From the NCBI GenBank assembly GCA_016190485.1, contig JACPQN010000126.1:1-35338 (forward strand): a stretch of DNA of 35,338 nucleotides, given 5' to 3'. The notes beneath the pieces are model-generated. The model saw only the letters and a list, made by a program, of their open reading frames with translations. It was not told the origin of the DNA and ran no database searches. The position numbers were made by a program, and so were the translations under genes. This stretch comes from Chloroflexota bacterium (lineage in GTDB: Bacteria > Chloroflexota > Dehalococcoidia > SHYD01). This document shows, piece by piece, positions 1-35,338 of the stretch (the first letter of the stretch is position 1; each line of letters opens with the position of its first letter).

Positions 1-79
1 CTTCGGGCGGAATAGCTTCCGCCAACCAGACCGGGACGAGATCGGCGTGGTCAGGGGTGTACGGATGGTAAGGTCGCAT
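1..79 (-). CDS. N-terminus of an unidentified protein running off the left edge (MRPYHPYTPDHADLVPVWLAEAIPPE...)
   Basis: Minus-strand ATG at 79-77 opens a frame with no stop to the window edge; short, so weak. Confidence 0.3.
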   Translation of the reverse strand, partial: MRPYHPYTPDHADLVPVWLAEAIPPE

Positions 80-144
80 GCCTCATGATCCCGCACCTAA
101 GACCAGATGGCAAGCCACTAAATAGACAGGCTCCTAGGGGGAGG

Positions 145-355
145 AACAAGATACCCTCTCCCTGTGAGAGAGGAAGAAGGGGTCCCCTCCCTGGCAGGGA
201 GGGGTTAGGAGAGGGTCGACACCGACAGTTGAGTGGAGCTGCGAGCGAAGCTCCACACCCCCTCCTGGCCCCGCCTTGCCGCAGGCAGGCTCCCCCTGGC
301 AGGGGGAGGAATAAGATACCCTCTCCCTTGAGGGAGAGGGTAGGGTGAGGGTGGG
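145..355. repeat. Intergenic palindromic repeat cluster (CCCTCTCCCT...AGGGAGAGGG type)
   Basis: Repeated 'ataccctctccct' units and inverted copies (ccctccctggcagggagggg; ccctctcccttgagggagaggg). Confidence 0.6.
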
Positions 356-376
356 AGCTGATGTAGGGGCGACGCG

Positions 377-739
377 CTACAGCGGCTTGAGCCGGCCGGT
401 GACGGGGACGAGCGCCTCGTTCACGGGGTCGACTCCCAGGAGCAGGCTCTCTAGGGTGACGGCCCCGATGAGGGGCCCGGTGCCGGGCGGGCCAAAGATG
501 ACGTCGACGATGTTCTGCAGACCCTGGAGGCGGACGGTGGCCTGGCCTATCTCGTACTCGGCCACCTGGCCGTTGGCGAGGGCGAAGGTGCCTCTCCTGG
601 TCGGGCGGATGCCCAGCTCTTCCAGGATGGGTCGTGGGATGACCGTGAAGGTGGCGCCCGTATCCACCAGGCCCTCTAACCGCTGGAAGGTGGTTCCCGG
701 GAGGTCGCCGATCTCGAAGGTGACGGTGAAGGTGGCCAT
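377..739 (-). CDS. Retropepsin-like clan AA aspartic protease family protein
   Basis: Translation MATFTVTFEIGDLPGTTFQRLEGLVDTGATFTVIP... contains the VDTGAT motif; start placed at the internal ATG because the longer ORF overlaps the tRNA. Confidence 0.7.
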   Translation of the reverse strand: MATFTVTFEIGDLPGTTFQRLEGLVDTGATFTVIPRPILEELGIRPTRRGTFALANGQVAEYEIGQATVRLQGLQNIVDVIFGPPGTGPLIGAVTLESLLLGVDPVNEALVPVTGRLKPL

Positions 740-763
740 GAGTTGGTGCGTTGGTGCGCTTGG

Positions 764-834
764 CTGGGGACCGAGGATTCGAACCTCGCCATACGGATCC
801 AGAGTCCGCTGTCCTACCACTAGACGAGTCCCCA
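764..834 (-). tRNA. tRNA-Gln (anticodon CTG)
   Basis: Minus strand TGGGGACTCGTCTAGTGGTAGGACAGCGGACTCTGGATCCGTATGGCGAGGTTCGAATCCTCGGTCCCCA; 7 bp acceptor, GGTTCGAATCC T-arm, anticodon loop CT-CTG-GA. Confidence 0.93.
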
Positions 835-841
835 ACGGGCC

Positions 842-1543
842 TTACCCTGGTATTCTAGCATCCTTCTCCATGAACAGCACGTCGTACAGGAGGGCTGCCA
901 GGGCTCCACCCAGGATGGGCCCGATCCAGTAGACCAGGTGGTTGGCAAAGAAGTCGCCCGCCATGCCCAGCGCCACTCCCGGCACCGCGGTGCCAAAGGA
1001 GCGGGCCGGGTTCATCGCGGCTCCCGTGATGGGTCCTGCCGCCAGGATGTCCATCGTAATGGTGAGGCCGATGGCCAGGCCCGCGATGAGGTTGGGGCCA
1101 CGGGGGTCCACCGCGGTGCCGAAGATGACGGTGACCAGGAAGAAGGTGAGCACCAGCTCCACCAGCAGCCCGTTGAAGAACTGGACGCCCTTGGCCAGCT
1201 CTGGGTTGCCCAGGCCGGCTGCGCCCACGGCTTCCGGCGGGAGGAAGTAGACCAGGGCAAACCCCGCCAGCACCGCGCCGATGAGCTGGCTGACCACGTA
1301 GGTCGCGGCCGCGCCAGCCCCTATCCGGCCGGTGATGAGGAACGCGATGGTCACTGCCGGGTTGAAATGGCCGCCCGAGACCTTGCCCAGGGCCAGCACC
1401 CCCAGCCCGATGGCCAGGCCATGGGCAAAGGCGATGGCCGTCAGGTCCTGCCCGCGGGTGGCGATAATGGAGCCTGCCCCCATGAAGATGAGTCCGAAGG
1501 TGCCGATGAGCTCCGCGACGGCGGGCTTTATGCCAGCATTCAT
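842..1543 (-). CDS. MIP family aquaporin/glycerol facilitator
   Basis: NPAVT and NPARS boxes, six hydrophobic segments; GGAGGAG RBS upstream of ATG at 1543. Confidence 0.93.
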   Translation of the reverse strand: MNAGIKPAVAELIGTFGLIFMGAGSIIATRGQDLTAIAFAHGLAIGLGVLALGKVSGGHFNPAVTIAFLITGRIGAGAAATYVVSQLIGAVLAGFALVYFLPPEAVGAAGLGNPELAKGVQFFNGLLVELVLTFFLVTVIFGTAVDPRGPNLIAGLAIGLTITMDILAAGPITGAAMNPARSFGTAVPGVALGMAGDFFANHLVYWIGPILGGALAALLYDVLFMEKDARIPG

Positions 1544-1739
1544 AGCACTCCTCCACGCGCGTGGTGATGGCGACGGCTTCACGCTGCCAGATTGACCCGG
1601 CAGAGCGGCGCGCCCCTCTCTCCCTTATAACACACAACTTCGGAGAATCGCACGCCTGAAAGCCCGTGAAGCTCGAGCACCCTGCTCTGAGTCCCTCGGC
1701 CAGCTCAGTACGAGGGTGTTGAATATCGCCCCCAAACCC

Positions 1740-1890
1740 CCTGCAAGGGGCCCTTCGGCTGCGCTCAGGACAAGGTTCACGGAACCCCTTCGGGGTTATT
1801 TGTTCGGGTGCACATCCCCTTCGACAGGCTCAGGACAGGCCCCGAACCCCCTGGCAAAGCATGCCCTGAGCCTGCCGAAGGGAGGCTGCG
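1740..1890. repeat. Cluster of CCTTCGACAGGCTCAGGACA-type palindromic repeats
   Basis: Three related copies around 1751, 1817 and 1861 in both orientations. Confidence 0.7.
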
Positions 1891-1994
1891 CCTCTCTGCA
1901 CTCTCCCTTGTTAAACACTCGCCCAGTACCACGGTTCCTTTGCGCTCCAGGGCGGGGTTATAATCGGGAGTAGTGAGACAGAAATATACGTTGG

Positions 1995-4811
1995 GTGGCC
2001 GGACGGGGAGGAGTGCCTTTGGCGCCCATTCTTGAGCAGCTCAACGGTGTGCTGGTGGCACTGGGCCTGCTCTTCTTCGCGGGCTATCCGGTAGCCACGC
2101 TGCTCCTCCCCAACGAGGCGCGCCGCTGGTTCTGGCTCGCGACACCGCTGGCGGGGCTGGCCACGGCGTCGGTAGCCCTGGGCTGGCTCGGTATTTTCTT
2201 TCCCATGGCCGCGGCGGCCTGGGCGCTGCTGGCGCTGGGCGCCGCGGCCACCGTCGCCCTGGCGCTCAGGCGCCGCTGGTCTCCGGCAGGGCAGGCGTGG
2301 CGGGAGCAGGCAACCGTGGCCGGGCTGGCATGCCTCTCCCTGGCCCTGGGGTTGCTGCCCCTCTGGGGGCAGCCCGATCTGCTGGCCCTGGGCCCCAACT
2401 GGGACATCGAGATCTACCTACCGCTGGCCGAGTACCTGAAGCGCTGGCCGGCGGGGTTCTCCCTGGCCGAGCTGTCCGGGCGGCCCTTCGCCGACTACCC
2501 TAATCCCCTCCTGTGGCGGGTCAACTTCTTCGATCCGCGCTCGGCTGGGCTGGCCTTCCAGCAGCTCCACGCAGCCGTCGGCGTGCTGGCTGGCCAGGAG
2601 GCGCACCAGCACTTCGCTGGGCTGCTGGCGCTGCTCTACGCCCTCTCGCTGCCCGCCGGCTTCCTGCTCCTGAGGGCTGGGCTCGGCCTGAGCTTCCCCC
2701 ACGCTGCTCTGACCACGGCGTTGCTGGCCATCAACGCTGCCGGGCTCTACATCGTGTTCTGGAGCTTTGGCCAGCAGACCATCTCCCTGGCCCTGCTGCC
2801 CTTTGCGCTGCTGGGACTGGCCCTGGCGTTACAGCGACCGGCCCGGCCCACGGTGCTGCTGGCCGGCCTCGGGCTGGCGGCGCTGCTGGCGGGCTTCGTG
2901 CCGGTCGCACCTCTGTACGGGGTGCTCCTGGTGGGCCTGATCCTTGTCAGCCTGCCGGGCCCTGCCCGCTGGGCAGGCGGGGCTGCCGACCTACTGCGGC
3001 CGCTGACTGTCGTAGCTGGAACCCTGGCAGTGTCGCTGGCCCTCGCGCCCTGGGCCTACCTCAGCGCGGCTCGGCGGGCCTACCACTTCTGGGATGAGCA
3101 GGGCCTGAGTGGCCTGAGCCGGGGGCCGGATGTTGCCCAGTTCCCATCCTTTGGTTGGGCCCTGGGGCTCTTCCGCTCGCCCGAGGGCGGACTGGCCGGC
3201 TTGCTGGATCCCCAGTCCGGCCTCGAGGGTCTCCTGGCGCCGGGCCTTCGGTTCCTCCTGCTGCTCCTCATGGCGGTGGGTGCGTACGTGGCCGTCACGC
3301 GGCGGCAGTTCCTCCTGGTGGCGGTGGGCGTACCGCCCTTGCTCCTGCTGGTGGGGGTGCGGTACCTCTGGCCCTACCCCTACGGGTATCTCAAGCTCCT
3401 GCCCTCCTCCTCCTTCCTGCTGCTGGCCCTGGTGGTAGCAGGAGGCGTCGGGCTGTGGCAGATGGCGGGCGAGCTACGGCAACCGCGGCTCCCCCGGGCA
3501 GGCATAGCCCTGGGAGCCGCCGTCCTGGCCGCTCTGACGGCAGGGAGCACGGGACAGCTCATCGGGAGCATCCGGGGCCAGAGCACGGCCGAGTACCGGA
3601 CGCTCCAGGGCCTGGCAGAGGCCATCCCTCCAGGAGCTAGCGTGCTGGTCTCCGGTTACCGGGACTACCAGGGGCCCAAGGCCGGGGCCCTGGCCTACTT
3701 CCTCCGCAAGACGAACCTGTACGGCTACGTGCAGACCGGGTTTTCTACCTTCTTCCGGCTGCGGGACGACGGCGTCTACGACTTCGCGATCTTCAACGAA
3801 CTGGAGGATAGCCAGCGGGAGCTCTACCCAGAAGGGCAGAGGGTCTGGCAGGGGCTGGGTCTAAAGGCCTACCGGACGCCTGAGGCCGTGGAATACTATC
3901 GGGACCTGGGAGCCGCCGTGGCGCCGCCAGTCATCGAAGCCAGCGCCGGCCAGGGAAAGGCCAGCGGCTTGCGCATTACCGATTGGACCGAGGAAGGATA
4001 CCCGGAGTTTCAGGGGTGGTCCCCCCCACTGCTGGGCGTGCTGGCTGAGACGACGCCGCCCCAGGTGCACTATCCGGAGGTAGTGCGGCGGGGCAACCTG
4101 GACCTGACGGTGCCGCAGCCGGCCCTGGAGGCCGATGCTGCCGAAAGCCTCGGGGCGCGAGGCGGACGGCGAATGCGCCCGGAGCTCGCGGTGACCCTGG
4201 CCAGCTTCCGGGACCAGCGGGTGACCCTTGTTGTGAACGGCCAGCCCCACGCCCTGAACCTGACGCCAGGTCTCGCCTCCTACCGCCTGGGCCGCGTGGC
4301 TCTCCCCGCGCGGCTGACCTTGTACAACGAAAGCAACTTCCCCGTGTTCGTGAAGTCGCTGATGCTGCGGCAGACTGAGGAAGGCTCGGCGCGGGTCGAA
4401 CGCTTCCCAGATGTGGTGCTGGTGCGGTGGGCCACCCGCCCGACGGAGGGAGGCCTCCGTCTGGCCGTGGACTACATCGGACCGGCCTGGCAGCCGGTGG
4501 TGGATATCTACGGCCTGGATGGCAAGCGGCACTACGGGTACTGGAGCTTGCCCAGCGGCCCGGCCAGCGTGGTACGCACCTATCGTCTCCGCCTGGACCT
4601 CCCCAGGCAGCAGACCTTCACGCTGCAGCGGGGCGGCGAGACCCGAGTTATCGGATGGCAAGGCGAGCGCGCCGAGGGCGACTACCGAGGCTACCTCTTC
4701 CTCTGGCAGGGCCAGAAGCTGGCCCAATCGGTACCCCTCTTCACCTTCACCCTGCGGGACAATCAGATCACGGGCATCGAGGAGGAGGCGGGAGAGCTCT
4801 TCATCGGCTAG
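1995..4811 (+). CDS. Large polytopic membrane protein (uncharacterised, glycosyltransferase-like architecture)
   Basis: 938 aa ORF with many N-terminal hydrophobic helices followed by a long soluble C-terminal part; GTG start, alternative starts nearby. Confidence 0.7.
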   Translation: MAGRGGVPLAPILEQLNGVLVALGLLFFAGYPVATLLLPNEARRWFWLATPLAGLATASVALGWLGIFFPMAAAAWALLALGAAATVALALRRRWSPAGQAWREQATVAGLACLSLALGLLPLWGQPDLLALGPNWDIEIYLPLAEYLKRWPAGFSLAELSGRPFADYPNPLLWRVNFFDPRSAGLAFQQLHAAVGVLAGQEAHQHFAGLLALLYALSLPAGFLLLRAGLGLSFPHAALTTALLAINAAGLYIVFWSFGQQTISLALLPFALLGLALALQRPARPTVLLAGLGLAALLAGFVPVAPLYGVLLVGLILVSLPGPARWAGGAADLLRPLTVVAGTLAVSLALAPWAYLSAARRAYHFWDEQGLSGLSRGPDVAQFPSFGWALGLFRSPEGGLAGLLDPQSGLEGLLAPGLRFLLLLLMAVGAYVAVTRRQFLLVAVGVPPLLLLVGVRYLWPYPYGYLKLLPSSSFLLLALVVAGGVGLWQMAGELRQPRLPRAGIALGAAVLAALTAGSTGQLIGSIRGQSTAEYRTLQGLAEAIPPGASVLVSGYRDYQGPKAGALAYFLRKTNLYGYVQTGFSTFFRLRDDGVYDFAIFNELEDSQRELYPEGQRVWQGLGLKAYRTPEAVEYYRDLGAAVAPPVIEASAGQGKASGLRITDWTEEGYPEFQGWSPPLLGVLAETTPPQVHYPEVVRRGNLDLTVPQPALEADAAESLGARGGRRMRPELAVTLASFRDQRVTLVVNGQPHALNLTPGLASYRLGRVALPARLTLYNESNFPVFVKSLMLRQTEEGSARVERFPDVVLVRWATRPTEGGLRLAVDYIGPAWQPVVDIYGLDGKRHYGYWSLPSGPASVVRTYRLRLDLPRQQTFTLQRGGETRVIGWQGERAEGDYRGYLFLWQGQKLAQSVPLFTFTLRDNQITGIEEEAGELFIG

Positions 4812-4814
4812 GAT

Positions 4815-5852
4815 CTACTCGATCCCCGCCATCACACTCCGTACCGCCTCCAGGGCTTGGTCGATGTCTTCCCGCTGGATTCCGTAGTGGGTCACCATGC
4901 GGAGCAGCCCGCCCCAGTAGTTGGAGATCTTGACGCCGCTCGCAGCCAGCCGCTGCATAAAGGCGTCCCACGGAATACCCTGCACCCGGAAGATGACGAT
5001 GTTGGTCTGGATGGTCTCGGGTGCGATGAGCACGCCGGGGATCGCCGCCAGGCCCCGGGCCAGGTAGGCGGCGTTGGCGTGGTCATCCGCCAGGCGGTCC
5101 ACCATGGTCTCCAGGGCCACGATGCCCGCCGCCGCAATGACGCCAGCCTGCCGCATGCCGCCACCCACAGTCTGCCGCCAGCGGCGCGCCTCCTGGATAA
5201 AGGCCCCGCTGCCGCAGAGGAGGGACCCCACCGGCGCGCTGAGGCCCTTGGAGAGACAGAACTGCACCGAGTCGGCCCCCGCGACGAGCACGCTGGGGCT
5301 GACCTGCAACGCCACCGCCGCGTTGAAGATGCGGGCGCCGTCCAGGTGCACCGACACGCCGTGGCCGTGGGCCAGCTCCACCACCTGCCGGGTGTACTCC
5401 GGCGTCAGGGCCTTGCCGCTACAGCGGTTATGGGTGTTCTCCAGGCAGATCAGGCGCGTCCGGGGAAAGTGGACGTTGTCCGGCCGGATGGCCGCTTCGA
5501 TGACGGCCAGGGACATGGTCCCGTCCTCCTCGTTGTGGACGGTGCGCACGTGCACCCCGCCGAGCGTCGAGACTCCGCCCACCTCGTTCCAGAAGATGTG
5601 GGACTCGTCACCCAGGATCACCTCGTCGCCCCGCCCGCAGTGGGTAAGAACCCCCACCAGGTTGCCCATAGTGCCGCTGGCCACAAAGACCGCCGCCTCC
5701 TGTCCCAGGCGCTGGGCCGCCAGCTCTTCCAGCCGGTGCACGGTGGGGTCTTCACCCCAGCCATCATCGCCCACCTCGGCGCGGTACATCGCCTCCCGCA
5801 TCGCGGGCGTGGGATGGGTCACAGTGTCGCTGCGCAGATCCACAACACCCAT
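4815..5852 (-). CDS. ltaE: Low-specificity L-threonine aldolase / beta-eliminating lyase family
   Basis: MGVVDLRSDTVTHPTPAMREAM...GDDGWGEDPTVHRLEE...VASGTMGNLV...LENTHN...HLDGARIFNAAV, typical of PLP threonine aldolases. Confidence 0.93.
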   Translation of the reverse strand: MGVVDLRSDTVTHPTPAMREAMYRAEVGDDGWGEDPTVHRLEELAAQRLGQEAAVFVASGTMGNLVGVLTHCGRGDEVILGDESHIFWNEVGGVSTLGGVHVRTVHNEEDGTMSLAVIEAAIRPDNVHFPRTRLICLENTHNRCSGKALTPEYTRQVVELAHGHGVSVHLDGARIFNAAVALQVSPSVLVAGADSVQFCLSKGLSAPVGSLLCGSGAFIQEARRWRQTVGGGMRQAGVIAAAGIVALETMVDRLADDHANAAYLARGLAAIPGVLIAPETIQTNIVIFRVQGIPWDAFMQRLAASGVKISNYWGGLLRMVTHYGIQREDIDQALEAVRSVMAGIE

Positions 5853-5923
5853 GGGCGCTCCTCCGGCAGTGCTGGCGCGATTCTAGCACCGTCCCTTGCC
5901 AAAAGTCACCCGCAGCCCCTAAG

Positions 5924-6613
5924 ATGCGGCACAAGGAGGGCGGACGAAAGGTGCCCGAAGAGCGGATCAGCTTCCTGAGCGCGGTGGAGGGCGGCCCCAC
6001 CCTGGAAGGTGTGCTCTACCTGCCAGGATCGGAGGGTCCCTACCCGGGAGTGGTGATGTGCCACCCACACCCCCTCTACGGCGGGAGCATGTTCAACAAC
6101 GTGGTCTATGCCGTCTGCGACGCGCTGGCCGAGCAGCAGGTCGCCAGCCTCAAGTTCAACTTCCGCGGCGTGGGCGGCAGCGGGGGCCAGCACGGCGACG
6201 GCCTGGGGGAGCAGGAGGACGCCCTGGGCGCGCTGCGCTGCCTGGCGGAGCACCCCCGCATCGACCGCACCCGCCTCGGCCTGGCGGGCTACTCCTTTGG
6301 GGCCCGGGTATGCGTCGCGGCCGCCGAACAGGATGTCAGGGTGCGCGCCCTGGCCGCGGTCTCGCTGCCCACCCGGAACCTCGCGGGCCAGGGCATCCTC
6401 GGCGGCTTCCATCGACCCACATTCTTCATTGTGGGCAACCAGGACAGCGTGGTGGCGGTGCAGGAGCTGCGGCAGTTCGTCCAAAGTCTTCCAGGCGCCA
6501 CAGAGCTGGTGGAGGTGCCCGGCGCCGACCACTTCTGGGGGGGCTTCGAGGCCGCAGTGGGCCCGGCCGTGGCCCGCTTCTTCGCCGGCGCCCTGGCGAC
6601 GCAGCCCGCGTGA
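5924..6613 (+). CDS. Alpha/beta hydrolase (dienelactone-hydrolase-like)
   Basis: GVVMCHPHPLYGGSMFNNVV, FNFRGVGGSGG, GYSFGA nucleophile elbow, C-terminal His; true start may be slightly downstream (e.g. GTG). Confidence 0.8.
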   Translation: MRHKEGGRKVPEERISFLSAVEGGPTLEGVLYLPGSEGPYPGVVMCHPHPLYGGSMFNNVVYAVCDALAEQQVASLKFNFRGVGGSGGQHGDGLGEQEDALGALRCLAEHPRIDRTRLGLAGYSFGARVCVAAAEQDVRVRALAAVSLPTRNLAGQGILGGFHRPTFFIVGNQDSVVAVQELRQFVQSLPGATELVEVPGADHFWGGFEAAVGPAVARFFAGALATQPA

Positions 6614-7182
6614 GCACCGAGGCTCCGCTGTCGCTGCCGGGCGTGCTGGACCGTGCCAGCCTTGAGCGGTGGCTCCGAGGGTCGCCGCCTATCGTGGAGG
6701 GGCTGCTGAACCCCGCGGAGCAGCTCCAGCCCAACGGCATCGACCTGACGCTGCGCTCCGTGGCCTGGTTCGGCTCTCTGGGGCAGCTTGGTGTCAACGT
6801 GGCGGAGCGCCAGCTCCCCAGCACGGTGGAGCTGGCGTTCGACCCGGAGGGTTACCTCCACCTGGCGCCTGGCCCTTATCTGGTCACCTTCAACGAGATC
6901 GTCCACATCCCCCTGGGCATGACCGCCCTGGCCTGGCCCCGCTCGTCGCTGCTGCGCAGCGGCGTGGTGGTGCACAACGCCGTGGGGGACGCGGGCTACC
7001 AGGGCCGCTTCCAGGGCCTTATGACCGTAGTGAACCCCCACGGCTTCCGAGTGGCCAGGGATGCCCGGGTGATCCAACTCGTCTTCTTCACCCTGGCGCA
7101 GCCCGTGACGGAGGGCTACCAGGGCATCTACCAGCAGGAGAACCTGTTGAGAGAGTTTAATAACCCTACACCCCCAGGCTGA
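6610..7182 (+). CDS. dCTP deaminase / dUTPase superfamily protein
   Basis: GTG start in a 4-bp GTGA overlap with the upstream stop; PNGIDLTL, WPRSSLLRSGVVVHNAVGDAGYQGRFQGLMTVVNP resembles Dcd/dUTPase motifs. Confidence 0.75.
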   Translation: MSTEAPLSLPGVLDRASLERWLRGSPPIVEGLLNPAEQLQPNGIDLTLRSVAWFGSLGQLGVNVAERQLPSTVELAFDPEGYLHLAPGPYLVTFNEIVHIPLGMTALAWPRSSLLRSGVVVHNAVGDAGYQGRFQGLMTVVNPHGFRVARDARVIQLVFFTLAQPVTEGYQGIYQQENLLREFNNPTPPG

Positions 7183-7207
7183 AGCCTGGAGCATCCCAGC
7201 CCTGATG

Positions 7208-7227
7208 CTGCGGGCTTTAGCCCGCAG
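7208..7227. repeat. Short perfect palindrome CTGCGGGCTTTAGCCCGCAG (hairpin)
   Basis: Direct reading; intergenic, next to a second small palindrome CAGGCTGAAGCCTG. Confidence 0.6.
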
Positions 7228-7330
7228 TGAGCAGTTGTTAAACATTCTCAGAACCGCTGACCGCTTCCGTATCCCTTCGTGCCTGTGCTACACTAGAAGG
7301 AGCACGAAGGAAGGCAGCGTTCCCTCTCCT

Positions 7331-7828
7331 GTGGCCCATCTGCAGCGAGATAACGTTCGGGTTGCAGGGCGTCTGAAGCGAGACGCTCTTTTTTTCCTCA
7401 TCGCCGGGCTGGTCTTCGCCCTGGACCAGGGCACCAAGAGCCTCATCCGGGCCACCCTGGCGCCCGGCGAGTCGGTGCCGCCAGAGAGTTGGTTCCGCAT
7501 CACCCACGTGACCAACACCGGCGCGGCCTTCGGTATCCTGCCCGACCAGTCGCTGCTGCTGCTGGTCACCACCGTGGTGGGCGTAGCCGCAATCGTGCTC
7601 TACTACCTCAACCCGCCGGTCCACAGCATCTTCCTCACCCTGAGCCTGGGGTTGCAGTTGGGCGGGGCTATGGGCAACCTGGTAGACCGCCTGCGCCAGG
7701 GCTATGTCACCGACTTCCTGGACTTCCGGGTCTGGCCCGTGTTCAACCTGGCCGATTCGGCTATTGTGGTGGGCGTGGCCATCCTGGCAGCTTTCCTGGT
7801 GCTCTCGGACCGCAAGCGGGCCACGTAG
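7331..7828 (+). CDS. lspA: Lipoprotein signal peptidase (signal peptidase II)
   Basis: FALDQGTKSLI, TNTGAAFGIL, GGAMGNLVDRL, VFNLADSAI motifs; start codon uncertain (ORF open from 7205). Confidence 0.9.
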   Translation: MAHLQRDNVRVAGRLKRDALFFLIAGLVFALDQGTKSLIRATLAPGESVPPESWFRITHVTNTGAAFGILPDQSLLLLVTTVVGVAAIVLYYLNPPVHSIFLTLSLGLQLGGAMGNLVDRLRQGYVTDFLDFRVWPVFNLADSAIVVGVAILAAFLVLSDRKRAT

Positions 7829-7840
7829 CCCTCCTTTCCC

Positions 7841-8752
7841 ATGGCCGCGAGCGTGCCCAACACGGAGTTCTCGCTGACCGTTGAGGCTCCCGAGGGGCGC
7901 CTGGACAGGTTCCTGGCCGACCGCTCCGGCGTCTCCCGCAGCCAGGTCCAACGCCTGATAGAGCAGGGCAGAGTGCGGGTCAACGGTCGGGCCTGCAAAG
8001 CCAACTACCTGCTGGAGCCGGGCGACCGCATCGAGGCCCATCTGGCGCCGGCTGCCCCGCCGTCCCTGGAGCCCCAGGCCATTCCACTGACAGTGGTCTA
8101 CCAGGACGAGGACATCCTGGTCATCGATAAGCCCGCCGGGCTCACGGTGCACCCTGCGCCGGGCCACCCCGACCGTACCCTGGTCAACGCCCTGCTGTCC
8201 CTCTGCCCGGAGCTCCAAGCGGAGGAGGGATCGCTGCGGCCGGGCATCGTCCATCGGCTGGACAAGGACACCTCCGGGCTGATGGTGGTGGCCAAGCACG
8301 CGGCGGCCCACGAGGCGCTGTCCCGGCAGCTCCAGGAGCGCTCCGTGACCAAGGTCTACCTGGCCCTGGTGGTGGGGCGGCTCGTGCCGGAGCGGGGCGC
8401 CATCGAAGCCCCCATCGGGCGGGACCCGCGGCGGCGTCAGCGCATGGCAGTGGTGGAGCGCGGGCGCGCCGCCCGCACCGACTACCAGGTGGAGGCCTAC
8501 CTGGAGGGCTACACCCTGCTGCGAGTCATGCCCCAGACGGGGCGCACCCACCAGATCCGGGTGCACCTGGCGGCCATCGGCCACCCCGTGGTGGGCGACC
8601 GGGTGTACGGGCACGCGTCGGCACTGTGCCCGCGCCAGTTTCTCCACGCCCACGTCCTGGGCTTCCGGCACCCTGGGGACGGGCGGTACGTCGAGTTCAC
8701 CGCAGCGCTGCCCGAGGACCTGCAGCAGGCGGTGGAGCGAGCGGGAGGGTGA
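7841..8752 (+). CDS. rluD: RluA/RluD family pseudouridine synthase with S4 domain
   Basis: S4 domain RLDRFLADRSGVSRSQVQRLIEQGRVRVNG; GIVHRLDKDTSGLMVVAK catalytic motif; RTHQIRVHLA. Confidence 0.93.
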   Translation: MAASVPNTEFSLTVEAPEGRLDRFLADRSGVSRSQVQRLIEQGRVRVNGRACKANYLLEPGDRIEAHLAPAAPPSLEPQAIPLTVVYQDEDILVIDKPAGLTVHPAPGHPDRTLVNALLSLCPELQAEEGSLRPGIVHRLDKDTSGLMVVAKHAAAHEALSRQLQERSVTKVYLALVVGRLVPERGAIEAPIGRDPRRRQRMAVVERGRAARTDYQVEAYLEGYTLLRVMPQTGRTHQIRVHLAAIGHPVVGDRVYGHASALCPRQFLHAHVLGFRHPGDGRYVEFTAALPEDLQQAVERAGG

Positions 8753-8895
8753 GCTCCCCCTGTCACCCTGAGCACAGCGAAGGGTCTACTAGCCCCAGAA
8801 CAGATGCTTCGGTCGCCTGTGGCGGACTCAGCATGACACAAGTCCCTATGGTAGAATCACGGGTGTAGCCCTCACAACCGAGAACGAAAACCATC

Positions 8896-10446
8896 ATGCC
8901 CCCATCCTTCGACAGGCTCAGGACACCGCCCGTGCGCACCCGCTACGCCCCCAGCCCCACTGGCGAGCCCCACGTCGGCAACATCCGCACGGCGCTCTTC
9001 GCCTGGCTCTACGCCCGCCACACCGGCGGCGTCTTCATCCTGCGGGTGGAGGACACGGACCTGGCCCGCATCGCCCCCGGCGCACTGGAGGCCATCCAGG
9101 AGAGCCTGCGCTGGCTGGGCCTGGACTGGGACGAGGGCCCAGAGGTGGGCGGTCCCCACGCGCCCTACATCCAGTCAGAGCGCACCCGCCTGGGCGTCTA
9201 CCAGGAGTACAGCCAGCGGCTGCTGGACTCCGGCTGGGCCTACCAGTGCTACTGCCCGCCGGAGCGGCTGGATGAGGTGCGGCGGGAGCAACAGCGCCAG
9301 AAGCTGCCCCCTATGTACGACCGCCACTGCCGCGACCCCCGGCAGCGGGAGGCCATGGGGCAGCAGCACCCGGGGGCCGGACCCGTGGTGCGCTTCGCCG
9401 TGCCCCAGGAGGGCCACACGGCCTTCACCGACCTGGTGCGGGACGAGATCACCGTGGCCAACGCCACCCTGGACGACTTCGTGCTCCTCAAGTCCGACGG
9501 CTTCCCCACCTACCACCTCTCCAACGTGGTGGACGACCGCCTGATGGAGATCACCCACGTGATCCGGGGCGACGAGTGGCTGCCCAGCACGCCTCGCCAC
9601 ATCCTGCTCTACCGGGCCCTGGGGTGGGATGCCCACATGCCCGCCTTTGTGCACCTGCCGCTGATCCTGGGGCCGGACCGGGCCAAGCTCTCCAAGCGCC
9701 ACGGCGCCACCAGCGTCACCGACTATCAGCGCCTGGGCTACCTGCCGGAAGCCCTGGTCAACTTCCTGGCCCTGCTGGGCTGGTCTCTGGACGATAAGAC
9801 AGAGCTAATGACAAGAGAAGACCTGGTGCAGCACTTCAGCCTGGAGCGCATCGGCAAGACGGCCGCGGTCTTCAACAAGGACAAGCTGGACTGGATGAAC
9901 GGCGTCTACATCCGGGGGCTGGGCCAGGAGGAGCTGGCGGAGCGGCTGCTGCCCTTCCTGGAGCGTCGTCCTGAGCTTGTCGAAGGGCGTCCGAAGGCCG
10001 AGCCTGCTCGCCAGGGCGAGGGTGGCCTGCCGGACACCATAGCCCGACCCATCGACCGTGGCTATTTACACGCCATTGTGCCCCTCATCCAAGAGCGGCT
10101 GAAGCTCCTGAGTGAAGCGCCAGGGCTGGTGGACTTCTTCTTCCAGCAGGAGCTGACGTACGAAGACAAGGCCCTCAACGCGCTGAAGTCGCCTGAGGCG
10201 ACTCGGGCGCTGGAGGCTGCCCTAGCCCGCCTGGAGCTCCAATCAGATTTCTCCCATGAGGCCCTTGAAGCCCTGCTACGCCCTATGGCCGAAGAGCTGG
10301 GCCTGAAGACGGGGGTCTTCTTCGGGCTGCTGCGGGCCGCCGTCACCGGCCGCACCGTTTCCCCACCCCTCTTCGAGACCATGGCGGTGCTGGGGCGAAC
10401 CCGCTGCCTGGCACGGGTAAAGAGAGCGCTGGGGTTGGTACGTTAG
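8896..10446 (+). CDS. gltX: Glutamyl-tRNA synthetase (coding sequence carries repeat-derived segments)
   Basis: RYAPSPTGEPHVGNIRTALFAW, LSKRHGATSV; contains FDRLRTP near the N-terminus and RRPELVEGRPKAEPARQGE internally, both encoded by repeat-like sequence. Confidence 0.95.
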   Translation: MPPSFDRLRTPPVRTRYAPSPTGEPHVGNIRTALFAWLYARHTGGVFILRVEDTDLARIAPGALEAIQESLRWLGLDWDEGPEVGGPHAPYIQSERTRLGVYQEYSQRLLDSGWAYQCYCPPERLDEVRREQQRQKLPPMYDRHCRDPRQREAMGQQHPGAGPVVRFAVPQEGHTAFTDLVRDEITVANATLDDFVLLKSDGFPTYHLSNVVDDRLMEITHVIRGDEWLPSTPRHILLYRALGWDAHMPAFVHLPLILGPDRAKLSKRHGATSVTDYQRLGYLPEALVNFLALLGWSLDDKTELMTREDLVQHFSLERIGKTAAVFNKDKLDWMNGVYIRGLGQEELAERLLPFLERRPELVEGRPKAEPARQGEGGLPDTIARPIDRGYLHAIVPLIQERLKLLSEAPGLVDFFFQQELTYEDKALNALKSPEATRALEAALARLELQSDFSHEALEALLRPMAEELGLKTGVFFGLLRAAVTGRTVSPPLFETMAVLGRTRCLARVKRALGLVR

Positions 10447-10578
10447 GGGGGCGACCCATGCCGCGTGTGTGCAGAGTAGTACGGAACTCGGTCACGGGCA
10501 GTAAGGTGCTGTGGTGCAGGTGGCTGTTACTTATGAAATAATCCGGAGTGAGCAAGCAAACATAGGGAGCGTCAAGGG

Positions 10579-11718
10579 GTGCAGTTCACTCAGCTTACAT
10601 TGGAGAACTGGCGAAACTTCGGCCGCGCAGAGGTGGAACTCCCACGTCGCGTCTTTCTAGTTGGTCCTAATGCTTCAGGCAAGTCGAACTTTTTAGACGT
10701 TTTTCGTTTCCTCCACGACATCGCTTCAGTAGGTGGTGGCTTTCAGGCAGCTGTAAATACAAAGCGCGGCGGCGTCTCAGGGCTTCGCTCACTCGCCGCT
10801 CGACGTTATTCAGACATCCTAGTGCGAGTATTCGTCGGAGACGAAGGGAATCCCAAGCTCTGGGAATACATGCTTCAGTTTAACCAGGATAATCGCCAAC
10901 GGCCTACTATTCGCAAAGAACGAGTGGCTCACAAGGGCGAGACCCTCGTAGAGAGGCCTGACGAGGACGACAAAACAGATCCCGAGCTCACTACACAGAC
11001 CCATTTAGAGCAGGTGAACGTCAACCGACTTTACCGAGACCTCGCGCAGTTTCTTGCTTCGGTGCGGTATCTTCATATAGTTCCGCAGCTTATTCGAGAG
11101 CCGGATCGCTCAGTGGGGCGTCAAAATGACCCCTATGGTGGTGATTTCCTCGAGCAAATGATGAGGACACCCGTCAACACAAGGGAGGCGAGGCTTCGAC
11201 GAATGCGCGATGCTGTGAGGATCGCTATTCCTCAACTCAGAGAATTGGACTTGTTTCGCGACGACCGAGGCATACCGCATCTGCGGGGCAAGTATGAGCA
11301 CTGGAGACCGCAGGGTGCGTGGCAGACTGAACACGAATTCTCGGACGGAACTCTGAGGTTGATCGGCCTACTCTGGGCAGTGCTAGATGGCACTGGACCA
11401 CTGCTGTTAGAAGAGCCAGAGCTTTCCTTGCATCCTGAAGTGGTCCGTTACATACCCCAGATGTTCGCTAGGATTCAACGTCGCTCTGGACGACAGATCC
11501 TGGTAAGCACGCACTCTGGGGACCTGCTGAGGGACGAGGGCATAGGGCTAGACGAAGTGCTTCTTCTCAGCCCCGAAGCCGAAGGCGCATCCGTAAGATC
11601 AGCTGACGCATTCAAAGAGATTAAGGCCTTGCTGGACGGTGGTGTGAGCCTGGCCGAGGCAGTGCTTCCAAAGACTCGTCCTCCTCACGCCTCACAGCTG
11701 TCGCTATTCGGCGAATAA
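10579..11718 (+). CDS. AAA family ATPase (AAA_15/AAA_21, OLD/RecF-like), probable defence protein
   Basis: GTG start; Walker A GPNASGKSN, signature FSDGTLRLIGLLWA, Walker B GPLLLEEPELSLHPE, H-loop STHSGDLL. Confidence 0.88.
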   Translation: MQFTQLTLENWRNFGRAEVELPRRVFLVGPNASGKSNFLDVFRFLHDIASVGGGFQAAVNTKRGGVSGLRSLAARRYSDILVRVFVGDEGNPKLWEYMLQFNQDNRQRPTIRKERVAHKGETLVERPDEDDKTDPELTTQTHLEQVNVNRLYRDLAQFLASVRYLHIVPQLIREPDRSVGRQNDPYGGDFLEQMMRTPVNTREARLRRMRDAVRIAIPQLRELDLFRDDRGIPHLRGKYEHWRPQGAWQTEHEFSDGTLRLIGLLWAVLDGTGPLLLEEPELSLHPEVVRYIPQMFARIQRRSGRQILVSTHSGDLLRDEGIGLDEVLLLSPEAEGASVRSADAFKEIKALLDGGVSLAEAVLPKTRPPHASQLSLFGE

Positions 11719-12329
11719 TGGCGAGTGCCAGTTCCTTGGTTGTCACGGGAGCCGTAGAGGGTCCGGTAGATGAAGCTGTCCTGGGTAGCGTACTGCAATA
11801 CGTCGGCCTGAATCTTGGCACCGTCTACGGGAAGAACGGCAAGGTCGCCCTCCTTCAAGCCCTGAATGGCTACAACAGAGCCGCCACGTTTAACCCTTGG
11901 TGCGTCCTCGTGGACATGGATCGAGATCAAAGGTGTTTTCGAGACATACTTCAAGACTGGTTGCCTGATCCATCTCCACTAATGCGACTGAGAATAGTTG
12001 TCCGAGAGGCTGAGGCGTGGCTATTTGGCGACTCAGAGCGGTTGTCGGACTTTCTGGGTGTCGCTGCCAGACGCCTTCCTAGCAATCCCGAAGGAATCGC
12101 CCAGCCAAAGGAGGAAATGGTTGGTCTGGCCAGGCTCTCCCGCCGTCGTGATATCCGTGAGGATATGGTTCCACGACCGGGAAGCGGGCGCAATGTCGGG
12201 CCACTCTATTCTGCTCGGCTTATCCAGTTCGTCAGCGATCCCGGGACGGGATGGCGCCCAGACGTTGCCGCAACCAATGTCAACAGCTTGCATCGCTGCA
12301 TTACTCGCTTGAGAGAGTTCCTGAGCTAG
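11718..12329 (+). CDS. DUF4276-like partner protein of the AAA ATPase
   Basis: TAATG stop/start overlap with the ATPase gene; VVTGAVEGPVDEAVL, VLVDMDRDQR, REAEAWLFGDSERLSDFL resemble DUF4276/TOPRIM-like partners. Confidence 0.6.
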   Translation: MASASSLVVTGAVEGPVDEAVLGSVLQYVGLNLGTVYGKNGKVALLQALNGYNRAATFNPWCVLVDMDRDQRCFRDILQDWLPDPSPLMRLRIVVREAEAWLFGDSERLSDFLGVAARRLPSNPEGIAQPKEEMVGLARLSRRRDIREDMVPRPGSGRNVGPLYSARLIQFVSDPGTGWRPDVAATNVNSLHRCITRLREFLS

Positions 12330-12387
12330 TAATTGGGACGCGTGTCCCAACCACCCATCGTTCAGAGGTGTTATCCAGCTAGCACCC

Positions 12388-12463
12388 CTACCCCAGCGCC
12401 CCTCCCAGCCCCATGAGGCCCCGGAGGTAGTTGATCTCCCCCAGGTGCTGGTTGGCGTGGGCG
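12388..12463 (-). pseudogene. Remnant of the 3' end of a dinB-like gene (second allele)
   Basis: 72 bp identical (12392-12463) to 14123-14194; the reading frame to GLGGALG is kept but ends GGG TAG instead of GGA TAA. Confidence 0.9.
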
Positions 12464-12516
12464 GCAGGTAAGGACTATACTCTAGAGGTATTACCCATTT
12501 CATCCAAGGATATGCA

Positions 12517-12780
12517 ATGAAGGAATACCTGTCCACGGTCACCGTGAAGGGCCAGGTGACTATCCCCATCGCCGTGCGGCGACTCCTGGGCATCGACCCT
12601 CACGCCAAGGTTGCCTTTGTTGTGGAAGACGGGACCGTGCGATTGACCTGCGCTGGAAGTGTGGTGCAGCGGACGGCGGGCGCTCTCAAGGGAGGGAAAC
12701 TGGCCCTCAGCGCCGAGGACCTTCGAGCAGAAGCGGAACGGGCGATTGCAGAAGAGGCTGAGGACCGGTCGGGAAGGTAG
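12517..12780 (+). CDS. AbrB/MazE-type (SpoVT fold) antitoxin
   Basis: MKEYLSTVTVKGQVTIPIAVRRLLGIDPHAKVAFVVEDGTVRL, canonical swapped-hairpin AbrB N-terminus. Confidence 0.88.
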   Translation: MKEYLSTVTVKGQVTIPIAVRRLLGIDPHAKVAFVVEDGTVRLTCAGSVVQRTAGALKGGKLALSAEDLRAEAERAIAEEAEDRSGR

Positions 12781-13188
12781 ATGCCCGTTCCCTTCCTGGA
12801 CACCAACCTCTTCTTGAGACACCTGCTCGCCGATGACCCAGAGCAATCGCCACGTGCTACTGCCTACTTCGCCAAGATCGAGCAGGGGTTGATTCAGGTT
12901 TGCACCTCGGAGCTTGTCATCTTCGACACGGTCTTCACGTTGCAGCGGCGCTCTGGCCGGCCCAAATCCGTGATTAGAGATTCCCTGCTGCCTTTGATCG
13001 AGCTTCCCGGCATCCGGCTACCAGGAAAACGGCGCCTTCGCCGCGTGTTTGAGCTCTACGTTGACCAGAACCTCCCCTTCGCAGATGCCTACCACGTGGC
13101 GTTGATGGAGCGCCTGGGCCTCACGGCGATTGCCACCTTCGACCGAGAGTTCGACCGGGTGCCGGGGATAAAACGGGTGGAGCTTTAG
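12781..13188 (+). CDS. PIN-domain toxin (VapC-like)
   Basis: FLDTNLFLRHLL..., FADAYHVALMERLG, ATFDREFDRVPG acidic motifs; ATG immediately follows the antitoxin stop. Confidence 0.9.
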   Translation: MPVPFLDTNLFLRHLLADDPEQSPRATAYFAKIEQGLIQVCTSELVIFDTVFTLQRRSGRPKSVIRDSLLPLIELPGIRLPGKRRLRRVFELYVDQNLPFADAYHVALMERLGLTAIATFDREFDRVPGIKRVEL

Positions 13189-13205
13189 GGGATGTCAAAG
13201 AAGGA

Positions 13206-13299
13206 CTCTCCCGAGACCATGGCGGTGCTGGGGCGAACCCGCTGCCTGGCGCGGGTACGGCAGGCGGCGGATGTGGCGCTTTCAGCCAAGCAGGTCTAG
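13206..13299 (+). pseudogene. Remnant of a gltX 3' end (second allele)
   Basis: 13212-13257 matches 10374-10419 at 45/46 bp (the one difference is synonymous GCA/GCG); frame continues ETMAVLGRTRCLARVRQAADVALSAKQV* with its own tail and stop. Confidence 0.88.
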
Positions 13300-14111
13300 C
13301 TGCACTGAATGATCTTCCACTCGCTTGGAAAATCAGATCCTTGAGCCACTCCAAAGTAGATTTGGGGCGGCACCGCCCCAGAAAACGCTACGTACGCGCT
13401 AATACTAGGGGAAAGCCTGTCTCCAGCGCCAAACCACTTAATTGAACCACCGTTTATTGCACCTTCCCCATCAATGCTCATAGTCTTCGTCCGCGAGATT
13501 GCGCCACCTCCCGAGGGGCCATGTCCCCATTGTTGCACGACGTAGCCTTTAGGAACTGCGAAGCGCCAGTACATCACTTCACGGAAACGAGGACGTACTT
13601 CAACGGCGCTGGCTGAACTAATGCCTCCATAGTTAGTATGAAGGCTTACTTCAAATTCATCTTGTCGTTCGACTGGAACATTGGGCTGGCGACCCTCAAG
13701 ACCAGCCTTTACTAGCTCCGGCCAATTGGCATCGGCCAGGTTAACGCATAGCCGTATCCGCAGGGACGGAGGCACGTCCCCTATCCTTACTCCGTGCAAT
13801 AGTCCAATTAGAGGGAATTGCTCGCCTTTCGCGTCCAAAGCACGTAGCAACGCGAACCCTAGCTCCTCCTTGCATGCCTCACTAGACAAACTGTTTGCAG
13901 TGAGCAGATAGCCCCACCCGTCTATCTTGCCGCTAAGAATATGCTCAGCTATTTGCTGCCACAGCCGTCGTCCTGGAATGAGTGCTCGTCTATCGTAGGT
14001 AGCTTCAACTTCAACCGTTGCAAGCCTCTGCACGAGGTACGAGAAGTCTCCGACATCATCGTCTACCCATGCATAGGTTATCCATATTCTGGGACTATTC
14101 ATCGGCTCCAC
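13296..14111 (-). CDS. TIR-domain protein with an uncharacterised C-terminal domain
   Basis: N-terminus IWITYAWVDDDVGDFSYLVQRLATVEVEATYDRRALIPGRRLWQQIAEHI...SSEACKEELGFAL fits TIR_2-type domains; C-terminal ~110 aa predicted beta-rich. Confidence 0.75.
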   Translation of the reverse strand: MEPMNSPRIWITYAWVDDDVGDFSYLVQRLATVEVEATYDRRALIPGRRLWQQIAEHILSGKIDGWGYLLTANSLSSEACKEELGFALLRALDAKGEQFPLIGLLHGVRIGDVPPSLRIRLCVNLADANWPELVKAGLEGRQPNVPVERQDEFEVSLHTNYGGISSASAVEVRPRFREVMYWRFAVPKGYVVQQWGHGPSGGGAISRTKTMSIDGEGAINGGSIKWFGAGDRLSPSISAYVAFSGAVPPQIYFGVAQGSDFPSEWKIIQCS

Positions 14112-14118
14112 CTTCCCC

Positions 14119-14706
14119 TTATCCCAGCGCCCCTCCCAGCCCCATGAGGCCCCGGAGGTAGTTGATCTCCCCCAGGTGCTGGTTGGCGTGGGCGCTGAGC
14201 TGCCGCAGGATGGTCTGGATGGACCATTGGGGGAAGCGGTCGGCTCGGGGCTTCTCGGGCAGGGTCTCCCAGTCCAGGCTGCTCAGGTAGGCCAGGGTAC
14301 GCACCCGAACCTCGTCGAGGTAGCCCCACAGCGTCTCCAGCGAGGGGATGGGCACGCCGCCCGCCTCCTCCGGCGTGAAGCCAGTGCCGATGCCCCGGCT
14401 CTCGTACCCGAACCTTTCCTGCCAGCCACTGCTCTGCCACACCTCGTCGCCCCGCCCGATGAAGCGCTGGACGAAGTTGTCCTCGACTCTGCCCACATGC
14501 CACAGCAGATAGCCAATGGAGTTGGCGCCGGGCGCGGCCTGCCAGCGGAGCTGCTCCAGGGTAAGGTCCTGAGTAGCGGTGCGCCGGCCCTCCCGGACGT
14601 AGGCCAGCTCCTCCTCGATGAAGTCCCGCAGCGTGACAGTCAAGCTATCCTCCTCGTCGCGATCGATGCGCCGGCGTGACCCTCGAGCCCCCTGGCCCTT
14701 CGGCAA
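14119..14706 (-). CDS. DinB-like (DUF664-type) metal-dependent hydrolase fold protein
   Basis: NSIGYLLWHVGRVEDNFVQRF ... ILRQLSAHANQHLGEINYLRGLMGLGG, the DinB four-helix His pattern; start codon uncertain. Confidence 0.8.
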   Translation of the reverse strand: MPKGQGARGSRRRIDRDEEDSLTVTLRDFIEEELAYVREGRRTATQDLTLEQLRWQAAPGANSIGYLLWHVGRVEDNFVQRFIGRGDEVWQSSGWQERFGYESRGIGTGFTPEEAGGVPIPSLETLWGYLDEVRVRTLAYLSSLDWETLPEKPRADRFPQWSIQTILRQLSAHANQHLGEINYLRGLMGLGGALG

Positions 14707-14867
14707 GCTAAGGGTTTGTGGATTTTTGTCCTCCCTCCCCTGGTGGGAGGGAGTTAGAAGGAGGGGGACACTCGGTTTTCACCCTCTCCCTAGCCCTCTC
14801 CCATCGAGGGAGAGGGAATGATTCACAGCCTCTCAGAGCAGGCACGGCTGCGCCCTCTGCGCTTCCC

Positions 14868-15200
14868 CTATTCCTCGGTCTTCGTGGCCTGACCCGTGGG
14901 GCACAGGGCCAGGAGCGGGCAGCCGCGGCAGCGGGGCGTCACCCGGCAATGGTCCTTGCCGAGCTGCACCAGCTGGGCGTGGTGCTCGTTGTAGAGAGCC
15001 GGGTCTTCCGGTAAATGCTCCATGAACAGACGGCGGTAGCCCTCGTAGCTCCGCTCCTCCGGATGCAGCTCCAACCGCTGGAGGACCCGGCGGGTGTAGG
15101 CGTCCACCACGAAGGTGGGGCGGCCTGCAGCGTAGAGGAGGATCGCGTCCGCCGTCTCTTCCCCAATCCCCTCCACATGAAGCAGCCCTTGCCGTGTCAT
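14868..15200 (-). pseudogene. N-terminally truncated endonuclease III homologue (C-terminal HhH/FeS part only)
   Basis: MTRQGLLHVEGIGEETADAILLYAAGRPTFVVDAYTRRVLQRLELHPEERSYEGYRRLFMEHLPEDPALYNEHHAQLVQLGKDHCRVTPRCRGCPLLALC duplicates the C-terminal part of 16387-17172. Confidence 0.9.
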
Positions 15201-15317
15201 CAGCGCTATTTACGCCCATAGTAGCACGGGTGAGTCCTGGAATCGGGCGGGCGTACTACGAGGTCGGTGTATGGGTGCGTATGTCGAGCATCTTTCGGCT
15301 CTAGCTCAGGCCCGGGT

Positions 15318-16223
15318 CTAGCCCTTTGTCTCGGAAGGCGTAGCAACCGCTGGAGGGCGACGCGGCAGCCACTGCCTGACCAGCCTTGATAGCGCCCACA
15401 GGAACGCGAGGAGCAGCACCAGCCACCAGGAGAAGACCAGCGTTCGTAGAGCCGCGTCGGCCAGGGCGAGGGCGAACACCAGAGATTGCTCCCACGCCTG
15501 CTGCACCGACTTTACGGGCTGCCAGACCGGTCCGCCGCTACGGCCCGCGACCGCGGGCGTGAGGCTCACGACCACCGTTGCTAGGTCCGACGTGCGTTGG
15601 AGCAGGTTGATCCTGCCTTGCAGTCGCTCGATCTGGCCGCGCACCTCAGTAAGCTGGCTCCGCACTTTCAGGATGTCGTCGACGGTGTTCGCTTTGTTGA
15701 ACAGTTCAAGTAGCTGGGCTTCGGCGGCCTTGGCGTTGCGCAGCTGGGCCTCCAGGTCCGTGAACTCCTCGGTCACGTCCCGGGCAGTGCTTTTGTCGCT
15801 CAGAACCCGCACCGCAAGCTTCTCGAGACGGTCTAAGACCTGGTTGTAGGTGCTGGCCGGCACCCGCAACGTCATGTCAGCGAGCATCTTATCATCGCGA
15901 AGGCGAGTGGACCGCTCCGCGACGTATCCCCCGACGCCTTCGGCGAGGTCCCGAATGCTCTTCATGGCGTCGCTCATGTCTTCCACTTCCAACGAGAGAG
16001 CCGCCGTGTATACGATCTTTCGGTCAGCTTGCTCGGGGCGGCTGCCGTCAGACGCGGCAAGGGGCGGCTGGCCCGACGATTGGGTAGCTCCACCGGCCTG
16101 ACTCTCGTCGCGAGTGCGGGCAGCAGGTGCACAGCCGTTTAGCGCGAGATCAGACATCACCAGCAAGGGCAGCAGTATCAACACGAGGCGATTAGCTAGG
16201 CCAAAGACTCCACTGCTTCTCAT
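15318..16223 (-). CDS. DUF4349-containing lipoprotein/membrane protein
   Basis: Signal plus lipobox-like LALNGCAP; KIVYTAALSLEVEDMSDAMKSIRDLAEGVGGYVAERS...LRVPASTYNQVLDRLEKL...VTEEFTDLEAQLRNAKAAEAQLLEL; C-terminal TM helix. Confidence 0.82.
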   Translation of the reverse strand: MRSSGVFGLANRLVLILLPLLVMSDLALNGCAPAARTRDESQAGGATQSSGQPPLAASDGSRPEQADRKIVYTAALSLEVEDMSDAMKSIRDLAEGVGGYVAERSTRLRDDKMLADMTLRVPASTYNQVLDRLEKLAVRVLSDKSTARDVTEEFTDLEAQLRNAKAAEAQLLELFNKANTVDDILKVRSQLTEVRGQIERLQGRINLLQRTSDLATVVVSLTPAVAGRSGGPVWQPVKSVQQAWEQSLVFALALADAALRTLVFSWWLVLLLAFLWALSRLVRQWLPRRPPAVATPSETKG

Positions 16224-16386
16224 GTCGCGACCCTCCCGCCTATCGGTTTTGCTGCATATTAGCACGTCTGACAACAGGCGAAGAGAAGGTAGCTATTTCT
16301 TATACGATGGGTGCAGTTTTGCTGCTCGCCTTGAGGCTGCCCACCGGACTTGTCCTCCGGCCAGGCAAGGTTCGGGACCCCTTATG

Positions 16387-17172
16387 CTAGGTTGACCTGC
16401 CCCGGCCTATTGCGCACACCTCGCGCAAGGGACACCCCTGGCATTTCGGCGTCGCCCGGCAATGGTCCTTGCCGAGCTGCACCAGCTGGGCGTGGTACTC
16501 GTTGTAGAGGGCCGGGTCTTCCGGCAAATGCTCCATGAACAGACGGCGGTAGCCCTCGTAGCTCCGCTCCTCCGGATGCAGCTCCAACCGCTGGAGGACC
16601 CGGCGGGTGTAGGCGTCCACCACGAAGGTGGGGCGACCCGCAGCGTAGAGGAGGATCGCGTCCGCCGTCTCGGGGCCGATGCCGGGCACCCGGAGCAGTT
16701 CCCGGCGCGTCATTTCCAGGTCACCCGCCAGCCGGGCCTGGGGGTCCTCGCCCAGCCAGGCCAGCAGCGCCCGCAACCGCCGCGCCTTCACCCGGTACGT
16801 CCCCGAGGGGCGGATCTGCTCCACCAGCTCATCGACAGACAGCTTTCGGAGAGGCGCCGGCTCCAGCAGGCCCGCCGCCTTCAGGTTGGCGATCGCTTTC
16901 TCCACGTTGCCCCAACTGGTGTTCTGGGTGAGCACCGCCCCCACGATGACCTCGAAGGGGGTTTCTGCGGGCCACCAGCGCAGCGGGCCGTAATATCGGT
17001 GGAGCCGGTGGAAGACCGCCAGAAGGTGGTCCCTCAGACTGCCGGCAGGCCCGCCTGCCGGACGGGCAGGCCCGCTCCCCCTCGCTCCCAGGGCTGAGCG
17101 CGCGTCCAACACCGCGGCGGCCCGGCTATCTCCAGACCCAGGCGGGCATCCGGACGCCGGGCGGCGCGTCAT
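16387..17172 (-). CDS. Endonuclease III / HhH-GPD family base-excision glycosylase
   Basis: EVIVGAVLTQNTSWGNVEKAI, LRVPGIGPETADAILLYA, VVDAYTRRVLQRL, FeS CxxxxxxCxxCxxxxxC (CRATPKCQGCPLREVC). Confidence 0.92.
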   Translation of the reverse strand: MTRRPASGCPPGSGDSRAAAVLDARSALGARGSGPARPAGGPAGSLRDHLLAVFHRLHRYYGPLRWWPAETPFEVIVGAVLTQNTSWGNVEKAIANLKAAGLLEPAPLRKLSVDELVEQIRPSGTYRVKARRLRALLAWLGEDPQARLAGDLEMTRRELLRVPGIGPETADAILLYAAGRPTFVVDAYTRRVLQRLELHPEERSYEGYRRLFMEHLPEDPALYNEYHAQLVQLGKDHCRATPKCQGCPLREVCAIGRGRST

Positions 17173-17602
17173 AGGGCGGCAGGTATGGTTTTATGTCGAG
17201 CACCGGCGTGCCGTCCGTGGCGTCCAGCCCCCGCACTCGCAGCACCGGGCCGTCCACTCCCAGCAGCGACACAACCGCCAGGCCCAGGGGGTTGGGGCGA
17301 AGCTGGGTGCGGGTGGCGAAGACGCCGACCAGCGGGAGATCGGTCCGCCCACCCGGGTGGTATTGACCACCCTTTCGCAGCTCCTGGGGCACACGGTGCA
17401 TCCAGAAGAGCACGATGACGTGGGAGAAGCCCGCAAGTCCCTCCAGCGCCGGCGCCAGAGCAGGGTCGAGGCGCAGCTCCGACTCCACCGCTTCCCAGCC
17501 ATGAGGCTGGGGGTCCGGCACCCCGTTCCGCACCAGCCCGATGGGCCGCAGGCAGTAGGTGTCGCCTTCGCCCTGGCCTGGCTGGGGGTGAGCGCTGCTC
17601 AT
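17126..17602 (-). CDS. trmO: TrmO/TsaA (UPF0066) family tRNA methyltransferase
   Basis: LRPIGLVRNGV, GFSHVIVLFWMH, VGVFATRTQLRPNPLGLAVVSLL, LDIKPYLPPYDA. Confidence 0.93.
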   Translation of the reverse strand: MSSAHPQPGQGEGDTYCLRPIGLVRNGVPDPQPHGWEAVESELRLDPALAPALEGLAGFSHVIVLFWMHRVPQELRKGGQYHPGGRTDLPLVGVFATRTQLRPNPLGLAVVSLLGVDGPVLRVRGLDATDGTPVLDIKPYLPPYDAPPGVRMPAWVWR

Positions 17603-17611
17603 GGCCCGGGG

Positions 17612-17887
17612 CTACCTGGGCCCGGGGGACAGGATGTCCGTGGGGCCACTGGCCTCCTGCTGGGCGGAACGGACCATCTCCTGGTTGGCCCGCCCGATGG
17701 CCTGCCGGATAGCGTCCTCGCTCACGGCGTGGGGGTCGTAGGTCACCGTGACCGTCCGGGCGCGCTCCACGATCTTGAGGTCCCTGATACCGGGAAGCTG
17801 GTTTACCTCACGGGTAACGTACTCGAATCAGCCCTTTCAGAAGGCTGCCGGCACCACCTCGGTGAGGGTCTGGTCGTCGGCGGGCAT
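17612..17887 (-). CDS. Candidate selenoprotein: HMA-like domain with U-x-x-U in place of C-x-x-C (two in-frame UGA)
   Basis: ATG at 17887 with AAGGAG RBS 7 nt upstream; MPADDQTLTEVVPAAF-[UGA]-KG-[UGA]-FEYVTREVNQLPGIRDLKIVERARTVTVTYDPHAVSEDAIRQAIGRANQEM... ending TAG at 17612. UGAs at 17837-17839 and 17828-17830. Downstream hairpin TTACC-CGTGA-GGTAA. Confidence 0.82.
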
Positions 17888-18054
17888 GCACACGCTCCTT
17901 GGGTCGGGATTATCGGGTTACAGAGGCATTGTACGCCTGCGTCGCGCGCCGTGAAAAGCGGCACCCACGGGGCCACGCACCGGCTTGCATCGGGAGCGGC
18001 AGCCAGGCTACCATGCTGTGCAGGGTCTGCCATCACTGTCGCCGAGGAGCGTCC

Positions 18055-18792
18055 ATGGGCCACGCCGAGTTGACCGAGCTGTTCTTGGAAAAGCTGCAAC
18101 TGGAGCTGCCACCGGTGGCGCTGACCTTTGTAGAGCAGCCGCCTCCTGATGTGCTGGTGATGGGTAAAGAGGCCCCCTCCTTCTGCACTCTGTGGCGCTG
18201 GGGCGAAAACGCCACCTTCTTCGCTTCGGCGGAGCAGCACCTGGGCTGCCTTGTGGGCGGGATGGTCTCCGGTTACGCCCTGAAGGGCGAGCAGTTGGAG
18301 GAGGTGACGCTGCTCCTGGACGAGCTCTGCCCCGCCGACGACCTGCCGCCGGACAAGATCGAAGAGGTGCCCAAGGTGGAAAAACGCCACGCGGGCGCCG
18401 TGTACGGCCCCCTCTGGAGCTGCGCCCTTGAGCCGGACCTGGTGCTGGTGTGGGCCAACATCGTGCAGGTGGCGGTGCTCCAGGAGGTCAGCAGCCCGGT
18501 GATGTGGCGGGGCAACCCCCAGGGCGGTGTCTTCCCCCGGCCCGCTTGTAGCGTCCTGGCCACCGCCCTCTCCTTCCAGAAGCCGGCCTACTCCCTCGGC
18601 TGCGTCGGCATGCGGGCCTACACCCAGGTGCCGCCGGAACTGAGCCTGCTGGCCATTCCCGGTAGTGCGCTGGGGCAGCTTGAACAGGGGCTGCGCTCTA
18701 TCGAGGACCCCCAGGCCCGGATGCAGGTCTACTACGACCGCATCCACGCCGCCCAGCAGGCCCAGCAAGGGCAGGGGGCGCACCACGGGTGA
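18055..18792 (+). CDS. DUF169 family protein
   Basis: MGHAELTELFLEKLQLELPPVALTFVEQPP...CTLWRWGENATFFASAEQHLGCLVGGMVSGY...PACSVLATAL...SLGCVGMR; GAGGAG upstream of ATG. Confidence 0.78.
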   Translation: MGHAELTELFLEKLQLELPPVALTFVEQPPPDVLVMGKEAPSFCTLWRWGENATFFASAEQHLGCLVGGMVSGYALKGEQLEEVTLLLDELCPADDLPPDKIEEVPKVEKRHAGAVYGPLWSCALEPDLVLVWANIVQVAVLQEVSSPVMWRGNPQGGVFPRPACSVLATALSFQKPAYSLGCVGMRAYTQVPPELSLLAIPGSALGQLEQGLRSIEDPQARMQVYYDRIHAAQQAQQGQGAHHG

Positions 18793-18843
18793 TCCGCAGG
18801 GAGTGACCAACCCCAAATTGGGTGTTGCACAGCATAAAAAGAA

Positions 18844-18872
18844 CCGCCCCCTGGCAGTACACCAGGGGGCGG
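18844..18872 (-). terminator. Rho-independent-type terminator of the DUF35/thiolase transcript
   Basis: Perfect 11-bp stem CCGCCCCCTGG / CCAGGGGGCGG with 7-nt loop, followed on the minus strand by TTCTTTTTATG. Confidence 0.85.
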
Positions 18873-18893
18873 CTGTCGTCTCAAGGCTGACGG

Positions 18894-19313
18894 CTAGGAC
18901 CCGGCCGGCTTGAACTTAATCAGGGTCCACTCCGGCGTCACATCGTCGAAGGCTACCTCCACCGGCATGTCCACCTTCACCTGGTCCGGCGGTACCCCCA
19001 CGATGTTGGTCGCCATCCGCACCCCTTCGTCCAACTGCACCACCGCAAAGGTGTAGGGCGCCTCGTCCTGGAAGGCCGGGTGCGCCGGCTGATACACCAC
19101 GGTGTAGGCGTGCACCCGCCCCCGCCCGCTGGCCTTGGCCCACTCCAGCTCCTGGGAGAAGCAGACGGGGCACTGCTCCCTGGGGTAGAAGATCCAGTTG
19201 GAGCAGTGCTTGCAGCGCTGCACCACCAGCTCGTGGCGCTTGGCCGCGGCCCAGAAGGGCTTGGTCAGCTCGATGTTCTCCGGTCGTGGTAATGGCTTCT
19301 TGTAGTCTGCCAT
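18894..19313 (-). CDS. Zn-ribbon/OB-fold (DUF35) acyl-CoA-associated protein
   Basis: Rubredoxin-like CKHC...CPVC zinc ribbon followed by OB fold (GRVHAYTVVYQPAHPAFQDEAPYTFAVVQLDEGVRMATNI). Confidence 0.92.
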   Translation of the reverse strand: MADYKKPLPRPENIELTKPFWAAAKRHELVVQRCKHCSNWIFYPREQCPVCFSQELEWAKASGRGRVHAYTVVYQPAHPAFQDEAPYTFAVVQLDEGVRMATNIVGVPPDQVKVDMPVEVAFDDVTPEWTLIKFKPAGS

Positions 19314-19342
19314 CTCTGGTTGCTCCTACCGCTAGGCTCTTG

Positions 19343-20530
19343 TTAGAGTGTGGCCCCCGAACCGAGGACCGACGTCGCCATCTGCGACGGGCCACCGCCT
19401 CAGCCGTTCACCAGGGCAAGGTCGTGGCGGGCCACCTGGCGCTCTCCAGCCTGGCCCCGGATCTGGCGACAGGCCTCCACCAACTGCTGGGTGCCGCTGG
19501 CGCCCGCCGGGTTGAGCTGCCCGGCGGCCAGCTGGCCGCCGTCGGTGTTGATGGGGAAGGTGCCCTTGTAGGTGGTGTCGGTGCTCTCAAAGAAGGGACC
19601 GACCTCGCCCTTGGGCATCAGTTTCGCATCCTCGAGGCACACGGCCTCCAGGATGGAGTATCAGTCGTAGAACTCGGCGAACTGGATGTCCCTGGGCCCA
19701 TACCCGGACATGTTGTAGGCCGCTTCGGCGGAGTAGCGGACCGGGGTCTCCAGGATGTTGGGGTTGTAGTAGCTGTTGGCGTAGCCCTGGGAGAGGCCGA
19801 TGCCCAGCAGGTACACCGGGGGCTGCTTGAGCACCTGGGCCCGCTCTGCGGTGGTCACCACGTAGGCGATGGCGCCCGCCACGGGCATGACGCACTCCAG
19901 CAGGTGCAGCGGGTAGTTGACGTAGCGGGAGTTGAGCACGTCCTCCACGGTGATGGGCTGGTCCCGGAAGGCTGAGCGAGGGTTCTTCTGGGCATTGAAC
20001 CGCTGGTTCACCGGGATGCGGGCGAGCTGCTCCTGCTTGGTGCCGAACTCGTACATGTGGCGGGTGTACAGCAGGCCGTAGGTGTTGTTCGCCGCGATGG
20101 TAGGCCCGTAGGGGTTATAGAACTCCGACTGCATGCTGGGCGGGCCACCCGCCGGGCCGCCCATGTAGATGGAGGCATCGGGGTTGGAGGGGTCCCGGGC
20201 GCCCCCTCCCACGAAGATGACGTTCTCCGCCATCCCATTGGCCACCGCGTTGGCGGCCAGCGCCAGGGCACAGCCACTGCTGCCGCCCATGAAGCCTGCG
20301 CCCACACCGAAGTGCCGGGCCTGGATCCCGATGTACTCCGCCATTGGGCCGGGGTACACGGGCCCGCCGTAGGTCATCAGGCCATCGATGTCCTCCCGGC
20401 GCAGCCCTGCGTCCCGAATGGCCTCCGCCGCGGCCTCGGCGCACAGACCGAACATGCTCCGGCCGGGCCAGACGCGGCGGTGCTCCGTCTCGCCGATGCC
20501 GACGATGCACGCTTTGCCTCTTAGGCTCAT
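19343..20530 (-). CDS. Thiolase-like (SCP-x/lipid-transfer-type) protein with two in-frame UGA codons; candidate selenoprotein or recently decayed gene
   Basis: The ORF track splits it (19661-20530 and 19400-19642), but the same frame continues through UGA at 19661-19663 (FAEFYD-[UGA]-YSILEAV) and UGA at 19400-19402 (ALVNG-[UGA]-GGGPSQMATSVLGSGATL) to TAA at 19343-19345; total ~395 aa, the normal size of this family. Confidence 0.75.
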
Positions 20531-20669
20531 ACTCTTTCACCCCCTTCGGTCTGGCCCCAGGGAGGAACACGCACGCTCCAGCCTGCGGCCACGCTTAGTA
20601 TAGAGCATGGTGTCAAGGGCATAGGGAGTTGTATACGAGACACATCTAATGCTATATAATTGCGTCGCC

Positions 20670-21110
20670 ATGCCGACGACGATGACGGAGGCGCAAGTAG
20701 GAGCACTCCTGGCCGAAGACAAGGTGATAACTGCTAATCTTTCTTGGCGTCCTTGGGGAAGGCGTGGTTCAAGGCTTGAAGCCACGGTGTTAGCTAAGGA
20801 ATCAAACATCCGCCTCAAACTTTACGGCTACGTTGGACCCCGCCAACAAAGTTTCTCTCTCCTCTACGAAAGCATCGACATTCGTCGGTTATGCCTCAGC
20901 AACAACGCTAGGCACATTAACAGAGACAAGGAGCGCTTCGAGGGTGTTCACAAGCATCGCTTTGACGAAAGCGTAGCTCAGTCCCGGGAAGCCTATCGCC
21001 CGAACGGCATACAGCAACCCGTGAGCATTGACGACGCCTTCTTTGCCTTTCTCCAAGAGTGTAAGATAATTCTACAGGGTGCTTACCAACAGCACCTGCA
21101 GCTAGGGTAG
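20670..21110 (+). CDS. Uncharacterised protein, first gene of a two-gene accessory module
   Basis: MPTTMTEAQVGALLAEDKVITANLSW...; in-frame ATGs at 20649, 20670 and 20682; TATAAT at 20655-20660 suggests a short or leaderless transcript. Confidence 0.65.
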   Translation: MPTTMTEAQVGALLAEDKVITANLSWRPWGRRGSRLEATVLAKESNIRLKLYGYVGPRQQSFSLLYESIDIRRLCLSNNARHINRDKERFEGVHKHRFDESVAQSREAYRPNGIQQPVSIDDAFFAFLQECKIILQGAYQQHLQLG

Positions 21111-21112
21111 TT

Positions 21113-21916
21113 ATGGTGAGAGCAACTGACACGGAATTCTGCAGGTCGCTAGTGGCGGAGTATCTGGAGACACTGCGAGGAGATTTTGTGACTTCGGACA
21201 ACGAGTCCGGGTGCGCTATCCTCACACCGTTCATTCGCCCTGATGGGGATTCCATTGAAGTACTAGCTGAGAGGCGCGACGATGGTCGTGTCATTCTCTC
21301 TGACGGGGGAGAAACCTTTGCATACCTGTATCTCAGCGGTCTGTCGCTCAGCCGCAAGTTACAGGACGATGCGCGTCGGATTAGCGAACGTTACGGAGTT
21401 GATATTGACATCAATGAGCTAGTTGCCGAGATTTCCAGCAAGGGTCAGGTAGGTGAGGTATTTCACGGATTAGTGCAAGCCATCCTGAACGTCTCTGCGT
21501 TGATTGAGAAGCGCCGCCCTTATATCAATCTTAAGTTTGAAGAGGAGGTCGAAGGTACGATCATAGGACAGGGCAAGCGATACGACCCCGACTATACTAT
21601 TAGGGGTGTCACTGGCAATCATACAGTCAAATTTCACGTAGATTCAGGCCTGCATTTATTGATCCAGCCACTTTCACAATCAAACGAGTTACAGGCTACG
21701 CACACCGCCCAACGGTGGTACTACCACTTCGATGACATCAAGAACGTCGACGACCGGTGGTCATGCATCGCTGTACTAGACGACAGAGGCGAGCGCGCTT
21801 CTGTTTGGACTGATCACGCGCGAGCACCAATCGAGGCCGTGGCAACCGTCATTCCGTGGAGCCGTCGGGAGCGACTTGTCGATGCGCTCGAGGGACTCGA
21901 TTCTCTACAGCTGTAA
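21113..21916 (+). CDS. DUF1828-like domain protein, second gene of the module
   Basis: GCAILTPFIRPDGDSIEVLAERRDDGRVILSDGGETFAYLYLSGL fits DUF1828; 2-nt gap from the upstream gene. Confidence 0.7.
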   Translation: MVRATDTEFCRSLVAEYLETLRGDFVTSDNESGCAILTPFIRPDGDSIEVLAERRDDGRVILSDGGETFAYLYLSGLSLSRKLQDDARRISERYGVDIDINELVAEISSKGQVGEVFHGLVQAILNVSALIEKRRPYINLKFEEEVEGTIIGQGKRYDPDYTIRGVTGNHTVKFHVDSGLHLLIQPLSQSNELQATHTAQRWYYHFDDIKNVDDRWSCIAVLDDRGERASVWTDHARAPIEAVATVIPWSRRERLVDALEGLDSLQL

Positions 21917-22193
21917 GTATCCGCACGAGGACGCCAGCGTCTCGCTATGGCTCCTCACCTTCGAGGAGTCAAGAGCGAGATTAGGAGGGTGTTTAGCAAC
22001 GGAGTGTCCATAGGACCAGATCCCTCTTGCCAGAGGGTTGGGGATGCTGCTAAACCGTCGCCCCGGGAACAGTCGCCCCGGGAACGCTATGCAGCAGCGG
22101 CCACCTCTGCTATACTGAGTCACGGCCTTCGCCACCTGAGGGACTGGGAGCGAGGCCGTGTCTTATTGTTTGGGATATGCAGGGGGTGGCGCC

Positions 22194-23480
22194 ATGCCAG
22201 CCATCGTTGTCGTCGGCGGACACTGGGGAGACGAAGGAAAGGGGAAGGTGATCGACCTGCTCTCCGAGCAGGCCGCCATGGTGGTGCGCTACTCCGGCGG
22301 CCATAACGCCGGGCACACGGTGGAGAACCCCCTAGGCCACTTCGCCATGCACCTGATCCCCTGCGGCATCTTCCAGCCCAACGCCACCTGTATCATCGGC
22401 AACGGGGTTGCCGTGCACCCCAGGGTGTTTCTGGACGAGCTGGCGATGGTGCAGAAGGCCGGCGTCATCACCGATGGCCGCCTCTTCGTCAGCGACCGCG
22501 CCCACCTCATCATGCCCTATCACGGCAAGCTGGACGGCCTGGACGAGGACACCTGGGGCAACGGCGCCATCGGCACCACTCGCCAGGGTATCGGCCCGCT
22601 GTACACGGACAAGGCCTCGCGTCTGGGCATTCTGGTAGGCGATCTGCGGGAGCCGGAGGCCTTCCGGGAGCGTCTGCGCTTTGTGCTGGAGCACAAGAAC
22701 CGCCTGCTGACCAGGGTCTACGGCGTCGAGCCCTTCGACCTGGAGTCCGTCTACACCCAGTACCTGGAGTATGGCGAAAAGCTGGCCCCCTTCATCGCAG
22801 AGACCGGATCCATGATCCGGGAGGCCCTGGCCCGTAACCAGGTGGTGCTGCTGGAGGGCGCCCAGGGGACGCTGCTGGACGTGGAGCACGGCACCTACCC
22901 CTACGTCACCAGCTCGGCCCCCACGGCCGGGGGCGCGGCCCTGGGATCGGGCATCCCGCCCACCAAGATCGCCAAGGCGCTGGGGGTCTTCAAGGCCTAC
23001 ACCACCCGGGTGGGCGCGGGCCCGCTGCCCACGGAGCTGCTGGACGCAACGGGCGACCTGATCCGCACCCGGGGCAACGAGTTCGGCACCACCACGGGGC
23101 GTCCCCGCCGCTGCGGCTGGTTCGACGCCGTGTCAGGACGCTACAGCGTGGAGGTCAACGACTTCACGGGGGCGGCCCTGGTGCGCCTGGACGTGCTGGA
23201 CGCCTTCCCCACGGTGAAGGTCTGCGCCGCATACCGGCTGGACGGTGAGGCCATCAATCGGTTTCCCAGCAGCGTGCGGGAGCTGGAGCGGTGCCAGCCG
23301 GTCTACGAGGAGCTGCCGGGCTGGCAGACCTCTACCGCCGGCGCCCGGCGCTTCCAGGAGTTGCCGCGCCAGGCCCAGGCCTACGTGCGGCGGCTGGAGG
23401 AGCTGCTGGGCTGTCCCTTCGATCTCATCGGCGTCGGCCCAGCCCGAGACCAGAGCATCTGCTTACGCCCGCTGCTCTAG
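22194..23480 (+). CDS. purA: Adenylosuccinate synthetase
   Basis: MPAIVVVGGHWGDEGKGKVIDLL, GGHNAGHT, IGTTRQGIGP, QGTLLDVEHGTYPYVTSS, GTTTGRPRRCGWFD. Confidence 0.97.
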   Translation: MPAIVVVGGHWGDEGKGKVIDLLSEQAAMVVRYSGGHNAGHTVENPLGHFAMHLIPCGIFQPNATCIIGNGVAVHPRVFLDELAMVQKAGVITDGRLFVSDRAHLIMPYHGKLDGLDEDTWGNGAIGTTRQGIGPLYTDKASRLGILVGDLREPEAFRERLRFVLEHKNRLLTRVYGVEPFDLESVYTQYLEYGEKLAPFIAETGSMIREALARNQVVLLEGAQGTLLDVEHGTYPYVTSSAPTAGGAALGSGIPPTKIAKALGVFKAYTTRVGAGPLPTELLDATGDLIRTRGNEFGTTTGRPRRCGWFDAVSGRYSVEVNDFTGAALVRLDVLDAFPTVKVCAAYRLDGEAINRFPSSVRELERCQPVYEELPGWQTSTAGARRFQELPRQAQAYVRRLEELLGCPFDLIGVGPARDQSICLRPLL

Positions 23481-23487
23481 CCAGACT

Positions 23488-23979
23488 ATGGTCGCCGCGG
23501 CCGACGCCTGGCTGCACCTGGTTGCCAGCGCCGTTTGGGTCGGCTCTCAGATCTTCCTGGTTCTAGCGGTAGTCCCCGCCCTCCGGGCCATCCAGGACCC
23601 CGCTGCGCGCAAGGCCGCCCTGACGGTGCTGACCCGCCGCTACGGCGTGGTAGGCTGGGTAAGCCTGGTCGTCCTGGTGCTCACCGGCCTCCACCGGGCC
23701 TCCGGCGTCATCCCGGCCATGGGACTGCTCAGCACCACCTGGTACGGCCAGGTGCTGTTGGCCAAGGCCGCGATGGTGGGCGCCATCCTCCTCCTCACCA
23801 CCCTCCACACGGCGCACATCGGCCCCCGGTTGCTGGAGCTGATGCCGGCTACGGCGGAGGCCCCACCCCCGGAATACCTGCGGATGCGCCGACTCTCTCT
23901 CGTGGTCTCCAGCGCGACCCTGGCCCTGAGCCTGTTGGTGCTGGCCGCGGCGGTGGTTCTGCGGATGGCCCCCTTCTAG
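23488..23979 (+). CDS. CopD-like/DUF4149-type four-helix membrane protein
   Basis: HLVASAVWVGSQIFLVLAVVPAL...RYGVVGWVSLVVLVLTGLHRASG...; four hydrophobic segments. Confidence 0.75.
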   Translation: MVAAADAWLHLVASAVWVGSQIFLVLAVVPALRAIQDPAARKAALTVLTRRYGVVGWVSLVVLVLTGLHRASGVIPAMGLLSTTWYGQVLLAKAAMVGAILLLTTLHTAHIGPRLLELMPATAEAPPPEYLRMRRLSLVVSSATLALSLLVLAAAVVLRMAPF

Positions 23980-24051
23980 ACCGGGACGTTGACAGCGAGT
24001 CGCACCTGCTCCATCCTTGGGCCAGCCCCAGGTACCCACCAGGAGGAGACG

Positions 24052-24480
24052 ATGCTATCCGCAGAGGCCTTAAACTTCCTGAATGCCCACCGGCTGTGCG
24101 TCTTCGGGTACGCCCGGGAGGACAAGCCGCCCTCGCTGTCGCCGGTATACTACGTCATGGACGGCGAAGACCTGCTCATCTCTACCATGGCCTCCCGGGC
24201 CAAGACCGGGGCGGTCCGCCGCAATGCCCAGGTCTCCCTGTGTGTCCTCCACGAGGAGCCACCCTTCCCCTTCCTCACGGTCTTCGGACGGGCCCAGGTG
24301 GAAGAGACGGGCGTGGTAGAAAGCATTATGCGCATCCGTGGCGCCATCCGCGGCGTACCGGTGCCAGAGTCAGAGCGGCCGGCCATCGAAGAGCAGGCGC
24401 GCCGGGAGGAACGGGTGATCCTGCGAGTGACGCCGGAGTCCGTCTACTTCACGCCTCCCCGCCCGCAACCTCCGCGCTAG
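24052..24480 (+). CDS. Pyridoxamine 5'-phosphate oxidase family (possibly F420-dependent) protein
   Basis: SAEALNFLNAHRLCVFGYAREDKPPSLSPVYYVMDGEDLLISTMASRAKTGAVRRNAQVSLCVLHEEPPFPFLTVFGRAQV; AGGAGGAGA RBS. Confidence 0.88.
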   Translation: MLSAEALNFLNAHRLCVFGYAREDKPPSLSPVYYVMDGEDLLISTMASRAKTGAVRRNAQVSLCVLHEEPPFPFLTVFGRAQVEETGVVESIMRIRGAIRGVPVPESERPAIEEQARREERVILRVTPESVYFTPPRPQPPR

Positions 24481-24529
24481 GTAAGGGACCTGACGTGGCG
24501 CCCGGCGCGCCCAGCCAACGCGGCATTTC

Positions 24530-24907
24530 CTAGAGAGGGGCCTTAAGGGCCTCCTCGTAAGCGCCGGGAAGCGTAATCACGGCGAAGATCACCAGGGGGA
24601 CCAGCAGAATCAGCGCAATAATCGCCACCTTTGTGGCGCTAACCCCGCCAAAGGCCCCGAACATTGCCAGTAGAAGGCCGGCGAGCAACAGGATCGGCGC
24701 GATCAAGAAGCCAGGCAGCAGGGCCAGAAGAAAGAACCCCAGGGGCATCAGGAGGACAGCCGGAACATGCTTCATTACGTCCGGTTGCGTGAAATAGAGG
24801 ATCGGAAGACCCACCGTCAGGTAGCTGAAAAGGGCAATAGCCAGGGAAAGCCAAGCGGCTATCTCTTGGCCTAGCTGCACTCGCTGTTGTGCGTCATGGC
24901 CTTTCAT
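24530..24907 (-). CDS. Small integral membrane protein
   Basis: 125 aa with about four hydrophobic helices; no recognised family. Confidence 0.55.
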   Translation of the reverse strand: MKGHDAQQRVQLGQEIAAWLSLAIALFSYLTVGLPILYFTQPDVMKHVPAVLLMPLGFFLLALLPGFLIAPILLLAGLLLAMFGAFGGVSATKVAIIALILLVPLVIFAVITLPGAYEEALKAPL

Positions 24908-25001
24908 CGATTAGGAGCCTGTCCGTTTTGGTTGGGAGTGATGGCCGACGGTGCCTCCCTCACCCTGCCTGCTCCCAACGGGAGAGGGCGCTCCAAACAC
25001 G

Positions 25002-26057
25002 CTACGGGATGAACATCTCGTTCAGAGCGCTCTGGGAGCCGCCGGGGGTAGGCCCGCCGCCGATGACGTAGACGCTCCCGTCCACGGCCGCCGCGGCGTG
25101 GCCGTGACGGGGGGTGGGCATGGGCGCCACCCCTCGCCAGCTATCGGTAGCCGGGTTGTAGACCTCGTTCTCTTTGAAGGTACCGCGGCCTTCCTCGCCG
25201 CCGGAAACATAGACGAGGCCAGCCACGGCCGCGGCCGCGATGCCGCTGCGGGCCGTGGGCATGCGGGCACGGGCCCGCCACCGGTCCGCGGCGGGATCGT
25301 ACTCCTCCACTACGTCCAGGTTCCGGTCGAAGCTGCCCAGGCGCCCACCGAAGGCGTAGAGCTTGCCGGACACCTCGGCCACCGCCAGGTGGTCGCGGGC
25401 CGTGGGCATGGGCGCCAGCGCACGCCAGGTGTTGGTGGCGGGATCGTAGGCCTCGTTGGCGCTCAGGTCTCGCCCGGCGATGCCTCCGATGGCGTAGACC
25501 TTGCCCGCCACGGCCGCTAGGGCCAGGGCGCCGCGCACCGTGGGCATGGGCGGCAGCGCCTGCCACTGGTCTGTGGCGGGATCGTAAGCCCAAGCGCGCG
25601 CCAGCGGCTGGCCCGCGGCGTCGAAGCCGCCCGCCAGGTAGAGCCGGCCCCCCAGAGCCGCCATGCCCGGATGGTGGACCGGCGCCGGCAGGAGATTGCG
25701 AGCCCGCCACGTGTTGGTAGCCGGGTCATACTCCTCAAGGGCGGCGCTGACGCCGCTGGCCAGGAAGCCGCCCACAACGTAGACTTTGCCGTTCAAGACC
25801 GCGCCCGCTATCTCGCTACGGGGAGTGGGCATGGCCGCGCGCCGCTCCCAGCGGCCCGTACCTTCAGCTTGGCCAGTGGGCCGGGGCGCGACGGTGGGCG
25901 TAGGCTCCACCACCGCGGGCGCCGCCGGGGTCTGCGGTGGCGTGCCGGACGTGCCCGGCCCACCGCAGGCCGCGGAGACCCCCATGGCCAGCAGGAGCGA
26001 CAGCATCCCCCGGCGGCTGGACAGCCCTGCCGTGGATACCGGTCCGCGACGCTTCAC
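25002..26057 (-). CDS. Kelch-repeat exported lipoprotein
   Basis: Twin-Arg-like signal RRGMLSLLLAMGVSAACGG and about six repeats of MPTxRxxxAxAxVxGKVYxxGG...YDPAT(N/D)xWRA. Confidence 0.92.
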   Translation of the reverse strand: MKRRGPVSTAGLSSRRGMLSLLLAMGVSAACGGPGTSGTPPQTPAAPAVVEPTPTVAPRPTGQAEGTGRWERRAAMPTPRSEIAGAVLNGKVYVVGGFLASGVSAALEEYDPATNTWRARNLLPAPVHHPGMAALGGRLYLAGGFDAAGQPLARAWAYDPATDQWQALPPMPTVRGALALAAVAGKVYAIGGIAGRDLSANEAYDPATNTWRALAPMPTARDHLAVAEVSGKLYAFGGRLGSFDRNLDVVEEYDPAADRWRARARMPTARSGIAAAAVAGLVYVSGGEEGRGTFKENEVYNPATDSWRGVAPMPTPRHGHAAAAVDGSVYVIGGGPTPGGSQSALNEMFIP

Positions 26058-26058
26058 G

Positions 26059-27246
26059 CTACTTGATGGCCCCCATGTCCCGTAGCTCCTGGATGCGCGC
26101 TGCGCCGTAGCCCAGCTCGGCCAGAAGCGCGTCGGTGTGCTCCCCCACCTTGGGCGCGAAGCTGCGGACCGCGCCCGGCGTCTCCGAGAGGCGCGTGGCG
26201 ATCCCCACCTGCGGGATGACGCCCAGGACCGGATGGCTCAGCTCCAGAAAAGCGCCCCGCTCCGTGAGCTGGGGGTCTGCCCTCGCCTCCTCCAGGCTGT
26301 AGACCGGCGCACCGCAGATGTCTCGCTCCTGAAAGAGGCGCCACCACTCATCTCGCGTCCTGGTCAGGAAGCGCTGCTGGAAGCGCTCACGTATCTCTGG
26401 CCACCGCTCCACCGAGCTCTGATGGGGGATGTACTCCTCCAGCTCCAGCAGGCGGCACAGGTTCTCGTAGAACCAGGACTCGTTGCAGCCGACGCTGATG
26501 TACTTGCCGTCCAGGGTGCGGTACGCCTGGTAGTAGGGCGCCCGGCCTGTGAGCCGTGTCTCGCCCACCTCTGGCACGTAGCCCGAGGCGAAGTAGTCCG
26601 AGTAGGCCATGGCCATGAGGGCCACCACACCGTCGGCCATGGCCACGTCCAGGTACTGGCCCCGGCCGGTGCGCTCCCGGACCAGCAGCGCCATGAGGAT
26701 GCCGATGGCGGCCTGCTGGCCACCGGCCGCGAAGTCACCCACCAGGTTGCTGGGTGGCGCGGGTGGCCCGCCGGATGGCCCGATGATGCCCAGGGCGCCG
26801 CCCAGGGCGATGTAGTTGATGTCGTGGCCGGGCAACTGCCGGTAGGGTCCCGTCTGGCCGTAGCCGGAGAGGGAGCAATAGACAATGCGGGGGTTGATCT
26901 GGCGCACCGTGTCGTAGTCCACACCCAGGCGGGCTACCACGCCAGGGCGAAACCCTTCCACCACCACATCGGTTGAGGGGCAGAGCTTGTAGAAGACCTC
27001 CTGCCCTTCGGCAGTCTTCAGATTCAGGGCGATGCTGCGCTTGTTGCGGCCCAGAACATCGTGGGCGGCGCGCCGCTCTGCCACTAGGGGGTCCACGTCG
27101 TCGGGCGCGCGCTCGGCCCGCAGCCGGGAGGCCGGCTCCTCGATACGGATGACATCGGCGCCCATGTCACCCAGGAGCCAGGTGCAGAAGGGTCCCGGCG
27201 CTCGCAGCGAGAGGTCCAGGACGCGGTAGCTATCCAGGGGCAGCAT
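26059..27246 (-). CDS. CaiB/BaiF family (class III) CoA-transferase
   Basis: YRVLDLSLRAPGPFCTWLLGDMGADVIRIEEP...RNKRSIALNLKTAEGQEVF...LSGYGQTGPY...GRGQYLDVAMADGV. Confidence 0.93.
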   Translation of the reverse strand: MLPLDSYRVLDLSLRAPGPFCTWLLGDMGADVIRIEEPASRLRAERAPDDVDPLVAERRAAHDVLGRNKRSIALNLKTAEGQEVFYKLCPSTDVVVEGFRPGVVARLGVDYDTVRQINPRIVYCSLSGYGQTGPYRQLPGHDINYIALGGALGIIGPSGGPPAPPSNLVGDFAAGGQQAAIGILMALLVRERTGRGQYLDVAMADGVVALMAMAYSDYFASGYVPEVGETRLTGRAPYYQAYRTLDGKYISVGCNESWFYENLCRLLELEEYIPHQSSVERWPEIRERFQQRFLTRTRDEWWRLFQERDICGAPVYSLEEARADPQLTERGAFLELSHPVLGVIPQVGIATRLSETPGAVRSFAPKVGEHTDALLAELGYGAARIQELRDMGAIK

Positions 27247-27319
27247 GGGCCTTACCTCCGGCGTAGGGTGGGGCGGGCGGCGAGAACGCGGCCATTCTAG
27301 GTAGCACGACCCAGGAGCG

Positions 27320-28921
27320 TCAAGGTGCGACGCTCCCAGGGCCGCCGGTGGCCAGGCGTGTCCTCAGGGCGCTGGCCAGCAGGCGCGCCTCCGCCGGCCC
27401 GATACGCGCCAGCGCTCCCAGGTAGCCCAGCGCCGCCGCCAGCAGCGCCAGCGCCAGGGAGAGGGCCAGCGCCGGGGCGCCTGCCGCCGCATCCGGTGGT
27501 ATGAGCCATCCCGCGATCCTCAGCGTCGCCAGCATCACGCCCGAGGCCGCCAGGCTCCGCAGCAGCGTCGCCCGCAGGCCCAGGCCCTGCAGCCCGCCCA
27601 GGCCCCGGTGGGTCAGCAGCAGCATTACCGCCATGTGCGCCACCCACTGGGCGGAGTTGGCCAGGGCCAGGCCGGGCATACCCAGGGGCGCCAGCAGCGC
27701 CAGGCCCACCGCAAGGTAGACCCCCACGCCCATCACGCCCACCAGCACCGGCTGGAGCGTCTGCTGCCGGGCGTAGAAGCCGCTGATGAGCACCTGGTCC
27801 ACAGCAGCGGCGGGCAGGCCCGGCGCGTAGGCCAGGAAAGCGACGCTGGTACGCTGGGCTGCGGTAGCGTCGAAGGCGCCACGCTGGAAGAGCAGCCGCA
27901 CCAGGGGCTCTCTCAGCGCCAGCAAGCCCAGGGTGGCCGGGATGATGGTGACCAGCACCAGCTTCAGCCCCTGGGCCAGGGCCTGCCGGTAGGCCGTAAG
28001 GGCCGTGTCGTGGGCGCCGGGGTCCCCCGGCGTGCCCAGCGCCTCGGCGTGGCGGGCCAAGTCCGGCAGCATCGCGGCGCTCACCGCGGCGGCCACCAGG
28101 CCCAGGGGGAACTGCACCAGGGTGGTGGCGAAGCCCATGGCCGCCAGGTTGCCCTCTCCCGTGCGAGAGGCCAGGTTAGTGTCCACCGCGATCCCCAGGG
28201 TAGACACCACCAGCCCCAGGGCCACGGGCAGGTAGAGTCGCAACACCCGGGCCACGCCAGGATGCTGGAGGTTCAGGGCCAGCCGGACCGGCAGCCCGCG
28301 CAGGTCGGAGGCCTGGAGGGCCATCTGCAAGCCCGCGCCCGCCAGCACGCCCAGCGCCAGGCTGAAGATGCCCATGGCGCGGTAGAGCGCCAGGCCCGCA
28401 ACCACCACGCCCAGGTTGTAGGCCATGAGCGCCAGGGCGGGCAGGCCGAAGTGCCGCTGGGCGTAGAGCAGCGCCATGAGCAGTCCCGAGAGCCCCATGA
28501 AGACCAGAGAGGGGAGGAGGAAGCGCAGCAGCTCCACGCTCAGGTCTCGGACATCTGGAGGATAGCCGGCCGCCAGCACGTCCACCAGCAGCGGAGCCGC
28601 CAGGGCCAGCGCAGCAGCGGCGCCCGCCAGAATCAGCAGCGCCAGCCCCGCGAGGCTACCCCACAGCTCACCCAGCTCCCGTCTGCGGCCCGCCGCCAGG
28701 TAGCTGGAGAAGACCGGCACCAGGGCCGAAGACACCATGCCGCCAACCAGCAGATCGTAGAGGGCCAGGGGCACCCGGGAGGAGACCCGAAAGGCGTCGG
28801 TGGCGGCCACGGCGCCGAAGAGGCCCGCAATGACCTGCTCTCGGGCCAGGCCCAGGATACGGCTGCCCACGTTCCCCAGGGAGAGCACGAGGGCAGCGCG
28901 TGCCAGGGGAGGGCCGTTCAC
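27320..28921 (-). CDS. murJ: Lipid II flippase MurJ / MVF family
   Basis: 533 aa, ~14 TM; VLSLGNVGSRILGLAREQVIAGLFGAVAATDAFRVSSRVP; GTGA overlap with the upstream gene. Confidence 0.92.
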   Translation of the reverse strand: MNGPPLARAALVLSLGNVGSRILGLAREQVIAGLFGAVAATDAFRVSSRVPLALYDLLVGGMVSSALVPVFSSYLAAGRRRELGELWGSLAGLALLILAGAAAALALAAPLLVDVLAAGYPPDVRDLSVELLRFLLPSLVFMGLSGLLMALLYAQRHFGLPALALMAYNLGVVVAGLALYRAMGIFSLALGVLAGAGLQMALQASDLRGLPVRLALNLQHPGVARVLRLYLPVALGLVVSTLGIAVDTNLASRTGEGNLAAMGFATTLVQFPLGLVAAAVSAAMLPDLARHAEALGTPGDPGAHDTALTAYRQALAQGLKLVLVTIIPATLGLLALREPLVRLLFQRGAFDATAAQRTSVAFLAYAPGLPAAAVDQVLISGFYARQQTLQPVLVGVMGVGVYLAVGLALLAPLGMPGLALANSAQWVAHMAVMLLLTHRGLGGLQGLGLRATLLRSLAASGVMLATLRIAGWLIPPDAAAGAPALALSLALALLAAALGYLGALARIGPAEARLLASALRTRLATGGPGSVAP

Positions 28922-29421
28922 GTTGTGCTGGCGGGCGAACAGAAGCGCTCCACTACCGTTTCGATGATCTTGGTGGTGGAGAAACCCTCCTGAAAGGGGA
29001 GCAGCACCACCCGGCCTCCGTGGGCCTCCACCGCGGGCGCCTCCGGCGGAGGGTCTCCCCTACCCGCCCCGTAGTCGCCGCCTTTGACGTAGACGTGAGG
29101 ACGTAGCAGGGAAACCAGCCGTTCCGCGGTATCCTCCGCAAAGAGCACCACGTAGTCCACACAGGCCAGGGCGGCCACCACCTCGGCCCGGGCCTCCTGC
29201 GCCACGATGGGCCGTCGAGGGTCCTTGGCGCGGCGGGCTGTGGCATCCACGTTCACGCCCACCACCAGCAGGTCGCCCAGGGCCCTGGCCTGCTGCAGGT
29301 AGCGGGTGTGTCCAGGGTGCAGCAGATCGAAGTAGCCGTTGGTCAGGACGACCCGCTTGCCGGCTCCGGCAGGTCCCCGGAGCAGGTCGTGCAACGTCTC
29401 CAGCGACACGACTGAGCCCAT
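28918..29421 (-). CDS. Cytidylyltransferase-like protein, RfaE2/HldE C-terminal type
   Basis: VVLTNGYFDLLHPGHTRYLQQARALGDLLVVGVNVDATARRAKDPRRPIVAQEARAEVVAALACVDYVVLFAEDT...YVKGGDY. Confidence 0.92.
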   Translation of the reverse strand: MGSVVSLETLHDLLRGPAGAGKRVVLTNGYFDLLHPGHTRYLQQARALGDLLVVGVNVDATARRAKDPRRPIVAQEARAEVVAALACVDYVVLFAEDTAERLVSLLRPHVYVKGGDYGAGRGDPPPEAPAVEAHGGRVVLLPFQEGFSTTKIIETVVERFCSPASTT

Positions 29422-29423
29422 GG

Positions 29424-30257
29424 TCAGCCGCCCGCCGACTGGAGGAGCAACAGAGCCGCCAGCACCACCGCCGTCACCAGCAGGAACTCCACCCCTATCC
29501 ACAGGCTGAGCCGACCCTGTAAGTGGTGATGCATGAGGCCGGAGAGAAGGTAGAAAGCCAGGAGCAGGATCAGCCCGGTAATGATCCTGCCCATGGGCAG
29601 ATACTGGAGCGCCCAGCTCAGCTCGGTGACCAGGAGGGCCAGTACCAGAGCGTAGAGCCCTTCCCGCCAGGGCCGCTCACGCCCCTCCCGGAAAAGCTCC
29701 AGCGCCAGGAGGCCGCTCATGCCACCCAGGACCAGGGTGCCCGCTAGCTGTCCGAGGCCGCTGTTCAGAATAGCCACAAAGAGCAGGAAGGCCGCGAGGT
29801 AGATGGCCCAGTGAACGATGAGCCGGGCCTGGGGTGGCGGCGCGGCGCCCGGCCCTGCCCGTCCGGCAGGCGGGGCGGCCAGGAGGTATTGGCAGTAGAG
29901 CACCAGCGCCACGCCCGCCCCTGTGGCCAGCATGCCCGCCCAGGTGAACGGACCTCCCAGGAACTGGAGGGTGAAGGTGGCGCCGCCCAGGGTCAGGCAG
30001 GCGGGTGTGATCCAGTAGAAGTAAGCAGCCGGCTGGCGGAGGTAGTAGCGGTAGCCCTGGTGGGAGCGCACCAGGAGGTGGGCGCCAAATCCCGAAGCCA
30101 CTACCGTCAGGCCGAGGAGGGCCCAGGAGCGTGGGGCCTCCAGACCCGGGCTCAGCAGCAGGCCTGCGGCTACCAGTCCCAACACCACCCCATACCTGAG
30201 GATGAACGGCCCCGCCACCATCAAAGGGATTGTAGGGGGGAACCCCAGCAGTGTCAA
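29424..30257 (-). CDS. Multi-pass integral membrane protein of unknown function
   Basis: 277 aa, hydrophobic throughout; abuts the RfaE2-like gene in the same orientation. Confidence 0.7.
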   Translation of the reverse strand: MTLLGFPPTIPLMVAGPFILRYGVVLGLVAAGLLLSPGLEAPRSWALLGLTVVASGFGAHLLVRSHQGYRYYLRQPAAYFYWITPACLTLGGATFTLQFLGGPFTWAGMLATGAGVALVLYCQYLLAAPPAGRAGPGAAPPPQARLIVHWAIYLAAFLLFVAILNSGLGQLAGTLVLGGMSGLLALELFREGRERPWREGLYALVLALLVTELSWALQYLPMGRIITGLILLLAFYLLSGLMHHHLQGRLSLWIGVEFLLVTAVVLAALLLLQSAGG

Positions 30258-30266
30258 CGCTTAAAG

Positions 30267-30432
30267 GAGAGTGCTGAATAAAAGGGGCGAACACTTACAT
30301 TGCACCCTCTGGGCGAGTGTGCCGCCGTTTGTTGAGGCTCTCGAAACCATGTCCTGAGCTGGCCGAAGGGAAACGGTGGCGGTGCCTTCGAGAGCCTCAG
30401 GCAACGCCGCTCTTGTCTTATTCAGCGCTCTC
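30267..30432. repeat. Nested inverted-repeat element
   Basis: Outer arms GAGAGTGCTGAATAA / TTATTCAGCGCTCTC (14/15) and inner arms TGAGGCTCTCGAA / TTCGAGAGCCTCA (13/13), with a TCCTGAGC...CGAAGGG repeat inside. Confidence 0.6.
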
Positions 30433-30464
30433 GTTAGGAGCGGCGTGACGCGGCCGCGGCTGAG

Positions 30465-30863
30465 CTAGCCCGCCTGCCGCGGGTCGGGCACGTTGACTAC
30501 CATTGCGTCGGTGGCGTTGCGGGCCACGATGAACTCCACTGGCTCGGTATCGCTCAGGTTCTCCTCCACGTGGACCGCATTGGGCGGCACGTAGAGGAAG
30601 TCGCCCGGCTCCGCGACGAAGGTGTGCTCCAGCCGGTCGCCGTAGTAGAAGCGCACCTGGCCCCGAAGGATGTAGATGGCGCTCTCCGCCTCGCCGTGGT
30701 GGTGCGCGCCGGAGGACGTCCTGGGCGGCGTGGAGACGAACCCCACCCACAGGCCCTGCGCGCCGCACACGTCGGGCGCGATGCCGGCCTGGCGGACCAT
30801 GCCGGGCGTCTGGGCAGTGTTGGCGCTGCGCTGCTGTGGCTTTATCTGTAGGATGGCGGACAT
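30465..30863 (-). CDS. Cupin-domain protein
   Basis: SGAHHHGEAESAIYILRGQVRFYYGDRLEHTFVAEPGDFLYVPPNAVHVEEN; GGAGGAG RBS before ATG at 30863. Confidence 0.88.
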   Translation of the reverse strand: MSAILQIKPQQRSANTAQTPGMVRQAGIAPDVCGAQGLWVGFVSTPPRTSSGAHHHGEAESAIYILRGQVRFYYGDRLEHTFVAEPGDFLYVPPNAVHVEENLSDTEPVEFIVARNATDAMVVNVPDPRQAG

Positions 30864-30962
30864 TTCTCCTCCGATAGACTGGTCTATTATTGTGTGCACA
30901 TCGGGAGGGGACACAACGGATGCGGGATGTCACCCACCCGCGCCTTCGGCTACACGCTATGC

Positions 30963-33323
30963 TCAGGCGATGACCTGCGCCGCTATGTACTGAGCGATCT
31001 CGTCCTCCGAGAGCGCCAGGAGGTCTCCGAACACCGCGGTGTTCTCCTGGCCAAGCCGTCCGGCGGGCCTCCGGAGCTGGCCTGGCGTCGCCGACAGCCT
31101 GACCGTCATGCCAGGATGCTCCGTGAGGCCAATCTCGGGGTGGTCAATGGCGACGACGTAGCCACGGGCACGCATATGGATGTCACGCCACAGGTCCTCG
31201 CCCGACTGGACTACCCCGGCGGGCACCCCAGCCCGTTGGAGCAGCCGCATGGCCTGGTGCGGGGTGTACTGCCGCGTCCAGGCCGCGATGAGGCCGTCCA
31301 TCTCGTCATAGGCAGAGCGACGGGCGGCCGCCGTGGCGAAGGCTGGGTCCTCGGCAAGCTCCGGGCGACCGACCAGAGCAGCCAGGGCGCGCCAGTGCGC
31401 GTCCGTCGCACAGCTCACCACGCACCAGGCATCGTCTCCCCGGCAGGGGTAGCATCCCTGCGGCACGTGGTTGACATCGCGGTTGCCGCAAGGGGCGGCC
31501 ACCACGCCGTTGGCAAAATAGTCAAAGAACGCCACTTCCATCAGGGCTGCGGTATTCTCCACCTGGGCGATCTCAATGAGTTGCCCTTCCCCGGTGCGGT
31601 CCCGGTAACGCAGGGCCGCCAGGATGGCGTTGGTCAAGGTCGCCGCCGCGATGTAGTCGGGATAGGCCATCTTGATGAGGGCGTTGGGTGGCGAGCCGGG
31701 GTGGGCCCAGAGCAAGCCCATGCCGGTATAGGCAAGGAGTGGCCCCCCGTAGCTGGCAAAGTGGCTGTGGGGCCCGCTCAAACCGAAGCCCGGCATCCGC
31801 ACCATAATGATATCCGGACGCACCTGGCGCAACTGTTCGTACTCCAGCCCCTGCTTGCCCATCACCCGCGGGCTGAAGTTTTCCACCACCACGTCGCTCA
31901 GGGCCACAAGGCGCTTGAGCAGCGCCTGCCCCTGGACCGACTGGAAGTCCAGGGTAATGGGCCGCTTGTTGCGGTTGATCTCCGCATAGGAGGGGTCATT
32001 GGGGCGGCGGCTATCCGGAAACTTGCTGGACTCCACCTTGATCACGTCGGCGCCGAAGTCAGCCAGGTAGCGGGTGCCATATGGTCCCGCCCACACGCGG
32101 GAGAGGTCCAGGATGCGTACTCCCTCCATGGGCAGACGGCGCCGGAGACGCCCTGCCGGGGGCCGTGCTTTGTAGTCACGACGTGGGAAGTCGGCGAGGA
32201 CCTCGGCCTGGTGCTCGCCCAAGCGGGGCGCCGGACGCTGCGCCACCAGGGGAGAGGCCGAGGCGCGAAAGATGGCGCCCGGCCCACGAAGCCGCCCCAG
32301 GGGGGGTTGATCCCTTTCCACAAAGAACGCGCGCTGCTCCAGGTGTCGGTTGGCTGCCAGGTCGGCCAGGGTGCAGAAGGGCGCCACCGGGATGCCCCGC
32401 TGCTGGGCCTCTTCGGTAAAGCTCCAGCGGTCAAACTGGAGGGTGAACTGCTCCAGCAGCGTATCCACCAGGTCCCCCTGTGCCCGCCGGTAATCTCGCT
32501 CGCGAAACTCGGGGTTCAGGAGCACGGGGTCCTGCACCCACTGGGCCAGGGCGTCCCACTGGTGGGGAAAGAAGAGGGAGATGAAGGCGAAGCCGTCCTG
32601 ACACCGGTAGTAGCCGTTGGGCGGCAGGGGATTCAATGCTCCGGGCCGCCTCAAGATCTCGGCATCGTAGGCGTAGCGCACCAAGTTGAAGTAGACGTGA
32701 GCAACGACCTCCTGCATCGAGACATCCACAAGCTGACCCAGCCCGCTGGTCGCCCGCTCCCGGAGCGCCAGTAGCGTTCCAAAGGAGGCGTGAAGGTTGG
32801 CCAGGTGCAGGCCCTGCTCGCAGGGAGACATGCAGGGAGGCTTCTGATCGTCGCCCTGAATGTACATAAGGCCACCCATAGCCTCGGCGACGATATTGTT
32901 GCCCTGATAGCTGGCGTACGGGCCAGTGAGGCCGAAGGGGGTGATGGAGGTCCATACGAGGCGTGGGAACTCCTGGCTCAGCCGGTCGAGGTTGATGCCC
33001 TGGCTCTCCCACTGTTCCTTGGTGGCCGTGCTCAACACCACATCGGCAGCTTCGGCCAGGGCGCGGAAGCGCTCCTGGTCGTCGGGACGGTCCAAGTCAA
33101 GGACTATGCTGCGTTTTCCCACGTTATCGTGAACAAAGGGCAGCGCCAGAGGGCCGGCCGCCGTAGCTGCAAAGGGGGCCAGGCGCCGGCTCACGTCTCC
33201 CTGGGGTGCCTCGACCTTGACCACATCCGCGCCCATCTCGGCCAGCAGGCGACCGGTGTAGGCGCCCAGATGGTCGGCCACGTCCAGGGCGCGGATGCCC
33301 TCCAGAGCGGCAGGAACGCTCAT
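30963..33323 (-). CDS. Tandem-fused CaiB/BaiF (class III) CoA-transferase
   Basis: 786 aa with two CaiB domains: EGIRALDVADHLGAYTGRLLAEMGADVVKVEAP and EGVRILDLSRVWAGPYGTRYLADFGADVIKVESS. Confidence 0.92.
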   Translation of the reverse strand: MSVPAALEGIRALDVADHLGAYTGRLLAEMGADVVKVEAPQGDVSRRLAPFAATAAGPLALPFVHDNVGKRSIVLDLDRPDDQERFRALAEAADVVLSTATKEQWESQGINLDRLSQEFPRLVWTSITPFGLTGPYASYQGNNIVAEAMGGLMYIQGDDQKPPCMSPCEQGLHLANLHASFGTLLALRERATSGLGQLVDVSMQEVVAHVYFNLVRYAYDAEILRRPGALNPLPPNGYYRCQDGFAFISLFFPHQWDALAQWVQDPVLLNPEFRERDYRRAQGDLVDTLLEQFTLQFDRWSFTEEAQQRGIPVAPFCTLADLAANRHLEQRAFFVERDQPPLGRLRGPGAIFRASASPLVAQRPAPRLGEHQAEVLADFPRRDYKARPPAGRLRRRLPMEGVRILDLSRVWAGPYGTRYLADFGADVIKVESSKFPDSRRPNDPSYAEINRNKRPITLDFQSVQGQALLKRLVALSDVVVENFSPRVMGKQGLEYEQLRQVRPDIIMVRMPGFGLSGPHSHFASYGGPLLAYTGMGLLWAHPGSPPNALIKMAYPDYIAAATLTNAILAALRYRDRTGEGQLIEIAQVENTAALMEVAFFDYFANGVVAAPCGNRDVNHVPQGCYPCRGDDAWCVVSCATDAHWRALAALVGRPELAEDPAFATAAARRSAYDEMDGLIAAWTRQYTPHQAMRLLQRAGVPAGVVQSGEDLWRDIHMRARGYVVAIDHPEIGLTEHPGMTVRLSATPGQLRRPAGRLGQENTAVFGDLLALSEDEIAQYIAAQVIA

Positions 33324-33507
33324 AGCTCCCCGATCCTCCGAAGTGTGGTAGGCTGGCCCTATCGATCACGGCCTGTCGGTACGCGTTCGTTACTCTAGAG
33401 TGTGCGCCTGGGGGTGTCAAGGGATTCCGGTGTGTGTCCATAGTCGCCCCCTCGCCAGAGGACTCACCCTTGTGGCGCACCGCCGGATGGTATACCCTGC
33501 CCTCGCG

Positions 33508-34305
33508 ATGTTCGACCCGCCCGACTACTCCATCATCGAAGGCACCGAGGCCGCCGCTCGCGGCTTCTTCCCCCGGCCCGACTGGGCGCCACCCCCGCCG
33601 GGCGCCACCGATTTCATGGTGGCGGTGGCGGAAGGGGTGCAGGTGGGCTGCCGCATGTTCCCCGGCGACCGGAACGGCCCTTCGCTCCTCTTCTTTCACG
33701 GCAACGGCGAGACGGCCTGCGACTACAACGACATCGCCCCCTTCTACACCCGCATGGGCGTCAACCTCTGCGTCGCCGACTACCGGGGCTACGGCTTCAG
33801 CGGCGGCAGCCCTTCCTTCCCCACCATGCTGGCCGACGCCCATGTGCTCTTCCGGGCCTTCCAGGAGGTGCTGGCCGCCAACGGCGCATCGGGCGCTCGC
33901 TACGTGATGGGCCGCTCCATGGGCGCGCACTCCGCCGTGGAGCTGGCGGCCCACTATCCGGGCGAGCTACGGGGCCTGGTGCTGGAGAGCGGCGCCGCCT
34001 CCGCGGGGCGCCTGGTGGAGTACCTGGAGTCCGCGGGCCGCGGCGCTGAGGCCAGGGAGCTGGAGCGCCGCCACACCGAGAAGGTACGGGCCGTCGCCCT
34101 GCCCACCCTGATGATTCACGGGGAGTGGGACGAGCTGATCCCCCTGAGTCGGGCGACGGCGTTCTTTGAAACCCTCACCATGGCTCAGAAGCGGCTGGAG
34201 GTCATCCCCGGAGCGGGCCACAACGACCTGCTGTGGGTCGGCCTGGAGCAGTACATGGCCGCCATCCGGGCCTTCCTCCTGGAGCCAGCCCAGCCGACTC
34301 CGTAG
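33508..34305 (+). CDS. Alpha/beta hydrolase
   Basis: LLFFHGNGETACDYNDIAPFY, DYRGYGFSGG, GRSMGAHSAVELA nucleophile elbow, PTLMIHGEWDELIPL, GAGHNDL. Confidence 0.9.
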   Translation: MFDPPDYSIIEGTEAAARGFFPRPDWAPPPPGATDFMVAVAEGVQVGCRMFPGDRNGPSLLFFHGNGETACDYNDIAPFYTRMGVNLCVADYRGYGFSGGSPSFPTMLADAHVLFRAFQEVLAANGASGARYVMGRSMGAHSAVELAAHYPGELRGLVLESGAASAGRLVEYLESAGRGAEARELERRHTEKVRAVALPTLMIHGEWDELIPLSRATAFFETLTMAQKRLEVIPGAGHNDLLWVGLEQYMAAIRAFLLEPAQPTP

Positions 34306-34324
34306 CAGGCTGCTGGAAAAAACC

Positions 34325-34385
34325 GCTCATGGTGAGCCTGTCGAACCATGAGCCGCTCGTCCTGAGCGTGTCGAAGGACGAGCGG
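34325..34385. repeat. Two adjacent hairpins with shared loop motif GAGCNTGTCGA
   Basis: GCTCATGGT-GAGCCTGTCGA-ACCATGAGC (9-bp arms) and CCGCTCGTCCT-GAGCGTGTCGA-AGGACGAGCGG (11-bp arms). Confidence 0.85.
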
Positions 34386-34416
34386 AAATACCTTTGTCGG
34401 CAGCCCGCCAGACCAG

Positions 34417-34965
34417 CTAGATGGGGAGCTGTTGCGCCTGCGGGTTGGGATCCACCTCAAAGGCGTTGAGGGGCACGGCGATCATGAAGAAGTAGCCCAC
34501 CGTCGCCGCCAGCTCCACGGTACCCTTGACGCCGAAGTGATCCATGGCCGCCTTGTAGGTGGCGTCCTTCACGTGGTGGTTGCCGGAGCAGAGCTGCTGG
34601 CAGAAATCGGCCACGATCTGCTCCTCCGGCGAAAGCGACGGCAGGGCCCGACGCTCTCGCACCGCGTCGATGATTTCGTCCCGCACGCCCGCCCGCTGCG
34701 CCTGTCCCGACCATGCCGCCCACTCAAAGGGGCAGTCCAAAGCCCGCGAGGCAATGATGGCGGCGAAGGTCCGGACTGCCACCGGCAGGATGGATTCAAA
34801 CCGGATGTACGCGCCCACGTCGGCCACCCGCGCCGCCAGGTCTGCGCTGTTCAGCAGCACGGTGAAAGGCCCGGAGATGTCTCCTCTGGTCTTGGTGATG
34901 GCATCGTAGAAGCGATGCTCCTCCGCCGGCAACTGCTCTTTCTTGACTGGGGCTAACCGCGCCAT
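34417..34965 (-). CDS. Carboxymuconolactone decarboxylase (AhpD-like) family protein
   Basis: MARLAPVKKEQLPAEEHRFYDAI...RTFAAIIASRALDCPFEWAAWSGQAQRAGVRDEIIDAVRERRALPSLSPEEQIVADFCQQL; AGGGAGGAG RBS. Confidence 0.88.
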   Translation of the reverse strand: MARLAPVKKEQLPAEEHRFYDAITKTRGDISGPFTVLLNSADLAARVADVGAYIRFESILPVAVRTFAAIIASRALDCPFEWAAWSGQAQRAGVRDEIIDAVRERRALPSLSPEEQIVADFCQQLCSGNHHVKDATYKAAMDHFGVKGTVELAATVGYFFMIAVPLNAFEVDPNPQAQQLPI

Positions 34966-35338
34966 ACGCTCCTCCCTCTCTTTAGTGAACACGCTCAGCT
35001 TTCTTGTGCATGCGTCCCGCGTACCGATGGCACTGTACGTGCAGGCATCCCCTGTGTCAACCGCGGCCTCCACGGGGTAGCTGCCTTGAAAATAGCCTTT
35101 TCATCCGCGGTGGTGGCCTTTGGCCATGTCCTACTGTTCAGACTTGCGGAAGCGAGCTCCACCCGACCACCCCGCGACCCTCACCCCCTGACCTCCTCTT
35201 CCTGGCCAGGAAGAGGGGGAAGAGAGAAATCTTTCGAGGGGACACTCCTTCGGCAGGCTCAGGACAAGCCCTCGGGCTCCCTGGCAAAAGGGCTGCCGCC
35301 CTTCTGCACTTCCCGCGGGGCGCTGCCGAGGGTCGGCC

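Follow-up and report, generated by a model that had tools for sequence, protein, structure and literature searches.

A lineage-restricted HMA-type gene of Chloroflexota with in-frame UGA codons at both positions of its predicted metal site

Gene, domain and predicted fold

The window analysed here, a stretch of 35,338 nt from a groundwater-type Chloroflexota MAG (2.89 Mb, 84% complete), carries a short minus-strand gene with two in-frame UGA codons, termed UxxU-HMA in the following (Table 1). Translated from the ATG at 17887, it reads MPADDQTLTEVVPAAF-U-K-G-U-FEYVTREVNQLPGIRDLKIVERARTVTVTYDPHAVSEDAIRQAIGRANQEMVRSAQQEASGPTDILSPGPR-TAG, with the terminator at 17614-17612 and the two UGAs as the only internal stops of the frame. 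The initial annotation had described this frame, its AAGGAG element and the UGAs as its sole interruptions, and all of them were recovered when the sequence was re-read. It had also pointed out that standard ORF calling overlooks the gene; this is indeed the case, because the UGAs close its frame.

Table 1. Features of the UxxU-HMA locus (positions refer to the window)
Feature	Position	Strand	Remarks
Predicted UxxU-HMA selenoprotein gene	17612..17887	-	91 codons from ATG to TAG, of which codons 17 and 20 are UGA; counterparts on L010 and L013
AAGGAG ribosome-binding site	17895..17900	-	7 nt 5' of the ATG; assigned by sequence
UGA codon 17	17837..17839	-	First predicted Sec position, corresponding to the first Cys of C-x-x-C
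UGA codon 20	17828..17830	-	Second predicted Sec position, corresponding to the second Cys of C-x-x-C
Candidate bSECIS UUACC-[CGUGA]-GGUAA	17803..17817	-	Based on codon conservation and loop type; structure alone not significant
DUF169 gene	18055..18792	+	Divergent neighbour, upstream of the UxxU-HMA gene
TrmO (tRNA methyltransferase O) gene	17126..17602	-	Follows after 9 nt on the same strand; co-transcription possible

With cysteine written in place of U, the protein matched the Pfam HMA profile PF00403 with 33.8 bits (gathering score 24.8, E 4.4e-8), and about 1e-5 such matches would be expected by chance over the six frames of the 35-kb window. C17 and C20 align to the two C-x-x-C columns of the profile, as had been claimed for the UGA codons at the outset. 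The predicted fold is beta-alpha-beta-beta-alpha with a long C-terminal helix (pLDDT 76, from a shallow alignment of two sequences), and the U-x-x-U motif is placed at the start of helix 1. The last strand of the complete HMA fold (beta-alpha-beta-beta-alpha-beta) is absent from this model; since the model was built on two sequences, we regard the loss of the strand as tentative. Its top matches among solved structures were the CopZ-type metallochaperone 2qif, HAH1/MNK1, MerP 1osd and CopP 1yg0 (TM to target 0.74-0.81). Inspection of the protein by eye gave no indication of a signal peptide.

Several other window genes were noted in passing. The minus-strand intervals 14868-15200 and 16387-17172 hold a 110-aa frame and the HhH-GPD (endonuclease III-like) gene to whose C-terminal half it is almost identical, and the frame is a local partial duplication. 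By eye, an AbrB-like frame followed by a PIN-like one (12517-13188, plus strand) has the appearance of a toxin-antitoxin pair. Also judged by eye, an AAA/OLD-like ATPase gene with a second gene (10579-12329, plus strand) and a gene for a protein with a TIR-like beginning (13296-14111, minus strand) are possible defence genes.

Relatives, known families and genomic neighbourhood

The host genome encodes a paralog (L010 1498-1752), and an ortholog is present in a second genome of the same order, G004 (L013 minus 1767-1501; JACQUQ010000128.1, Chloroflexi bacterium isolate NC_groundwater_1441). In both, the UGAs occupy the same pair of columns as in the window gene, and none of the three genes has any other in-frame stop. 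The paralog is 45% and the ortholog 53% identical to the window protein, the three being mutually about 45-54% identical, and they score 42.5 and 46 bits, respectively, with the Pfam HMA profile. All three keep the motif AF/AY-U-x-x-U-x-x-x-VTREV-x-x-LPGI, in which the canonical metal loop GMxCxxC has given way to an (A/N)A(F/Y)UxxU-like context, and the residues flanking both UGAs are conserved in each of them. Cysteine homologues align at codons 17 and 20 and U-x-x-U homologues occur in the host and in G004, so that the search suggested in the initial annotation returned both kinds of relative. The in-frame UGAs thus align with the cysteines of homologues between conserved flanks, as is expected of a bacterial selenoprotein.

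A tree of 31 HMA domains unites all three UxxU-HMA proteins in one clade (support 100/99), with the window protein and the G004 protein as the closest pair (98/84). A profile made from the three sequences gave 154, 157 and 136 bits with its members, the best other match being 46 bits in 394 genomes of the class and 58 bits in a sample of 399 genomes of the phylum. The family was found in 2/394 class genomes; three other genomes of the order, all incomplete, contain neither a UxxU-HMA gene nor DUF169. When a collection of genome contigs was searched, the single protein found nothing and the alignment found the G004 ortholog only, and a search of viral contigs for relatives was likewise negative. 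The dN/dS values of the genes lie between 0.3 and 0.9, moderately below 1. No convincing operator shared by the three genes was seen in their upstream regions.

Whether the family had already been described was a question raised by the initial annotation, and the answer is divided. Metal-binding selenoproteins with a U-x-x-U motif as such are catalogued: a 2026 review lists NF041115 as UxxU with 2 Sec and as a 'putative mercuric reductase' (PMC13188914), and NF045683 (MerT_CopZ_Se) is a further entry of this kind. The subfamily studied here falls far below the cut-offs of both. NF041115 (UxxU_metal_bind) likewise comprises small HMA-like proteins with Sec at both C-x-x-C positions. However, the window protein, its paralog and the ortholog reach only 22.3, 33.7 and 37.2 bits against a curated cut-off of 95, and even the ordinary Cys-containing CopZ of the host, with 45.2 bits, scores above the 22.3 bits of the window protein. 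The latter also differs in its motif context, in lacking a predicted last beta strand and in having a DUF169 neighbour. With 22 bits against 95, we therefore file it outside that equivalog. NF045683 shares the HMA domain in a selenoprotein of heavy-metal transport resembling a MerT/CopZ fusion, whereas the window protein consists of 91 aa, is HMA only without the MerT membrane part, and scores 13.5 against 375 bits. From CopZ and MerP (PF00403), which it resembles in fold, length and the place of the two-residue metal motif, it is set apart by predicted Sec-x-x-Sec for Cys-x-x-Cys, by A(F/Y)U in place of the GMxC loop, and by a predicted fold without the final strand but with a long C-terminal helix; its scores with CopZ_Bs (29.1 vs 91 bits) and MerP (26.8 vs 92.55 bits) stay below the curated cut-offs. 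The Prx-like UxxU and FmdB-like UxxU proteins (PMC13188914) also carry two Sec in a U-x-x-U arrangement, but their folds, thioredoxin-like and FmdB-type, respectively, are unrelated. Judged by sequence, the UxxU-HMA family is a new, lineage-restricted clade of predicted selenoproteins whose kind is already catalogued. We know of no double-Sec U-x-x-U metal-binding protein that has been characterised.

A second U-x-x-U type is present in the host. The gene at 4524-5258 of L142 (contig C126) would encode 244 residues with a MerT-like membrane part and a C-terminal HMA domain reading MT-U-A-G-U. This MerT-HMA protein resembles MerTP fusions and MerT_CopZ_Se but remains below their cut-offs, and its position in the HMA tree is uncertain because of its long branch.

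Of the genes around the UxxU-HMA locus, DUF169 recurs. In G004 the ortholog is closely followed, on its own strand, by a DUF169 gene (L139 7094-7828); DUF169 hence adjoins the UxxU-HMA gene in both genomes that bear one, although the orientations differ. The DUF169 proteins have four cysteines in common, in the contexts SFC/SAC, GC/HC, PAC/PGC and LGC/FGC (alignment of five rows, with L149 disregarded because of its wrong frame). A link between DUF169 and selenium in the literature consists of one entry for one species in a co-occurrence table (PMC5322559), to which we gave no weight. The DUF169 protein is possibly a working partner of the UxxU-HMA protein, and its adjacency is taken here as a lead, also for the uncharacterised DUF169 family itself. 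TrmO is absent next to the G004 ortholog, and since this neighbourhood is not kept, we treated it as incidental. The window gene is not flanked by a mer or cop operon, which makes any metal specificity a guess.

UGA decoding in the host and a candidate SECIS hairpin

The host genome contains a full-length tRNA-Sec (72.4 bits, anticodon UCA) together with SelB (364.9 bits), SelA (559.5 bits) and SelD (389.5 bits), all three far above the curated cut-offs. The complete set of sel genes which the initial annotation had proposed to look for is therefore present. The host gene for SelD, too, is interrupted by a UGA in frame, at CAG-U. Among the host tRNAs found with RF00005, gathered as individual loci from the 84%-complete genome, the UCA anticodon belongs to tRNA-Sec only; tRNA-Cys has GCA and tRNA-Trp CCA. 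As a terminator, TGA is used by 6/16 clear window genes, and these genes have no internal UGA. In G004, the formate dehydrogenase gene has a UGA at SCNRT-U-HAPS, the known Sec site of this enzyme.

Two further observations concern UGA and tRNA genes in general. The SelD genes of 5/5 genomes of the order (L045-L049) have the in-frame UGA at CAG-U, and a strong hairpin with a GGUGC or CGUGC loop follows 31-33 nt downstream of each. A 'tRNA-Pyl (cta)' reported by ARAGORN in the host genome (L106 1500-1574) was rejected as a mis-call, as its loop CTTCTAA fits tRNA-Arg(UCU).

Downstream of the UGAs in the window gene, a short stem-loop can be drawn whose CGUGA loop starts 15 nt past UGA20, at a distance of 24 nt from UGA17. 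The smaller of these distances is close to the lower limit of those published for bSECIS elements. The hairpin spans the VTREV codons, and these (GTT-ACC-CGT-GAG-GTA) are identical in the window gene and the host paralog even though three of them are rare in the host (GTT 4%, CGT 8%, GTA 5%). By codon usage, the joint chance of five-codon identity is 9e-5. Elsewhere, the two genes agree in 15/29 codons, about what codon usage alone would give (13.8 expected). The G004 ortholog has GTG for GTT and GTC for GTA; both changes are synonymous, one U-A pair becomes G-C, and the loop is unchanged. The loops of UGA-associated hairpins in the order are GGUCU in formate dehydrogenase, GGUGC or CGUGC in SelD, CGUGUC in MerT-HMA and CGUGA throughout the UxxU-HMA family. 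The window hairpin is no stronger than those of synonymous resamples (P 0.36), nor is it always the MFE fold or a unique one. As the resampling was not significant, we base the SECIS assignment on the conserved codons and the type of loop, from which UUACC-CGUGA-GGUAA is a probable bSECIS hairpin. A bSECIS is expected to carry G/GU in its apical loop. The initial annotation had suggested a bSECIS prediction; a bSECIS-like hairpin with conserved codons and a loop like those of other selenoprotein genes lies 3' of the UGAs, but it is not unusually strong.

Proposed function and alternative readings

Taken together, the Sec machinery of the host, the Cys homologues and the recurrence of the same UGAs in three genes support the original proposal that both cysteines are replaced by Sec, and it is very probable that the window gene encodes an HMA protein with Sec at both metal-site positions (U17-K-G-U20). 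Insertion of Sec at codons 17 and 20 is what we infer from the sequence. The product would be a small cytoplasmic protein with a CopZ/MerP-like HMA fold, carrying selenocysteine in place of both cysteines of the metal site. SelB would deliver the Sec-tRNA(UCA) and both UGAs would be read, with the one CGUGA-loop hairpin aiding the reading of each.

Decay of an ordinary CopZ-like gene by two nonsense mutations would also leave a frame that is broken to ordinary ORF callers, and the dN/dS values are not very low. However, the same two UGAs stand at both Cys columns in three diverged genes from two genomes without any other stop, the probability that UGA would hit and stay at exactly both Cys codons by chance is negligible, and Sec machinery and hairpin are in place. 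A pseudogene, which had been thought unlikely before, is effectively refuted by the paralog and the G004 ortholog, and we leave it scarcely any weight. Only slightly more can be granted to the reading of UGA as Cys or Trp, be it through recoding of the genome or through a variant tRNA. Variants of tRNA-Cys that read UGA are known from bacteria, but UGA ends genes in this window without occurring inside them, and the Cys and Trp anticodons found in the host are GCA and CCA, with UCA left to tRNA-Sec. It is also improbable that one UGA is decoded efficiently while the other mostly terminates, such that mainly a peptide of 16 or 19 residues arises and Sec insertion is regulatory. A single hairpin would be expected to support double insertion only inefficiently, and the unequal loop distances would fit this; yet the conserved flanks of both UGAs argue that the full-length protein is selected.

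With Sec accepted at both positions, the role of the protein is less firmly assigned. We slightly favour binding of a soft metal in the cytoplasm by the two selenolates: the diselenolate pair may bind Hg(II), Cu(I) or similar, and the protein may act as a metallochaperone or sequestrant. That the protein is instead a diselenide redox protein, an oxidoreductase or a peroxide or metalloid reductase, appears less probable but deserves consideration. Most characterised selenoproteins are redox enzymes (PMC9312934), and the altered metal loop as well as the unpredicted last HMA strand would agree with such a function. On the other hand, the HMA fold is kept, with CopZ, MerP and CopP as the best structural matches, and other U-x-x-U HMA proteins, including the MerT fusion of the host, are tied to metal transport. 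For the soft-metal binder, cooperation with the neighbouring four-cysteine DUF169 protein is possible. In a more speculative and rather doubtful form of this idea, the UxxU-HMA protein would be a chaperone from which the DUF169 protein receives either the soft metal or a species bound to selenium, the two proteins constituting a lineage-specific pair for metal or metalloid handling. If true, this would be the first functional lead for DUF169.

The UxxU-HMA gene is of a kind that standard annotation drops. Its predicted product is small, soluble and stand-alone, it has an ortholog, a paralog and Cys homologues, and one compact hairpin would serve two UGAs that are nine bases apart. These properties make it a practical test object. 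The questions that could be addressed with it are how one bacterial SECIS serves two close UGAs and why two selenolates are placed in a metal-binding loop.

Further UGA-containing frames of mer type were noticed in G010, a genome of the same class. On L020, the gene at 1261-1716 encodes a MerP-like protein that has UGA in place of the first motif Cys (U-P-S-C), and it is followed at about 1795-2115 by a small frame that resembles MerT and reads C-U. This looks like a selenium-using mer-type locus.
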